Part shown: positions 1-64,000 of the stretch, one piece after another | How positions within the stretch are numbered: position 1 is the stretch's first letter | How the letters are laid out: each line of letters opens with the position of its first letter | Assembly (NCBI RefSeq): GCF_001514305.1 | Contig: NZ_KQ949088.1 | Coordinates: 1 to 64,000 of the forward strand | Length of the DNA: 64,000 nucleotides | Direction of reading: 5' to 3' | Source of the DNA: Streptomyces dysideae | GTDB taxonomy: Bacteria > Actinomycetota > Actinomycetes > Streptomycetales > Streptomycetaceae | Made by a program: the position numbers and the translations under genes | The notes under the pieces: generated by a model | Told to the model about the DNA's origin: nothing | Databases searched by the model: none | What the model saw: the letters and a program-made list of their open reading frames with translations, nothing else

Positions 1-393
1 TTGGGCCTCGTCATCGACTGCGTCGTACTGCCCGCCTCCGCGCATGAGAACACCGCCGGCATCGCCCTGCTGGACGGTGTCGCCGCGCAGTGCGACACGG
101 TGGCCAAGGCCCTGGTCGACCAGGGGTTCAAGAAGAGCGTCGTCGATCATGGCAAGAACCTGGGCGTCGACGTCGAGATCGTCGAGCGCAACCCGGCCGG
201 CGAGGGCTTCGTTCCGCAGGCGAAGCGATGGATCGTGGAGCAGACGAACGGGATCTTGATGTTCTACCGCCGTCTCGTACGCGACTACGAACACCGGCTC
301 GCCTCCTCCCGCTCCCGCGTCCTGTGGGCGATGACCTCCGTCATGAGCCGCCGCCTCACCAGAGCCACCATCACCGGCTGGAGGGCCGAATGA
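1..393 (+). CDS. IS5-like transposase, C-terminal part (cut by window edge)
   Basis: C-terminal portion of a DDE transposase; the frame is open at the first base, so the true start lies upstream. The residues VEQTNGILMFYRR followed by LVRDYEH resemble the conserved end of IS5-family enzymes, where the final catalytic Glu sits in such a segment. Its stop overlaps the next ORF (ATGA), as in two-ORF insertion sequences. About 130 residues are visible. The element's far end is off the window, so completeness cannot be judged. Confidence 0.75.
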   Translation: MGLVIDCVVLPASAHENTAGIALLDGVAAQCDTVAKALVDQGFKKSVVDHGKNLGVDVEIVERNPAGEGFVPQAKRWIVEQTNGILMFYRRLVRDYEHRLASSRSRVLWAMTSVMSRRLTRATITGWRAE

Positions 394-809
394 GCGAGAA
401 CCAGCAGGTCAAAGCCATCCTGGAACACATCGAGACCCGCGAGCGTGAACTGGCCGACCAGGCCGGGCAGTTCCGGGCCCGCATCGAGGAACTCACCGCG
501 CAGCTCGGCGAGATCGAGGCGGAGAGCGAGAACCTGCGCACCACCCGCAAGACCCTTCTCGCTTTCCCCGCGCTCTCACCCACCCCCGAGCCGGAGCGTC
601 CCGACATTCCGGACCACCCTGCCTACCAGCAGATCCTCACCGCCCTGGCCGACGCGGGCCGGCCGATGCGCGCCCGCGACCTCTGCTAGGCCCTCGACCT
701 GCCGATCCTCCCGAAGAACACCGAAGGCATCCGCTCCAAACTGAAACGCCTGGTCAGCCGCGGCATCCTCGAAACCGAACCCGGCCTGTTCACCCGCCCC
801 GCCGCCTGA
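390..809 (+). pseudogene. IS-associated second ORF with an in-frame amber stop
   Basis: Starts at ATG 390, overlapping the transposase stop. The first 99 codons encode a coiled-coil-like N-terminus (about residues 5-55, Glu/Arg/Leu rich) and a linker, then an in-frame TAG at 687-689. The same frame continues for 39 codons with a winged-helix-like segment (LPKNTEGIRSKLKRLVSRG) to TGA at 807-809. The residue before ALDLPIL would be Gln if the codon were CAG, so one C-to-T change explains the stop. Function is unknown; it probably binds DNA and serves the element. It is either recently inactivated or makes a truncated product. Confidence 0.6.
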
Positions 810-849
810 GGGCAACACCGTGTCCGCGACCAGCAGCCCTTCCCCAACC

Positions 850-1368
850 TCAACCACGAAACGGACAAGAGCTCACGTTCCGCACTCTGAGAACGTTCGC
901 TACCGGAGGCAGTGGCTGGCGCCCGGCTGGGGCCTTGACCGGCCAGCGCCTGAGCAGAAGGCTGACCCATTGCTGCGGCGTCCTCGGCGACGGGTCCTTG
1001 CGGGACGCAGGCAGTGGCGGGGGTGGCGTCCAGATTCGCCCTGCCTGTTCGATGTGACGCAGCATCCATGCCCGCGCCTCCGGGCCGGCGGTGTTCCAGA
1101 CCCAGCTCATCGGTCGTTCGGCCATCGCCTGATCGAAGCTCTCAGGGGACTTGCCCCGACGGGACGGCTTCCTGGGGCGTGGCCGCGCGACGTCCGGAAG
1201 ATTGTGGCTCAAGTTGGCCAGGAATCTGATGCGGTCCAGAGCCTCGTCAGGGGAGTTGTCCTGCGCCACGTGCTGCGCGCCTCCGGCCAGATGGCGGATC
1301 TCGGTGAACGCCCTGGCCGCCAGAAGCGCGGCTATGTCCCGGTCAAGCTCGGCCTCCTGGCCCCTCAT
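850..1368 (-). CDS. Hypothetical protein, 172 aa, last gene of an accessory run
   Basis: Begins at ATG 1368, overlapping the stop of the upstream S1-domain gene (ATGA), so it is almost certainly translationally coupled to it. The first half looks like a helical domain (EAELDRDIAALLAARAFTEIRHLAGG); the middle and C-terminus are Arg/Pro rich with WVWNTAGPEARAWMLRH. No recognised family, signal peptide or membrane segment. It ends about 40 bp from the end of the IS-associated ORF. Confidence 0.55.
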   Translation of the reverse strand: MRGQEAELDRDIAALLAARAFTEIRHLAGGAQHVAQDNSPDEALDRIRFLANLSHNLPDVARPRPRKPSRRGKSPESFDQAMAERPMSWVWNTAGPEARAWMLRHIEQAGRIWTPPPPLPASRKDPSPRTPQQWVSLLLRRWPVKAPAGRQPLPPVANVLRVRNVSSCPFRG

Positions 1369-2879
1369 GCCGATCCGTCCTTACTGCCGCCCTCAGGGCG
1401 GGTTGTGCGGGCCTGGGCGTGCGACAAGGCAATGCGGCGGCGCGCGATATCGACCTCAATGATCTTCACGGTGAGGGCGTCACCGACCTCGATGTCTTTC
1501 TCGGACGATGCATTCAGCTCGCTGGTGTGCACCAGCCCCTGGAAGCCGTCCTCTCGGTCTTCGATGCGGACGAACACGCCGAACGGGACGATCTTGGTGA
1601 CCGGTCCGGTGACCACCTGCCCGATTCGCTGTGCGACCTGCGGCCACGGGTCTTCCTGCACTGCTCGGAGCGACAGAGGCACTCGTTCCCGGACCATGTC
1701 GACGTCGAGGACCTCGGCTGTGATCTCCTGGCCGACGCTGACGACGTCGGACGGGTGGTTGATCGGACGCCAGGACAGTTCCGGAATGTTAATCATTGCG
1801 GTGAAGCCGCCGATGTCCACGAAGGTGACGCCGAAGCTGGCGATGGTCACGACCGTGCCGGTGACAACCTGGCCGCGCCGCAGGGTCTTCAGGAAGGCCC
1901 AGTCCCGGTCGCTGGGCGTTGGTTCGGTCTGCCAGCGTGCGCGGAGAACGCCGTCCCCGTCGGGCAGTACAGCGGTGAACAGCGGGTGCCGCTCATCGGT
2001 AGCCAGGGATACGACGCCGGCAGCACGCGCGCTGGTGATCTGGGAGGTCGCTGCCTCGAATCGGGTCTCGTCCACGACCATGCTGCTGATCCGCCCGTCC
2101 TTGTCCTCCCAGAGGATTTCCATCAGGCCCTCCTTGGGCAGAGAGCCCATGGCCGCGTCTACGTCGGTGAGCAGGTCCGGCCACACGGCCAGTTGGGCGC
2201 GAGGGGCCAGCTGGGAGCGCACTGCCTCGATGTCGTCGCGGGTGAGGCGGTGCCAGCGGGAGGCGTTCGCGGCGTAGGTCTCCTCCAGGAACGTGGCGCG
2301 GTGGGCGCTGACCGTCCAGTGCAGGCGGGCCCAGAAGTCGGCGTCGGCCGGGCGCTGTACGTGCTGAGGGGCATCGGGGGCGAAGTCGTACGGCGATGCG
2401 TGCAGGCGTTCCGGGAAAAGTCCGAGCGAGCGGGTGCGGGCCAGCGCCGCTTCGCAAGGGCGGCTGCTGCCGATGTAGAGGTACTGGTCCCAGCCGACGT
2501 GCACGGTGAATGCCCCCTCCGCCTCCAGACGGCACCAGGCGCCGTTGTCGCGGAGCATGGCCCGGACGAGTTCCAGGCCGGCGGCCATCGGTACCAGGGC
2601 ACCGTCGTGGAACCCGGTGAGGCCAGCTGGGAAGAGGTCGGCCAGGCCGTAGCCGTCGACCGGTGGCTCCAAGCCGAAGTGGGCGAAACCGCCGATCTGC
2701 GGCTCGCGTATGGCCAACTGGTCGACACCGGACTCTTCGGCGAAGGCGGCGATGGCCTGCAGGTATGCGGTTTCGACCGGTCCGTGGTCACTGGTCGCAG
2801 GCTCGACGCCGGCGTAGTGGCCGTGCTCATCGCGGTCGGCAGGGTCGTACTTGGTGACCTGGTAGACGTATGGCAGCAC
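1365..2879 (-). CDS. Protein with unknown N-terminal domain and two C-terminal S1 RNA-binding domains
   Basis: The last ~170 residues carry two S1/OB repeats: GQVVTGTVVTIASFGVTFVDI with a PLSLR-type end, then GQVVTGPVTKIVPFGVFVRI followed by GLVHTSEL. The ~330-residue N-terminal part is soluble and not recognised. The first possible codon is TTG at 2933, but GTG 2879 gives MLPYVYQVTKYDP, which fits my memory of streptomycete homologues; no clear Shine-Dalgarno supports either. It is not ribosomal protein bS1, which has four S1 repeats in actinobacteria. Coupled to the downstream gene by a 4-bp overlap. An RNA-related role is inferred from the S1 domains only. Confidence 0.75.
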   Translation of the reverse strand: MLPYVYQVTKYDPADRDEHGHYAGVEPATSDHGPVETAYLQAIAAFAEESGVDQLAIREPQIGGFAHFGLEPPVDGYGLADLFPAGLTGFHDGALVPMAAGLELVRAMLRDNGAWCRLEAEGAFTVHVGWDQYLYIGSSRPCEAALARTRSLGLFPERLHASPYDFAPDAPQHVQRPADADFWARLHWTVSAHRATFLEETYAANASRWHRLTRDDIEAVRSQLAPRAQLAVWPDLLTDVDAAMGSLPKEGLMEILWEDKDGRISSMVVDETRFEAATSQITSARAAGVVSLATDERHPLFTAVLPDGDGVLRARWQTEPTPSDRDWAFLKTLRRGQVVTGTVVTIASFGVTFVDIGGFTAMINIPELSWRPINHPSDVVSVGQEITAEVLDVDMVRERVPLSLRAVQEDPWPQVAQRIGQVVTGPVTKIVPFGVFVRIEDREDGFQGLVHTSELNASSEKDIEVGDALTVKIIEVDIARRRIALSHAQARTTRPEGGSKDGSA

Positions 2880-2955
2880 GTCACTGCCCGCCGGAGGTTG
2901 AAGGCGCTGCTGCTGGGGCCTGGTGGCGTTCAAGGACGCGGTACACCGTGCCGGG

Positions 2956-3315
2956 TCAGACGTCGAGGCGGTGAAGGATCTGTGTGAACTCGTCGGACTC
3001 GATCAGACCGGTGAGTACCTGGATCATGTTGCTGATGCCAGGATCGCGGACGATCAGACCGTCCGAGCACCAGAAGTAGCGGCCTCCCAGGGCTTCCCCG
3101 CTTTCGGCCCATCTCGCCATAATGGCCTCGACTTGTCCGAGGGTGATGATGGTCGCGCTCCAGCGGGATCCGTCCTTCAGGTCCACGAAGACGTCGATAT
3201 TGTCCACAGATTCCAGATCCTCGCCGGAGTTCGGCAGGAAAGCGGCTTCGAAGTGCTCAGTGCGAACCCGGTACCAGGGCCCGTCCCAGCGGCCCGGCTG
3301 TGTGCTGTGGCTCAT
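2956..3315 (-). CDS. Hypothetical protein, 119 aa
   Basis: Starts at ATG 3315. A compact soluble protein with alternating strands (WYRVRTEHFEAAF, IDVFVDLKDGSRWSATIITL) and a helical end; it has no signal peptide, transmembrane segment or motif I recognise. It ends 76 bp before the preferred start of the S1-domain gene (22 bp before the alternative TTG), on the same strand, so the genes may share a transcript. Coding is supported by codon bias and the absence of any better opposite-strand frame. Confidence 0.6.
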   Translation of the reverse strand: MSHSTQPGRWDGPWYRVRTEHFEAAFLPNSGEDLESVDNIDVFVDLKDGSRWSATIITLGQVEAIMARWAESGEALGGRYFWCSDGLIVRDPGISNMIQVLTGLIESDEFTQILHRLDV

Positions 3316-3387
3316 CGGGCGAGTGTGCCGGGCTGAACCGTCCGGCTCAACTGAGTTCTCCGGGCACCCTTCACGCCGAGGTGCGGT

Positions 3388-4263
3388 TCACGGGACAGGG
3401 GCGTACGGCGGGATGGTCCAGCGCAGTACCGTTTCGCCTGCGCGGGCTTCGATGGTGGCAGGGTAGACCTGTCCGTGAGCCCGCTCTCCGCGGTGGCGTA
3501 TGGAGTGGTCCCCGGGATCCCAGCCGAGACCGAGCACTGGGCATCCGCCCAGGTCGATGGCACCCGCCAGCAATGGGTGACTCCAGCCGGCTCGGTTGAA
3601 TCGGTGGAAGTCGGTGTGGGCGTCCACGGAGATCATCAGCCCGTTGCCGGGGCCTTCCTGGGTCCAGGCCCTGAGCCGTTCGGCGACCGCTTCGGCCTCG
3701 GCCAGGGGGAGGTCGAGCCACCCGCGCGGCCCGTGTCCGCTGGGGTGCTGCGGGATGCGGTCACCGCCGAACTGCGCATGGACGGTGTCTTCGTACTTGC
3801 CCCAGTAGGTGACGTCCGCCAGGCCGTCGGTGGACTGTCCGTCCAGGCCGGTGAAGTCGTCCAGCGCCTGAGCGTCGCCGAGGACCATGCCACATCGGTC
3901 GACCGGCAGGTCGCCGAGCTGCAGGGGTTCGCCGTCTTCGGAGCCGGGCCAGGGCAGGGCGAGGTCGACCTCCAGGACGGCGATCGTCGGTTCCCCGTCG
4001 AAGGGTGAGGCCGATGTCTGGGCCCGAACCTGCAGGGGCCGGTCTGCGGCGGCTGCTACAGCGATCGCCTCGCACATCCAAACAGACGGCTCACTGCCCT
4101 CGGGTCCGTGCAAGTGCCCGCCGCCGGTGGCTATTACGATCCGGGCCCGCTCGGACAGCGGCCGGCCCACCTGCGGCCAGTAGTCGATCCAACCCGCCAT
4201 CCCCAGCACGAGCATCCCGGAGGGCGCGGTGACGGTGCCCAGGTCGACATCGGTCTCAGTCAT
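3388..4263 (-). CDS. Hypothetical protein, ~291 aa
   Basis: The frame is open back to 4524, but the first ~87 codons read like non-coding GC-rich sequence (His/Arg/Pro runs). ATG 4263 gives MTETDVDLGTVTAPSG, a natural start, although no Shine-Dalgarno is visible. The body is acidic and soluble, with LEVDLALPWPG and a C-terminal GHSIRHRGERAH-like region; no catalytic motif or membrane segment is recognised. It lies on the same strand 72 bp upstream of the 119-aa gene. The stretch 4264-4541 upstream holds no convincing gene. Confidence 0.55.
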   Translation of the reverse strand: MTETDVDLGTVTAPSGMLVLGMAGWIDYWPQVGRPLSERARIVIATGGGHLHGPEGSEPSVWMCEAIAVAAAADRPLQVRAQTSASPFDGEPTIAVLEVDLALPWPGSEDGEPLQLGDLPVDRCGMVLGDAQALDDFTGLDGQSTDGLADVTYWGKYEDTVHAQFGGDRIPQHPSGHGPRGWLDLPLAEAEAVAERLRAWTQEGPGNGLMISVDAHTDFHRFNRAGWSHPLLAGAIDLGGCPVLGLGWDPGDHSIRHRGERAHGQVYPATIEARAGETVLRWTIPPYAPVP

Positions 4264-4541
4264 CTGCTGATTGAACAGGCACGGAACCGAAAGGATCAAG
4301 GTGCCGTCGCGTCCGCGGTCCGCGTGGAGTGGTCCTGCGGGGGTGCGCTGCTGCGGCAGGAGCGGGCCGAGGTGCAGGTGGCGATCCCTGCGACGGGACA
4401 CGAGTGGCCGCCCCATCAGCGGGAAACGATCTCCGGGCAACTGGGAAGCGATCTTCAGCCGCTTCTGTCCCGCCTGGCCAGCGGTACTCGTGAACACCCC
4501 ACCGCAGCACTGTTCACGAGTCAACTCGTAGACGGTTCAAT

Positions 4542-4578
4542 GAGATCCCGTCCGATCGCTTCGATCGGACGGGATCTC
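4542..4578. terminator. Perfect 17-bp inverted repeat, probable terminator of the GNAT gene
   Basis: GAGATCCCGTCCGATCG, a 3-nt CTT spacer, then its exact reverse complement. It lies 68-104 bp downstream of the minus-strand GNAT stop and upstream of the accessory run, so it most simply ends GNAT transcription. There is no clear T-tract, as is common in Streptomyces. Confidence 0.65.
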
Positions 4579-4645
4579 GGCGTTTCCTGGCGCAGGACTT
4601 CACGGGCCTGCGGCGAGATCAGGACAGCGACTTCTGCAGCGCCCT

Positions 4646-5122
4646 CTACAGCGCCTTCGCGAAGCACCGGCTCGACTCGTAGTCGCGGTAGTAGCCGAAC
4701 TTGGTGCACGGCTCGTAGCCGCTGGACGTGTACAGGGCTATCGCCTCCGGCTGCTTGGTGCCGGTCTCCAGGACCATGCGGATACGGTCGGCCGCGCGCG
4801 CGTCCTCCTCGAGCGCCGCCAGGATGCGCCGTGCGAGCCCCTGCCCGCGCGCCTGCTCGATGACGAACATCCGCTTGACCTCGGCGTCCCCGTCCAGGTT
4901 GCCCTCGCCGTTCTCGTCCCGAACCCGCCAGGCGCCGGAGGCCACGGGCACGCCCAGCGCGTCGTACGCGATCAGGTACAGCCCGTTCGGCGGGTCGAAG
5001 TCGGACGCGTCAAGGGGCGTGGCGTCGCCGCCGTCGCCGTAGCGGACGTCGTACTCGGCCTGGACCTGGTCGTTGAGCTTGACGGCGTCGGGGTGGTCGA
5101 AAGAGACCCGGCGAATATCCAT
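4646..5122 (-). CDS. GNAT-family N-acetyltransferase
   Basis: A 158-aa single-domain acetyltransferase. The acetyl-CoA pyrophosphate loop reads ARGQGLARRIL (about residues 92-102) after the strand AEVKRMFV; the C-terminal part LYTSSGYEPCTKFGYY matches the usual last helix and strand of GNAT enzymes. The acceptor substrate cannot be told from sequence. ATG 5122 begins MDIRRVSF. Transcribed divergently from exonuclease III, with a short inverted repeat between the two starts. Confidence 0.85.
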   Translation of the reverse strand: MDIRRVSFDHPDAVKLNDQVQAEYDVRYGDGGDATPLDASDFDPPNGLYLIAYDALGVPVASGAWRVRDENGEGNLDGDAEVKRMFVIEQARGQGLARRILAALEEDARAADRIRMVLETGTKQPEAIALYTSSGYEPCTKFGYYRDYESSRCFAKAL

Positions 5123-5126
5123 GCCG

Positions 5127-5150
5127 TTTACCGTATATCAATGCGGTAAA
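5127..5150. promoter_or_regulatory. Inverted repeat TTTACCG-N10-CGGTAAA between divergent genes
   Basis: Two perfect 7-bp arms separated by 10 bp, 5 bp upstream of the GNAT start codon and about 48 bp from the exonuclease start. The spacer is AT-rich (TATATCAATG), so it probably overlaps a -10 element. A repressor operator is inferred; no regulator is identified. Confidence 0.4.
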
Positions 5151-5197
5151 GTGGTTCCAGGGCAGGACCGAGTCCAGTGTGCCGGTATCGTGCCGGG

Positions 5198-6001
5198 GTG
5201 CTCACTGTGACCTCTGTCAACGTCAATGGACTGCGCGCCGCCGCGAAGAAGGGCTTCGTGGAGTGGCTCGCCGACACCGAAGCCGATGTGCTGTGCCTGC
5301 AGGAGGTGCGCGCCGAGCCGCAGCAGCTGCCCGAGCAGGTCCGCACGCCCGACGGCTGGCACGTCGTGCACGCCCCTGCCGCGACCAAGGGTCGCGCCGG
5401 CGTCTCCCTCTATACACGCCGCGAGCCCGACCGTATCCAGGTCGGCTTCGGGTCGGGCGAGTTCGACGGCAGCGGGCGCTATGTCGAGGCCGACCTGCCG
5501 GGTGTGACGGTTGCCTCGCTCTACCTGCCCTCCGGCGAGGTCGGCACCGAGCGGCAGGACGAGAAGGTGCGCTTCATGGGCGAGTTCCTGGCGTATCTGA
5601 AGGGGCTCAGGGAGCGGGCGGCCGCCGACGGGCGCGAGGTCGTGGTCAGCGGGGACTGGAACATCGCCCACCAGCAGGCCGACCTGAAGAACTGGCGCGG
5701 CAACACCAAGAACTCCGGGTTCCTGCCGGAGGAGCGGGCGTGGCTCGGGCAGGTCTTCGATCCGGCCGACGGCGGTTACGTCGATGTCGTACGGGCGCTG
5801 CATCCGGATGTGGAGGGGCCGTACACGTGGTGGTCGTATCGGGGGCGGGCCTTTGAGAACGATTCAGGTTGGAGGATCGACCTTGCCGTGGCGAGCCCCG
5901 GGCTCGCAGTGCGGGCTGTCAAGGTGGTTGTGGAGCGGGCGGCCAGCCATGCGGAGCGGTGGTCGGACCACGCGCCTGTGACTGTGGTGTTCGACAGGTG
6001 A
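5198..6001 (+). CDS. xth: Exodeoxyribonuclease III (AP endonuclease)
   Basis: A cytoplasmic DNA-repair enzyme that removes 3' blocking groups and cuts at abasic sites. The endonuclease/exonuclease/phosphatase signatures are all present: NVNG near the N-terminus, LCLQEVR with the metal-binding Glu at residue 36, SLYLPSG, the SGDWNIAH catalytic Asp/Asn, WRIDL and the terminal SDHAPV. GTG 5198 gives MLTVTSVNVNG and 267 aa, against 268 aa for E. coli XthA; an upstream ATG at 5177 would add seven unconserved residues. A strong hairpin follows the stop. Confidence 0.93.
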   Translation: MLTVTSVNVNGLRAAAKKGFVEWLADTEADVLCLQEVRAEPQQLPEQVRTPDGWHVVHAPAATKGRAGVSLYTRREPDRIQVGFGSGEFDGSGRYVEADLPGVTVASLYLPSGEVGTERQDEKVRFMGEFLAYLKGLRERAAADGREVVVSGDWNIAHQQADLKNWRGNTKNSGFLPEERAWLGQVFDPADGGYVDVVRALHPDVEGPYTWWSYRGRAFENDSGWRIDLAVASPGLAVRAVKVVVERAASHAERWSDHAPVTVVFDR

Positions 6002-6004
6002 CAT

Positions 6005-6049
6005 GGGCTGTGCGGGGCGCTCCGAGATGTCACGCGCCCCGCACAACCC
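6005..6049. terminator. Bidirectional terminator between xth and the recombinase
   Basis: TGTGCGGGGCGC (6009-6020) pairs perfectly with GCGCCCCGCACA (6034-6045); beyond a single mismatch, GGG/CCC adds three more pairs. It sits between two convergent genes and can serve both. Confidence 0.75.
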
Positions 6050-6061
6050 GCCCGACAGGCC

Positions 6062-7420
6062 TCAGTTGTGCTGCCGTGTCTCAGGGCGTTCCCCGAGCGT
6101 GAAGGTCAGGCGAGAGGTGTCCGGCCCGGCCAGCCGGTCCGGTCCACCGCCCGACTGTCCCTTGGTGACTGTGACGCGAACTCCGTCCCTGAGGAGTTGC
6201 TCCCGTGTCACCACGCCGTCCGTGGCGAACACCTCGCGGTAGCGGCCGACGGTGTAGTCGTCCAGCCAGTCGGCGCGCACAGCTGCGGGAGCGGGGCAGG
6301 TCGTGCCGCGGGCAGAAGCACGGCAGACATAGTCGCCGTATGCATAGGCCTTCCGTGTGGCGAAGTACATGCGGCCGCTGCACCCGGCGCAATACGCGAC
6401 CCCGATCAACAGGGATGTCTCCCGGCGCTTGGGGTGAATCCCGTTCGAGCGGGTGTCGAGGATGCCTTGGAGAGCTTGGAACTCCTCCTCGGCGAGCAGC
6501 GGTGGGCCGATCAGCACGGGTGAACCCTCTGCGTCACGGACGGTCTTCCCCCTGTGTACCCGGTGTCCCCTCAGCGTCGGCGTGCGGAGGATCTTGGACA
6601 AGCTGCCTGCTGTCCAGCGGAACCGCTCGAAGTCACGTCCGTGGCGCCTCCCACCCATGGGGCGTCCTTGAAGTTGGGCATGGCGGTCGCGTGGTACCGG
6701 AACGCCCGCGGCTTCGAGTTTGCGGGCGATGGTGACCAGGGACAGTCCCGAGTGCACGTCGTCCACAATCGCGCGGACAATGGCGACGGTCTCCGGGTCA
6801 GGAGCGAGACACCAGCCGACACCGGAGGGATGCGGCGCCTTCTTGTACCCGAACGGAACAAGGCCGCCGCCGTATCGGCCCGTCGCGCGCAGCACTTCGT
6901 GGGTGCTGGCGAGACGAGCGGAAATGGCGCGAGTCTCCTGCTCGGCTGCGTAGGCCAGATTCATGCAGCGGCGGATGGCGTCGCCATCCACCTGTGGCGT
7001 GACCACGAGCCGCTGCTCTTCGGGCATCCCGAAGATGAGTGTCGTTGCGTGCTTTTGGCCCCACTCGATCAACTCGGACATGTGGACAACGGATCGTGCA
7101 GCGCGGTCCACATGTGACCACACGATGGCGTCGTATTCGTCCGGGCACCGCAGCCAAGACGACAAGGAAGGCCTCTCGAAGGGGGACATCTTGCGTGCAG
7201 ATACCTCGAGATCCGTGGCTTCGGCGATGAGCCTGAAGCCCAGTTGCTCGGTGCACAGCTGGATTGAGGCACGCTGCCTACCGGGTGAGGTGGTCACTTC
7301 GGTCAGGTTGCTGAGACGCACGGCTCCCAGAGCTCGCGGGTATTCGGTGGGAGCCGAAGCCGGCTGCGGGGGCTGAGGACTAGGCTTGGACATGTCGGCG
7401 CTCCGTGAAGTGTCGGCCAT
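6062..7420 (-). CDS. Large serine recombinase / integrase
   Basis: A site-specific recombinase of the large serine family, ~452 aa. The N-terminal catalytic part has RLSNLTEVTTSPGRQ, with the nucleophile in TTSPxRQ, then SPFERPSL and the VWSHVDRAARS segment with the conserved Arg. The recombinase domain includes YGGGLVPFGYKK, and a zinc-ribbon part has CAGCSGRMYF followed by a distal Cys pair (VCRASARGTTCPAP). ATG 7420 and 7393 are both possible. No excisionase, replication or transfer gene lies nearby, so it may be a remnant of an integrated element or an orphan recombinase. It is convergent with xth. Confidence 0.85.
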   Translation of the reverse strand: MADTSRSADMSKPSPQPPQPASAPTEYPRALGAVRLSNLTEVTTSPGRQRASIQLCTEQLGFRLIAEATDLEVSARKMSPFERPSLSSWLRCPDEYDAIVWSHVDRAARSVVHMSELIEWGQKHATTLIFGMPEEQRLVVTPQVDGDAIRRCMNLAYAAEQETRAISARLASTHEVLRATGRYGGGLVPFGYKKAPHPSGVGWCLAPDPETVAIVRAIVDDVHSGLSLVTIARKLEAAGVPVPRDRHAQLQGRPMGGRRHGRDFERFRWTAGSLSKILRTPTLRGHRVHRGKTVRDAEGSPVLIGPPLLAEEEFQALQGILDTRSNGIHPKRRETSLLIGVAYCAGCSGRMYFATRKAYAYGDYVCRASARGTTCPAPAAVRADWLDDYTVGRYREVFATDGVVTREQLLRDGVRVTVTKGQSGGGPDRLAGPDTSRLTFTLGERPETRQHN

Positions 7421-7571
7421 ACCCCGGGGCTGGTAGGACAGTCGCCGGGGCCTTTTCGATCTCACTCTCGGAGTGCGAACGCGATTCCGTCTGTGATTCT
7501 CTGGAAAGTGCCTCGATGGAGTGAACATTGGTAAATTGCTGGACATTTGAGAAGTCGGCTCTTCTCGGGGG

Positions 7572-8225
7572 CTAGCCCCGCTTCCGCAGGCGCCGGTCCA
7601 GGGCCAGTGACAGCTCCGCCTCCACCACGCTCCGCGCCAGCGGGCGCAGCCGCGGGAGGTCCTCCTCGGGGGCGTGGCGCAGGACCAGTTCGGCGAACAG
7701 TTCGGCGAGCGCGTCGGCGTGTTCGCGGACCCGCTCGCCCGCCGCCAGGACCTCCGCCAGCGGGATGCCCTCGCGGACCAGGGCCGAGGAGACGTCGAGG
7801 AGACGGCGGCTGATGTGGACGATCTCGTCGCCGTCCGTGCCCAGGTAGCCGAGGTCCATCGCGGCGGCGAGGTTCTCCGGGGTGACCTCGCCCGCGAAGC
7901 GGTCGGCGAGTTCCTCCGGGGTGAGCCGGACCGGGGTCTCCTCGGTGGGGGTGTCCACGCCGAGCAGCTCACCCACGTTGCGGCCGTGGTCGAAGGCCTC
8001 CGCCAGTTCGGCGATGCCGTTCAGGGTGTGGCCGCGTTCCAGGAGGGCCGAGATCGTGCGCAGACGGGCCAGGTGGTGGTCGTCGTACCAGGCGATACGG
8101 CCCTCGCGGCGGGGCGGCGGGATCAGCTTGCGTTCGCGGTAGAAGCGCAGGGTGCGCACCGTGATGCCGGCCAGACGGGCCAGCTCCTCCATGCGGTACT
8201 CGCGTCGTTCTCCCTCGGCTGCCAC
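7572..8225 (-). CDS. MerR-family transcriptional regulator
   Basis: 217 aa from GTG 8225. The N-terminal winged helix-turn-helix EYRMEELARLAGITVRTLRFYRERKLIPPP and YDDHHLARLRTISALLERGHTLNGI are typical of MerR proteins. The C-terminal effector part (~140 aa) is helical and lacks the metal-binding Cys pattern of MerR/CueR, so an organic ligand is more likely. Divergent from the monooxygenase-hydrolase-dehydrogenase operon, which it probably controls through the dyads in the shared 132-bp intergenic region. Confidence 0.88.
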   Translation of the reverse strand: MAAEGERREYRMEELARLAGITVRTLRFYRERKLIPPPRREGRIAWYDDHHLARLRTISALLERGHTLNGIAELAEAFDHGRNVGELLGVDTPTEETPVRLTPEELADRFAGEVTPENLAAAMDLGYLGTDGDEIVHISRRLLDVSSALVREGIPLAEVLAAGERVREHADALAELFAELVLRHAPEEDLPRLRPLARSVVEAELSLALDRRLRKRG

Positions 8226-8242
8226 GTCGGCAGCCTATGTTG

Positions 8243-8253
8243 TACCGCCGGTA
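8243..8253. promoter_or_regulatory. MerR-proximal dyad TACCG-C-CGGTA
   Basis: A short perfect dyad, 18 bp upstream of the merR start, in GTTGTACCGCCGGTAAC. Its closeness to the regulator start suggests an autoregulatory site. Inference from position and symmetry only. Confidence 0.4.
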
Positions 8254-8309
8254 ACTTTCGTCGTCACGACCCCTACCCACGAGTACGGAGCTGCTCTACC
8301 CTCCCATTG

Positions 8310-8327
8310 CGCCAGTGTTCACTGGCG
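8310..8327. promoter_or_regulatory. 18-bp palindrome CGCCAGTG-TT-CACTGGCG upstream of the monooxygenase
   Basis: Perfect 8-bp arms around TT, ending 31 bp before the monooxygenase start codon. Candidate operator of the oxidative operon, for the divergent MerR protein or a TetR-type regulator encoded elsewhere. Confidence 0.5.
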
Positions 8328-8357
8328 GAGTCACGAGCGATGCGTGGAGGCTTCGGG

Positions 8358-9947
8358 ATGGCCGAGCACGAGCATGTACGAGTGGCGGTGGTCGGGTCCG
8401 GGTTCGGCGGGCTGGGGGCCGCCGTACGGCTGCGCCGTGAGGGCGTCACCGACTTCGTCGTCCTGGAGCGGGCCGGCGGTGTCGGCGGCACCTGGCGGGA
8501 CAACGAGTACCCCGGGTGCGCCTGCGACGTACCGTCCCACCTGTACTCCTTCTCCTTCGCGCCCAACCCCGACTGGCCGCGCACCTTCTCCGGGCAGCGG
8601 CACATCCGCGCGTACCTGGAGCATGTGACGGACACCTTCGGGCTGCGGCCACACCTCCGTTTCAACTCGGAGGTGCGGCGGATGACCTGGAACGGGGAGC
8701 GGCTGTGCTGGGACATCGAGACCAGCAGCGGCAGCCTTTCCGCGGACTTCGTCGTGTCCGCCACCGGGCCGTTGTCCGATCCCAAGGTGCCGGACATCCC
8801 GGGGCTCGACTCCTTCCCCGGCAAGGTGTTCCACTCCGCACGCTGGGACCACGACTACGACCTGCGCGGCAAGCGCGTCGCCATGGTCGGCACCGGCGCG
8901 TCCGCCATCCAGATCGTGCCGGCGATCCAGCCCCTCGCCGGGAAGCTGACCCTCTTCCAGCGCACGCCGCCGTGGGTGATGCCCCGCGTCGACCGGGCGA
9001 TCAGCGGGGCCGAGCGATGGCTGCACCGGCGGCTTCCCCTGACGGCCCAGGTGCGGCGCGGACTCCTGTGGGGCATCCGGGAGTTGCAGGTCCAGGCGTT
9101 CACCAAGCGTCCCAACGAGCTCGGCCTTGTCGAGCAGTTGGCCAGGCGCAACATGGCCCGCGCCATCAAGGACCCGGCCCTGCGCGCCAAGCTGACCCCG
9201 GACTACCGCATCGGCTGCAAGCGGATCCTGCTGTCCAGCGACTACTACCCGGCGCTCACCCGGCCCAACGTGGACGTGGTCGCGAGCGGGCTCGGCGAGG
9301 TCCGCGGCTCCACCCTCGTCGCCGCCGACGGCACCGAGGCCGAGGTCGACGCCGTCATCTTCGGTACGGGCTTCCACGTCACCGACATGCCCATCGCCGA
9401 GCGGGTCGTGGGCGCGGACGAGCGGACGCTCGCCGAGGTGTGGAAGACCGGGATGACGTCGCTGCGGGGCGCTTCGGTGGCCGGGTTCCCGAACTGGATG
9501 TCGATCATCGGGCCCAACACGGGGCTCGGGAACTCGTCCATGATCCTGATGATCGAGTCCCAGCTGAACTACATGGCCGACTTCGTACGGCAGTTGGCTG
9601 TGCTTTCCGGGGGGAATCCCCCCGGACCCCCCGGACCCCCCGGACCCCCCGGACCCCCCGGACCCCCCGGACCCCCCGGCCTCGGCGGCCGTGTCGCCCT
9701 CGACGCCCGGCCCGGCGCCGTGCACGACTGGAACGCGCGCGTGCAGGAGCGCATGAAGCGGACGGTGTGGAACACAGGCGGGTGCACCAGCTGGTACCTC
9801 GACGCGGAGGGCCGTAACACCACCATCTGGCCGGGGACGACGACCGAGTTCCGCCGGGCCACACGGCGGGTGGATCTCGCGGAATACGACGTCCTGCGCG
9901 TGTCCGCGGACACAGCTGCCGACAAGGGCGCGGAGGTGACCGCGTGA
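8358..9947 (+). CDS. FAD-dependent monooxygenase, Baeyer-Villiger / flavin-containing type
   Basis: Oxidises a ketone or related lipophilic substrate using NADPH and O2. The FAD fold is VAVVGSGFGGLGAAV; GGTWRDNEYPGCACDVPSHLYSF is the conserved FAD-linked stretch of this family; RVAMVGTGASAIQ is the NADPH fold, and DAVIFGTGFHVTD matches the late ATG-like motif. ATG 8358 has GGAGG seven bases upstream; ATG 8340 is less likely. 529 aa. About residues 419-440 are Gly-Pro-Pro triplets encoded by a 9-bp tandem repeat, not part of the core fold. The stop overlaps the next gene. Confidence 0.9.
   Translation: MAEHEHVRVAVVGSGFGGLGAAVRLRREGVTDFVVLERAGGVGGTWRDNEYPGCACDVPSHLYSFSFAPNPDWPRTFSGQRHIRAYLEHVTDTFGLRPHLRFNSEVRRMTWNGERLCWDIETSSGSLSADFVVSATGPLSDPKVPDIPGLDSFPGKVFHSARWDHDYDLRGKRVAMVGTGASAIQIVPAIQPLAGKLTLFQRTPPWVMPRVDRAISGAERWLHRRLPLTAQVRRGLLWGIRELQVQAFTKRPNELGLVEQLARRNMARAIKDPALRAKLTPDYRIGCKRILLSSDYYPALTRPNVDVVASGLGEVRGSTLVAADGTEAEVDAVIFGTGFHVTDMPIAERVVGADERTLAEVWKTGMTSLRGASVAGFPNWMSIIGPNTGLGNSSMILMIESQLNYMADFVRQLAVLSGGNPPGPPGPPGPPGPPGPPGPPGLGGRVALDARPGAVHDWNARVQERMKRTVWNTGGCTSWYLDAEGRNTTIWPGTTTEFRRATRRVDLAEYDVLRVSADTAADKGAEVTA
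9618..9679 (+). repeat. 9-bp tandem repeat CCCCCCGGA, six copies plus a partial unit
   Basis: Six exact units (9618-9671) and a final CCCCCCGG, all within the monooxygenase gene. Each unit is three codons (Pro-Pro-Gly), so slippage changes protein length by three residues without a frameshift. Confidence 0.95.
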
Positions 9948-10870
9948 GCCGTCTCATGCACGTCCGCTCCGGGCCGTACGCCCCGCCCGCCCCCGCGCGT
10001 GAACTCGTCGCAGTCTCCGCCGACGGCGCGCGTCTGCACGTCGAGGTGCACGGGCCCGAGAACGCGCCCCCCGTCGTCCTCGCCCACGGCTGGGCCTGCT
10101 CGACCGCCTTCTGGGCGGCGCAGATCCGCGAACTGGCCGCCGACCACCGTGTCATCGCCTACGATCAGCGCGGCCACGGCCGCAGCCCGGCCGGCCTCGC
10201 GTACAGCACCGACACCCTCGCCGACGACCTCGAAGCCGTACTGGCGGCGACCCTCGCGCCCGGCGAGCGGGCCGTGATCGCCGGGCACTCCATGGGCGGC
10301 ATGACGGTGATGGCCGCCGCCGCGCGCCCCGGGTTCCGGGAGCGCACGGCCGCCGTCCTGCTGTGCAGCACCGGGTCCTCGCGGCTGGTCGCCGAGTCGA
10401 CGGTCGTACCGATCCGGCCCGGGCGGCTGCGGACCGGGCTGACCAAGCGGCTCCTCGGCTTCCGGGCACCCCTCGGGCCGGTCACGCCGCTGGCCAGACG
10501 CATCCTCAAGTACGGGACGATGGGCCCCGGTTCGGCGCCGCACATGGTGGAGGCGTGCGCGCGGATCGTGCACGCCTGTCCGCGCAAAGTGCGCCACGCC
10601 TGGTCGCGCGTGCTCGACCTGCTCGACCTCGACCACGGGATACGGGATCTCACGGTGCCCACGGCCGTCGTCGTCGGAGCGGCCGACCGGCTGACGCCGC
10701 CGGTGCAGGCGCGGGCCCTGGTCGCGGGGCTGCCGCAGTGCGTCGGGAGCACCGAACTGCCGGGCGTCGGGCACATGACGCCGGTCGAGGCGCCCGAGCT
10801 GGTCACCGGGAAGATACGGGAACTCGTCACCACCTACGTCCACGCCGGTCACGTGAAGGAGGGCGCATGA
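9944..10870 (+). CDS. Alpha/beta hydrolase
   Basis: 308 aa, GTG start overlapping the monooxygenase stop. Nucleophile elbow GHSMGG (Ser), oxyanion-loop HGWACS after VVLAHG, acid residue in VVGAADRLTP and the catalytic His in GVGHMTP form a complete triad. DQRGHGRSP is typical of esterases and lactonases of this fold. Sitting directly after a Baeyer-Villiger-type enzyme, it probably hydrolyses the ester or lactone product; this is inferred from context. It overlaps the next gene by 4 bp. Confidence 0.9.
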   Translation: MSRLMHVRSGPYAPPAPARELVAVSADGARLHVEVHGPENAPPVVLAHGWACSTAFWAAQIRELAADHRVIAYDQRGHGRSPAGLAYSTDTLADDLEAVLAATLAPGERAVIAGHSMGGMTVMAAAARPGFRERTAAVLLCSTGSSRLVAESTVVPIRPGRLRTGLTKRLLGFRAPLGPVTPLARRILKYGTMGPGSAPHMVEACARIVHACPRKVRHAWSRVLDLLDLDHGIRDLTVPTAVVVGAADRLTPPVQARALVAGLPQCVGSTELPGVGHMTPVEAPELVTGKIRELVTTYVHAGHVKEGA

Positions 10871-11751
10871 GCAGGGTGAGCCTCGAAGGACAGGTCGCCG
10901 TGGTCACCGGAGGGGCGCGCGGCGTCGGCGAGCTCCTCGCCCGCAAACTGTCGGCGCGCGGTGCGAAGATCGCGCTGGTCGGTCTCGAGCCGGACGCCCT
11001 CAAGCAGGTCTCCGAACGCCTGCACAGCGAAAGCGGCCACTGGTACGCCGACGTCACCGACCACGAGGCGATGGCGCGGGTGGCACAGGAGGTCAAGGAG
11101 CGGTTCGGGAAGGTCGACATCGTGGTCGCGAACGCCGGTGTCGCGAACGGTGGGCCGTTCGTGGACTCCGATCCGGAGGCGTGGCGGCGAGTCATCGAGG
11201 TCAATCTCATCGGGTCGGCGGTGACGGCCCGCGCGTTTCTGCCGGTGCTGATGGAGAGCCGGGGGTATCTGCTGCAGATCGCCTCCCTGGCGGCCATCAC
11301 TCCCGCGCCGATGATGACCGCGTACTGCGCGTCCAAGTCGGGCGTGGAGGCATACGCGCACAGTCTGCGCGCCGAGGTCGGCCACAAGGGCGTACGCGTC
11401 GGCGTCGGATACCTCTCGTGGACCGACACGGACATGGTGCGCGGGGCCGATCAGGACGACGTCATGCGGGAGTTGCGGCAACGGCTGCCGTGGCCGTCCA
11501 ACAAGACGTATCCGCTGGGGCCGGCGGTGGACCGGATCGTCGCCGGCATCGAGCGGCGGTCAAGCCATGTGTACGGGCAGTGGTGGCTACGCGGGATGCA
11601 GGGGGTGCGCGGGTATCTGCCGGCGCTCATCGGGACGGTCGGCCAGCGGGAGGTACAGAGGTTCGCGGCGCGGCTGGACGGGATGCGGACGGGGCTGGTC
11701 GGTGCGGGTGGCGCCGCCGATGAGCAGGCGCGGATTACGCGGCGTAACTGA
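10867..11751 (+). CDS. Short-chain dehydrogenase/reductase
   Basis: 294 aa from ATG 10867, overlapping the hydrolase stop. Cofactor motif TGGARGVG, NAGVANGG, the catalytic Ser in LLQIASLAA and YCASK (Tyr/Lys) define a classical SDR. ADVTD after the third strand is typical of the family. The C-terminal ~45 residues (WWLRGMQGVRGYLPALIG) extend past the core. Third gene of a tightly coupled operon; it could oxidise or reduce the alcohol/ketone ends of the same substrate. The order monooxygenase-hydrolase-SDR matches mycobacterial mymA-lipR-sadH. Confidence 0.9.
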   Translation: MSRVSLEGQVAVVTGGARGVGELLARKLSARGAKIALVGLEPDALKQVSERLHSESGHWYADVTDHEAMARVAQEVKERFGKVDIVVANAGVANGGPFVDSDPEAWRRVIEVNLIGSAVTARAFLPVLMESRGYLLQIASLAAITPAPMMTAYCASKSGVEAYAHSLRAEVGHKGVRVGVGYLSWTDTDMVRGADQDDVMRELRQRLPWPSNKTYPLGPAVDRIVAGIERRSSHVYGQWWLRGMQGVRGYLPALIGTVGQREVQRFAARLDGMRTGLVGAGGAADEQARITRRN

Positions 11752-11840
11752 TCGAAATGCGCAGTGTGTCCGGCCGTGTGAATCTGGTCGAGGCCCCACC
11801 ACGGGGCCCCATCCCCCACCCACTACGGGAGTGAACCCAC

Positions 11841-12083
11841 ATGGGTATGAAGGACCAGTTCCAGGACCAGTCGGAGCAGTGGCAGCAGAAGGCCAAGCAG
11901 AAGGCCCAGCAGGCCAAGGAGCAGGTGCAGCAGCGCGGGCGTCAGAAGGACGAGCCCGGCCGGCCCGCCGAAGAGCGCGGTGAGCGCGGTGAGCGCAGCG
12001 AGCGTGGCCGCGGGCGTGAGGACGAGACCGAGCGGGCGATGCGGGAGGAAGAGGACCGCCTCAGCCAGGACTACGATGCGTAG
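11841..12083 (+). CDS. Small hydrophilic charged protein, 80 aa
   Basis: Starts at ATG 11841 with GGGAG upstream. Composed almost entirely of Gln, Lys, Glu and Arg: an N-terminal amphipathic helix (QFQDQSEQWQQKAKQKAQQAKEQVQQ) and an ERGERGERSERGRGRE repeat. It resembles stress-related CsbD-like or intrinsically disordered proteins but matches none firmly. A hairpin follows the stop. Confidence 0.65.
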   Translation: MGMKDQFQDQSEQWQQKAKQKAQQAKEQVQQRGRQKDEPGRPAEERGERGERSERGRGREDETERAMREEEDRLSQDYDA

Positions 12084-12110
12084 CCGCTGCGCTTGGCTTT
12101 AGCCGGGTTG

Positions 12111-12143
12111 CATGGGGTGCCCTGTTTGTTGGGGCGCCCCATG
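12111..12143 (+). terminator. Hairpin terminator after the small charged-protein gene
   Basis: CATGGGGTGCCC pairs with GGGCGCCCCATG (12 bp, one G-T pair) across a 9-nt loop, 28 bp past the stop. Confidence 0.65.
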
Positions 12144-12189
12144 TCTGCGTTTTGGGTGCGTTGTTGGGTGCGGGTTTGTGGGGGCTTGT

Positions 12190-12245
12190 CGCGCCCCGCG
12201 GCGGAGCCGCTGATGTCACCGCCCCGCGCCCCTTACGGGCGCGGT
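12190..12245. repeat. Streptomyces-type intergenic GC hairpin repeat, copy 1
   Basis: Contains GCGCCCC TTAC GGGCGC (12226-12242) preceded by a second GC dyad (GCGGCGGAGCCGC). The short core CCCCGCGCCCCTT recurs at 38893-38905. Such modules are common between streptomycete genes. The stop codon of the protease on the minus strand lies in the hairpin loop. Confidence 0.6.
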
Positions 12246-15200
12246 GGGAGCCTTGGTCTTGATCTGTTCGGGGCGTTTGTGTAGTCCGGGGGGGTTGCTG
12301 GGGGGAGTTTTTCCAGTAGGTCCAGGGCCAGTTGTACTGCGTCGTCCAGTTGGGCATGGCGGCCCTCCGCCCAGTCGAGGGGGGTGCGGAGGATTTCGAG
12401 GTCCGGGGTTACGCCCTTGTTCTCGATGGACCAGCCGTATGCGTCGAACCAGGCCGCGTTCATCGGCACCGTGATCACCGTGCCGTCGCCCAGGCGGTGG
12501 CGGCCGGTCATGCCGACCACTCCGCCCCAGGTGCGCTGGCCGACCACCGGGCCGAGCTTCAACAACTTGAACGCCGCCGTGATCATGTCGCCGTCGGAGG
12601 AGGTCGCCTCGTCCGCGAGGGCGACCACGGGGCCCCTCGGGGCGTTCGAGGCGTACGACACCGGCTGGGCGTTTCTCGTCAGGTCCCAGCCCAGGATCGT
12701 CCGCGTCAGCTTCTCCACGACCAGTTCGCTGATGTGGCCGCCCGCGTTGCCGCGTACGTCGACGATGAGCGCCGGGCGTGACATCTCCATCCGCAGGTCA
12801 CGGTTGAACTGGGCCCAGCCCGAGCCGCCCATGTCGGGGATGTGGAGGTAGCCGCAGCGGCCGCCGCTCAACTCCCGTACCACTTCCCGGCGTTTGGCCA
12901 CCCAGTCCTGGTAGCGCAGCGGACGCTCGTCGATCAGGGGGACCACAGCGACCCGACGTGCCCCTCCTTCCCCCGCCGCGGGAGTGAACGTCAGCTCCAC
13001 CGTCGTACCGCCCGCCCCGGCCAGCAGCGGATACGGACCGGTCACCGGATCCACCGGGCGTCCGTCGACGTGGGTGAGCACCGCGCCCTCCCGGATGCCC
13101 ATGCCCGCCAGCGGTGAGCGCGCCTTGGAGTCCGAGGAGTCGCCGGGCAGGATCCGCCTGACCGTCCAGCCGCCGTCCCGGAGGACGAGGTTGGCGCCGA
13201 GGAGGCCCTGCCAGCGTTGGTAGTGGGGTGGGCCCTCGTTGCGGCGCGCGGCGGAGACGTACGCGTGTGACGTGCCCAGTTCGCCCAGCACCTCGCGCAG
13301 CAGGTCGGCGAACTCGTCGGGGGACGCGACCCGTTCGACCAGTGGGCGGTACTGCTCCAGCACCGTGTCCCAGTCGATGCCGCACATGCCCGGCTCCCAG
13401 AAGTACGCCCGGATCAGCCGGCCGGCCTCCGCGTACGCCTGGCGCCACTCCGCGCCCGGGTCCACCTGGTGCAGGATGCGACGCAGGTCGATCCAGACCG
13501 TCGTGTCGCTGTCGCCGGACTCGGTGGCGGGGACCGCCCGCAGGTCGCCCTCGTCCATGACCACCAGCCGGGTGCCGTCGCCGCTCACCGCGAACCAGTC
13601 CAGATGGTCGACCAGTTCGGACTTCTTGGCCTTGCTGATGTTGAAGTACTCGAGGGTCGGCCGGCCCGTGGTGTCGTCCGGGTTGGCGAACGTCTCGCCG
13701 AGCGCGCCCGAGATCGGCCAGCGCAGCCAGACCAGTCCGCCGCCCGCGACCGGGTACAGCGCCGAGTACTTGGAGGCGGTCACCGGGAAGGGGGTGACGC
13801 GGCTCTCCAGGCCCTCGATCTCGACGGTCACCGCGCCGCCGTCACCGCTCTCGTCCTCGGCGGGGTCCAGGCCCCCGGCGGCGGGCCGGCCCTCCGGGTT
13901 CAGCGCGAAGGGGGACGGGGTCGCCGAGGACAGGGGCACCAGGTACGGGCGGCAGCCCAGCGGGAACGACAGGTCGCCGGTGTGGACGTCGTACACCGGG
14001 TCGAAGCCCCGCCAGGAGAGGAAGGCCAGATAGCGGCCGTCCCTGGTGAACACCGGGTTCTCGTCCTCGAAGCGGCCGTTGGTGACGTCGACGATCAGCC
14101 GGTCCTTGATCCGGGCCATCTTGATCTGGCGCAGGGAGCGGCCGATGCCGGGGTGCGACCAGGTCAGCCACGTTCCGTCCGGCGAGAAGGCGAGTTCCCG
14201 GACCGGGCCGTTGATCGACTGGATCAGCTCGGTGACCTCGCCGTCGGAGTCCTCGGACACATCGAGCAGGAGGAGGCGGCCGTCGTGCGAGGCGATGGCC
14301 AGGCGCTCGCCCGCGGCGTCGGAGACCAGTTCCAGGACGCGGCCCAGCCCGCCCGAGGCGAGGCGGCGGGGCTCGCGTTCGCCGGTGGCCCTCGGCAGGT
14401 AGGCGATCTCGACCGCGTCCTCGCCCTCCGCGTCCGTCACATACGCCACCTGGCCGGCCGAGCCGAGCATCTCCGGGAGCCGGACCCGTACGCCGGGCGT
14501 GTCCGTGATCGTGCGCGCCGGGCCGTCGCGGTGGGTCAGCCAGTACAGGCTGCCGCGGATCACCACGGCGCTCGCGCGGCCCGTCTCGTCGACCGAGAGG
14601 CCGTCCACATGCTGGGCGGCAGGCACCTGGTACGTACGGCGGCCCGCGCGCGGACCGGACAGCCGTACGTCGAGCCGGCGCGGCTTCGCGTCCGCGGCCA
14701 GGTCGTCGACGATCCACAGGTCGCCCGCGCACTGGTACACCACCCGGCTGCCGTCACTGGACGCGTGCCGGGCGTAGAAGGCGTCGTGGTCGGTGTGGCG
14801 GCGCAGGTCGGAGCCGTCGTGGGCGCAGGAGTAGAGGTTGCCGACGCCCTCGTGGTCGGAGAGGAAGGCGATCCGGCCGCCGACGAACATGGGGGAGTGG
14901 AGGTGGCCGTCCAGGTCGGCGATGATCCGCTCGCCGTGCAGCCAGAGGCGACCCGTCGCGCCGCCCCGGTAGCGCTTCCAGGCGGCCGGTTCGTGCGGCG
15001 GGGTGCCGGTGAGGAGCAGGGTCTTGCGCTCGCCGTCGAGGTCGGCGACCTGGATGTCGGAGGCCGGGCCCCAGGGGAGTTTGCGGCCGGGGGCGCCGTC
15101 GGTGAAGACCTTGTAGGCCCAGGTGAAGTGAGAGAAGGGCTCGCCGTGCGAGGCGACCGCGAGGATCACCCCGTCCGGGGTCCAGCCGCAGACCTGGGTG

Positions 15201-15460
15201 TCCGCAGAACCCCAGTAGGTGAGCCGGCTGCCGGGGCCGCCGTCCACCGGGACCAGATGGATCTCGGGGACCAGGCTGCGCCAGCTCGTGTACGCGATGA
15301 GGCGGCCGTCGGGCGAGAAACGGGGGTGGCCCGCCTTGGTGCGGTCGACGGTGAGCCGCCAGGCGCGGCCGGGACCGTCGAGGGGGGCCAGCCACAGGTC
15401 GTCCTCGGCCACGAAGCACAACAGGTCGCCGCTCAGATGTGGAAGGCGCAGATAGCTCAC
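12233..15460 (-). CDS. Tricorn-type protease (S41 family)
   Basis: A 1075-aa cytoplasmic peptidase that trims peptides released by larger proteases such as the proteasome. The N-terminal ~650 residues carry repeated beta-propeller blades (RFSPDGRLIAY, AFSPDGTWLTW, FTRDGRYLAFLS). The C-terminal half has the catalytic His in GTSHAY, a PDZ-like part (GAVLTHVDGRPV), the Ser-Asp pair in DEATSSDGDM (about 955-956) and the Glu of IENKGVTPD (about 1013), matching the H/S/D/E set of Thermoplasma tricorn. GTG 15460 is the only plausible start. The last ~10 residues are read from a GC hairpin repeat and are probably not functional. Confidence 0.92.
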   Translation of the reverse strand: MSYLRLPHLSGDLLCFVAEDDLWLAPLDGPGRAWRLTVDRTKAGHPRFSPDGRLIAYTSWRSLVPEIHLVPVDGGPGSRLTYWGSADTQVCGWTPDGVILAVASHGEPFSHFTWAYKVFTDGAPGRKLPWGPASDIQVADLDGERKTLLLTGTPPHEPAAWKRYRGGATGRLWLHGERIIADLDGHLHSPMFVGGRIAFLSDHEGVGNLYSCAHDGSDLRRHTDHDAFYARHASSDGSRVVYQCAGDLWIVDDLAADAKPRRLDVRLSGPRAGRRTYQVPAAQHVDGLSVDETGRASAVVIRGSLYWLTHRDGPARTITDTPGVRVRLPEMLGSAGQVAYVTDAEGEDAVEIAYLPRATGEREPRRLASGGLGRVLELVSDAAGERLAIASHDGRLLLLDVSEDSDGEVTELIQSINGPVRELAFSPDGTWLTWSHPGIGRSLRQIKMARIKDRLIVDVTNGRFEDENPVFTRDGRYLAFLSWRGFDPVYDVHTGDLSFPLGCRPYLVPLSSATPSPFALNPEGRPAAGGLDPAEDESGDGGAVTVEIEGLESRVTPFPVTASKYSALYPVAGGGLVWLRWPISGALGETFANPDDTTGRPTLEYFNISKAKKSELVDHLDWFAVSGDGTRLVVMDEGDLRAVPATESGDSDTTVWIDLRRILHQVDPGAEWRQAYAEAGRLIRAYFWEPGMCGIDWDTVLEQYRPLVERVASPDEFADLLREVLGELGTSHAYVSAARRNEGPPHYQRWQGLLGANLVLRDGGWTVRRILPGDSSDSKARSPLAGMGIREGAVLTHVDGRPVDPVTGPYPLLAGAGGTTVELTFTPAAGEGGARRVAVVPLIDERPLRYQDWVAKRREVVRELSGGRCGYLHIPDMGGSGWAQFNRDLRMEMSRPALIVDVRGNAGGHISELVVEKLTRTILGWDLTRNAQPVSYASNAPRGPVVALADEATSSDGDMITAAFKLLKLGPVVGQRTWGGVVGMTGRHRLGDGTVITVPMNAAWFDAYGWSIENKGVTPDLEILRTPLDWAEGRHAQLDDAVQLALDLLEKLPPATPPDYTNAPNRSRPRLPPRP

Positions 15461-15531
15461 CTCCCCATGCTTTTCCGGGGGATGGACCGCAGCAACTTAT
15501 GACAAATACCGGACACGTGAGCCACGACACG

Positions 15532-15593
15532 AACGAAACCGTTTCGTTTCGCTGAGAGGTGCGCTACATTCGTCATGTACGAAACCGTGTCGT
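15532..15593. promoter_or_regulatory. Two TetR-type operators between the protease and tetR genes
   Basis: AACGAAAC-C-GTTTCGTT (15532-15548) is a perfect palindrome, and ACGAAAC-C-GTGTCGT (15579-15593) is a second copy with one mismatch, centres 46 bp apart. They lie in the 166-bp region between divergent starts, as expected for autoregulation by the adjacent TetR protein and possible control of the divergent gene. Confidence 0.7.
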
Positions 15594-15626
15594 TCGGAGT
15601 GCAAGCCGGAGTGGAAGGTGAGTGGC

Positions 15627-16226
15627 ATGACTGAGATCGCAACGGCGCGTCGCAGTCGCATCACGCCCGAGCGCGAGGCCGAGCTGTACACGGCCGTGCT
15701 CGAACTGCTCCGGGAAGTCGGCTACGACGCCCTGACCATGGACGCCGTGGCCGCCCGTACGCGATCCAGCAAGGCGACGCTCTACCGTCAGTGGGGCGGC
15801 AAGCCGGAGCTGGTCGTCAAGGCCATGCGGCACAACAAGCCGGGCAGCATCGGCGACGCCGACACCGGGTCCCTGCGGGGTGACTTCCATACCCTCGTGT
15901 CACGCGAGGACGACTGCGCCATGGAGCGGAACTCCGACCTGATGCGGGCCCTGGCCATGGCGGCGCACACCAATCCGGATCTGATGCGGGCTCTCAAGGA
16001 GCTGCTGGTCGAGCCGGAGATGGACGAGTTCCAGCGGGTGCTGCGGCGCGCGGTCGACCGCGGTGAGATCCGGGCCGACAGTCCGGCGCTGCCGTACATC
16101 CTGCACATGCTGGTCGGCGCGTTCGTCGCCCGCACTCTGATCGACGAACTGCCACCCACGCAGGAGTTCCTGCGTTCGTACATCGACGCCGTGGTCCTCC
16201 CCGCCCTCGGCGTCCAGTCCCACTGA
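15627..16226 (+). CDS. TetR-family transcriptional regulator
   Basis: 199 aa. N-terminal helix-turn-helix DALTMDAVAARTRSSKATLYRQWGGKPELV (about residues 35-65) is classical TetR; the C-terminal ligand domain is all-helical. ATG 15627 has GGAAGG eight bases upstream; GTG 15618 is a minor alternative. Two operators lie just upstream and an MMPL exporter gene follows 100 bp downstream on the same strand, so it probably represses the exporter and itself in response to the exported compound. Confidence 0.9.
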   Translation: MTEIATARRSRITPEREAELYTAVLELLREVGYDALTMDAVAARTRSSKATLYRQWGGKPELVVKAMRHNKPGSIGDADTGSLRGDFHTLVSREDDCAMERNSDLMRALAMAAHTNPDLMRALKELLVEPEMDEFQRVLRRAVDRGEIRADSPALPYILHMLVGAFVARTLIDELPPTQEFLRSYIDAVVLPALGVQSH

Positions 16227-16326
16227 CACGTCCCCCAGTAAGCCCTCCACCTGACGTAACCGCTCACGTCGTCGGGCTGATCATCCCTGCCCTGATACAC
16301 CCACGACCTGACCGGGAGACGCCCTC

Positions 16327-18576
16327 GTGGCCACGTTCCTGTACAAACTAGGCCGGCTCGCCTTCCGGCGACGGCATTTCGTCGCCCTGATATGGGTCGC
16401 GCTGCTGGCCCTCGCCGGCGTCGGCGCGGCCAGCGCGCCCTCCGCGGGCGCCACCTCCTTCTCCATCCCCGGCACCGAGGCGCAGAAGGCCTTCGACCTG
16501 CTGGAACAGCGTTTCCCCGGCGCCAGCGCCGACGGCGCGACCGGGCGCATCGTCTTCAAGGCGCCCGAGGGCCAGAAGATGACGGACGCCGCCAACAAGG
16601 CGACCGTCGAGAAGACCGTCGAGGAACTGTCCGACGGTTCCGAGGTCGTCTCCGTCACCGACCCGTTCACGACGAACGCCGTGAGCAAGGACGGCACGGT
16701 CGCCTACACCTCGGTGAGGTACGAGCTCCCCGGCATGGAGCTGGCGGACTCGACCAGGGACGCCCTCGAGGCGGCCGGGGACGAGGCCCGGGCCACCGGG
16801 CTGACCGTCGACGTCGGAGGTGACGCACTCCAGGCCGCCGCCGAGGCGGGGGCCATCGGCGAGGTCATCGGCCTCGCGATCGCCGCGGTCGTCCTCGTCG
16901 TCACCCTGGGCTCGCTGGTCGCGGCCGGACTGCCGCTGCTGACGGCGATCATCGGCGTCGGTATCGGCGTCTCCACCATCACCGCCCTCGCCAACGCGCT
17001 CGACCTCGGGGACACCACGTCCACGCTCGCGCTGATGATCGGTCTCGCGGTCGGCATCGACTACGCGCTGTTCATCGTGTCCCGCTACCGGGGCGAGCTG
17101 GCCGAGGGCCGCGAGCGCGAGGAGGCGGCCGGCCGGGCCACCGGTACCGCCGGTTCGGCGGTGGTCTTCGCGGGTCTCACGGTCGTGATCGCCCTGGCGG
17201 GCCTCTCGGTCGTCGGTGTCCCGATGCTGACCAAGATGGGCCTCGCGGCGGCGGGCACGGTCGTGATCTCCGTCCTCATCGCGCTGACCATGATCCCGGC
17301 ACTGCTCGGGTACGCGGGCCGGAAGATCCGGCCGGCGGGCGAGAAGCGCAAGCGGCGCGGCGGCAACAAGGCCGAGAACTCCTCCGAGAAGCCCGAGCGG
17401 TCCGAGACGCCGGCCAAGCCCGGCATGGGCACCCGCTGGGCCAGCTTCGTCATCCGCCGTCCGGCCGCCGTGCTGCTGCTCGGCGTGGTCGGGCTGGGCG
17501 CGATCGCCGTCCCGGCCACCCAGCTGGAGCTGGGCCTGCCCGACGACGGCTCGCAGCCGACGTCCACCACGCAGCGCCGGGCGTACGACCTGCTGTCGGA
17601 GGGCTTCGGCCCCGGCTTCAACGGCCCCCTGATGATCGTGGTCGACGCCAAGAACAGCGACGACCCCCAGGCCGCGGCCACCGCGGTGACCGACGGGATC
17701 AAGGACCTCAAGGACGTCGTGACGGTCACCCCGGCGGCGTTCAACAAGGCCGGCGACACCGCGACGATCACCGTGATCCCGAACTCCAAGCCCTCCTCCG
17801 TCCAGACCGAGGACCTGGTGCACGCCATCCGTGACCAGGGCGCCGACGTCAAGGCCGACACGGGCGCGAGGGTCCTGGTCACCGGCACCACCGCGATGAA
17901 CATCGACTTCTCGCAGAAGCTCACCGACGCGCTGATCCCGTACCTGGCCCTGGTGGTAGGCCTTGCCTTCCTGCTGCTGATCGTGGTCTTCCGCTCCATC
18001 CTGGTCCCGCTGAAGGCGGCTCTCGGCTTCCTGCTCAGCGTGCTCGCCGCGCTCGGTGCGGTGGTCGCGGTCTTCCAGTGGGGCTGGCTGTCCGGCCTGA
18101 TCGGCGTCGAGGAGACCGGCCCGATCATGTCGATGATGCCGATCTTCATGGTGGGCGTGGTCTTCGGTCTCGCGATGGACTACGAGGTGTTCCTCGTGAC
18201 CCGCATGCGGGAGGCGTACGTCCACGGCGAGTCGCCGAGCCAGGCCATCGTGACCGGCTTCCGGCACAGCGCCCGGGTGGTGGCCGCCGCCGCGGTCATC
18301 ATGATGGCCGTCTTCGGAGGCTTCATCAGCTCCAGCGAGTCGATGATCAAGATGATCGGCTTCGGCCTCGCGATCGCGGTGTTCTTCGACGCGTTCGTCG
18401 TCCGTATGGCCATCGTCCCGGCGGTCCTGACCCTGCTCGGCAAGAAGGCCTGGTGGCTGCCGAAGTGGTTGGACCGTGCGCTGCCCAACGTGGACGTCGA
18501 GGGTGAGGGTCTGCGTGCGCTGGACGAGGACGGCCGCAAGGATCCGGACGAGGACCGGGAGCTGGTGGGCGTCTGA
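16327..18576 (+). CDS. MMPL/RND-type membrane exporter
   Basis: 749-aa polytopic membrane protein with the duplicated RND layout: one N-terminal helix (residues 17-35), a ~140-residue extracytoplasmic loop, helices 2-6 including MIGLAVGIDYALFIVSRYR, a cytoplasmic Lys/Arg linker (KRKRRGGNK), then a second helix-loop-helices half with the matching VVFGLAMDYEVFLVTRMRE. The paired GIDYALF and AMDYEVF segments are the proton-relay signatures of MMPL proteins. GTG 16327 has GGGAG upstream. Actinobacterial relatives export lipids or drugs; the TetR neighbour suggests an inducible efflux role. Confidence 0.92.
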   Translation: MATFLYKLGRLAFRRRHFVALIWVALLALAGVGAASAPSAGATSFSIPGTEAQKAFDLLEQRFPGASADGATGRIVFKAPEGQKMTDAANKATVEKTVEELSDGSEVVSVTDPFTTNAVSKDGTVAYTSVRYELPGMELADSTRDALEAAGDEARATGLTVDVGGDALQAAAEAGAIGEVIGLAIAAVVLVVTLGSLVAAGLPLLTAIIGVGIGVSTITALANALDLGDTTSTLALMIGLAVGIDYALFIVSRYRGELAEGREREEAAGRATGTAGSAVVFAGLTVVIALAGLSVVGVPMLTKMGLAAAGTVVISVLIALTMIPALLGYAGRKIRPAGEKRKRRGGNKAENSSEKPERSETPAKPGMGTRWASFVIRRPAAVLLLGVVGLGAIAVPATQLELGLPDDGSQPTSTTQRRAYDLLSEGFGPGFNGPLMIVVDAKNSDDPQAAATAVTDGIKDLKDVVTVTPAAFNKAGDTATITVIPNSKPSSVQTEDLVHAIRDQGADVKADTGARVLVTGTTAMNIDFSQKLTDALIPYLALVVGLAFLLLIVVFRSILVPLKAALGFLLSVLAALGAVVAVFQWGWLSGLIGVEETGPIMSMMPIFMVGVVFGLAMDYEVFLVTRMREAYVHGESPSQAIVTGFRHSARVVAAAAVIMMAVFGGFISSSESMIKMIGFGLAIAVFFDAFVVRMAIVPAVLTLLGKKAWWLPKWLDRALPNVDVEGEGLRALDEDGRKDPDEDRELVGV

Positions 18577-18622
18577 CCGTGCCGACGGTACGCGTCTGAC
18601 GCATAGCACCTGGTGAAGGACC

Positions 18623-18664
18623 AGCCGGTGAGGGCTCCGTGGGGACGGGGCGCCCTCACCGGCT
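18623..18664. terminator. Bidirectional terminator between the MMPL and symporter genes
   Basis: AGCCGGTGAGGGC pairs perfectly with GCCCTCACCGGCT (13 bp, 16-nt loop), followed on the plus strand by TCTTTG. Lies between convergent genes. Confidence 0.8.
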
Positions 18665-18742
18665 TCTTTGCCAGAGGAGGATCAATGCGCTCCACGAGGC
18701 CTCGGTCGGAGTCGGAGTCGGGGGTGGGGGTGGCGAGTGCGG

Positions 18743-20329
18743 TCACATCCTCGGGCCGCCCGCGGGCGGCTGCGGGTACGGGGCCCACAGGTCCTCGTTC
18801 TGCGGCGCGGCAGCGCTCTCGCTCTGGGCGGCAGCGTCGTCCATCGCGTGGGTCCAGTCGCGTGTCGGGCGGCGTCCGACGTACTTGCCGAAGAGCAGCG
18901 CCGCCGCGGTGGCGGCGAGCACGCCGGGCACCATCTCGTAGATGCCGGTCTCCAGCGGGCCGAGGAGCGGGTCGATCTCGTCCCAGACCAGCACGGTGAG
19001 GGCGCCGGCGAGCATCCCGGCCTTCGCCCCGGCCGCTGTCATCCGCGGCCAGTACAACGACAGGAGGATCACCGGGCCGAAGGCCGCGCCGAAGCCCGCC
19101 CAGGCGTACGCGACGATGTCGAGCACGGCGCCGCCGCTCAGCGCGATCACATAGGCGACCAGTCCCACGGCCACCACACTCACCCGTCCGACCAGCAGCA
19201 GGATCGTGTCGGAGGCCCGCCGGTTGAAGAAGGCCCGGTAGAGGTCCTCGGCCAGGGACGTGGCCGAGACCAGCAGCTGGCTGTCCACCGTGGACTTGAT
19301 CGCGGCCAGCACGGCGACCAGCAGGATCCCCGCGAGCCAGGGGGAGGTCAGTAGCGCGGAGAGCGAGATGAAGGCGGTCTCCGGGTTCTTGAGCGGTTCG
19401 TTGAGCGCGGCGATCCCGGCCAGTCCGATGAGCGAGGCGCCCACCAGGACGACGGTCACCCAGAGCACACCGAGACGGCGGGCCATCGGTATGTCCCGGG
19501 TGCTGCGGATGCTCATGAAGCGGATCAGGATGTGGGGCTGGCCGAAGTAGCCGAGCCCCCAGGCGAGCAGCGAGATCATCGCGACGACACCGAGCGCCCC
19601 GCCCTCTGTCCACGTGTTGGAGGCGAAGGATGCCTCGGCAACCGGGTCGAGCAGGGCGGGGGACGCGGCGTCGAGCTCACGGGTCAGCGCGCCGAAGCCG
19701 CCGAGGTGCCAGAGGATGATGGCGGGGAGGGCGATGGCCGCGAGGAACATGATCGTGCCCTGGATGGAGTGGGTGATACTCACGGCGCGGAAACCGCCGA
19801 GGATGGTGTAGACGACGATCACCACGGCGAAGAGGGTGAGCCCCAGTCTGAAGCCCGCGCCGAAGAGCTCGTCGAACAGGAGGCCGCCGGCGAGCAGCCC
19901 GCTGGCGACGTAGACGGTGAAGAACACGACGGTGACGACGGCCGAGAGGAGCCGGATCATCCTGCTCCGGTCCTCGAAACGTTCCTCCAGGTACGCCGAC
20001 AGGGTCACGGAGTTGGTCCGCTCGGTGTAGACCCGCAGGCGTGGTGCGACGAGGCGCCAGTTGAGATACGTGCCGATGATCAGGCCGACGGCGATCCAGG
20101 TGGCGCCGATCCCGGCCATGTACACGGCGCCCGGCAGGCCCAGGAACAACCAGCCGGACATGTCGGCGGCTCCGGCGGACAGAGCGGCCATCGGGGCGTT
20201 GAGTCGGCGGCCACCGACGGTGAAGTCCTCGAACGTGGCCGTCTCGGACTGCGTCACGACGCCGACCATGACCACCGCGATCAGAAAGACGCCGAACGTG
20301 ATCATGACCGGGACGGTCAGAGTGATCAT
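18743..20329 (-). CDS. Sodium/solute symporter, proline-permease type
   Basis: 528 aa with about 13 transmembrane helices; uses the sodium gradient to import a small solute, most likely proline. FTVGGRRLN, AGAADMSGWLFLGLPGAVY and GYFGQPHILIRFM are conserved features of the PutP branch, and AAIKSTVDSQLLVSATSLAEDLY is the helix-8 sodium-site region. ATG 20329 has a strong AGGGGGG upstream; the reading frame extends further 5' but without coding character. The C-terminal tail after residue ~490 is polar and proline-rich. Confidence 0.9.
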   Translation of the reverse strand: MITLTVPVMITFGVFLIAVVMVGVVTQSETATFEDFTVGGRRLNAPMAALSAGAADMSGWLFLGLPGAVYMAGIGATWIAVGLIIGTYLNWRLVAPRLRVYTERTNSVTLSAYLEERFEDRSRMIRLLSAVVTVVFFTVYVASGLLAGGLLFDELFGAGFRLGLTLFAVVIVVYTILGGFRAVSITHSIQGTIMFLAAIALPAIILWHLGGFGALTRELDAASPALLDPVAEASFASNTWTEGGALGVVAMISLLAWGLGYFGQPHILIRFMSIRSTRDIPMARRLGVLWVTVVLVGASLIGLAGIAALNEPLKNPETAFISLSALLTSPWLAGILLVAVLAAIKSTVDSQLLVSATSLAEDLYRAFFNRRASDTILLLVGRVSVVAVGLVAYVIALSGGAVLDIVAYAWAGFGAAFGPVILLSLYWPRMTAAGAKAGMLAGALTVLVWDEIDPLLGPLETGIYEMVPGVLAATAAALLFGKYVGRRPTRDWTHAMDDAAAQSESAAAPQNEDLWAPYPQPPAGGPRM

Positions 20330-20524
20330 GCGATACCCCCCTGTGGGCGTGCTGGAAGGGCTGGAGTGTAGGGGGTTGCGGCGCGTACCTGCGAGAGCGG
20401 TCGGTGGCAGCCGCCTTGATCGGTTCCGGATCGTGATGCGCGGCTCGGACCGGCGTCCGGACCACCCCGGGCGGGCGCAGAACCCGGTCGCATGCTCCGT
20501 ACACGCACCGCTAGCGTGCCGTTC

Positions 20525-21031
20525 ATGACGACGACCGACACTGAAGAGTCCGGAGCCCATCCACGTTTCGCCGAGGCCCTCGAAGAGCTGGGGCTCGGCG
20601 AACTGCACGCCCGTATCCGCCGTTTCCCGGACGCGACGCGCACCGCCGAGGAGGCCGCCGCCGCGATCGGGTGCGAGCTGAGCCAGATCTGCAAGTCGCT
20701 GATCTTCGCCGCCGACGGGGTGCCGGTGCTGGTGCTCATGGACGGGGCGTCCCGCGTGGACGTCGAGCGGGTGCGGCAGGAACTCGGGGCCGAGAAGGTG
20801 ACGCGGGCCAAGGCCAACGTCGTACGCGAGACGACCGGCTACGCCATCGGCGGCGTACCGCCCTTCGGGCACAGGTCGAGGACGCGGGTTCTGGCGGACC
20901 GCTCCCTCCTCGGCCACGACACCGTATGGGCCGCCGCCGGAAACCCGCACGCCGTCTTCCCCATGGACCCCAGGACCCTGATCGCCCACGCCGGCGGGAC
21001 TTTTGTGGACGTGCGCGAGCAGACCGTATGA
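20525..21031 (+). CDS. YbaK/EbsC-family protein (aminoacyl-tRNA deacylase-like)
   Basis: 168 aa. The YbaK fold is shown by CELSQICKSLIF, the LVLMDGASRVDVERV strand-helix, AKANVVRETTGYAIGGVPPFGH and WAAAGNPHAVFPMDP. This family removes mischarged amino acids from tRNA in trans. The Lys in ICKSLIF is the conserved active-site residue. ATG 20525 begins MTTTDTEE. Its stop overlaps the start of the DMT permease (ATGA), so both are co-translated. Confidence 0.88.
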   Translation: MTTTDTEESGAHPRFAEALEELGLGELHARIRRFPDATRTAEEAAAAIGCELSQICKSLIFAADGVPVLVLMDGASRVDVERVRQELGAEKVTRAKANVVRETTGYAIGGVPPFGHRSRTRVLADRSLLGHDTVWAAAGNPHAVFPMDPRTLIAHAGGTFVDVREQTV

Positions 21032-21873
21032 CCCCGCTGGTCACCGTGGCCGTCCTGCTCGCGGCCGTGACGCATGCCAGCTGGAACGCCATCGCCCACC
21101 GGATCACGGACAAGCTGGTCGGGTTCGCGCTCATTTCGGGCGGGGGCCTGGTCATCGGGCTGGCCATGGTGCCGTTCGTGCCGTTCCCGGCGGCGGGGGC
21201 CTGGCCCTATCTCTTCGCCTCGGCCGTCATCCACATCGCTTACTACGCCCTGCTCATGAGGTCCTTCCGGCTGGGTGACTTCGGGCAGGCCTACCCCATC
21301 GCGCGCGGCACCGCGCCCCTTGTCGTCACCGTGCTCGCGGCCGTCTTCGCGCACGAGGTGCCCGACGGGTGGGCGGCCGCCGGGATCGGCCTGTCCTGCG
21401 CCGGGCTGACCGGCGTCGCCCTGTGGGGGCTGCGCGGGCACCGGCCGAACTGGGCGGCGATCGGTGCGGCCCTCGCGACGGGGCTGACCATCGCGGTGTA
21501 CACCGTCGTCGACGGGCTCGGCGTGCGTGCCTCGGGCTCGCCGCTCGGGTACATCGGGTGGCTCATGGCAGTGCAGGGTGTGGTGATACCGGCGTACGTG
21601 ATCCGGCGCCGGCGCGGGCAGACGGTCGCCGTCCTGCGGCCGTTCGCCCGGCTGGGACTGCTGGGCGCCGCACTGTCCGTCGCCGCGTACGGCCTGGTCC
21701 TGTGGGCGCAGACCCGGGCGGAACTGGCGCCGATCGCGGCCCTGCGGGAGTCCTCGATCATCGTGGGCGCGGTGATCGGCGCCGTGTTCTTCAAGGAGCG
21801 CTTCGGTGCGCCCCGGATCGCGGCGGCGGGGCTGCTCGTCGTGGGTATCGGGCTGATGCTGCACGCCGGGTAG
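21028..21873 (+). CDS. EamA/DMT-superfamily permease
   Basis: 281 aa, ten hydrophobic helices arranged as two five-helix repeats. The first repeat starts VAVLLAAVTHASWNAIAH, a hallmark of EamA-like proteins; the second ends ALRESSIIVGAVIGAVFFKERFG, the conserved EamA motif with Glu-Arg after FFKE. Substrate unknown; relatives export metabolites or amino acids. ATG 21028 overlaps the upstream gene. Confidence 0.88.
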   Translation: MTPLVTVAVLLAAVTHASWNAIAHRITDKLVGFALISGGGLVIGLAMVPFVPFPAAGAWPYLFASAVIHIAYYALLMRSFRLGDFGQAYPIARGTAPLVVTVLAAVFAHEVPDGWAAAGIGLSCAGLTGVALWGLRGHRPNWAAIGAALATGLTIAVYTVVDGLGVRASGSPLGYIGWLMAVQGVVIPAYVIRRRRGQTVAVLRPFARLGLLGAALSVAAYGLVLWAQTRAELAPIAALRESSIIVGAVIGAVFFKERFGAPRIAAAGLLVVGIGLMLHAG

Positions 21874-22016
21874 GCGCTGCGGCCGTACGGCAGTCACCGA
21901 GTCCACCTCGAACAGCGCCTTGCCGAGGACCTCCAGCTTGTCGCCGGGCACCCGCGCGTGTCCCCACCATCCGGTACTACGATCGGTGAGCGGGAGTTCA
22001 CCGAGGGGGCGGGCCA

Positions 22017-22466
22017 GTGACGGGGCTCAGTGAAGGGCCGGACGCCGGAGTCGGCGGCCGGGTGGCGTTGGACGCGGACCAGGTCAAGCATCTGGAGTTC
22101 ATCCAGGGGGTCATCACCCGCCTGGGCACCAACTCCTTCCTCGTCAAGGGCTGGGCCCTGACCCTGTCCGCCGGTTTACTCGCCCTCTCCGCCAGCCAGT
22201 TGAGCTGGCAGCTGGCCGCCGTCGGCGTGGTGCCGCTGCTGTGCTTCTGGTACCTCGACGGCTTCTTCCTCCGCCAGGAACGGCTCTTCCGGCACCTCTA
22301 CGACGACGTCCGCCGACCCGGCAGCCAGGTCGAGACGCTGTCCATGAACGTCGGCCCGTACCTGGACCGGACACCATGGGCGCGCATCACGTTCTCGCAG
22401 ACGCTGGCGCTGTTCTACGGGCCGCTGCTGGGGGCGGAGATCGCGATCCTCGTCATCGCGCTCTGA
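22017..22466 (+). CDS. Small membrane protein with NSFLVKGWALTL signature
   Basis: 149 aa from GTG 22017. A soluble N-terminal helix (DQVKHLEFIQGVITRLGTNSF) is followed by two close hydrophobic segments (GWALTLSAGLLALSA, WQLAAVGVVPLLCFWYLDGFFL) and a third at the C-terminus (FYGPLLGAEIAILVIAL). The NSFxxKGWxxTL pattern belongs to a widespread small membrane family that I recall from defence-type neighbourhoods; its function is unknown to me. It ends 2 bp from the convergent HIT gene and lies ~600 bp upstream of a TIR-domain gene. Confidence 0.7.
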   Translation: MTGLSEGPDAGVGGRVALDADQVKHLEFIQGVITRLGTNSFLVKGWALTLSAGLLALSASQLSWQLAAVGVVPLLCFWYLDGFFLRQERLFRHLYDDVRRPGSQVETLSMNVGPYLDRTPWARITFSQTLALFYGPLLGAEIAILVIAL

Positions 22467-22468
22467 GG

Positions 22469-22918
22469 TCAGGCGTGGTTCTGGGGGCCCGTCATCTCCG
22501 TGACCCGGTGGGCCAGTTCGTCCAGCACGGCCGCGTCGTCGTCCGGGAACCCTTTCCCCTTCGGCGGCCAGATCGGGCCCATCGCGTCGCCGGGCCAGCG
22601 CGGCACCAGATGCACATGGGTGTGGAACACGGTCTGCGAGGCCACCGCGCCCGCCGAGTTGACGACGTTCAGACCCTCGGGCTCCAGGGCCGCGCGCAAC
22701 GCCCTGCCCACCACCAGCACCGCCCGCGTCAGCTTCTGCACGCCGGTCTCGTCCATCGCCCACAGGTCCGCCGAGTGCGTCCTGGGCACGACCAGCGTGT
22801 GCCCCCGGGTCGCGGGGGCCAGCGGGAAGAAGGCCAGGGTGTGCGCGTCGGCGTACACCACGCGCGCCCGGCTCGGGTCCGCGACGATGCCGCAGAAGGC
22901 GCAGGCCGCGTCGTCCAT
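22469..22918 (-). CDS. HIT-family hydrolase
   Basis: 149 aa. The histidine triad HTHVHLVPR (His99, His101, His103) is intact, with GHTLVVPRTHSADL and GLNVVNSAG typical of the Hint/Fhit-like branch that hydrolyses nucleoside phosphoramidates or dinucleoside polyphosphates. Cys6 and Cys9 (CAFC) suggest an N-terminal metal site. ATG 22918 has GAGGGAG upstream; ATG 22954 would add 12 residues. Located between, and opposite in direction to, the small membrane gene and the TIR gene. Confidence 0.9.
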   Translation of the reverse strand: MDDAACAFCGIVADPSRARVVYADAHTLAFFPLAPATRGHTLVVPRTHSADLWAMDETGVQKLTRAVLVVGRALRAALEPEGLNVVNSAGAVASQTVFHTHVHLVPRWPGDAMGPIWPPKGKGFPDDDAAVLDELAHRVTEMTGPQNHA

Positions 22919-23098
22919 GGGACCTATGCTCCCTCGTAGGGCTGGATCGGTCATGTTCAGCACGTCTCGCCCTCGCCTCTCTGATACGAACGCCGGCAAT
23001 GATCTCCGGCGCGGGAGACCGGGACGAGGGCGGGTGGGAACGGCGGCATGGGCGGCATCTTCATCAACTACCGCAGAGGCGAGCACGAGCACGTCGTG

Positions 23099-25355
23099 CA
23101 CAGGGTCGCTAACAGCGGACGGATTGGCTTGGGTTTCCTTGGTGTTGCTGTGATCTTTCCGGTCTCTTCGGGGCTCGTGCGGTTGCTGCGTGACCTTTCC
23201 GGGCGGAGCGCGTTGTGTAAGTGAGTTCGATGATCGGACAGCAGTCTTGAGTAGCTGGGCGGGGGTGACAGGGTGCGGCGGAAGGTCCAGTTGGGTGAGG
23301 GGGAGACGGGGCGGGTGGCGTGCGCGTCGGCGTCCGCGTTCCGTGGCCTGGATACCGTCACCGGCGAGGTCCTGGGTGCCGATGCGCTCAGTGAGCGGGT
23401 GGGCTGGCTCACGGCTTTGGTTGAGAGCATGTGTGCGGAGGTGACCGGCGCCCGCTGGAACCGCCCGGATCTGGCCCGGCTCGCTTCCGGGCGGGACCTG
23501 TCGGGGCAGCGGCTGCCGTCGCATGCGTGGATGGCGATGCGCATGCTGGGCTGGGCGGCGAGTGCCCCAGAGGGTGTGTACGTTCCCGACCGGGTGCGGC
23601 GGATCGCCGAGGAGCAGGCCGGGCGGGCGCTGCGTTCGGCCTGGTGGCGCACGCAGATCACCGATGCCGTGCTGGCGACCTGGCCCACCGGCCCGGACGC
23701 CGATCCGATCCGGCGTACCGGGGCCGAGTGGGAGGCGCTGCGGGCGGCGTGTCCGGACGGGCAGGCGGTGGCGGCCTCAATCCTGCGTGCCCGGACCCGG
23801 CAGGCCGCTGCTTTCCACGCAGCCCGTGGCCGGCTGCCCGCCGACATCTGTGAGCTGGAGGCGGCGCCGGGCGGCGGCCGTCAGGTGGTGCTGGCCGCCG
23901 CGGACAAGCAGCTGGCCACCCTGGCCCGCTGCGAGGACGACCCGGCCCGCTACGCGGTGCTGACCGTGCGCCTGCCGGTACGGCCCGACCCCCGCACCCG
24001 GGGTGACTGGCACCCCGTGGTGATCCGCTTCCGGCTACCCCCGACCATCCCGCTGACCGCCGCCCTGCACGCCCCGACCCTGCGCCTGCGCGGCGGACGC
24101 CTGTGCCTGGACGTCGCGCACACCACCGCCGTCCCCCAGGCCCGGCGGGACGGGCATGTGCGGGCGGTGGCCTTCGACTACGGGCTCAACACCCTCCTCA
24201 CCGGCGGAACGCTGACCCTGACCGGCGGGGTGCAGCCGCATGTGCTCACCGACGCCCGCCCCGTCTTCCTGCGCGTGGACGGGGTGCTGGCCAAGGTCGA
24301 CCGGCTGCGGATCCAGGCCGAACAGGTCTGGGCCAGGGCCGCCCACCTGCAGACCCTGACCGACGGCCATGCCGCGCGAGGGCGGCGCCCCGACCCGCTC
24401 ACGGCGGCGAAACTGGCGGTGCTGCGCACCGAGCATGCCCGCCTGGGCCGCAAGCGCGGGCGGCTGAACGAGCAGCTGGCCCAGACCGCCGCCCGCTTCA
24501 TGGTCGGCCACGCCCGCGCCGTAAGAGCGTCGGTGATCTACCTGGAGGACCTGCGGGACATGGAGGCCCGCGGCAAGGGCCGCACCCTGAACACCCGCCT
24601 CTCACAGTCCGTGCGCGGGCAGATCGTCACCCACACCCGCCACCAGGCCGCGAAATACGGGATCGCGGTGGTCATCGTTCCCGCCCGCGGCACCTCCCGG
24701 TACTGCCCCGCCTGCCTGACCGCCTTCCGCCACCGCGCCGCCCCCGACCGCACCACACCGGGCTGGAAATGGGCCATCTGCCCCAACGCCGCCTGCGGTT
24801 ACAGCGCGGACCGGGACGTCGCGGCCTGGCAGCGGATCGGCGCCCGCGGCCTGCGCCACCAGCACCTGACCGTCCTGGACCGGGCGAGCGACACCTACGT
24901 GATCCGCCGCACGGTCGAGGAGCTGGACCAACCGGTCCGGCACACCACCCAGCCCGGACCCGCCACCCCGGCCGAGCCGCAGCAGCAGCCTGCTTCTGCT
25001 GCGGACCGGACGAAGGCGGGGCCGACGAGAAACCGCCCTGTGCCCAGGAAGCGACGCAGGGTCCCCGCCCCACCCGGAACATCCGCAGCAGCGGGCCCGG
25101 GTGGAAAGCGTCCGGCGGGGCGGATGCCCCAGCCACCCACCCGTCGCACCCAGCGGCGGCGCAGGCGGCAGGCACCGCACACGATGAGCACCCCCACCCG
25201 GCACCAGCCACGCGGGGCCAGACTCGGCGCAGGCTTCCACCTGCACACCCACGCCACGCCACACCACACGGACGGCATGGGCGACAGCCGGAGTCTCTTT
25301 TCCACCGGGACCGGGCCGAAAACCCAGCCCCACGCAGGAAAACCTAAGCTCATCT
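23099..25355 (+). mobile_element. IS1341-type element (TnpB only), ~2.26 kb
   Basis: Bounds are inferred from the break in the TIR frame: left junction after ...GTCGTG, right junction before GAGACGCTG. The element carries one gene, tnpB, and no TnpA. No target duplication is needed to restore the host gene, as expected for the IS200/IS605 group. Exact ends are uncertain by a few bases because terminal hairpins were not clearly resolved. Confidence 0.75.
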
Positions 25356-25357
25356 GA
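23273..25357 (+). CDS. tnpB: TnpB-like RNA-guided RuvC nuclease with long C-terminal tail
   Basis: 694 aa from GTG 23273. The RuvC active site looks complete: Asp302 in AFDYGLN, Glu425 in VIYLEDLRDM and the DRD motif at 513-515 in CGYSADRDVAAW. A zinc ribbon is inserted (Cys478, Cys481, Cys503, Cys508). The family makes RNA-guided double-strand breaks at a site defined by the RNA from the element's right end. The N-terminal ~280 residues are diverged. After residue ~545 a 150-residue Pro/Arg/His-rich tail runs to the element's edge; it probably overlaps guide-RNA sequence and may not be structured protein. The stop codon sits on the junction. Confidence 0.85.
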   Translation: MRRKVQLGEGETGRVACASASAFRGLDTVTGEVLGADALSERVGWLTALVESMCAEVTGARWNRPDLARLASGRDLSGQRLPSHAWMAMRMLGWAASAPEGVYVPDRVRRIAEEQAGRALRSAWWRTQITDAVLATWPTGPDADPIRRTGAEWEALRAACPDGQAVAASILRARTRQAAAFHAARGRLPADICELEAAPGGGRQVVLAAADKQLATLARCEDDPARYAVLTVRLPVRPDPRTRGDWHPVVIRFRLPPTIPLTAALHAPTLRLRGGRLCLDVAHTTAVPQARRDGHVRAVAFDYGLNTLLTGGTLTLTGGVQPHVLTDARPVFLRVDGVLAKVDRLRIQAEQVWARAAHLQTLTDGHAARGRRPDPLTAAKLAVLRTEHARLGRKRGRLNEQLAQTAARFMVGHARAVRASVIYLEDLRDMEARGKGRTLNTRLSQSVRGQIVTHTRHQAAKYGIAVVIVPARGTSRYCPACLTAFRHRAAPDRTTPGWKWAICPNAACGYSADRDVAAWQRIGARGLRHQHLTVLDRASDTYVIRRTVEELDQPVRHTTQPGPATPAEPQQQPASAADRTKAGPTRNRPVPRKRRRVPAPPGTSAAAGPGGKRPAGRMPQPPTRRTQRRRRRQAPHTMSTPTRHQPRGARLGAGFHLHTHATPHHTDGMGDSRSLFSTGTGPKTQPHAGKPKLI
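25200..25355 (+). ncRNA. Candidate omega (guide) RNA scaffold at the right end of the TnpB element
   Basis: In TnpB systems the 3' end of the gene and the element's right end encode the guide RNA scaffold, with the guide taken from the flank. Here that would place the scaffold in about the last 150 bp and the guide from 25356 onward (GAGACGCTGTACGCG...). Assigned by position only; no RNA fold was computed. Confidence 0.35.
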
Positions 25358-26832
25358 GACGCTGTACGCGGACCTGAAAGGGCACTTCGGCGCGGACCAG
25401 GTGTTCCTCGACCGGCCGTCCATCGTGCCGGGGCAGCGCTACTCCGACGTGCTGCGGGAGCGCGTCGCCGACTGCGACGTCCTGCTCGTCGTCGTCCACC
25501 GGGGGTGGGTGGACGCGCGGGACGACGAGACCGGCGTACGGCGGCTGGAGGTGGCGGGCGACTGGGTCCGGCGCGAGATCGACCAGGCCCTGCACAGCGG
25601 CAAGACCGTCGTCCAGGTGCTGCTGGACGACGCCGAGCCGCCCAGGCCCGCGCAACTGCCGGAGCGGATCCGGGAGTTGGCGATCCGGAACGCCCAGGCG
25701 CTGCGGCAGGAGGCGTACGGCTCGGATCTCGCGGAGCTGATCGCCGTACTGGAAACGGACGTGTCCAGGACCTGGGAGCCGGTTCCGCCGCCACCGGCGC
25801 CCTACCGGCCGGGCCGGTGGCTGGGCGTCGTCACCGCGGTGCTGTCCTGCGCCGGGCTCGTCACGGTCCCCGCGTTGCCCCAGGACGACGGCTGGGCCCG
25901 CGCGGACGGCCTCCCCCTCACCCTCTACGCCGCCCTGTTCTCCTGCCTGCTGCTGTGCGCGCCGCTGATCGCGGTCGCCGTCGGCCGTCATCTGCTCCGG
26001 CGGCCCGTCGACGCCTGGGAGCGGGACCTGCACGCCGTCAAGCACCGGACCTACGTCCGGCAGACCTGGCCGATGGCCGCGGGGCTGGTGCTGATCGCGG
26101 TGTTCGGCGCGCTGTCGATGTGGGGCGACGAGGGCACGCAGGCGTCCCTGATCCTGCTGCTGGTCCTGGGGCTCGCCGTCGCCCGCTCGGGCGCCCTGCA
26201 CATCCGCCTCGAGCGGCGGGACGCCGACCTGTGGACCCGCTGGCCGCAGGGCCTGCCGGACCCGGTGACCCGGCCCGTGCTGCGCCGGGCGGTCGCACGG
26301 CTGGAACTCCGGCTGGCCGGGTTCCGGCCGCCGCTCTCGCGCGAGCAGCGGGAGAAGGCGAAGTGGGAGCTGGCCGGCCTGCGCGAGGCGCTCGGGCGGC
26401 TGTCGGGTGAGGCGCGGCGGTCGCGTGTGACGTGGCTGCGCCAGGACCACCCCTGGATGTTCGGCGGCTGTGTGCTGTGGCTGAGCCTCACCGCGGCGAC
26501 CGCCCTGGAGGCCGGCATCGCCTTCGGGGCGGCGGGACGAGGGACGCCGCGTGTCTACGCCGCACTGGTCGTCGTGGCGCTCATCGGCACCGCCCTCGCA
26601 CTGGCCACCATGGAACTCGGCCACCGCCACCAGCGCCGTATGCGCACCGACCTGGTGACAGAGGCCGGCGCGCGCGTCGCCGACCTGGCCGAGCGGGTCA
26701 CCGCCCTGAGCGCTCCCGCCCGCACCAAACTGTCCTCCCCCGCACCGCGCCCCGAGGAATACGCCGAGCCCGACTAGGCGCCGGTACCCCCGAAGGAGCA
26801 CTCTGGAAGCAGGTATTCCGGAGGTGATCGTC

Positions 26833-27108
26833 ATGATGCACACCGCAGTGGGATGGCATGTCGAGCTGGAGTTCAGGGAGGACGAGACACACACCCGGGC
26901 GGTCGCGATGGTGCGGTTGCCCGACGGCTCGGAGGTGAAGGCCCACGGGCACGCCACGCGCCACCACACCGACTCCAATCAGCCACGGGTCGGTGAGGAG
27001 ATAGCGGGCGCCCGGGCGCTGAACGAGCTCGCGATGACGCTGCTCACGAAGGCGCACGGGGAGATCGACTCGGCATCCGGACGGACGTCGCACCCGATCC
27101 ACGCCTGA
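26833..27108 (+). CDS. DUF1876 family protein
   Basis: 91 aa, starting at ATG 26833 with an excellent GGAGGTGAT at ideal spacing; in-frame GTG 26824 overlaps that site and is unlikely. WHVELEFREDETHTRAVAMVRLPDGSEVKAHGHATRH is the defining beta-hairpin of DUF1876, followed by a helix (EIAGARALNELAMTLL). Function unknown; related genes often accompany stress proteins in actinobacteria. It stands 55 bp after the disrupted TIR gene and converges on the serine hydrolase. Confidence 0.85.
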   Translation: MMHTAVGWHVELEFREDETHTRAVAMVRLPDGSEVKAHGHATRHHTDSNQPRVGEEIAGARALNELAMTLLTKAHGEIDSASGRTSHPIHA

Positions 27109-27131
27109 GTTACGCCTGAGCCACGACGCGT

Positions 27132-28292
27132 TCAGGCCAGCGAGGCCCTTACCGCCCGTACCAACCCCTGCGCCCTCGGATCCGCCGTCACCGTCTTGCG
27201 GAAGCCGTTCGTCACATAGCCGAACGCGATGCCCGCTTCGGGGTCGGCGAAGCCGAGGGCGCCGCCGCGGCCGGGGTGGCCGAAGGAGCCGGGGGAGAGC
27301 AGGGGCGACGCGGTGCCGTGCAGCATGTAGCCGAGGCCGAACCGGGTGTTGACGACCAGGACGCGGTCCGGGCCCGCCGACTCCTCCGCCCTCGCCAGCT
27401 CCACCGTCGCCGGGTCGAAGAGGCGTACGCCGTCGACGTCCCCGATCAGCGCCGCGTAGAAGCGGGCCAGACCGTCGGCCGTGGCGATGCCGTTCGTCGC
27501 GGGGAGCGCGGCGGCGCGGTAGGCGGGGTCGTTCTGGTCGGGGAACGGCGTGATCGCGGCGAAGGCGCGGCGGGTGAGGGACGCCGGGTCCTGGTAGGCC
27601 TCGGTGACACTGCGCTTCGGTCGGGCGCGCAGGGCGCCGGACGGCTCGGGCCCTTCGACGCGGCTGGAACGGCCCACCCGGTGCGCCTCCGACTCCGGCA
27701 GTCCCAGCCACAGGTCCAGGCCCAGCGGCGCGGCGATCTCCGCCGCGATCCACTCGCCGGCCCACCGTCCCGTCACGCGCCGCACCAGCTCGTCCAGCAT
27801 CCAGCCGTACGTCAGCGCGTGATAGCCGTGGTCGGCGCCCGGCTCCCAGACCGGCGCCTGCGCGGCGACCGCCTCGGGGCCGCGCCGCGGGTCCAGCGCC
27901 TCCTCCGGCGTGATCGGGCGGTCCAGCACCGGGAGCCCGGCACGGTGGTTCAGCACCTGCCGCACCAGCAGCCGCTCCTTGCCGTGCGCCTTGAACTCCG
28001 GCCAGTACTCGCCCACCGGCGCGTCCAGGTCCAGCTCCCCACGCTGGTGCAGCAGCAGGAGTACGGCGGCGGCGACGCCCTTGGTCGCCGAGCGCACGAC
28101 CTGCGCGGTGCCGGGTGCCCAGGGGGCCTCGCCGTCCACATCCCTGGTGCCGGCCCACAGGTCGACGACCTTGCGGCCGTCCCGGTACACGGCAACCGCC
28201 GCGCCTCGCTCCCCGAGCGCCTCGAAGTTCCGCACGAACGCGTCCCTGACCGGCTCGAAGCCCTCGGCCACTGTGCCGTTCACGTCGTCCAC
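27132..28292 (-). CDS. Serine hydrolase, class C beta-lactamase fold (esterase-like)
   Basis: 386 aa from GTG 28292, no signal peptide. The active-site Ser-x-x-Lys is SATK in VVRSATKGVAAAVL; the second motif Tyr is in YHALTYGWML, and the KTG position is HPGRGG. These are the features of the EstB/beta-lactamase-related hydrolases, which are usually esterases or peptidases rather than antibiotic-hydrolysing enzymes. Substrate unknown. Ends 21 bp from the convergent DUF1876 stop. Confidence 0.88.
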   Translation of the reverse strand: MDDVNGTVAEGFEPVRDAFVRNFEALGERGAAVAVYRDGRKVVDLWAGTRDVDGEAPWAPGTAQVVRSATKGVAAAVLLLLHQRGELDLDAPVGEYWPEFKAHGKERLLVRQVLNHRAGLPVLDRPITPEEALDPRRGPEAVAAQAPVWEPGADHGYHALTYGWMLDELVRRVTGRWAGEWIAAEIAAPLGLDLWLGLPESEAHRVGRSSRVEGPEPSGALRARPKRSVTEAYQDPASLTRRAFAAITPFPDQNDPAYRAAALPATNGIATADGLARFYAALIGDVDGVRLFDPATVELARAEESAGPDRVLVVNTRFGLGYMLHGTASPLLSPGSFGHPGRGGALGFADPEAGIAFGYVTNGFRKTVTADPRAQGLVRAVRASLA

Positions 28293-28403
28293 GCCGCGCT
28301 CCCTGTCCTGGCCCTGCTCGCCTCGCTCGCCTGCGACAGCCAGTGCAACACGGGGGTACGGCCTTGGATTCCGGTGTGTGGCCGACGTCTCGCCGGACAG
28401 ACC

Positions 28404-28850
28404 CTAGCCGAGCAGGATCGTGACGTCGATGTTGCCGCGGGTCGCGTTCGAGTACGGGCACACCTCGTGGGCCTCGTCCACCAGCTTGGCCGCGATGTCC
28501 GCGTCGAGCACCGGCAGCGAGACGCTGAGGGCGACCGCGAGCCCGTAGCCGCGCTGCTGGTTGGGGCCTATGCCGACCTTCGCGGCGACCGTCGAGCCGG
28601 TCAGGTCGAAGCCGTTGCGGCGGCCGACCAGGACCAGCGCGTTGTGGAAGCAGGAGCTGTAGCCGGCCGCGAACAGCTGCTCGGGGTTGGTGCCGTTGCC
28701 GTCGCCGCCCAGCTCCGGCGGCATCGCGACCCTCAGCTCGAGCTGGCCGTCCTGACTGGTGACATAGCCGTCCCGGCCGCCGTGCGCGGTCGCCTCGGCG
28801 ACGTACATGATCTTCGTCGGACGGGTGTCGACGGCGGTGCCGTCAGTCAT
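28404..28850 (-). CDS. ohr: Organic hydroperoxide resistance protein
   Basis: 148 aa thiol peroxidase that reduces organic hydroperoxides in the cytoplasm using lipoylated cofactors. Both active-site cysteines are present: Cys67 in GYSSCFHNAL and Cys131 in HEVCPYSNATRGN. MYVAEATAHGGRDGYV at the N-terminus is typical of Ohr. ATG 28850 has GGGGAGG upstream. It follows ohrR on the same strand after a 107-bp gap that contains an inverted repeat. Confidence 0.95.
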   Translation of the reverse strand: MTDGTAVDTRPTKIMYVAEATAHGGRDGYVTSQDGQLELRVAMPPELGGDGNGTNPEQLFAAGYSSCFHNALVLVGRRNGFDLTGSTVAAKVGIGPNQQRGYGLAVALSVSLPVLDADIAAKLVDEAHEVCPYSNATRGNIDVTILLG

Positions 28851-28871
28851 GGCTGGCCTCCCCCAGGAAAG

Positions 28872-28894
28872 GTGCACGCAAATACATCGTGCAC
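28872..28894. promoter_or_regulatory. Inverted repeat GTGCACG-N9-CGTGCAC upstream of ohr
   Basis: Perfect 7-bp arms around an AT-rich 9-nt spacer (CAAATACAT), 22 bp upstream of the ohr start, in the ohrR-ohr gap. Candidate OhrR operator; assignment rests on location and symmetry. Confidence 0.5.
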
Positions 28895-28957
28895 AAGGTA
28901 CCGGCCAGTAGGAGAAGCTTCGATTACCAGGGGGTAGCAACCGCGGGTAACCGGAGC

Positions 28958-29440
28958 TCAGCGGGAGCGCTCGGCCACCGACTCCGCCCGGAGCGCGAGC
29001 TGTCGCAACTCCTCGCGCAACCGCGCGACCTCCGCGCCGCCGAGCCCGGTTGCCGTGCGCAGCACGCCGGGCACGCGCGCCGCGCGCTCCCGCAGTTCTT
29101 CCCCGCGCCCGGTGCACGCGACGAGCACCGAGCGCTCGTCATGGGCCGCGCGCTCCCTGCGCACCACCCCCGCGCTCTCCAGTCGCTTGAGCAACGGCGA
29201 CACCGTGCCGTAGTCGAGCCGCAGTGCGCCCGCGAGCTCCTTGACCGTGATCCGGCCGCGTTCCCAGAGGACGAGCAGGACGAGGTACTGCGGGTAGGTG
29301 AGGCCCAGCTCGTCGAGGAGCGGGCGGTAGGCGGCCGTCACCGCGCGCTGTGCCGCGTACAGCGCGAAGCACAGCTGGTCGTCCAGCAGCAGCGAGCCCT
29401 CGCGCGCCGTCTCCTCGCCTGTCGGCTCCTCGTTCGTCAC
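28958..29440 (-). CDS. ohrR: MarR-family peroxide-sensing repressor OhrR
   Basis: 160 aa from GTG 29440. DDQLCFALYAAQRAV places the redox Cys at residue 24, aligned with the sensing Cys of Bacillus OhrR (LCFLLYASSR); LTYPQYLVLLVLWE and the winged helix LDYGTVSPLLKRLESAGVVRRERAAHDERSV are near-identical in pattern. Oxidation of the Cys by organic peroxide releases repression of ohr. The start is only 10 bp after the stop of the ECF ATPase gene, so it may be read from the metal-transport transcript as well as its own promoter. Confidence 0.92.
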   Translation of the reverse strand: MTNEEPTGEETAREGSLLLDDQLCFALYAAQRAVTAAYRPLLDELGLTYPQYLVLLVLWERGRITVKELAGALRLDYGTVSPLLKRLESAGVVRRERAAHDERSVLVACTGRGEELRERAARVPGVLRTATGLGGAEVARLREELRQLALRAESVAERSR

Positions 29441-29450
29441 GCGCCCATTG

Positions 29451-30227
29451 TCACGGACGCCCCGGCGCGGCAGGCACCGAACGCGGGTCGAAGCCGTACG
29501 GCAGCTCCAGGCGGTGGGCGCGCATCAGCTCGTCGTCGGCGAGCAGATCGGCGGTCTTGCCGTCGGCCGCGATCACGCCGTCGCTCAGGACCAGCGAGCG
29601 GGGGCACAGTTCCAGGGCGTAGGGCAGGTCGTGCGTGACCATCAGGACGGTGACGTCCAGGGAGCGCAGGATGTCGGCGAGTTCGCGGCGCGAGGCGGGG
29701 TCGAGGTTGGAGGACGGTTCGTCGAGGACGAGGATCTCCGGCTCCATCGCGAGCACCGTCGCCACGGCCACCCGGCGGCGCTGGCCGAAGGAGAGGTGGT
29801 GCGGGGGCCGGTCCTTGAACGCCGCCATGCCGACCAGCGCCAGCGCATGGTCGACGCGCGCCTCCAGCTCGGGCCCCCTCAGGCCGGCGGCCGCCGGTCC
29901 GAAGGCGACGTCCTCGCGGACCGTCGGCATGAACAGCTGGTCGTCCGGGTCCTGGAAGACGATCCCGACCCGGCGCCGGATCTGCGCCATGTGCTCCCTG
30001 CCGACGGGCAGCCCGGCGACCCGCACGGTGCCGGTGCCGCCGGTCAGGATGCCGTTGAGGTGGAGGACGAGGGTCGTCTTGCCGGCGCCGTTCGGGCCGA
30101 GCAGCGCGACCCGCTCGCCGCGCGCGATGGTGAAGTCCACGCCGAACAGGGCCTGGTGGCCGTCGGGGTAGGCGAAGGCGAGGCCCGAGACCTCGAGAGA
30201 AGCTGTCACAGCAGTCACAGGGTCCAT
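29451..30227 (-). CDS. cbiO: ECF-type cobalt/nickel transporter ATPase
   Basis: 258 aa ABC ATPase that powers metal uptake. Walker A GPNGAGKTT, Q-loop VFQDPDDQLF (a DPDDQ variant typical of CbiO/NikO), signature LSFGQRRRVAVA and Walker B ILVLDEPSSNLDP are all intact, with the switch His in MVTHDLPYAL. ATG 30227 overlaps the end of cbiQ by 13 bp; GTG 30218 would give a GTGA overlap and is equally plausible. Forms an operon with cbiQ and cbiM. Confidence 0.92.
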   Translation of the reverse strand: MDPVTAVTASLEVSGLAFAYPDGHQALFGVDFTIARGERVALLGPNGAGKTTLVLHLNGILTGGTGTVRVAGLPVGREHMAQIRRRVGIVFQDPDDQLFMPTVREDVAFGPAAAGLRGPELEARVDHALALVGMAAFKDRPPHHLSFGQRRRVAVATVLAMEPEILVLDEPSSNLDPASRRELADILRSLDVTVLMVTHDLPYALELCPRSLVLSDGVIAADGKTADLLADDELMRAHRLELPYGFDPRSVPAAPGRP

Positions 30228-30976
30228 CCCAGCAGACACACGACGAGGGCGGCGAAGGGGAGCGCGAAGGCGTACGACCACTGCGCCCGGGACGCGGTCA
30301 CCTCGTCGATCACCGGCATCGAACCGGTGTATCCGCGGCTGATCATCGCCAGGTGGACGCGCTCGCCGCGCTCGTAGGAGCGGATGAACAGGGCACCGGC
30401 GGACTTGGCGAGCACACCCCAGTGGCGCACGCCCCGCGCCTCGAAGCCGCGCGACTCCCGGGCGATCCGCATGCGCCGCATCTCGTCGGTGATGACGTCG
30501 CCGTACCGGATCATGAAGGACGCGATCTGCACCAGCAGGGGCGGCAGTTTCAACCGCTGCAGGCCGAGGAGGAGTTCGCGCAGCTCGGTCGTGGACGCCA
30601 GGAGCACGGACGCGGCGACGCCCAGGGTGCCTTTGGCGAGGACGTTCCAGGCGCCCCACAGGCCGCTGACGCTCAGCGACATCCCCAGCACCTCGACCCG
30701 CTCGCCCTCCGCCACGAACGGCATCAGCACCGCGAACGCCACGAACGGCACCTCGATCAGCAGCCGCTTGAGCAGGAACCCGGCGGGCACGCGCGCGACG
30801 TACGCGACGAGCGTGAGCAGGACGGCGTACAGCCCGAAGGCCCACATCGCCTCCCGCGGCGTCGACACCACGACCACCACGAACGCGAAGACCGCGGCGA
30901 GTTTGGTGTGCGGCGGCAGACCGTGCACGGGGGAGTGCCCGTGCCGGTAGAGCTTGTGCGCGTGCCCGGCGCCCAT
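30215..30976 (-). CDS. cbiQ: ECF transporter transmembrane protein
   Basis: 253 aa with five or six membrane helices. The coupling motifs that contact the ATPase are visible: RIARESRGFEARG and MISRGYTGSM, both matching the A-R-S/G pattern of CbiQ/EcfT proteins. LPPLLVQIASFMIRYGDVITDEMRRM precedes the first of these. Starts 4 bp after the cbiM stop. Confidence 0.92.
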   Translation of the reverse strand: MGAGHAHKLYRHGHSPVHGLPPHTKLAAVFAFVVVVVSTPREAMWAFGLYAVLLTLVAYVARVPAGFLLKRLLIEVPFVAFAVLMPFVAEGERVEVLGMSLSVSGLWGAWNVLAKGTLGVAASVLLASTTELRELLLGLQRLKLPPLLVQIASFMIRYGDVITDEMRRMRIARESRGFEARGVRHWGVLAKSAGALFIRSYERGERVHLAMISRGYTGSMPVIDEVTASRAQWSYAFALPFAALVVCLLGWTL

Positions 30977-30980
30977 GTCG

Positions 30981-32039
30981 TCAGACGCTCGTGCTCGTGG
31001 GGGAGACGTCCTGGGTGGTCCGGCGCCTGCGCACCGCCCGGAAGACGCCGGTGCCCGCGACCGCGGTCACGCCCACCCCGATCACGCCCGCGAGACCGCC
31101 GGAGAGGCGGGCGTCGGTGATGTCCTTCACCCCGTAGTCGGCGAGCGGGGAGTCGGCGGCCGCGTGCTCCTCGGCCTTCTCGTCGATGCCCTGGTCGGCG
31201 GCGACCTTCTCCAGGCCGTCGGGGTTCGAGGAGGCGTAGAAGCTGACGAAGCCGGCCAGGACCAGGGAGGTCGCGAGGCCGGTGAGCCACAGCGCGCGGC
31301 GGGAGGTGCGCGCCGCGACGGGCGCCGTGCGCGCCGGCTCGGGAGCCGGTGCGTCGACGAGTGCGCCGTTCACCCGCAGCTGGAGGCGCCGGCGCAGGTC
31401 GCGCGCGCCGTACACGAGATCCGGGCGTACGGCGACCACGGCGCCCACGGTCAGCGCGGTGATCGTGGCCTCCCCGATGCCGATCAGGATGTGCACGCCG
31501 ACCATGGCGGTGGCGACCTTGCCGATCGAGATGTCCGTCGTGCCGCCGACGGCGTAGAGCAGGGTGAAGGCGAGGGCCGCGGCCGGCACCGAGAGCAGGG
31601 CGGCGACGAAGGTGGCGGCGGTGATGGAGCGGCGCGAGCGGGGCAGGACCTTGACCAGGGCGCGGAAGACGGCGTAGGCGACGACCGTCGTGACGATGGC
31701 CATGCAGGTGATGTTCACGCCGAGGGCGGTCAGGCCGCCGTCCGCGAAGAGGATGCCCTGCATCAGCAGGACCACGGACACGCACAGCACCCCGGTGTAG
31801 GGGCCGACGAGGATCGCGGCGAGCGCGCCGCCGAGCAGGTGGCCGCTGGTTCCCGCCGCGACGGGGAAGTTCAGCATCTGCACCGCGAAGATGAACGCCG
31901 CCACGAGGCCGGCCAGCGGCGCCGTGCGCTCGTCGAGCTCGCGGCGCGCGCCGCGCAGGCTCACGGCGACGGCGGCCGCGGCGACGACACCGGTCGCGGC
32001 GGAGATGGGAGCGTCTATGAATCCGTCAGGCACATGCAC
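30981..32039 (-). CDS. cbiM: ECF metal-binding membrane protein, CbiM/NikM with C-terminal N-component-like part
   Basis: 352 aa. Begins MHVPDGF, the metal-coordinating N-terminus (His2) of CbiM/NikM; GTG 32039 is required for this and there is no Shine-Dalgarno, while a TATCAT -10 element lies six bases upstream, so the mRNA may be leaderless. Helices include LNFPVAAGTSGHLLGGALAAILVGPY and MVGVHILIGIGEATITAL. The last ~120 residues form a two-helix extension with an extracytoplasmic loop, matching a fused CbiN/NikN-type component. Nickel is favoured over cobalt because of the Nur-like box at the promoter; no B12 riboswitch is seen. Confidence 0.88.
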   Translation of the reverse strand: MHVPDGFIDAPISAATGVVAAAAVAVSLRGARRELDERTAPLAGLVAAFIFAVQMLNFPVAAGTSGHLLGGALAAILVGPYTGVLCVSVVLLMQGILFADGGLTALGVNITCMAIVTTVVAYAVFRALVKVLPRSRRSITAATFVAALLSVPAAALAFTLLYAVGGTTDISIGKVATAMVGVHILIGIGEATITALTVGAVVAVRPDLVYGARDLRRRLQLRVNGALVDAPAPEPARTAPVAARTSRRALWLTGLATSLVLAGFVSFYASSNPDGLEKVAADQGIDEKAEEHAAADSPLADYGVKDITDARLSGGLAGVIGVGVTAVAGTGVFRAVRRRRTTQDVSPTSTSV

Positions 32040-32059
32040 CGTTCGATGATAGTGGCTTG

Positions 32060-32076
32060 TTGCGAACGATTCGCAA
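32060..32076. promoter_or_regulatory. Probable Nur (nickel-responsive) box at the cbiM promoter
   Basis: TTGCGAA-CGA-TTCGCAA, a perfect 7-bp dyad. It fits the reported Streptomyces Nur consensus tTGCaa-N5-ttGCAA in the TGC/GCA positions. It lies just upstream of the TATCAT -10 element, where bound Nur would block RNA polymerase. Confidence 0.6.
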
Positions 32077-32217
32077 GAGCGAGTCGACGGGAAGAGTCGG
32101 GGGGAGGGTGGGAGGAGGCCATACGGCCCAGGGAGCGCGATCCCGGAAATGTGCGACATTGGAAAGGGAGTGGACGCATAGCTTCCACACAGGTCACGCA
32201 CCGTAAGGGGCTGGACG

Positions 32218-32577
32218 ATGTCTGTAGTCGAGCAGTACGCGCGAGCCCACATAGTCACGGACGCGGACATCCTCGAGGAGGAGCAGGACGCCGTCCCGGT
32301 CGTCCTGCGCTACGACCCGGACGACGACCCGCGCTCGGTGCGCGTCGGACTGCCCGGGCGCGGGGCGCACGAGTGGACCTTCTCGCGCTCCCTGCTCGAA
32401 CAGGGCCTGCGCGCCCCCGCGGAGAGCGGCGAGGTGCGGGTGTGGCCGTGCGGACGGGTGCAGGCCGTGGTGGAACTCCACTCCGCGCAGGGGGTCTCGG
32501 TGGTGCAGTTCGAGACGAAGGCGTTGATGCGGTTCCTGCGGCGGACGTACCTGGCCGCAGACCCCGTGAGCCGCTGA
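32218..32577 (+). CDS. ssgE: SsgA-like sporulation/cell-division protein, probably SsgE
   Basis: 119 aa. Streptomycete-specific SALP family, which controls where cell-wall enzymes act during septation and spore separation. Diagnostic residues include VPVVLRYDPDDDPRSVRVGL, WTFSRSLLEQGL, GEVRVWPCGR and FETKALMRFLRRTY. The SsgE assignment rests on its position next to two PBPs and Pmt, as recalled for S. coelicolor; other SALPs cannot be excluded from sequence alone. Convergent with the PBP gene, 6 bp apart. Confidence 0.85.
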   Translation: MSVVEQYARAHIVTDADILEEEQDAVPVVLRYDPDDDPRSVRVGLPGRGAHEWTFSRSLLEQGLRAPAESGEVRVWPCGRVQAVVELHSAQGVSVVQFETKALMRFLRRTYLAADPVSR

Positions 32578-32583
32578 GGGCGG

Positions 32584-34266
32584 TCAGCCGCCCATCTTCA
32601 GCAGCGCCGCCACGATCGGCCCCGCCGTCTCACCGCCATGTCCGGCCGCCTGGACCACGCCCGCCGCCGCGAGATCGCCGCGATACGCCGTGAACCAGCC
32701 GTTGGGCTTCTTCTGGTTGTCGACCTCCGCCGAGCCGGTCTTCGCGCCGGCATCGCCGGTGACCCCGGACATCGCCTCCGCCGCCGTGCCGTAGGCCGCC
32801 GTGTACGCCATCAGCTCACGCAGCTGCGACAGGGTGGACGCGGACATCGTGCGCGACGCCGTGGCGAGCGTGCGGTCGTCGACCGACGGGGACACCAGGT
32901 ACGGCTGGCGGAAGACGCCCGCCCTGACCGTCGCGGAAACGGACGCCATGTTGAGGGGATTCATCCGCACCCCGCCCTGACCGATCAGCGAGGCCGCCAT
33001 CTGCGCCTGCGACTGCACCGGCACGGACCCGTCGAAGGTCGGGACGCCCACGGACCAGTTGTTCAGGCCCAGGCCGAAGACCTGCTGGGCCTGCTTGGTC
33101 AGGCTGTCGTTGTCCAGCTCCGGCGCCTGGCTGATGAAGGCCGTGTTGCAGGAACGGGCGAAGCTCGCCTTGAAGGTGCCGCCCTTGATATCGAACTTGT
33201 CGTCGTTCTGGAACTTCCAGCCGCCGTACGTGAAGTACTTCGGGCACGGATGCGGCTCGTTGACCGACGCCAGGTCCTTCTCGATCAGCAGCGACGAGGT
33301 GATGACCTTCATGGTGGAACCGGGCGCGAGCGAGCCCTGGAAGGCGACGTTGAAGCCCTTCGAGGAGTTCGCGGCGGCCAGGATCTCGCCCGTCGACGGA
33401 CGCAGCACCACCACCGACGCCCGTGACTTCGCGGCCACCTGCTTCTCGGCGGCGGCCTGCATACTCGGGCTGAGCGTCGTCTTCACCGTGCCCGGCGTGC
33501 CCTTGCTCAGCTCCAGCAGGGTTTTGTCGGACAGCTCCGCCGCCTTGGACTCCTTGCCGCGGATCACCCGCAGCTCGACGCCCGCCTTGCCGCCGGCCTT
33601 CTTGCCGTACTTCTCCCGCAGCCCGTCCAGCACCGAGCCCAGCGACGGGTACTTCGCCTCCGTCAGCTCGCCGCCGTCCCGGTCGAGCGCCTTGACCGGC
33701 GGGGTCCCGGACTCACCGGTGACCAGGGTGTCGCCGTCCTTCAGATCCGGGTGCACCACGGAGGGTGCCCACTCGACGATCGGCTCGCCGTCCTTCTCGG
33801 CCCGTACGACCGTCAGCGAACTGTCGTACGCCAGCGGCTTGCTGGTGCCCTTGTACGACACCGTGGCCTTCACGGAGAAGGGCACCTTGGCGCCGCTGCG
33901 GGTGCCCTCGGTGAGGGCGACGTCCTTGATGTACGCGGCCTTGGTGTAGCCGGTGAGCAGGGCCGACGCCGCCTCGGTGTCGTCCGTGGCGGCCGCCGCG
34001 TCGGTGACCTCGCCCTGCTGCCAGGCGGTGAGGAAGGCGCGGGCCGCGGTGGTGACCTCGGTCGCCGACAGCGGGCCCTTCTTGACCGGCTCCCCCTTGT
34101 CGTCGGCCGCCGACGACGCCGTCTGCGTACGGTCGTCGGCCGCCGCGCCGCCGCCGTACAGCGCGTAGACACCGAACCCGGCACCGCCCACGACCACGGC
34201 GATCATCCCGCCGACCACGACGGGTCTCGTCTTCCGTCGCTCAGCGACGCGCCTTCTGTTGCCCAC
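32584..34266 (-). CDS. Penicillin-binding protein, class B transpeptidase with NTF2-like domain
   Basis: 560 aa. An N-terminal anchor (residues 15-36) is followed by an NTF2/MecA-N-like domain (about 66-170), a dimerisation part, and the transpeptidase. Active-site motifs: Ser317-x-x-Lys320 in PGSTMK, Ser372-Cys-Asn in ARSCNT, and Lys509-Thr-Gly in AKTGSAEV. It cross-links peptidoglycan outside the membrane; SEDS partners are not nearby. GTG 34266. Paralogous to the next gene on the same strand, 100 bp upstream. Confidence 0.92.
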   Translation of the reverse strand: MGNRRRVAERRKTRPVVVGGMIAVVVGGAGFGVYALYGGGAAADDRTQTASSAADDKGEPVKKGPLSATEVTTAARAFLTAWQQGEVTDAAAATDDTEAASALLTGYTKAAYIKDVALTEGTRSGAKVPFSVKATVSYKGTSKPLAYDSSLTVVRAEKDGEPIVEWAPSVVHPDLKDGDTLVTGESGTPPVKALDRDGGELTEAKYPSLGSVLDGLREKYGKKAGGKAGVELRVIRGKESKAAELSDKTLLELSKGTPGTVKTTLSPSMQAAAEKQVAAKSRASVVVLRPSTGEILAAANSSKGFNVAFQGSLAPGSTMKVITSSLLIEKDLASVNEPHPCPKYFTYGGWKFQNDDKFDIKGGTFKASFARSCNTAFISQAPELDNDSLTKQAQQVFGLGLNNWSVGVPTFDGSVPVQSQAQMAASLIGQGGVRMNPLNMASVSATVRAGVFRQPYLVSPSVDDRTLATASRTMSASTLSQLRELMAYTAAYGTAAEAMSGVTGDAGAKTGSAEVDNQKKPNGWFTAYRGDLAAAGVVQAAGHGGETAGPIVAALLKMGG

Positions 34267-34366
34267 AGCTCCCGATCCTCCGCGAAATCCCCAGGGTCCC
34301 CGTTGTCCTCATGCACCTCAGTCAACGACGGCAACCACCCTAGAGTCCCGTCCTGTGCGGGTGAGT

Positions 34367-35998
34367 TCAGCCACCCGCCGCCAGTACGGCCCGTACGATC
34401 GGGCCCGCCGCGTCACCTCCCCGTCCGCCCTGCTCCGTCATGGCCGCGGCGGCCACATCATTGCGGAAGCCGGTGAACCAGCTGTTGGCGGTCTGCCCGT
34501 CGACCTCGGCGGTACCGGTCTTCGCACCGATGTCGCCGCCCAGCGTTGCCATGATCTTCGCGGCGGTGCCCTGTGTCGCGGTGAGCCGCATCATCTGCTT
34601 CAGCTGCGCGGTCGTGTCGGCCCGCAGCCCCCGGGCGGTGGCCAGTTCCCGGTCGTCGAGCTCCGGCGACACCAGGTACGGCTGGCGGAACTCGCCCGTC
34701 ATCGCGGTGGCCGTCACCGACGCCATGGTCAGCGGGTTCATCTGGACCTGGCCCTGGCCGATGGCGTTGGCCGCGCGGTCCGGGCCGGCGGAGGCCGGGA
34801 CGTTGCCGTCGAAGGAGGTGATACCGGTCTTCCAGTTGTCGCCGCGAAGCCCGAACCGCTCCTCGGCCTCCGCCGTCAGCGAGGCGTCGGTCAGCGGCTT
34901 CTCGTCGACGAGCTTGATGAAGCCCGTGTTGCAGGAACGCATGAAGGTGTCGGCCAGCGTGGCGCTCGACGTCTCGTTGGGTTCGAGGCCCGGCAGGTTG
35001 TTGAAGGTCTGGCTCTGCCAGGTCGCTGTCGACGGGCAGGGCGCCGGGCCGTTCATCGAGGTCACGCCGTTGTCGATGAGCATCGCGGCGGTGATGATCT
35101 TCATCGTGGAGCCGGGGGCGACCTTGCCCTCGAAGGCCGCGTTGAAGGCGTCCTCGCGGTGGTTGGCCACGGCCAGCACCTCACCGGTGCTCGGCTTCAC
35201 CGCCACCACCGACGACTCGGCGTACTGTTTGACCGCCTTCTCGGCCGCCGCCTGCACGCCCGCGCTGAGCGTGGTGCGCAGCTTGCCGGGCTCGCCCTCG
35301 GTGACGGTCAGCAGCGAGGTGTCCGGGGCGCCGTCGGCCGGGTGCCGGATCACCAGCTCGACACCGGGCTTACCGCCCGCCTTGTCGCCGTACTTGGCGC
35401 GCAGCTGGTCCAGGATCGGGCCCAGGGACGGGTACTTGGCCTTCGTCAGCACCGTGCCGTCGCGGTCCACGGCCTCGATCGGCGGATTCGACGCCGCCTC
35501 CGTGACCAGCGTGTCGTCCTGCTTCAGCTGCGGATGGACCACGGACGGCTTCCAGTCGACGAGCGCCCGCCCGGTGGTCACGCCGCGCACGACGGTCAGC
35601 TCGCTCTTGTAGGTGAGCGGCTTGGACGTCCCGTCGTGCGACACCTTCGCCTGCACCGTGAACGGCACGGTGGCGCCGCTCACCGTCCCGGTCGTGATCT
35701 TCACCCCGGTGATGCCGGCGTCCTCGCCGTACGCGGTCAGCAACGGCCTGGCCGCCCCGTCGTTGTTCGTGTACGACGCCGCGGTCACGGCCTCGCCCTT
35801 CTCCCAGGCCGCGAAGAACTTCTCCGCCGTCTCCTCGATCTCGTCACTGCTCGGCGGCCCGCTCTTCTTCGGCGACGCCGCTCCGCTCGCACCGCCGCCG
35901 TTCAGCGCGGACACGATGTTGTAGGCGCCGTAACCGGCACCGCCCACCATCACGGCGAACACCCCGCCGATGACGGTGACCTTGACCCCCTTGCCCAT
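34367..35998 (-). CDS. Penicillin-binding protein, paralogue of the preceding PBP
   Basis: 543 aa with the same layout: membrane anchor (5-32), NTF2-like domain (about 50-155), then transpeptidase motifs Ser297-x-x-Lys300 (PGSTMK), Ser355-Cys-Asn (RSCNTG) and Lys493-Thr-Gly (AKTGTAEV). ATG 35998 gives MGKGVKVTVIGG, with GGGGAGGGG upstream; the frame runs further 5' without coding character. The two PBPs share motif spacing and clearly arose by tandem duplication. Their neighbours (Pmt, SsgA-like) suggest a role in sporulation-associated wall synthesis. Confidence 0.92.
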   Translation of the reverse strand: MGKGVKVTVIGGVFAVMVGGAGYGAYNIVSALNGGGASGAASPKKSGPPSSDEIEETAEKFFAAWEKGEAVTAASYTNNDGAARPLLTAYGEDAGITGVKITTGTVSGATVPFTVQAKVSHDGTSKPLTYKSELTVVRGVTTGRALVDWKPSVVHPQLKQDDTLVTEAASNPPIEAVDRDGTVLTKAKYPSLGPILDQLRAKYGDKAGGKPGVELVIRHPADGAPDTSLLTVTEGEPGKLRTTLSAGVQAAAEKAVKQYAESSVVAVKPSTGEVLAVANHREDAFNAAFEGKVAPGSTMKIITAAMLIDNGVTSMNGPAPCPSTATWQSQTFNNLPGLEPNETSSATLADTFMRSCNTGFIKLVDEKPLTDASLTAEAEERFGLRGDNWKTGITSFDGNVPASAGPDRAANAIGQGQVQMNPLTMASVTATAMTGEFRQPYLVSPELDDRELATARGLRADTTAQLKQMMRLTATQGTAAKIMATLGGDIGAKTGTAEVDGQTANSWFTGFRNDVAAAAMTEQGGRGGDAAGPIVRAVLAAGG

Positions 35999-36126
35999 GA
36001 GGTGGATCCCCTCCCCGTTTTCCAGTCTTCCGCACTGTAAGAGGCGTGAGCGAAAACTGTGAGAGGTGTTTCCTTTTGTTGTCCGAAGAGAGATCGGCCG
36101 AGGGGGTGCACCCCGGTCGCGAATCC

Positions 36127-37869
36127 TCAGACCCAGGTGTCCAGCCACATCCGCGACCGCCAGGAGTCGATCGGCACCGCCGTCCCCGTGTACAGCGGCC
36201 AGAAGTAGATGAAGTTCCAGGCGATCAGCAGCACCAGCACGCCGGCCCCCGTCGCCCCCGCCACCCGCCGGGTGTCGTTCGACCCCGGCGGCCCGACGAT
36301 CGCGCCGAGCAGCATCGCCACCGCCAGACACAGGAACGGCAGGAAGACCACGGCGTAGAAGAAGAAGATCGTCCGCTCCTGGTAGAAGAACCAGGGCAGA
36401 TAACCGGCCACGATGCCGCAGGCGATGGCGCCGGCCCGCCAGTCGCGGCGGAACAGCCAGCGCCACAGGACGTACAGGAGTGCGAAGGCGGCCACCCACC
36501 ACAGCAGCGGCGTGCCGATCGCCAGGACCTCACGCGCGCACTTCTCGCCCGCGTCGGCGGGGCAGCCGTCCTTGCCGGGGGAGGGGGACTCGTAGAAGTA
36601 CGAGACCGGGCGGCCGGTGACGATCCAGCTCCACGGGTTGGACTGGTACGTGTGCGGGGACGACAGGCCGACGTGGAACTCGTACACCTGGTGCTCGTAG
36701 TGCCACAGGCTGCGCCACCAGTCGGGGAAGAGCCACGACCAGCTGCTGTCCTTGCCGTCGGTGGCCGCCCAGTTGCGGTAGTAGCCGCCGCTGCCGTTCG
36801 TGGCGGAGAGGATCCAGCCCGTCCACGACACGATGTACGTGACGATCGCGACCGGCACGGTGGCCAGGACGGCAGGCCCCAGATCGTGCTTCACCACCGC
36901 GAGGTGCGGGCGGCGGGCGCCGGCGACGCGGCGGGAGCCGACGTCCCACAGCACGGCCATGATGCCGAAGGCGGCCAGGAAGTAGAGGCCGTTCCACTTG
37001 GTGCCGATGGCCAGGCCCAGCATCAGACCGGCCGTCCAGCGCCAGGGGCGCAGGCCGAAGGTGGTGTTCTCGGCGGTGTACGCGTGCGGCCGGACCCGGC
37101 CCTCCGCGTCGGCCGGCAGCGCGGTCGCGAGTTTCTCCCGGGCCTTGTCCCGGTCGATCACCAGACAGCCGAACGCCGCCAGCACGAAGAACATCAGCAC
37201 GCCGTCGAGCAGCGACGTACGGGCCATCACGAACGCCAGCCCGTCCACCGCCATCAGCGTGCCCGCGAGGCAGCCGAGGAAGGTGGAGCGGAAGACACGG
37301 CGCCCGATCCGGCACAGCATCAGCACGGACAGGGTCCCGAGCAGCGCCGTCATGAACCGCCAGCCGAACGGGGTGAACCCGAACATCAGCTCGCCCAGCC
37401 CGATGACGTACTTGCCGACCGGCGGATGCACGACGTACGCCGCGTCCGTCGGGAGCGGGACATGGCCGTTCGTGGAGAGGATGAGGTCGTTGGCCTTCTT
37501 GTCCCAGTTGACCTCGAAGCCGCGGTGGACGAGCGCCCAGGCGTCCTTGGCGTAGTACGTCTCGTCGAATATCACGGCCTTCGGGCTGCCCAGGTTCCAG
37601 AACCGCAGCACACCCGCCAGCAGCGTCACCAGCAGCGGCCCGACCCACGCCGACCAGCGCACGAGCCGCTCGGTCAGCGCCTTCGGCAGCCCGAGCACCG
37701 CCCACAGACGCGGGCTGGGCTGCGCGTACGGCGGCACGAGCCGGTCGCGTACGTCGCTTCTGGGCCGCGCCGTGTAGCCGAAACGGCGCAGCCGCTGTTG
37801 CCACGACGGCCGCTGCTCATGCGGTGCCTGGTCCTGCCGGGTGTCCGTGGAGGACGCGGTACTGGTCAC
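36127..37869 (-). CDS. pmt: Dolichyl-phosphate-mannose-protein mannosyltransferase
   Basis: 580-aa polytopic glycosyltransferase (GT39) that transfers mannose from polyprenyl phosphate to Ser/Thr of exported proteins. The first outer loop has FDETYYAKDAW with the Asp-Glu catalytic pair and VVHPPVGKYVIGLGE; further on are GTKWNGLYF and the WLFPDWWRSLWHYEHQVYEFH loop. Ten or eleven helices follow a soluble N-terminus. GTG 37869 (VTSTASSTDT) is the only supported start. Divergent from rsmI by 96 bp. In S. coelicolor this enzyme is the phage phiC31 receptor glycosylation factor. Confidence 0.93.
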   Translation of the reverse strand: MTSTASSTDTRQDQAPHEQRPSWQQRLRRFGYTARPRSDVRDRLVPPYAQPSPRLWAVLGLPKALTERLVRWSAWVGPLLVTLLAGVLRFWNLGSPKAVIFDETYYAKDAWALVHRGFEVNWDKKANDLILSTNGHVPLPTDAAYVVHPPVGKYVIGLGELMFGFTPFGWRFMTALLGTLSVLMLCRIGRRVFRSTFLGCLAGTLMAVDGLAFVMARTSLLDGVLMFFVLAAFGCLVIDRDKAREKLATALPADAEGRVRPHAYTAENTTFGLRPWRWTAGLMLGLAIGTKWNGLYFLAAFGIMAVLWDVGSRRVAGARRPHLAVVKHDLGPAVLATVPVAIVTYIVSWTGWILSATNGSGGYYRNWAATDGKDSSWSWLFPDWWRSLWHYEHQVYEFHVGLSSPHTYQSNPWSWIVTGRPVSYFYESPSPGKDGCPADAGEKCAREVLAIGTPLLWWVAAFALLYVLWRWLFRRDWRAGAIACGIVAGYLPWFFYQERTIFFFYAVVFLPFLCLAVAMLLGAIVGPPGSNDTRRVAGATGAGVLVLLIAWNFIYFWPLYTGTAVPIDSWRSRMWLDTWV

Positions 37870-37965
37870 CGCGCCATCGTAGGGAACGGCGCTGTGTGAG
37901 TCCCGTGCATGTCGTGTAAGCGTGCGGATGCGTTTGCCTCCGGCCGTCCCTGCGAGGATGGGAGC

Positions 37966-38814
37966 GTGATTGGAACCCTCGTACTGGCAGGCACGCCCAT
38001 CGGCGACATCGCGGACGCCCCGCCCCGGCTCGCGGAGGAACTGGCCGGTGCCGACGTCGTCGCCGCCGAGGACACGCGGCGGCTGCGGAGGCTCACACAG
38101 GCGCTCGGGGTGACACCCAAGGGGCGCGTGGTGTCGTACTTCGAGGGCAACGAGACGGCTCGTACGCCGGAGCTCGTCGAGGAGCTCCTGGGCGGCGCGC
38201 GTGTGCTGCTCGTCACCGACGCGGGGATGCCGTCCGTCTCCGACCCCGGGTACCGGCTGGTCGCCGCCGCCGTCGAGAAGGACGTCCGGGTCACCGCCGT
38301 CCCCGGGCCGTCCGCCGTGCTCACCGCGCTCGCGCTGTCCGGGCTGCCCGTCGACCGGTTCTGCTTCGAGGGGTTCCTGCCGCGCAAGGCCGGGGAGCGG
38401 CTGTCGCGGCTGCGGGAGGTCGCCGGGGAACGCCGGACGCTCGTCTACTTCGAGGCCCCGCACCGGCTCGACGACACCCTCGCCGCGATGGCCGAGGTGT
38501 TCGGCGCCGAGCGGCGGGCCGCCGTCTGCCGGGAGCTGACCAAGACGTACGAGGAGGTCAAGCGGGGCGGGCTCGGTGAGCTGGCCGCGTGGGCGGCCAA
38601 GGGCGTGCGCGGCGAGATCACCGTCGTCGTCGAAGGGGCGCCGGAGAAGGGTGCCGAGGAGATCGACGCCGCGGAGCTGGTGCGGCGGGTGCGAGTGCGG
38701 GAGGAGGCGGGGGAGCGGCGCAAGGAGGCGATCGCCGCGGTGGCGGCGGATGCGGGGGTGCCCAAGCGGGAGGTGTTCGACGCGGTGGTGGCGGCGAAGC
38801 ACTCCGCGGGGTGA
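37966..38814 (+). CDS. rsmI: 16S rRNA 2'-O-ribose C1402 methyltransferase
   Basis: 282 aa, SAM-dependent SPOUT-unrelated tetrapyrrole-methylase fold. LVLAGTPIGDIADAP at the start, AEDTRRLRRLTQALG, LVTDAGMPSVSDPGYRLVAAA, AVPGPSAVLTALALSGLP and FEGFLPRK are all family signatures. GTG 37966 follows GGGAG; 282 aa matches the usual length. Modifies the ribosomal P-site decoding region. Downstream lies a 287-bp intergenic region with a GC hairpin repeat. Confidence 0.95.
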   Translation: MIGTLVLAGTPIGDIADAPPRLAEELAGADVVAAEDTRRLRRLTQALGVTPKGRVVSYFEGNETARTPELVEELLGGARVLLVTDAGMPSVSDPGYRLVAAAVEKDVRVTAVPGPSAVLTALALSGLPVDRFCFEGFLPRKAGERLSRLREVAGERRTLVYFEAPHRLDDTLAAMAEVFGAERRAAVCRELTKTYEEVKRGGLGELAAWAAKGVRGEITVVVEGAPEKGAEEIDAAELVRRVRVREEAGERRKEAIAAVAADAGVPKREVFDAVVAAKHSAG

Positions 38815-38876
38815 GGCCGTTACCGGGTAGCCCCGTTGGGGGGTGGGGTTCGCTGCGGGCTGGGGGGGTCCGTTGT

Positions 38877-38935
38877 GGCTGGTCGCGCAGTTCCCCGCGC
38901 CCCTTTGGGGGCGCCTTGCGCCCCATGGGTGGGCA
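38877..38935. repeat. Streptomyces-type intergenic GC hairpin repeat, copy 2
   Basis: GCGCAGTTCCCCGCGCCCC followed by TTTG and GGGGCGCC; the stem GCGCCCC/GGGGCGC is perfect (38897-38914). Recognised as a module common between streptomycete genes; it can act as the rsmI terminator. The rest of 38815-39101 shows no gene. Confidence 0.65.
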
Positions 38936-39101
38936 AAGGGTTGTCGTGGAAGGCAAAGCTCAGGCCGGGCCGCCAGGGCCTTTTGGCAAGGAACCGCCAA
39001 AACGCCGCCAACACTCGACAGGCCTGCTGCGTTCGCGTCGGTGGAGGCGTCCACTGGGGTGAGGGGCGTACCCGTCCCTCCAGCGGACAACTGGAGCTGG
39101 C

Positions 39102-39524
39102 ATGAGTGAGATCGCAGGGCAGACCACCGGCCTCCGCAGTGCGGCGACGGCCGTCGTTCACGAGTCGTACTCCTTCGCCTGCATGCGCTGCGGGCACGGT
39201 TGGGAGCAGTCGTACGAGATCGAGCACCACACGGACGCCGACGGCCGCGAGTTTGTCATGTACGTGGCCAACGGCCAGGTCGTGCCGTCCCCGCTGAGCA
39301 GGCCGACCTGTCCCAACTGCGAGAACCACGTCGTACGGATCATGCGGCCGGGGCGGGTCTCGTCGGTGCACGACGCGGTGGAGCGGATGCACCGCAAGGT
39401 GCCGCGCAGCCGTACCGCGGAGGGCGCGGACACCGGCGCGGACACCGGGGCGCCCGCGCCGAAGGAGCACCACCACTGGCATCTGTCCGATCTCCTGCAC
39501 CCGTTCCAGCGCGGGGCGAGCTGA
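39102..39524 (+). CDS. Putative zinc-binding protein, 140 aa
   Basis: Two Cys pairs, CMRCGHGW (about residues 27-34) and CPNCENH (about 70-76), spaced as in a C4 zinc ribbon. The C-terminus is disordered with an acidic, Ala/Gly repeat (GADTGADTGA) and a His-rich end (KEHHHWHL) that may also bind metal. No known family. Followed 46 bp later by tatD on the same strand. Confidence 0.7.
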   Translation: MSEIAGQTTGLRSAATAVVHESYSFACMRCGHGWEQSYEIEHHTDADGREFVMYVANGQVVPSPLSRPTCPNCENHVVRIMRPGRVSSVHDAVERMHRKVPRSRTAEGADTGADTGAPAPKEHHHWHLSDLLHPFQRGAS

Positions 39525-39570
39525 CCCGGGCGCCGACCGCGCGGGCATGCCCCTTTCGTAGGATCGGGGC

Positions 39571-40464
39571 ATGCCTTCGAACGCCTCCGCCGCGTCCTCC
39601 GACAAGAACGCGGCCCCGCCGCTCCCGGAACCCCTCCGGGTGCCTGTCGCCGACTCCCACACCCACCTCGACATGCAGTCGGACACGGTGGCGGAGGGGC
39701 TCGCGAAGGCCGCGGCGGTGGGCGTGACGACGGTCGTGCAGGTGGGCTGCGACGTCCGCGGCTCGCGGTGGGCGGCCGAGACGGCGGCGACGTACGACGC
39801 CGTCCACGCGGCCGTCGCCCTGCACCCGAACGAGGCCCCGCGCATCGTGCACGGCGACCCCGACGGCTGGTCCCGGCAGGGGGCACGCGAACCGGGCGGG
39901 GACGCCGGGCTCGACGAAGCGCTCGCCGAGATCGACCGGCTGGCCGCGCTGCCGCAGGTCAAGGGCGTCGGCGAGACGGGACTCGACTACTTCCGCACGG
40001 GCCCCGAGGGCAAGGCGGCCCAGGAACGCTCCTTCCGCGCCCACATCGAGATCGCCAAGCGCCACGGCAAGGCCCTGGTCATCCACGACCGCGACGCCCA
40101 CGCGGACGTGCTGCGCGTCCTGAAGGAGGAGGGCGCCCCCGAGCGCACGGTCTTCCACTGCTACTCGGGCGACGCGGACATGGCCGAGATCTGCGCCCGC
40201 GCCGGCTACTACATGTCCTTCGCCGGCAACGTCACCTTCAAGAACGCCCAGAACCTCCGCGACGCCGTGGCCGTGGCGCCCCTTGAGCTCCTCCTCGTGG
40301 AGACCGACGCCCCCTTCCTCACCCCGGTCCCGTACCGCGGACGGCCCAACGCCCCCTACCTCATTCCGGTCACGGTGCGCGCGATGGCCGCCGTACGAGG
40401 CCTCGACGAGGACGCGCTGGCGACCGCCCTCGGCGCGAACACGGCGCATGCCTTCGGCTACTGA
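39571..40464 (+). CDS. tatD: TatD-family metal-dependent deoxyribonuclease
   Basis: 297 aa TIM-barrel hydrolase. Metal ligands are visible in DSHTHLDM, the Glu of KGVGETGLDYF, the His of ALVIHDRDAH, the His of TVFHCYSGD, and the Asp in LVETDAPFLTP. Acts in 3'-5' exonucleolytic DNA processing and repair. It precedes the rpf-ksgA-ispE genes, an order shared with Mycobacterium. Confidence 0.93.
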   Translation: MPSNASAASSDKNAAPPLPEPLRVPVADSHTHLDMQSDTVAEGLAKAAAVGVTTVVQVGCDVRGSRWAAETAATYDAVHAAVALHPNEAPRIVHGDPDGWSRQGAREPGGDAGLDEALAEIDRLAALPQVKGVGETGLDYFRTGPEGKAAQERSFRAHIEIAKRHGKALVIHDRDAHADVLRVLKEEGAPERTVFHCYSGDADMAEICARAGYYMSFAGNVTFKNAQNLRDAVAVAPLELLLVETDAPFLTPVPYRGRPNAPYLIPVTVRAMAAVRGLDEDALATALGANTAHAFGY

Positions 40465-40504
40465 CGCATAACCGGCCGACAACGCTCGCAAGGGTTCACC
40501 TCGG

Positions 40505-40522
40505 ACACGGTCGCGACCGTGT
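40505..40522. promoter_or_regulatory. Perfect 18-bp palindrome upstream of the Rpf-like gene
   Basis: ACACGGTCGCGACCGTGT, symmetrical without spacer, 98 bp upstream of the start codon and followed by a possible -10 (TAGTCG). Candidate operator; the regulator is unknown. The CAC/GTG orientation is opposite to the streptomycete Crp site. Confidence 0.5.
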
Positions 40523-40620
40523 GTAGTCGCGCCGCTTTGGAGAGTCACCCCCGCTCCGCTAGGTTCTGTGGGCCCGATCCGGACCCCTCTGGACCCCTCC
40601 GGCCCCTGGAGCGTGTCGGC

Positions 40621-42138
<1,518 letters not shown>

Positions 42139-42173
42139 GCGGCGGCCCCGTGCCGCCCCGTACCCTTGTCGCC

Positions 42174-43067
42174 GTGAGCAGCCCCTCCCCCGACGCCCTT
42201 CTGGGCCCCGCCGACGTCCGTGAACTGGCGGCCGCCCTCGGCGTACGCCCCACCAAGCAGCGCGGCCAGAACTTCGTGATCGACGCGAACACCGTCCGCC
42301 GTATCGTCCGCACCGCGGAGGTCCGCCCCGACGACGTGGTCGTCGAGGTCGGCCCGGGGCTCGGGTCCCTCACGCTGGCCCTGCTGGAGGTGGCGGAGCG
42401 GGTCGTCGCCGTCGAGATCGACGACGTACTGGCGGGCGCGCTGCCCGCCACCGTCGCGGCGCGCATGCCGGAGCGCGCGGACCGGTTCGCGCTGGTGCAC
42501 TCCGACGCGATGCACGTGGCCGAGCTGCCGGGCCCGGCCCCGAGCGCGCTGGTCGCGAACCTGCCGTACAACGTCGCCGTGCCCGTGCTGCTGCACATGC
42601 TCGACACCTTCCCGACCATCGAGCGCACCCTCGTCATGGTGCAGGCCGAGGTCGCCGACCGGCTGGCCGCGCCGCCCGGTTCGAAGGTGTACGGCGTGCC
42701 GTCGGTGAAGGCCAACTGGTACGCGGAGGTCAAGCGGGCCGGCTCCATCGGCCGCAGTGTCTTCTGGCCCGCGCCGAACGTCGACAGCGGGCTGGTCTCG
42801 CTCGTCCGCCGGACCGAGCCGGTCAAGACGACCGCTTCCAAGCGTGAGGTCTTCGCCGTCGTCGACGCGGCGTTCGCGCAGCGCCGCAAGACCCTGCGGG
42901 CCGCGCTCGCCGGGTGGGCGGGTTCCGCGGCCGCGTCCGAGGCGGCCCTCGTCGCCGCCGGGGTCTCGCCGCAGGCGCGCGGCGAGTCGCTGACCGTCGA
43001 GGAGTTCGCGCGCATCGCCGAACACAAGGAAGCCGGCGCCGAGACCGAGGAGCAGGCCCAGCCGTGA
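42174..43067 (+). CDS. ksgA: 16S rRNA dimethyladenosine transferase
   Basis: 297 aa. Dimethylates A1518/A1519 during 30S maturation. [14 protein letters not shown], the SAM loop [10 protein letters not shown], the acidic motif VVAVEIDD and the catalytic NLPYN are present. GTG 42174 gives [15 protein letters not shown], the usual streptomycete N-terminus; GTG 42135, overlapping the rpf stop, is the alternative. Its own stop overlaps ispE (GTGA), so the two are translationally coupled. Confidence 0.95.
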
Positions 43068-43966
43068 GCGTCACCGTGCGCGTCCCAGCCAAGGTCAACG
43101 TCCAGCTCGCGGTGGGCGCCGCCCGCCCGGACGGCTTCCACGACCTGGCCAACGTCTTTCTCGCGGTCGGCCTCCATGACGAGGTCACCGTGTCGCCCGC
43201 CGACGAACTGCGCGTGACCTGCGCGGGGCCGGACGCCCACCAGGTCCCCCTCGACCGGACGAACCTGGCGGCGCGGGCGGCGCTCGTCCTCGCGGAGCGC
43301 CGCGGTCTCGGGGAGCCCGCCGTGCACATCCACATCGCCAAGGACATCCCGGTGGCGGGCGGTATGGCGGGCGGCAGCGCGGACGGCGCGGGCGCGCTCC
43401 TGGCGTGCGACGCGCTGTGGGGCACGCACGCCTCCCGCGAGGAACTGCTCGACATCTGCGCCGAGTTGGGCAGCGACGTGCCGTTCAGCCTGGTGGGCGG
43501 GGCGGCGCTCGGGACCGGGCGCGGGGAGAAGCTCCGTGCGCTGGAGGTCGGCGGGAGCTTCCACTGGGTGTTCGCGATGGCCGGGCGCGGGCTGTCCACG
43601 CCGGCCGTCTTCCGGGAGTTCGACCGGCTGGCGGAGGGGCGTGACATCCCCGAGCCCGTCGCCTCCGAGGCGCTCCTGGACGCCCTCGCGGACGGCGACC
43701 CCGGCGCGCTCGCCGCCGCCGTCTCCAACGACCTGCAGCCCGCCGCCCTCTCCCTCTTCCCGGAGCTCGCCGACACCCTCGCCGCGGGCCGGGCCGCCGG
43801 TGCGCTCGCGGCGCTGGTCTCCGGGTCGGGTCCGACGACGGCGTTCCTGACCCGCGATCCCGAGTCGGCGGCGAAGGTGGCCGAGGGGCTGACGGCGTCC
43901 GGAACCTGCCGGTCGGTGCGTACGGCGGCGGGGCCGGCGGCGGGGGCGACGGTGCTGTCCGCGTAA
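43064..43966 (+). CDS. ispE: 4-diphosphocytidyl-2-C-methyl-D-erythritol kinase
   Basis: 300 aa GHMP kinase of the MEP pathway to isoprenoid precursors. Substrate-binding [11 protein letters not shown] at the start, ATP-binding [17 protein letters not shown] (about 94-110), catalytic Asp in [10 protein letters not shown] and the SGSGPTTAF motif near the end. GTG 43064 overlaps ksgA. The 217 bp after it hold no gene that I can see; they contain GC-rich dyads and the leader of the amidase. Confidence 0.95.
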
Positions 43967-44183
43967 CGGACGCCGGCCGGGCACCTCCAGCCGGCCACCT
44001 CCCGGGCGTAAACCCCATCTCCCTCTCGTAACCGCATCTTTGCGCGATCTCCACAGGGAAATACTGCTTTCGGAGTACGGATGGGGCGCGTGGGGCGACT
44101 AGGGTCCCTTGATGTTTCAAGTGCCCGTCGTGAGGTTTCCGGCGGGGCTCCCGTCATGCGTACAGCTGGAAGGGGACACTTCC

Positions 44184-45293
44184 GTGTCCGAATCCCCCAC
44201 CCCCTCCCACCGCAGGAAGCGGCCGCTCTCGCGTCGCGGCATGATCGGCGCCGCCGGCGCCGTGGCCGCCGGTGCCGCGCTGACCCCGGTGGTCTTCGCC
44301 GCGAACGAGTCCGACGACAAGGGCAGCACGTCGTCCGGATCCGGTGACCCCGGTACGACGCCGGAGAAGTTCCCCACGACCCGGACCGAGGCCGCCACCG
44401 GCACCGGCGAGGCCACCACCGCGATTGCCGCCTCCTACGTCGGCCTGCGCTGGAGCGGCGCGAAGGACGGCGCCGCCATCCGGCTCGCGGATGGCGACTG
44501 GCTGTCGGCGACCGGCGGCTGCGCGACCGTCGAGGGCGGCGGCACGGCCCTGGTGGCGGCCGGCAACGCCACCGCGTACGAGGTCAAGGCCGAGGCCGGT
44601 GTGTCCGGCCTGCGCTCGCTGGCGATCGACACCACCGACGGCCCCGGCCGCACCTTCAAGGTGCCCTCGGAGCCGACACGCGTGCGTGGCGTCGGCTACC
44701 TCTCGCGCCCGGCATGGGGCGCCGACGAGTCGAAGCGGTTCAAGGCGGACGGCACGGTCAACTCGCCGGAGACCTACTACCCGTTGCAGACCATCACGGT
44801 CCACCACACCGCCACGCCGAACGACGACCCCGACCCGGCCGCCACGGTCCGCGCGATCTACGAGTTCCACGCGATCACCAACGACTGGGGCGACATCGGC
44901 TACCACTTCCTCATCGACGAGGCCGGCACCCTCTACGAGGGCCGCTACTCCGGCGACGACGTAGTCCCGGCCTTCGACAAGGACGGCAACGTCGTCACCG
45001 GCTTCCACACCGGCGGCTTCAACTCCGGCAACCTCGGCATCGCCCTCCTGGGCACGCTGAACGACCGCGGTCCGACGGACGCGGCCAAGTCCGCGCTGAC
45101 CCGGCTGATCAAGGTGATCTCCCGCTTCAAGGGCCTGGACCCCGCCGGGCAGACCACCTTCGTCAACCCGGTCAACGGCGCGACGAAGGACGTCGACACC
45201 GTCAGCGGCCACCGCGACTGGATGGCCACCGAGTGCCCCGGCCAGACGATGTACGACCTCCTTACCGAGGTCAGGGCGGCCGCAGCCCGCTGA
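44184..45293 (+). CDS. N-acetylmuramoyl-L-alanine amidase / PGRP domain, Tat-exported
   Basis: 369 aa. A twin-arginine signal (LSRRGMIGAAGAVAAGAAL) precedes a Ser/Gly linker, a ~120-residue beta domain, and the amidase_2/PGRP domain: VHHTATPNDDP with the first zinc His, GDIGYHFLID, TGFHTGGFNSGNLGIAL and SGHRDWMATECPG with the other His and Cys ligands. It hydrolyses the amide between muramic acid and the stem peptide in the wall. GTG 44184 has GGAAGGGGA upstream; ATG 44109 is less likely. Confidence 0.9.
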   Translation: MSESPTPSHRRKRPLSRRGMIGAAGAVAAGAALTPVVFAANESDDKGSTSSGSGDPGTTPEKFPTTRTEAATGTGEATTAIAASYVGLRWSGAKDGAAIRLADGDWLSATGGCATVEGGGTALVAAGNATAYEVKAEAGVSGLRSLAIDTTDGPGRTFKVPSEPTRVRGVGYLSRPAWGADESKRFKADGTVNSPETYYPLQTITVHHTATPNDDPDPAATVRAIYEFHAITNDWGDIGYHFLIDEAGTLYEGRYSGDDVVPAFDKDGNVVTGFHTGGFNSGNLGIALLGTLNDRGPTDAAKSALTRLIKVISRFKGLDPAGQTTFVNPVNGATKDVDTVSGHRDWMATECPGQTMYDLLTEVRAAAAR

Positions 45294-45303
45294 CCTGCGG
45301 TGA

Positions 45304-45370
45304 CCTGCCCGGGATCGGTCACCGACCGGCGCGCATTACGCTGGGAGGCTGACCGATCCCCCTGGGCAGG
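45304..45370 (+). promoter_or_regulatory. 18-bp inverted repeat spanning the ABC-F promoter/leader
   Basis: CCTGCCC-GGGATCGGTCA (45304-45321) pairs with TGACCGATCCC-CCT-GGGCAGG (45350-45370), perfect except for a 3-nt bulge. The right arm ends inside the AGGAG ribosome-binding site of the ABC-F gene, so a transcript containing both arms would hide it. A TACGCT -10-like box lies in the loop, so an operator role is also possible. Confidence 0.6.
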
Positions 45371-45376
45371 AGAAAA

Positions 45377-47179
<1,803 letters not shown>

Positions 47180-47252
47180 CGCCGAAGGCCGCTCGAAAGG
47201 CGGCGCGCGCGTCACGTGAAGGGGGCGTGAAGGCGCGTAACGAGGGCATCAC

Positions 47253-47291
47253 GGGCCGGTCCTCCCTTGGGAACAGGGGAGGATGCGGCCC
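47253..47291 (+). terminator. Hairpin terminator after the ABC-F gene
   Basis: GGGCCG-g-TCCTCCC pairs with GGGAGGA-tg-CGGCCC: 7 and 6 bp separated by a small internal loop, 10-nt hairpin loop, followed by TGTGTTGT. Located 74 bp past the stop. Confidence 0.7.
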
Positions 47292-47325
47292 GCTGTGTTG
47301 TCGGTCCCGAGTGATAGAAAGGTCC

Positions 47326-47346
47326 GTCTGAGAACAGTCTGAGAAC
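47326..47346. promoter_or_regulatory. Direct repeat GTCTGAGAAC, 11-bp period
   Basis: Two exact 10-bp copies (47326-47335, 47337-47346), one helical turn apart, 69 bp upstream of the propeller-protein start. The spacing suits tandem binding by a response regulator or similar activator. Confidence 0.5.
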
Positions 47347-47414
47347 CGCTGGTGTGGCGGAAACGCGACGGCACAGGGCGCGGCACCACATCGGTCACAA
47401 GGGGGAACCAGCTC

Positions 47415-49262
47415 ATGAGCCAGCCGCCCAACCAGCCGCCCCAGGGCGGTTTCGGCGCACCGCAGGACCCACGGCAGGGTGGCTTCGGCGCACCGCAGCC
47501 CCCGCAGCAGCCTGCGCCGCAGACCCCGCCCCCGCCGCAGGGCGCCCCCCAGGCACCCCCGCCGCCCCAGGGCCCGCCCCAGGCGCCGCCGCCCCCGCAG
47601 GGCCCGCCGCCCGGCGCCCCGCAGTCCGGCTACGGCTACCCGCAACAGCCCGGCTACGGGCACCCGCAGCAGCCGGGCGCGTACCCGTCCGGCCCGTACG
47701 GGCAGCCGCAGGAGCAGCCGGGACCGTACGGCTATCCGCAGCAGCCCGGGCCCTACGGCCAGCAGCCCGCCCCCGGTTACGGCTTCCCGCCCCAGTCGCA
47801 GTACCCGGGCGCGCCCGGCACCCCGGGCTCCGGCTCGCGCAACCCCTTCAAGGGCAAGCCCGGCCTCGCCATCGGCGCCGCGGTCGCGGCGCTGGTCGTC
47901 ATCGGCAGCACCGTGTTCGCGGTGACCAGCGGCGGCGACGACGACCCGAAGAAGCCGGTCGCCCAGGGGAGCGACGACCCGAAGGTCTCCGCGTCCCCGA
48001 CCGGCACCGGCAGCGGCAGCGGCGAAGGCGGCGCCGACCCGGAGAACCTCAACGGGGGCCGCCAGGCCGGTGAGGCGAAGGTGCTCTGGTACAAGGACGC
48101 GCCCGACGCGCCCAAGTCCGGCGCCGACGCGCCCGGTCTGTGGATCACCGACAGGGCCGCGGTGAAGGTGGCGTACAAGCAGCTCTTCGCCTTCAACGTC
48201 GGTGACGGCGAGGAGGCCTGGGCCCCGATCACCTTCCCGCAGAAGATCTGCTCGGTCACCCCGCAGAAGTCGTCCGACAACAAGATCGTCGTGGCGTACG
48301 AGAGCGGCAGCAGCGACCGCGCCAAGTGCAACCAGCTCCAGCAGGTCGACCTCAACACCGGCGCCAAGGGCTGGAAGGACACGGTCTCCAGCAGCGGACT
48401 GTTCGACAGCACGCTCAAGGTCGAACTGTCCATCACCGGCAAGACGCTGATGGCGGGCCGCTCGCAGTCCGGCACGGCGTACGACGTCAACACCGGCGAC
48501 AAACTGTGGGACAAGAAGCGGTACGGCGACAAGTGCTTCCCGGACGCGTTCGCGGGCGGTGAGAAGCTGATCGCCGTGGCGTCCTGCGACGCCACCGGCA
48601 CCAACGAGCACGACGAGATCCAGGAGCTCGACCCGGCGACGGGTAAGGCCAAGTGGACGCAGAAGATGGACAAGGGCTGGAAGATCGCGCGCCTCTTCTC
48701 CATCGACCCGTTGGTCGTCTACAGCACCAACGAGGACAAGAAGGGGTGGAACATCTCCACCTTCGGCTCCGGCGGCAAGTTCCGCTCGCAGGTCGGCGTC
48801 GACCTCGACATCGGCGTCCAGTGCGGCTGGGCCATCCTCGAGCGCAACCTGGGGGGCTGCGCCGGTGCGGCGGCCGACGCCGACACGCTCTACCTGCCCA
48901 CCAAGGCGATCTCCACGGCCAACGAGATCGTCGCGATCAACCTCGCCGACGGCAAGGAGAAGTGGCGCGTCAAGTCCCCGGCGGACGAGCCGATGCTGCC
49001 CATGAAGGTCGAGGACGGCAAGCTCATCGCCTACGTCAAGCCGTCGTACGACGCGGGCGGCCAGGTGCTGTCGATCCCGGTCACCGGCAGCAGCCACCAG
49101 CCGACGAAGCTGCTGCAGAACCCGGCGGGCGCCGCGCGGATCGAGAACGGCTTCTTCTCCCGGGTGTACGACTGGGTCGACGGGCGCTTCTACCTCGCGA
49201 GCGCGCGGCTGACCGGCAACGACGAGGCGAAGGAGAAGCTGATGCTCGCCTTCGGCAAGTGA
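47415..49262 (+). CDS. Membrane-anchored PQQ-like beta-propeller protein, paralogue 1
   Basis: 615 aa. The first ~150 residues are a low-complexity Pro/Gln/Gly/Tyr tail (GYGYPQQPGYGHPQQPG type), then one helix (GLAIGAAVAALVVIGSTVFAV), then an extracellular propeller with repeats such as LWDKKRYG, ELDPATGKAKW and INLADGKEKWRV, resembling BamB/PQQ_2 blades. ATG 47415 with GGGGGAACC upstream. No catalytic motif; probably a binding or sensor protein. A tandem paralogue follows after 74 bp. Confidence 0.85.
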   Translation: MSQPPNQPPQGGFGAPQDPRQGGFGAPQPPQQPAPQTPPPPQGAPQAPPPPQGPPQAPPPPQGPPPGAPQSGYGYPQQPGYGHPQQPGAYPSGPYGQPQEQPGPYGYPQQPGPYGQQPAPGYGFPPQSQYPGAPGTPGSGSRNPFKGKPGLAIGAAVAALVVIGSTVFAVTSGGDDDPKKPVAQGSDDPKVSASPTGTGSGSGEGGADPENLNGGRQAGEAKVLWYKDAPDAPKSGADAPGLWITDRAAVKVAYKQLFAFNVGDGEEAWAPITFPQKICSVTPQKSSDNKIVVAYESGSSDRAKCNQLQQVDLNTGAKGWKDTVSSSGLFDSTLKVELSITGKTLMAGRSQSGTAYDVNTGDKLWDKKRYGDKCFPDAFAGGEKLIAVASCDATGTNEHDEIQELDPATGKAKWTQKMDKGWKIARLFSIDPLVVYSTNEDKKGWNISTFGSGGKFRSQVGVDLDIGVQCGWAILERNLGGCAGAAADADTLYLPTKAISTANEIVAINLADGKEKWRVKSPADEPMLPMKVEDGKLIAYVKPSYDAGGQVLSIPVTGSSHQPTKLLQNPAGAARIENGFFSRVYDWVDGRFYLASARLTGNDEAKEKLMLAFGK

Positions 49263-49336
49263 GGCGTGCGCCCGCTGTCCCCTTCCCCGCAGTCCCCACC
49301 GCGTCCGCCGCTCCCCTTCCCTGAGGTACCCACGCC

Positions 49337-51181
49337 ATGACCCAGCCGCCGCCCCACCAGCCCCCGCCCGGGGGAGGGTTCGGCCCGCCGCAGGACCAGC
49401 CGCCCCAGCAGCAGGGGGGCGGCGGCTTCGGCGCGCCCCAGCCGCCGCAGCAACCTGCGCAGCCGCCCGCACAGCCTCCGCAGGCGCCGCCGGGCCCGCC
49501 GGCCGGAGGGGCGCCGGGGTACGGCTACCCGCAGGCACCTCAGGCTCCCCAGGGAGTCGCGCAGACTCCTCCGCCCGGGTACGGCTATCCCGGGCAGCAG
49601 CCCCATGCGTACGGGCAGCAGCCCGGTGCGTACGGTCAGCCGCCGAATCCGTACGGGCAGCAGCCCGGCTACGGCTATCCGCAGCCGGGCATGCCGCTGC
49701 ACCCCCAGCCCGCCGGGCCGGCCGGTGGCGGGCGGAAGGCCAACACGCGGCTGGCCGTCATCGTGGCGGCCGTCCTGGCCATCGCGCTGGTCATCGGCGG
49801 TGGCGTGCTGTACGCGAAGTCAGGTGACGAAGGCGGCAAGGACGACACCGCCGGCTCCAGCGGTGGCACCGGCGGCGGGGACAACGACAACGGGGGCGGC
49901 GGCGCCACCACCCCCGGCAAGGAGAAGGTGCCGGCCGACCCCAACTCCCAGGTCCTCTTCCAGGTACCGGCGCCCGATGTCGACGACGACACCAGCATCG
50001 ACGTGGCCGGCTCGTGGCTGACCGACAAGGCGTACGTCAAGAGCGGCGTCTCCGAGATCGTCGGCTACGACCCCGAAAAGGGCACCAAGCTGTGGACGAT
50101 CCCGCTGCCGGGCCCCGTCTGCCAGGCCAGTAAGCACACCACCGAGGACAACCTCACGGCCATCGCCTTCCAACCCGCGAAGCCGACCAAGGCGAAGCCC
50201 TCACACGGCTGTACCCAGGTCGCGGCGATCGACCTCGACGCCGGCAAGAAGCTGTGGACGAAGACCGCCGAGGTCGAGGGCGAGCCGATCCGCTACGACA
50301 ACATCACTGTCAGCGGCGGCACCGTCGCCGCCGGCGGCACCGGCGGCGGCGCCGGGTTCGACGTCGAGACCGGCAAGCCGCTGTGGACCCCGAAGGCCGA
50401 CGCCGACTGCTACGACCTCGGGTACGCCGGCGGCGAGAAGCTGGTCGCGGTCGGCAAGTGCGGCTCCTACGACCAGCCCCAGCTGCGCATCCAGACCCTC
50501 GACCCGAAGTCCGGGACGGTGATCTCCGAGTACAAGATGGCCGAGGGCATCGAGTACGCCAGCGTGGTGTCCACCGAGCCGCTCGTCGTGGCCGCCAAGG
50601 TCGGCGACGTCGAGGGTGCCGTCGGCATCACGGACGCCTTCTCGATCGACAACAAGACCGGCAAGCTGCGCATCCGCATCTCCGTGCCGGCCGACAAGTA
50701 CGCGGCCCGCTGCTCCGGCGTCACCACGATCGAAGCCTGCACGGGAATCGTGGTCGGCAACGACCGTCTCTACGTGGAGACCGACCAGCACGACGGCGGC
50801 GGCGAGTTCGGCCGGACCAACGAGATCGTCGCCTTCGACCTGGCCACGGGCAAGCAGACCGGGCAGCGTGCGGACGCGGGCGACAGGTACACCATCACGC
50901 CGCTGCGGATGGACGGCGGCAACGTGATCGCCTACAAGCGTCCGCCGTACGACAAGGGCGGGCAGATCGTCAGCATCGACGGTGGGAGCTTCAAGGAGAC
51001 GAAGCTGCTGGAGAATCCGGCCGCGAAGGCGGTACGGGATGTGGAGACCCGGATGTCTCCGGATTACGCCGAGCTCGTCTATGCGCAGGGGCGGCTGTAC
51101 ATGTCTGCCAAGTTCGCGAGCGAACTGGGCAGTTCCAACCAGAAGAAGTACCACGTGATCGCGTTCGGAGCGACGGGCTGA
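49337..51181 (+). CDS. Membrane-anchored PQQ-like beta-propeller protein, paralogue 2
   Basis: 614 aa with the same plan as its neighbour: a Pro/Gln/Gly-rich cytoplasmic tail (~135 residues), a single helix (LAVIVAAVLAIALVIGGGVLYA), an acidic linker (SGDEGGKDDT) and a propeller with blades ending GTKLWTIPL, GKKLWTKTAEV and GKPLWTPKAD. A C-terminal blade KGGQIVSIDGGSF matches AGGQVLSIPVTGS of paralogue 1. Substrate or partner unknown. Followed by a strong terminator. Confidence 0.85.
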   Translation: MTQPPPHQPPPGGGFGPPQDQPPQQQGGGGFGAPQPPQQPAQPPAQPPQAPPGPPAGGAPGYGYPQAPQAPQGVAQTPPPGYGYPGQQPHAYGQQPGAYGQPPNPYGQQPGYGYPQPGMPLHPQPAGPAGGGRKANTRLAVIVAAVLAIALVIGGGVLYAKSGDEGGKDDTAGSSGGTGGGDNDNGGGGATTPGKEKVPADPNSQVLFQVPAPDVDDDTSIDVAGSWLTDKAYVKSGVSEIVGYDPEKGTKLWTIPLPGPVCQASKHTTEDNLTAIAFQPAKPTKAKPSHGCTQVAAIDLDAGKKLWTKTAEVEGEPIRYDNITVSGGTVAAGGTGGGAGFDVETGKPLWTPKADADCYDLGYAGGEKLVAVGKCGSYDQPQLRIQTLDPKSGTVISEYKMAEGIEYASVVSTEPLVVAAKVGDVEGAVGITDAFSIDNKTGKLRIRISVPADKYAARCSGVTTIEACTGIVVGNDRLYVETDQHDGGGEFGRTNEIVAFDLATGKQTGQRADAGDRYTITPLRMDGGNVIAYKRPPYDKGGQIVSIDGGSFKETKLLENPAAKAVRDVETRMSPDYAELVYAQGRLYMSAKFASELGSSNQKKYHVIAFGATG

Positions 51182-51203
51182 CGAACCATCGCCCATGGTC
51201 GTG

Positions 51204-51241
51204 ACGACGGCCCCGTTCCTGTTCAGGGACGGGGCCGTGCA
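51204..51241 (+). terminator. Terminator after the propeller-protein pair
   Basis: ACGGCCCCGT (51207-51216) and ACGGGGCCGT (51229-51238) pair perfectly; G-T/C-G pairs can extend the stem to 13 bp with a 6-nt loop. 25 bp past the stop. The remainder up to 51460 holds no gene that I can support. Confidence 0.75.
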
Positions 51242-51460
51242 CGTACCGCTCATCACCCTCGAATGCGGGGAAAGCCAGAAACTCCGTCGATCCGGGGCAC
51301 TTCTCACCGGTAGGGGGAGCGCAACGTCGAACAAGCGTGTAGCTTCCGGGGGCATGAAGGGCGGGGAGCCGGGAGGGGGCTTCTGTCCGCGCGGACCAAT
51401 GGGCATCCATAGTGCGGCGGTATCCGAGGGGATCCATTGGGGGGACTGGGGGGTTGCTCG

Positions 51461-52168
51461 ATGGGAGTGCGGCTGATGGTGGTCGATGACCACCGATTGC
51501 TCGCCGAGGCGTTGGCCTCGGCGCTGAAGCTGCGGGGACACCGGGTGCTGGCCGCGGCGGCGCCCGCCGCGGGTGCGGCGGAGCTGGTGATCGCCCGTGC
51601 GCCTGAGGTGTGCCTGCTGGGTACGGCCACGCCGGCCGAGCCGGGGATGTTCGACCCGGTGGTGAAGATCAAGCGGGAGCGGCCGCAGGTGGCGGTGCTG
51701 GTGCTGGGGCCGGTGCCGAGCCCTCGCGGGATCGCGGCGGCGTTCGCGGCGGGGGCGTCGGGATATGTGCGGCATGACGAGCGTATTGAGGGCGTCGAGC
51801 GGGCGATCATGAAGGCGCGGGCGGGGGAGGCGGCGGTGGCGCCGCAGCTCCTTCAGGGCGCGTTCAGTGAACTGCTCAATCCGGCGGCCCAGCCGGACGA
51901 CGAGGGGCAGCGGCTCCTTCAGATGCTGACGCCGCGGGAGGTGGAGGTCCTGGTCCGGGTTGCTGACGGCGAGGACACCCGCCTGATCGCGGCGGGCATG
52001 GGCATCGCCCCGTCGACTGCCCGGACCCATGTCCAGCGGGTCCTGATGAAGCTGGGGGTCGGGTCGAGGCTGGAGGCGGCGGCGTTGGCGGCGCGTACGG
52101 GGTTGCTGGATCGGGCGGGGCCTGTGCCGCACGCACAGCCGGAGACGGGGACAGGGCCGGAGTCCTGA
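51461..52168 (+). CDS. Atypical LuxR-type response regulator without phospho-acceptor Asp
   Basis: 235 aa. Receiver domain with the acidic pair VVDDH (Asp9/Asp10), but the strand that should carry the phosphorylated Asp reads PEVCLLGTATP, with Gly54 in its place, and the conserved Lys region is GYVRHDE. The output is a NarL/LuxR helix-turn-helix (LTPREVEVLVRVADGEDTRLIAAGMGIAPSTARTHVQRVLMKLGV). It probably works without classical phosphorylation. No histidine kinase adjoins it. ATG 51461 chosen; upstream codons look non-coding. Confidence 0.85.
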   Translation: MGVRLMVVDDHRLLAEALASALKLRGHRVLAAAAPAAGAAELVIARAPEVCLLGTATPAEPGMFDPVVKIKRERPQVAVLVLGPVPSPRGIAAAFAAGASGYVRHDERIEGVERAIMKARAGEAAVAPQLLQGAFSELLNPAAQPDDEGQRLLQMLTPREVEVLVRVADGEDTRLIAAGMGIAPSTARTHVQRVLMKLGVGSRLEAAALAARTGLLDRAGPVPHAQPETGTGPES

Positions 52169-52227
52169 CCGGGGGGAGACCACCGGGGGGAGACCGTCGC
52201 CACGGGGAGGGTTTTCATCGCCATGCC

Positions 52228-52253
52228 GATCCTGCTGGCTGGCCAGCAGGATC
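52228..52253 (+). terminator. Perfect 12-bp inverted repeat, probable terminator of the regulator
   Basis: GATCCTGCTGGC-TG-GCCAGCAGGATC, 60 bp past the stop. The following 52254-52638 has no supported gene; it contains a CAGGGAA/TTCCCTG dyad (52365-52390) and the AT-richer galT leader. Confidence 0.6.
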
Positions 52254-52545
52254 CATGCCGCGATTCCGGCTGTTCACGCATGCCGTTCTGGCCTGGGCCG
52301 CCTGCCGTTTCTGCCTCGCACCGGCCTTGGTCCGGGGCTCCCAGGCCATCCCCGAGGGGCCTATCAGGGAACCTTGATCACATTTCCCTGAGCGGCACTG
52401 TCTGCGCGTTGCCGCGCTCTGCGGCGGAACAGCCACGCCGCCGGCCCGGCCCCTGCCAGGGCAACCACTGGTTCGATGGTCGAGCCAGTTCGTGGCGGAA
52501 CCTATGCCTGCGCGTTCAGTGATCGACACGTCTGGTGATGCTCTT

Positions 52546-52608
52546 TGTTTGATTGTGATGTTGACGGTTGTGGGGAGTTGTGTTTCGATGTGTTGAGTTC
52601 TGTTTGAT
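52546..52608 (+). promoter_or_regulatory. Repeated TGTTTGAT boxes in the gal promoter region
   Basis: TGTTTGAT at 52546-52553 and 52601-52608, with a related TGTTTCGAT between them near 52581. The stretch is much more AT-rich than its surroundings and lies 31-93 bp upstream of galT. The pattern suits DeoR/GlpR-type sugar repressors, but no regulator gene is adjacent; inference. Confidence 0.4.
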
Positions 52609-52638
52609 GATCAGAGTGGCTCGAATGAGGAGTCCGGC

Positions 52639-53700
52639 GTGAAGAAGACCTCGACCCGGCTGGCCGACGGTCGTGAGCTCATCTACTACGACCTGCGCGA
52701 CGACACCGTGCGGGACGCCGTGGACCGGCGGCCGCTGGAGCGGACCGTCACCACGTCCGAGGTGCGCCGGGATCCGCTGCTCGGCGACTCGGTCGCCGTC
52801 GCCTCGCACCGGCAGGGGCGGACCTACCACCCGCCGGCCGACGAGTGTCCGCTGTGCCCCTCGCAGGGTGAGCGGCTGAGCGAGATTCCGGACTCGTCGT
52901 ACGACGTTGTCGTGTTCGAGAACCGGTTTCCCTCGCTTGCCGGTGACTCGGGGCGGTGCGAGGTCGTCTGCTTCACCTCCGACCACAACGCCTCCTTCGG
53001 TGATCTGACCGAGGAGCAGGCGGGGCTGGTGCTGGAGGCGTGGACCGACCGGACGTCCGAGCTGTCGCATCTGCCCTCCGTGGAGCAGGTGTTCTGTTTC
53101 GAGAACCGCGGTGCCGAGATCGGTGTGACGCTGGGGCATCCGCACGGGCAGATCTACGCCTACCCCTTCACCACCCCGCGTACGGCGCTGATGCTGCGTT
53201 CTCTCGCGGCCCACAAGGACGCCACCGGCGGGGAGAACCTCTTCGATGCCGTCCTGGAGCGCGAACTCGCCGGTGAACGGGTCGTCCTCGAGGGTGAACA
53301 CTGGGTGGCCTTCGTGCCGTACGCCGCGCACTGGCCGTACGAGGTCCACCTGTATCCGAAGCGCCGGGTGCCCGATCTGCTCGGGCTGGACGAGGACGCG
53401 CGCACAGAGTTCCCCAAGGTGTATCTGGAACTCTTGAGGCGCTTCGACCGGATTTTTGGTGAGGGTGAACCTCCTACGCCGTACATCGCCGCCTGGCATC
53501 AGGCACCGTTCGGCTCGCTGGAGGAGTTCGAGGGTGTCCAGCGTGAGGACTTCGCGCTTCACCTCGAGCTTTTCACCATCCGCCGCACTTCCGGCAAGCT
53601 GAAGTTTCTCGCGGGTTCCGAGTCCGGCATGAACGTGTTCATCAACGACGTGCCGCCGGAGCGCGCGGCCGAGCGACTGCGAGAGGTAGCGAGTTCATGA
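52639..53700 (+). CDS. galT: Galactose-1-phosphate uridylyltransferase
   Basis: 353 aa from GTG 52639. Exchanges UDP between glucose-1-P and galactose-1-P in the Leloir pathway. The uridylylated active site is HPHGQ (His167-His169) in [14 protein letters not shown]. Zinc-binding CPLCP (about 70-74), FENRFPSL and the C-terminal [10 protein letters not shown] also match. First gene of galTEK; its stop overlaps galE. Confidence 0.96.
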
Positions 53701-54659
53701 GTGGGAAGTACCTGGTCACCGGTGGCGCGGGGTACGTCGGCAGTGTCGTCGCTCAGCACCTGATCGAGGCGGGGCACGAGGTCGTCGTTCTCGACAACCT
53801 CTCCACCGGGTTCCGGGAGGGTGTGCCCGCCGGGGCGTCCTTCGTGGAGGGTGACATCCGTGACGCCGCCAAGTGGCTGGACTCCTCCTTCGACGCCGTG
53901 CTGCACTTCGCCGCCTTCTCGCAGGTCGGCGAGTCCGTCGTCAAGCCCGAGAAGTACTGGGACAACAACGTCGGCGGCACCATGGCGCTCCTCGGCGCCA
54001 TGCGTGAGGCCGGCGTGCGCAAGCTCGTCTTCTCGTCCACGGCGGCCACCTATGGCGAGCCCGAGCAGGTGCCGATCGTCGAGTCCGCGCCGACGCAGCC
54101 GACGAATCCGTACGGTGCCTCCAAGCTCGCCGTCGACCACATGATCACCGGTGAGGCGGCCGCCCATGGTCTGGGTGCCGTGTCGCTGCGGTACTTCAAC
54201 GTCGCCGGTGCGTACGGGGAGCAGGGCGAGCGGCACGATCCCGAGTCGCACCTCATCCCGCTGGTCCTCCAGGTCGCGCAGGGGAGGCGGGATGCGATCT
54301 CCGTCTTCGGCGACGACTATCCGACGCCGGACGGCACGTGCGTGCGTGACTACATCCACGTCGCCGATTTGGCGGACGCCCACCTCCTCGCGTTGGATGC
54401 CGCTGTTCCGGGCGAGCACCTGATCTGCAACCTGGGCAACGGCAACGGCTTCTCCGTCCGCGAGGTCATCGAGACGGTGCGGCAGGTGACGGGGCATCCG
54501 GTCCCCGAGGTCGTGGCTCCGCGCCGGGGCGGCGACCCGGCGGTGCTCGTGGCGTCGGCGCAGACGGCCCGTGAACGGCTCGGCTGGAACCCGTCCCGCG
54601 CGGACCTCGCGGGGATCGTGGCGGACGCGTGGGAATTCGCGCAGCGGCGCGGCAACTAG
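53697..54659 (+). CDS. galE: UDP-glucose 4-epimerase
   Basis: 320 aa, extended SDR. NAD-binding TGGAGYVGS, catalytic SSTAATYG with the Ser/Thr and YGASK with the Tyr/Lys, then [24 protein letters not shown] typical of GalE. Interconverts UDP-galactose and UDP-glucose. ATG 53697 overlaps the galT stop; galK starts 30 bp downstream. Confidence 0.96.
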
Positions 54660-54689
54660 GTACGTGGTACGGAAAGGTCAGGGGCAGGG

Positions 54690-55841
54690 ATGAGCGAGGC
54701 TGTCGCCGAGCGGTTCGAGGAGCTGTACGGGGCCGGGCCCGAGGGGGTGTGGGCGGCGCCGGGCCGGGTCAACCTGATCGGCGAGCACACCGACTACAAC
54801 GACGGCTTCGTCATGCCGTTCGCCCTGCCGCACACCGCGGTCGCCGCCGTCTCACGGCGTGCGGACGGCGTCCTGCGGCTGCACTCGGCGGACGTCGAGG
54901 GTGGCGTCGTCGAGCTGCGGGTCGACGCGCTCGAGCCGCAGTCGGACAAGAACTGGACCGCGTACCCGTCGGGTGTGGTCTGGGCGCTGCGGGAAGCCGG
55001 ACATGCCGTGACCGGCGCGGACATCCACCTGGCCTCGACCGTGCCGGCGGGCGCGGGACTGTCCTCGTCGGCGGCGCTGGAGGTCGTCGTCGCCCTGGCG
55101 CTGAACGACCTGTACGAACTCGGGCTCAAGGGCTGGCAGCTGGCCCGGCTCTGCCAGCGCGCCGAGAACGTCTACGTCGGTGCACCCGTCGGGATCATGG
55201 ACCAGACCGCGTCCGCGTGCTGCGAGCAGGGCCACGCCCTGTTCCTCGACACGCGGGACCTGTCGCAGAAGCAGATCCCCTTCGACCTGGCCGCCGAGGG
55301 CATGCGCCTGCTGGTCGTCGACACGCAGGTCAAGCACTCCCACAGCGAGGGCGAGTACGGCAAGCGCCGCGCCGGCTGCGAGAAGGGCGCCGCCCTGCTG
55401 GGCGTCGACGCGCTGCGGGACGTGGCCTACGACGAGCTGGACGCGGCGCTGGAGCGGCTGGGCGACGACGAAGAGGTACGGCGGCTGGTGCGCCACGTCG
55501 TCACCGAGGACCAGCGCGTGGAGCACGTCGTCTCGCTGCTGGAGTCGGGTGAGACGCGGGCGATCGGGCCGGTGCTGGTCGCGGGCCACGCCTCCCTGCG
55601 GGACGACTTCCGCATCTCCTGCCCGGAGCTGGACCTCGTCGTCGACACGGCCCTGGCCTCCGGCGCCCTCGGCGCCCGCATGACCGGCGGCGGCTTCGGC
55701 GGCTCGGCGATCGTGCTCGCGGAGGCCGCCGACGTGGAGGCGATCACCAAGTCGGTCGAGGAGGCCTTCGCGGCGGCCGGCTTCACGGCGCCGCGCGTGT
55801 TCGCGGCGGTGCCGGCGGCGGGGGCACGGCGCGTGAAGTAG
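54690..55841 (+). CDS. galK: Galactokinase
   Basis: 383 aa GHMP kinase. GRVNLIGEHTDYNDG (residues 25-39) is the galactokinase signature, PAGAGLSSSAALE (119-131) binds ATP, and the catalytic Asp is in GIMDQTAS. RMTGGGFGGSAIVL is the third GHMP motif. Phosphorylates galactose as the entry step of the pathway. ATG 54690 with a nearby AGGGGCAGG. Ends just before a near-perfect 15-bp hairpin. Confidence 0.96.
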   Translation: MSEAVAERFEELYGAGPEGVWAAPGRVNLIGEHTDYNDGFVMPFALPHTAVAAVSRRADGVLRLHSADVEGGVVELRVDALEPQSDKNWTAYPSGVVWALREAGHAVTGADIHLASTVPAGAGLSSSAALEVVVALALNDLYELGLKGWQLARLCQRAENVYVGAPVGIMDQTASACCEQGHALFLDTRDLSQKQIPFDLAAEGMRLLVVDTQVKHSHSEGEYGKRRAGCEKGAALLGVDALRDVAYDELDAALERLGDDEEVRRLVRHVVTEDQRVEHVVSLLESGETRAIGPVLVAGHASLRDDFRISCPELDLVVDTALASGALGARMTGGGFGGSAIVLAEAADVEAITKSVEEAFAAAGFTAPRVFAAVPAAGARRVK

Positions 55842-55844
55842 CGG

Positions 55845-55878
55845 TACGGGGGTGGGGGCGGGTGCCCTCACCCCCGTA
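55845..55878 (+). terminator. Strong terminator of the gal operon
   Basis: TACGGGGGTGGGGGC and GCCCTCACCCCCGTA form a 15-bp stem (one G-T pair) with a 4-nt GGGT loop, 3 bp after the galK stop. Can also serve the convergent GNAT gene. Confidence 0.85.
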
Positions 55879-56008
55879 AGGCCGCTGCCGCTAGAGGTAT
55901 CCCCACGCCCGCTGCCCGCGTCGTCGGGGTCCGGCACCGACTCCCGAGCAAAACCGGAGCGGGCCGTGCGTCTGGACCCCGCCGCACCTGCCGGAAGCGG
56001 TCTGACGC

Positions 56009-56452
56009 TCACCCCAGCCGCTTGGTCAGCGTGTACTCCGTGATGCCCGGCGGATAGTCGGGGATCACACACACCACGTCGTACCCCTGCTTCCTGTAGA
56101 ACTCGGGCGCCTGGAAGTCCCACGTCTCCAGGCGTACGGCCGTACAGCCCCGTTCCTCGCGGGCCAGCCGCTCCGCGTGTGCGAGGACATGCGAACCGAG
56201 CCCTGTCCCGCGGTGGTGCTCGGCGACCCAGAGGCAGGCCACATGGAGCCAGGTCGTCCAGGTGTGGCCGACGAGTCCGCCCGCCAGTTCGTTCCCCTCG
56301 GTCAACGCCCACACATGGAGCGGAAGTTCCCGTTCACCTGGGGTTCCGCGCAGCGCGCGGATGACGGAGGAGGCCGCGGTGTTCGTGTCCCGCAGCCGGA
56401 CGCGGAGCAGATCGCGTCGTTGTCTGTCGACTTCCGTCTCGATACGAAACAT
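56009..56452 (-). CDS. GNAT-family N-acetyltransferase
   Basis: 147 aa. Acetyl-CoA loop VAEHHRGTGLGSHVLAHAE (R-G-T-G-L-G) after WTTWLHVACLWV, and the C-terminal AVRLETWDFQAPEFYRKQGYDVVCVI are classical GNAT features; the W-D-F-Q-A-P-E-F-Y pattern occurs in small-molecule acetyltransferases. ATG 56452 (MFRIETEVD) is preferred; ATG 56464 would add four residues; neither has a clear ribosome-binding site. Convergent with galK. Confidence 0.85.
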   Translation of the reverse strand: MFRIETEVDRQRRDLLRVRLRDTNTAASSVIRALRGTPGERELPLHVWALTEGNELAGGLVGHTWTTWLHVACLWVAEHHRGTGLGSHVLAHAERLAREERGCTAVRLETWDFQAPEFYRKQGYDVVCVIPDYPPGITEYTLTKRLG

Positions 56453-56734
56453 GCGGCACACCATAAACGCGCTGGACAACCAGTTCTGCAAATTACCTTC
56501 CGCTCCCGGCCCTCGGCCGTACCCTGATGAACAGCACCGGTGGGGGCCGGTGCTGATCAGGGGGCGAGACAAGTCGGGTACGACGCCCGAAGTGGGGGTA
56601 GCAGTCCTTGCACGGCGGCGGCCGTGCGGCCGTCTCGCTTCGGGCGTCGTGCCTGCGCCGGAGTCCGTCTCCCGGTGTCGTCCTTCGACGATGAGGTATC
56701 CCCTGCTCTTCGAGAGCTTGGGGAAGGGGGTTTC

Positions 56735-57502
56735 GTGGTTCGCATCCGAGTCCTGGTCGTCGACGACCATCGCATCTTCGCCGAGTCGCTCGCCGCCGCC
56801 CTGGCCGCCGAGCCGGACGTCGACGTGTCCGCGGCGGGCAGCGGTCCGGCCGCGCTGCGCAGTCTGGAGCGGGCGGCCGCCGAGGGGCGCCGGTTCGACG
56901 TGCTGCTCGTCGACGCCGATCTGGGGGGCAACGTGCCAGGTGTACGGCCTGCCGTGCCCGTTCAGGACGGCAATGAGGACGGGCTCGTCGACGGCATCTC
57001 GCTCGTCGCCGGAGTCCGGACCGGGCAGCCGGCTGTCCGGATCGTCGTCCTCGCCGAGAAGGACGATCCGCGGCGGGCCGCGCTGGCCCTGCAGGCCGGG
57101 GCGTCCGGGTGGGTGGCCAAGGACTGCTCGCTGTCCCGGCTGCTGACCGTCATCCGCGGGGTGCTGCGCGACGAGACCCATCTGCCGCCCGCGCTGCTCA
57201 CCGGCGTACTGCGGGAGCTGACCGCCGCGCGCAAGCACCGCACCGAGAGCGAGCGGCTCGTCGAGTCGCTGACGCCGAGGGAGCGGGAGGTGCTGCGGTG
57301 CATGGTCGCCGGGCTGGGCCGCAAGGCCGTCGCCGAGCGGCTGTTCCTGTCCCCGCACACCGTGCGGACGCATATGCAGAACGTCCTCGGGAAGCTGGGT
57401 GTGCACTCCACCCTCGCCGCTGTCGCGCTCGCGCGCCGGGCCGGGGTCGGGCCAGTGGATCTAGCCGGGGATGTTGTCGAACGGGGCGGTCAGCTGGCGT
57501 AG
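56735..57502 (+). CDS. LuxR/NarL-family response regulator with an extended receiver
   Basis: 255 aa from GTG 56735, with GGGAAGGGGG upstream. Receiver: VVDDHRIFAESL (Asp10/Asp11), phospho-acceptor Asp60 in FDVLLVDADLG, and Lys129 in GWVAKD. About 20 extra residues (64-85, rich in Asp/Gly/Pro) follow the phosphorylation site and are unusual. Output: LTPREREVLRCMVAGLGRKAVAERLFLSPHTVRTHMQNVLGKLGV. No cognate kinase nearby. Its last 42 bp overlap the 3' end of the convergent marR gene. The stretch 56465-56734 upstream holds no gene I can support. Confidence 0.88.
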   Translation: MVRIRVLVVDDHRIFAESLAAALAAEPDVDVSAAGSGPAALRSLERAAAEGRRFDVLLVDADLGGNVPGVRPAVPVQDGNEDGLVDGISLVAGVRTGQPAVRIVVLAEKDDPRRAALALQAGASGWVAKDCSLSRLLTVIRGVLRDETHLPPALLTGVLRELTAARKHRTESERLVESLTPREREVLRCMVAGLGRKAVAERLFLSPHTVRTHMQNVLGKLGVHSTLAAVALARRAGVGPVDLAGDVVERGGQLA

Positions 57503-57958
57503 CAGGCCGGCCAGTTCGCTCCGCTGGGCGCGGGACAGCTCGGCGAGGATCGCGCGCTCCTGCTCCAGCAGGCCGGCCAGGGCCTGGTCGGCGCGGTCCT
57601 TGCCGTCGTCCGTGAGGCGGACCAGTACACCGCGGCGGTCGCTCGGGTCGGGGAGACGCTCCACCAGGCCCTTCTTCGCCAGGCGGTCGATGCGGTTCGT
57701 CATCGTGCCCGAGGTGACCAGGGTCTGTGTCAGCAACTGCCCAGGCGAGAGCTGGTACGGCGTTCCCGCGCGTCTCAGCGCGGTCAGCACGTCGAACTCC
57801 CAGGGCTCCAGGCTGTGTTCCGCGAAGGCCAGCCGGCGCGCCCGGTCCAGGTGCCGGGCCAGCCTGCTCACCCGGCTGAGCACCTCGAGCGGTTCCACGT
57901 CGAGGTCCGGGCGCTCCCGGCGCCATGCTGCGACCAGCCGATCGACCTCGTCCTCCAT
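57461..57958 (-). CDS. MarR-family transcriptional regulator
   Basis: 165 aa. Winged helix YQLSPGQLLTQTLVTSGTMTNRIDRLAKKGLVERLPDPSDRRGVLVRLTDDG is typical of MarR, flanked by dimerisation helices; no sensing Cys in the OhrR position. ATG 57958. Divergent from tam, with three evenly spaced palindromes in the shared 125-bp region, so it probably regulates itself and the tam-VOC genes. Its 3' end overlaps the response-regulator gene by 42 bp. Confidence 0.9.
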   Translation of the reverse strand: MEDEVDRLVAAWRRERPDLDVEPLEVLSRVSRLARHLDRARRLAFAEHSLEPWEFDVLTALRRAGTPYQLSPGQLLTQTLVTSGTMTNRIDRLAKKGLVERLPDPSDRRGVLVRLTDDGKDRADQALAGLLEQERAILAELSRAQRSELAGLLRQLTAPFDNIPG

Positions 57959-57980
57959 GACGATCAGTGTAGTGGTTGTG

Positions 57981-58021
57981 TCGACGTGAAGTCTCTTGAT
58001 GTCGAGTCTCTTGACGTCAAG
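57981..58021. promoter_or_regulatory. Three palindromic boxes at 15-bp intervals between marR and tam
   Basis: TCGACGTGAA (57981-57990), TTGATGTCGA (57996-58005) and TTGACGTCAA (58011-58020); the last extends to the perfect CTTGACGTCAAG (58010-58021). The copies at 57991 and 58006 are also near-identical 15-bp direct repeats (GTCTCTTGAYGTCRA). Probable operators for the adjacent MarR protein. Confidence 0.65.
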
Positions 58022-58083
58022 CTAAATCGGTGAGGATGCTGGGTACCCGTCCTGTACGGTCACCACCTTCCGGAGGCTCCCGT

Positions 58084-58896
58084 ATGTCCGCCCCCACCTG
58101 GGACCCCGCCCAGTACCTGCGTCACGCCGGCCACCGCGCCCGCCCCTTCACCGACCTCCTGGCCCGCGTCCCCGGCCTGCCCAGCGAGCAGCCTCGTATC
58201 GCCGACCTGGGCTGCGGTCCCGGCAACGTCACGGCCCTGCTCGCCGAACGCTGGCCCACCGCGCACATCACCGGCTACGACAACTCGCCCGAGATGCTCG
58301 ACAAGGCCCACGTCGAGTGGGAGGGCCGCACGGTCGGAGGCGGCCGCCTGGACTTCTCCCACGCGGACGTACGGACCTGGGCGCCCTCCGAGCCGTACGA
58401 CCTGATCGTCAGCAATGCCACGCTGCAGTGGGTGCCGGGGCACGGGGAACGGTTCGCGGAGTGGGTCGCCGGGCTGCGGCCCGGGGGCAGCTTCGCCTTC
58501 CAGGTGCCCGGCAACTTCGACGCCCCCAGTCATGTCCTGATGCGCGAACTCGCCCACTCCGCGCGGTGGCGGGGCCGCCTCGCGGAAACCCTGCGGCACG
58601 ACGACGCGGTCTCGGCGCCCGCCGCCTACCTGGAGGCGCTCACCGGACTGGGCTGCGCCGCCGACGTCTGGGAGACGACGTACGTCCATCTCCTCACCGG
58701 CGCGGATCCGGTGCTGGACTGGGTCAAGGGGACCGGGCTGCGGCCCGTGCTCACCGCGCTCGCCGACGACGAGGAGGCCGCCCGGGACTTCGTCGCCGAG
58801 TACCGCACCGCACTCCGCGCGGCCTACCCGGACACCGCCCACGGCACGCCCTTCCCGTTCCGCCGCGTCTTCGCCGTCGCCCGCAAGGAGGCCTGA
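58084..58896 (+). CDS. tam: Trans-aconitate 2-methyltransferase
   Basis: 270 aa class-I SAM methyltransferase. The family-specific N-terminus WDPAQYLRHAGHRARPFTDLLARV, SAM loop ADLGCGPGNVTALLAERW, the acidic ITGYDNSPEML and the SNATLQWVPGH motif all match Tam, which methylates trans-aconitate, an inhibitor of aconitase. ATG 58084 follows GGAGG. The VOC gene starts 2 bp after its stop with its ribosome-binding site inside tam. Confidence 0.92.
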   Translation: MSAPTWDPAQYLRHAGHRARPFTDLLARVPGLPSEQPRIADLGCGPGNVTALLAERWPTAHITGYDNSPEMLDKAHVEWEGRTVGGGRLDFSHADVRTWAPSEPYDLIVSNATLQWVPGHGERFAEWVAGLRPGGSFAFQVPGNFDAPSHVLMRELAHSARWRGRLAETLRHDDAVSAPAAYLEALTGLGCAADVWETTYVHLLTGADPVLDWVKGTGLRPVLTALADDEEAARDFVAEYRTALRAAYPDTAHGTPFPFRRVFAVARKEA

Positions 58897-58898
58897 CC

Positions 58899-59267
58899 AT
58901 GATCACCGCCGTCGACCATGTGCAGCTCGCCGCGCCGCCCGGCTCGGAGGACCGGCTGCGCACGTACTACGCGGGCGTCCTCGGCATGACCGAGGTGCCC
59001 AAGCCGCCGGCGCTCGCCGCGAAGGGGGGCTGCTGGTTCCGGGCCGGACCTGTGGAGCTGCACCTGGGGATCGAGGACGACTTCCGCGCGGCGAAGAAGG
59101 CGCATCCGGGGCTGCGGGTCGAGGGGATCGTGACGTACGGGGCCCGGCTGGAGGCCCGAGGGGCGCAGGTCGAATGGGACGAGACCCTGCCGGGGCACCG
59201 GCGGTTCTACTCCTACGACCCCGTGGGGAACCGGCTGGAGTTCCTGGAGCCGGTGACCGGCGTTTGA
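58899..59267 (+). CDS. VOC-family (glyoxalase-like) protein
   Basis: 122 aa with one vicinal-oxygen-chelate domain: ITAVDHVQLAAPPGSED at the start with the His ligand position, CWFRAGPVELHLGIED in the middle, and FYSYDPVGNRLEFLEP at the end with the Glu ligand. Could be a dioxygenase, glyoxalase or resistance protein; substrate unknown. Ribosome-binding site AAGGAGG lies inside tam, so translation is coupled. Confidence 0.9.
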   Translation: MITAVDHVQLAAPPGSEDRLRTYYAGVLGMTEVPKPPALAAKGGCWFRAGPVELHLGIEDDFRAAKKAHPGLRVEGIVTYGARLEARGAQVEWDETLPGHRRFYSYDPVGNRLEFLEPVTGV

Positions 59268-59331
59268 GGGCCGCCGCGAAGGGTCACCCGCTGTGGTGAG
59301 ACCGGGGGGAATCTTGCTGGGAGTGAGGGAC

Positions 59332-59505
59332 GTGGCGCGAGAGCAGAAGGCCAAGGCCAAGAAGGAGCAGGTCAAGGGCAAGGCCAAGGAGGCGATGGGC
59401 CGCGCGGTCGGCAACGAGAAGATGACGGCCGAAGGCCGGGCCGAACAGGCCAAGGGCGACGCCCGCCAGGCGAAGGAGAAGACGAAGGACGCCCTCCAGG
59501 ACTGA
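59332..59505 (+). CDS. CsbD-family stress-response protein
   Basis: 57 aa from GTG 59332 with GGGAG upstream; an in-frame GTG at 59323 would add three residues. EQVKGKAKEAMGRAVGNEKMTAEGRAEQAKGDARQAKEKTKD is the CsbD repeat of small soluble helical proteins induced by stress in many bacteria. Molecular role unknown. Convergent with tetR, 66 bp apart. Confidence 0.88.
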   Translation: MAREQKAKAKKEQVKGKAKEAMGRAVGNEKMTAEGRAEQAKGDARQAKEKTKDALQD

Positions 59506-59571
59506 GCGTGCCGGAAGCGGCGGGGCCCCGTCCGCCGGGAGCGGGCGAGGATCCCGCCGCCGTGTCCGGCG

Positions 59572-60249
59572 TCAGCTCTTCCGGCGCCCTATCAGGTGCG
59601 GCTTGGCCTCCAGCCCGTCCAGACCGTGCCACGCCAGATTCACCAGATGGGCCGCCACCTCCGCCTTCTTCGGGCGGCGCACGTCCAGCCACCACTGGCC
59701 GGTCAGCGCCACCATGCCCACCAGGGCCTGCGCGTACAGCGGGGCCAGCTTGGGGTCGAAGCCGCGGCTCTTGAACTCGCGGCCCAGGATGTCCTCCACC
59801 TGGGTGGCGATGTCCGAGATCAGCGAGGCGAAGGAGCCCGTCGACTGGGGGATGGGGGAGTCGCGGACCAGGATGCGGAAACCGTCCGTGTACTCCTCGA
59901 TGTAGTCGAGGAGGGCGAAGGCGGCCTGTTCGCAGAGTTCGCGGGGGTGGCCGGCCGTCAGAGAGCTGGTCACCATGTCCAGCAGGCGCCGCATCTCGCG
60001 GTCCACCACCACCGCGTACAGGCCCTCCTTGCCGCCGAAGTGCTCGTACACCACCGGCTTGGACACCCCGGCCTTCGCCGCGATCTCCTCCACCGACGTG
60101 CCCTCGAAGCCCTTCGCGGCGAAGAGGGTGCGACCGATCTCCAGCAGCTGCTGGCGGCGCTCGGCACCGGTCATCCGGGTGCGACGCGCTCGCCGCGGCT
60201 TCTCATTGCTCGGGGTGCTGCTGGAGTCGGTCGCCACGGCATCAATCAT
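59572..60249 (-). CDS. TetR-family regulator, desaturase operon
   Basis: 225 aa. A basic N-terminus (KPRRARRTRMTGAERR) precedes the helix-turn-helix LFAAKGFEGTSVEEIAAKAGVSKPVVYEHFGGKEGLYAVVV. The long helical C-terminal domain probably binds acyl-CoA, as in DesT- or FasR-like regulators. ATG 60249 overlaps the desaturase stop (ATGA), so the enzyme and its likely repressor are translated together. Tandem operators lie upstream of the desaturase gene. Confidence 0.9.
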   Translation of the reverse strand: MIDAVATDSSSTPSNEKPRRARRTRMTGAERRQQLLEIGRTLFAAKGFEGTSVEEIAAKAGVSKPVVYEHFGGKEGLYAVVVDREMRRLLDMVTSSLTAGHPRELCEQAAFALLDYIEEYTDGFRILVRDSPIPQSTGSFASLISDIATQVEDILGREFKSRGFDPKLAPLYAQALVGMVALTGQWWLDVRRPKKAEVAAHLVNLAWHGLDGLEAKPHLIGRRKS

Positions 60250-61256
60250 GCCGCCTTCGCCGTCTCCCGCCCTCGCCGGGAGCCGCCTTCACCGTCGTTC
60301 CGGCGCGAATCGATACGCGAGCGTGACGGCCAGCGCACGTCGTACGCCCAGCCGAGCATCTCGAACCAGCGGATGAACCGGGCCGAGGAGTCCAGCTGGC
60401 CCCGCTCCACACCGTGCCGCGCGGACGTCGGGTCGGCGTGGTGCAGGTTGTGCCAGGACTCGCCGCAGGACAGGACCGCCAGCCACCACACGTTGCCCGA
60501 ACGGTCCCGCGACTTGAACGGGCGCTTGCCCACCGCGTGGCAGATCGAGTTGATCGACCACGTGACGTGGTGCAGGAGCGCCACCCGGACCAGCGAGCCC
60601 CAGAAGAACGCCGTGAACGCGCCCCACCAGGACATCGTCACCAGACCGCCGACCAGCGGCGGCAGCGCGAGCGAGACCATCGTCCAGAGGATGAACTGGC
60701 GGGAGATCGTGCGGATCGCCCTGTCCTTGATCAGATCCGGCGCGTACTTGTCCTGCGGCGTCTGCTCCTCGTCGAACATCCAGCCGATGTGCGCCCACCA
60801 CAGGCCCTTCATCAGGGCCGGAACCGTCTCACCGAACCGCCACGGCGAGTGCGGGTCGCCCTCCGCGTCCGAGAACTTGTGGTGCTTGCGATGGTCCGCG
60901 ACCCAGCGGACCAGCGGCCCCTCGACCGCCAGCGACCCCATGATCGCCAGCGCGATCCGGAGCGGCCGCTTGGCCTTGAAGGAACCATGGGTGAAGTAGC
61001 GGTGGAAGCCGATGGTGATGCCGTGGCAGCCCAGGAAGTACATGAAGACCAGCAGGCCGAGGTCCAGCCAGCTCACCCCCCAGCCCCAGGCCAGCGGCAC
61101 CGCGGCCAGCAGCGCGAGGAACGGGATGGTGATGAACAGCAGCAGCGTGATCTGCTCGATCGAACGCTTCTGCTCGCCGCCCAGCGTGGCGGAGGGCACG
61201 GGGGTGTCGTCGTTCGCCTGCGGGGCGTCTTCGATCACATCGGAGCTCGTGGTCAT
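60246..61256 (-). CDS. Acyl-CoA desaturase (stearoyl-CoA type)
   Basis: 336-aa membrane di-iron enzyme that inserts a cis double bond into fatty acyl chains to adjust membrane fluidity. Three His boxes: HRYFTH in [20 protein letters not shown] in [12 protein letters not shown], and HNLHH in [13 protein letters not shown]. Four hydrophobic segments surround them. ATG 61256 gives [13 protein letters not shown]; an upstream extension lacks coding character. Co-translated with the TetR gene. Confidence 0.93.
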
Positions 61257-61321
61257 GGGCGTCCCCTGTGGGGTTCGAGGGTTCAGGAGGGTGCCGAGCG
61301 CGGAAACCGCGCACAGCTTCC

Positions 61322-61348
61322 TACGGTTCCGTAACCTACGGCATCGTA
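61322..61348. promoter_or_regulatory. Tandem operators TACGGTTCCGTA / TACGGCATCGTA upstream of the desaturase
   Basis: Two dyads starting 15 bp apart (61322-61333 and 61337-61348), each TACG...CGTA, 66-92 bp upstream of the start codon. The first is perfect (TACGG-TT-CCGTA). Likely bound by the TetR protein encoded by the same operon. The rest of 61257-61558 is a divergent promoter region with ppc and shows no further gene. Confidence 0.6.
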
Positions 61349-61558
61349 AGTATGGCAGCGCGTCGGCCGGCGGCAAGAGCCCGAAAGCCTGCGCGTCCGG
61401 CCGGACACCTATCCTGGAGTCGGTCGGACAGCGCGGTCCGCTCTGATTCATTCCCGGATGCCCGGCCCGTATGCGGCACCCGCCGCGCGAGCCGCGCACT
61501 CCGGGTTCCCTCCCAGACGAGCTTCAGACGAGCTTCAACACTGCAAGGAGCCGCACCT

Positions 61559-64000
<2,442 letters not shown>

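What the first reader, a model, noticed from the sequence alone, without database searches (positions are those of the whole stretch)
23048..26777. TIR-domain membrane protein gene split by a TnpB-only element
The first 17 codons (MGGIFINYRRGEHEHVV) and the frame resuming at 25356 (ETLYADLKGHFGADQVF) fit as one TIR domain if 23099-25355 is removed, giving ~490 codons with no target duplication. This catches a mobile RuvC-nuclease element inside a probable defence gene, with the pre-insertion sequence readable at both edges. The event looks recent because both halves keep an open frame and strong codon bias.
Basis: partly seen in the sequence, partly recalled or inferred. Interest (0 to 1): 0.85.

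Follow-up and report, generated by a model that had tools for sequence, protein, structure and literature searches.

The report
TIR gene interrupted by TnpB-only transposon
In this Streptomyces genome a small mobile element carrying only a gene for a probable RNA-guided DNA-cutting enzyme has landed in, and cut in two, a gene with a TIR domain; uninterrupted versions in related bacteria show where it went in, which is a clean but fairly ordinary transposon insertion.

Summary
A 490-codon TIR-domain gene (23048-26777) is split by a 2257-bp element carrying one intact 694-aa TnpB gene. Two other copies in this genome and one in Micromonospora also have uninterrupted counterparts of matching length; at one of these sites 11 of 14 counterparts read AGGCT itself. 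Relatives with about 50% TnpB identity at four loci carry an IS607-type serine recombinase between similar ends, so this is a TnpB-only element of the IS607 lineage. Micromonospora TnpB-only copies still hold the start of tnpA; the window element shows no such remnant, and its genome has no close helper (best 36%), though the host of one close copy has 58-61% relatives. A right-end RNA is partly supported; guide and TAM are inferred. Defence function of the TIR gene is unproven. An ordinary insertion with a well-defined TnpB system.

The parts
23048..23104 (+). 5' fragment of the TIR gene (19 codons, MGGIFINYRRGEHEHVVHR), including the left half of the target site (CAC AGG)
   Evidence: L045 reads GTCGTGCACCGG|CTGTAC at this point; left flank maps without gap
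25362..26777 (+). remaining 471 codons of the TIR gene plus stop, open throughout; first in-frame start GTG 25401
   Evidence: TIR_2 match, no stops, 57-73% identity to the five closest alleles
23105..25361 (+). TnpB-only mobile element, 2257 bp, inserted in AGG^CT
   Evidence: ends shared by copies at other sites; uninterrupted counterparts at four sites
23102..23104 (+). AGG, left target half (candidate part of the TAM)
   Evidence: AGG in 22 of 23 placed left ends (10 of 11 in the window clade, where L083 reads GGG by extrapolation; 8 Micromonospora; 4 with tnpA); several were located with an AGG[GC]T search, which favours AGG
25362..25363 (+). CT, right target half
   Evidence: GACGCT ends 46 of 47 aligned right ends (L020 has GACACT); end positions were first chosen by a GACGCT search
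23273..25357 (+). tnpB, 694 aa, GTG start, TGA stop; D302, E425, D515 and C478, C481, C503, C508 invariant in all 30 aligned sequences (window included)
   Evidence: the RuvC and zinc-finger roles of these residues are assigned by recall
25298..25342 (+). hairpin of the predicted right-end (omega) RNA: outer stem TTTTCC 25298-25303 with GGAAAA 25337-25342
   Evidence: other copies pair different letters at the corresponding place (GTTTCC/GGAAAC in the C29 copy, CGATCC/GGATCG, GAACCC/GGGTTC)
25364..25383 (+). predicted guide segment, read from the TIR gene beyond the right end (inferred by analogy with ISXfa1)
   Evidence: inference; besides this place only two others in the genome match within 3 mismatches, both with 3

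Best explanation
A 2257-bp TnpB-only transposon of the IS607 lineage inserted without duplication between AGG and CT, i.e. between codons 19 and 20, of a 490-codon TIR-domain gene, most likely inactivating it (the first strand of the TIR domain, by recall of the fold, is separated from the rest). Shown: insertion, ends, uninterrupted alleles of matching length, the AGG^CT junction, intact TnpB. Inferred: the element was moved by a serine recombinase acting in trans or now lost; TnpB binds an RNA made from the right end and reading into the TIR gene, recognises AGG (or AGGCT) as its motif, and would cut an uninterrupted identical allele so that repair copies the element back.
For: TIR gene: 10 of 392 genus genomes (own included) match at E <= 1e-20; of the 9 others, 8 alleles (L044-L051) could be compared at the junction and none is interrupted; L045 is gap-free there and L044, L046, L047, L048 and L049 have the same number of codons up to the junction; L045 has the HIT gene upstream as in the window (ORFs). 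C1 copy in the same genome: 14 of 14 examined counterparts (of 21 other genomes with a match) gap-free over a 60-62 bp join of which about 20 bp lie left of the junction, AGGCT itself in 11 of 14, up to 98% identity. C29 copy, in a gene read as LuxR-type: 12 of 14 examined gap-free, the gaps in the other two lying away from the junction. Micromonospora copy L011: 25 of 25 examined (of 86 genomes with a match, own included) show no gap. A serine-recombinase-like gene lies between an AGGCT left end and tnpB in L015, L017, L024 and L030. TnpB fold: AsCas12f 8dzj Z 15.1, TnpB-omegaRNA 8h1j Z 13.4, ISFba1 TnpB 8iaz Z 11.4. Right-end stem with compensating letters.
Against: No RNA, TAM or cleavage was measured. 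The letters AGGCT are seen in uninterrupted counterparts only at C1 (11 of 14) and C29 (1 of 14), in none of the 8 TIR alleles and none of the 25 Micromonospora alleles, where only the length and frame fit. Codon identity at the C-terminal part of tnpB is not raised over the rest, so overlap of an RNA scaffold with the ORF is not supported. Consensus folds of the right ends are weak (8 and 4 pairs). No Rfam match to RAGATH-18. The window clade's left end lacks the dinucleotide match expected for IS607. No close recombinase in the window's own genome (best 36%).
Confidence: 0.85

Rival explanations
1. One reading: the element is 23099-25355 and the gene originally read ...HVV-ETLYADL.
For: Same length and frame, so the ORF is restored equally.
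Against: GAGACGCT is shared by copies at unrelated sites, so GAGACG is element sequence; L045 reads VVHRLY; the C1 counterparts show AGG^CT.
Confidence: 0.02
2. A Y1-type IS200/IS605 element (insertion 3' of a short motif, right flank free).
For: TnpB-only elements are common among IS605 relatives (recall); the left flank motif AGG is nearly fixed.
Against: The right flank CT is fixed too, and the C1 counterparts show that CT belongs to the target; four relatives with similar ends carry a serine-recombinase-like gene. Y1 tnpA was not searched for in any genome.
Confidence: 0.05
3. A regulated, reversible switch: scarless excision restores the TIR gene under some condition.
For: Insertion is scarless and in frame; the downstream half is open.
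Against: No recombinase gene in the element and no close one found in the genome (one query); the element is at this site only in the window's genome among the 9 compared (window + 8 alleles).
Confidence: 0.04

Closest known systems
IS607 family (IS607, IS1535, ISXfa1, ISFba1)
   Same: Relatives at about 50% TnpB identity have a serine-recombinase-like tnpA and tnpB between similar ends; no target duplication; fixed bases on both flanks.
   Different: Window element has no tnpA; its site is AGG^CT, whereas GG is reported for IS607 (PMC6188088 and PMC10711439, passages); TnpB 694 aa against 387 aa for ISFba1 (PMC11061315, passage); no RAGATH-18 RNA found.
IS1341 group (TnpB-only elements)
   Same: Only tnpB between two ends, no recognisable tnpA remnant.
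   Different: Ends, site and relatives tie it to the IS607 lineage; longer than the 362-489 aa TnpBs listed for IS1341 elements of six species in PMC9956272 (passage).
Cas12f / TnpB RNA-guided nucleases
   Same: Invariant residues fitting the RuvC triad and zinc finger, overall fold.
   Different: Transposon setting; low-confidence C-terminal tail of about 145 residues that nevertheless has conserved stretches.

Membership tests
IS607 family (complete element) | serine recombinase tnpA upstream of tnpB | tested here: not met
   Window element has 168 bp before tnpB and no similarity there to tnpA DNA (L015, L017) or protein (L017); met in relatives L015, L017, L024, L030 (recognised by eye and recall, no profile search).
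IS607 family (complete element) | no target site duplication | tested here: met
IS607 family (complete element) | 2-bp identical overlap shared by left end, right end and target | tested here: not met
   Window clade: left AGG|GT, right G|CT, site AGGCT; only one G shared. The relatives with tnpA share GCT at both ends, so the feature is compatible there.
IS1341 group | TnpB only, without tnpA-derived sequence | tested here: met
   no match of the window's left region to the tnpA used; three Micromonospora copies and L018 do match, so they fail this test.
IS200/IS605 family | Y1 HUH transposase in the element or close relatives | not tested
   No Y1 search was run; four relatives have a serine-recombinase-like gene instead.
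TnpB RNA-guided nuclease | D-E-D RuvC triad and zinc finger | tested here: met
   D302, E425, D515, C478, C481, C503, C508 invariant in 30 sequences (roles by recall); TNB domain above cut-off; guided_TnpB below its cut-off (41.6 against 100)
TnpB RNA-guided nuclease | right-end guide RNA and TAM-dependent cleavage | not testable with these tools
   Only stem conservation could be examined.
RAGATH-18-associated IS607 TnpB | RAGATH-18 RNA next to tnpB | tested here: not met
   none among the 3 matches up to E = 10 in 22900-26900
Thoeris / TIR defence protein | TIR domain | tested here: met
   TIR_2 5e-11 in intact allele L045; window half 2.2e-6
Thoeris / TIR defence protein | match to a defence-system model at its curated cut-off, and partner genes | tested here: inconclusive
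   ThcB4 30 bits against 220 (window half); ThsB1 1.8e-8 over residues 4-72 (L045; PADLOC gives no cut-off); partners only looked for by eye

The most novel reading that the evidence does not exclude
The window clade is a TnpB-only lineage that has kept moving although its left end no longer matches its right end at the recombination dinucleotide: the left-end G after the first three bases is present at all 11 sites of the clade where the left end was placed, while the right flank is CT. It would then move by a route other than standard IS607 recombination, or by a helper that tolerates the mismatch or cuts elsewhere, with TnpB homing contributing.
Probability: 0.15. Interest if true: 0.6.

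Novelty: new member of a known kind. Interest (0 to 1): 0.38.

Why it matters
It gives four sites with uninterrupted counterparts, exact ends, a candidate target motif and a candidate guide for an unusually long TnpB. It also bears on the question, put in PMC9956272 (passage), whether TnpB-only elements are decayed IS605/IS607 copies or independent (that paper leans to independent): the three Micromonospora copies tested and L018 are visibly decayed (they retain the left end and/or the start of tnpA), whereas the window element shows no remnant. The loss of one TIR gene in one strain is itself ordinary.

Tried and rejected
RNA overlapping the ORF: codon identity at identical residues is 0.59 in residues 631-660 against 0.43-0.64 in the blocks up to residue 600, so no excess. 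Consensus folds of 29 and 16 right ends gave few pairs. The stem was instead examined per sequence: 45 of 47 could be scored (L021 and L034 not); nine have the exact TTTTCC/GGAAAA stem. In the window clade shuffles reached the observed pairing in at most 3% of trials, except L090, L092 and L093 (41-70%); in the CGATCC/GGATCG group in 2.5-6.5%; in most of the rest often (11.5% up to 100%), so the test is positive for the window's closest copies, suggestive for the second group and uninformative for the rest. MAFFT placed the stem out of register in A4. Self-targeting: the 20-base guide matches its own locus and two places with 3 mismatches; the reversed control pattern matches twice. L052 was left out of the junction count because it aligns only over the TIR part. 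Rows L016 (end not found; contig ends nearby) and L091 (same place as L041) were dropped before alignment A2. In the window clade the left end could not be placed for L084, L085, L092 and L093; L083 was placed by extrapolation and reads GGG, not AGG; L089 was placed by motif search only. Other left ends that only the motif search gave (L023, L025, L032, L096, L097 and others) were not counted. dN/dS failed with a saturation error for 11 of 15 pairs. Fold searches list many Cas12 families; absence of a family there is not evidence. Literature searches: 2 papers hold TnpB, IS607 and Streptomyces together and neither listing names this element; none holds TnpB, IS1341 and actinobacteria; ISfinder could not be consulted.

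Full report
Observation. The window holds ATG 23048 MGGIFINYRRGEHEHVV..., a 694-aa TnpB-like ORF 23273-25357, and an open frame to 26777. The downstream frame matches TIR_2 (2.2e-6) and the TnpB ORF matches the Cas12f1-like TNB domain (5.3e-10) and, below its cut-off, NCBIfam guided_TnpB.

Ends. The element DNA gave 11 matches in its own genome, the window itself and several short pieces included; among them are a full-length copy on C1 (80%) and an internally deleted copy on C29 (86%, two pieces). The protein found 34 loci in the genome collection, and 39 of 392 genus genomes matched the DNA at E <= 1e-20, many only in part. Aligned copies share sequence from AGG (23102) on the left to GACGCT (ending 25363) on the right and then diverge.

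Empty sites. Of 392 genus genomes, 10 (own included) hold the TIR gene at E <= 1e-20. Eight alleles (L044-L051) were aligned and none is interrupted; the ninth, L052, aligns only over the TIR part. In L045 the left flank up to AGG and the right flank from CT map to adjacent bases without gap. L044, L046, L047, L048 and L049 have the same number of codons up to the junction, although the nucleotide aligner set 2 bases apart; L050 and L051 are more distant, and L051 has a codon more. L045 encodes 490 aa, as do the window's two pieces together (1473 nt), and has the HIT-type gene upstream as in the window (ORFs; family by recall). For the C1 copy the joined flanks align gap-free to 14 of 14 examined counterparts, AGGCT being present in 11; only about 20 bp left of the junction are alignable, because the region upstream diverges. 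For the C29 copy 12 of 14 examined are gap-free; the gaps in L160 and L165 lie away from the junction, where the interrupted gene has 7 bases fewer; AGGCT is seen in 1 of the 14. For the Micromonospora copy in a glycosidase-like gene, 25 of 25 examined show no gap, and none reads AGGCT (mostly AGGCG, AGGCC or GGGCG), so the T is not proved there. The C1 site fixes the insertion between AGG and CT; at the others length and frame agree with it.

Lineage. In L015, L017, L024 and L030 a protein of about 200 aa with an N-terminal helix-turn-helix and a serine-recombinase body lies between an AGGCTCA left end and tnpB; it is recognised as IS607 TnpA by reading and recall, no profile search was run on it. 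L018 carries an internally deleted tnpA, and the Micromonospora copies L011, L021 and L027 retain the left end and the start of tnpA, so those are deletion derivatives. The window's left region shows no such remnant. Seven Micromonospora sp. CB01531 copies have both ends in view without a full tnpA (L011, L012, L013, L019, L021, L027, L034); five more records and a second copy in L013 are cut and cannot be scored. The helper search in 14 genomes (E <= 1e-6) found two intact TnpA of 77% identity in that genome (G392), whose left ends are 87-88% identical to that of L011 over about 60 bp; 61% and 58% matches in G393, the host of the close copy L009 (S. flaveus); only a 36% match in the window's genome; and none in 6 of the 14, five of which hold window-clade copies and one (G097, with G395) only a right-end piece.

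The unexplained point. IS607 recombines over an identical dinucleotide, GG for IS607 itself (PMC6188088 and PMC10711439, passages read). Relatives with tnpA share GCT at both ends. The window clade has AGG|GT on the left and G|CT on the right: only one base is shared. The G after the first three left-end bases is present in all 11 clade copies whose left end was placed, at different sites (10 AGG, L083 GGG). A mismatched 2-bp exchange would be expected to give both letters after replication; this is reasoning, not a test.

TnpB and RNA. Thirty aligned sequences keep D302, E425, D515 and four cysteines. The AlphaFold model has mean pLDDT 70.5 with a low-confidence tail from about 548; best matches are Cas12f and TnpB structures (sequence profile against the PDB). 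The right end has an outer stem TTTTCC/GGAAAA in the window; the C29 copy has GTTTCC/GGAAAC, a two-sided change, and other groups have CGATCC/GGATCG and GAACCC/GGGTTC (controls under Tried and rejected). The consensus fold shows 3 of 4 pairs with two-sided changes in the window-clade set but is weak in the larger set (8 pairs, 2 with two-sided changes). By analogy with ISXfa1, where the fixed right-flanking nucleotide belongs to the RNA scaffold and GGG is the depleted motif, and with IS607 TnpBs of TAM AGGAG or GAGGG (PMC10711439, PMC11061315, passages), the candidate TAM is AGG or AGGCT and the guide starts at 25362-25364. This is inference.

TIR gene. The intact allele matches TIR_2 at 5e-11. 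The window half shows no stop or frameshift, GC3 0.943 (0.852-0.962 in seven alleles) and dN/dS 0.13 to L045; 4 of 15 pairs gave a value, the rest a saturation error. A defence role is possible but not supported beyond the TIR domain.

Verdict.

Noticed in passing
own genome C1:543775-548050 (L094): A second full-length copy (80%) sits directly after what reads as the ATG of a conserved gene (ATG AGG^CTG CGG), separating its start codon from the body.
   Followed up: yes
own genome C29:84583-87924 (L095): A copy with about 900 bp deleted inside tnpB, inserted in a LuxR-type regulator gene (by eye) that also has 7 bases fewer than its counterparts L160 and L165 near the site.
   Followed up: partly
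G392 (Micromonospora sp. CB01531), loci L011-L013, L019, L021, L027, L033, L034, L038-L040, L042: Twelve records with 12 different right flanks, plus a second copy inside L013; seven have both ends and no full tnpA, the others are cut; two intact serine TnpA genes lie elsewhere in the genome: a likely trans-mobilised family.
   Followed up: partly
own genome C1:137778-138332 (L105): A different serine recombinase of the same kind (36% identity), followed by what by eye looks like the start of another TnpB-like ORF.
   Followed up: no
L018, 330 bp before 5001: An internally shortened tnpA, an intermediate between complete and TnpB-only elements.
   Followed up: partly
L041 1121-2512: A truncated copy whose tnpB frame has no stop before the right end (1624) and runs on into the flanking DNA.
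   Followed up: no
L010 near 1095 and 3357: The stretch GCTGCACGGATAGCC occurs close outside the left end and again at the right end of the copy; natural tandem repeat or trace of an event.
   Followed up: no
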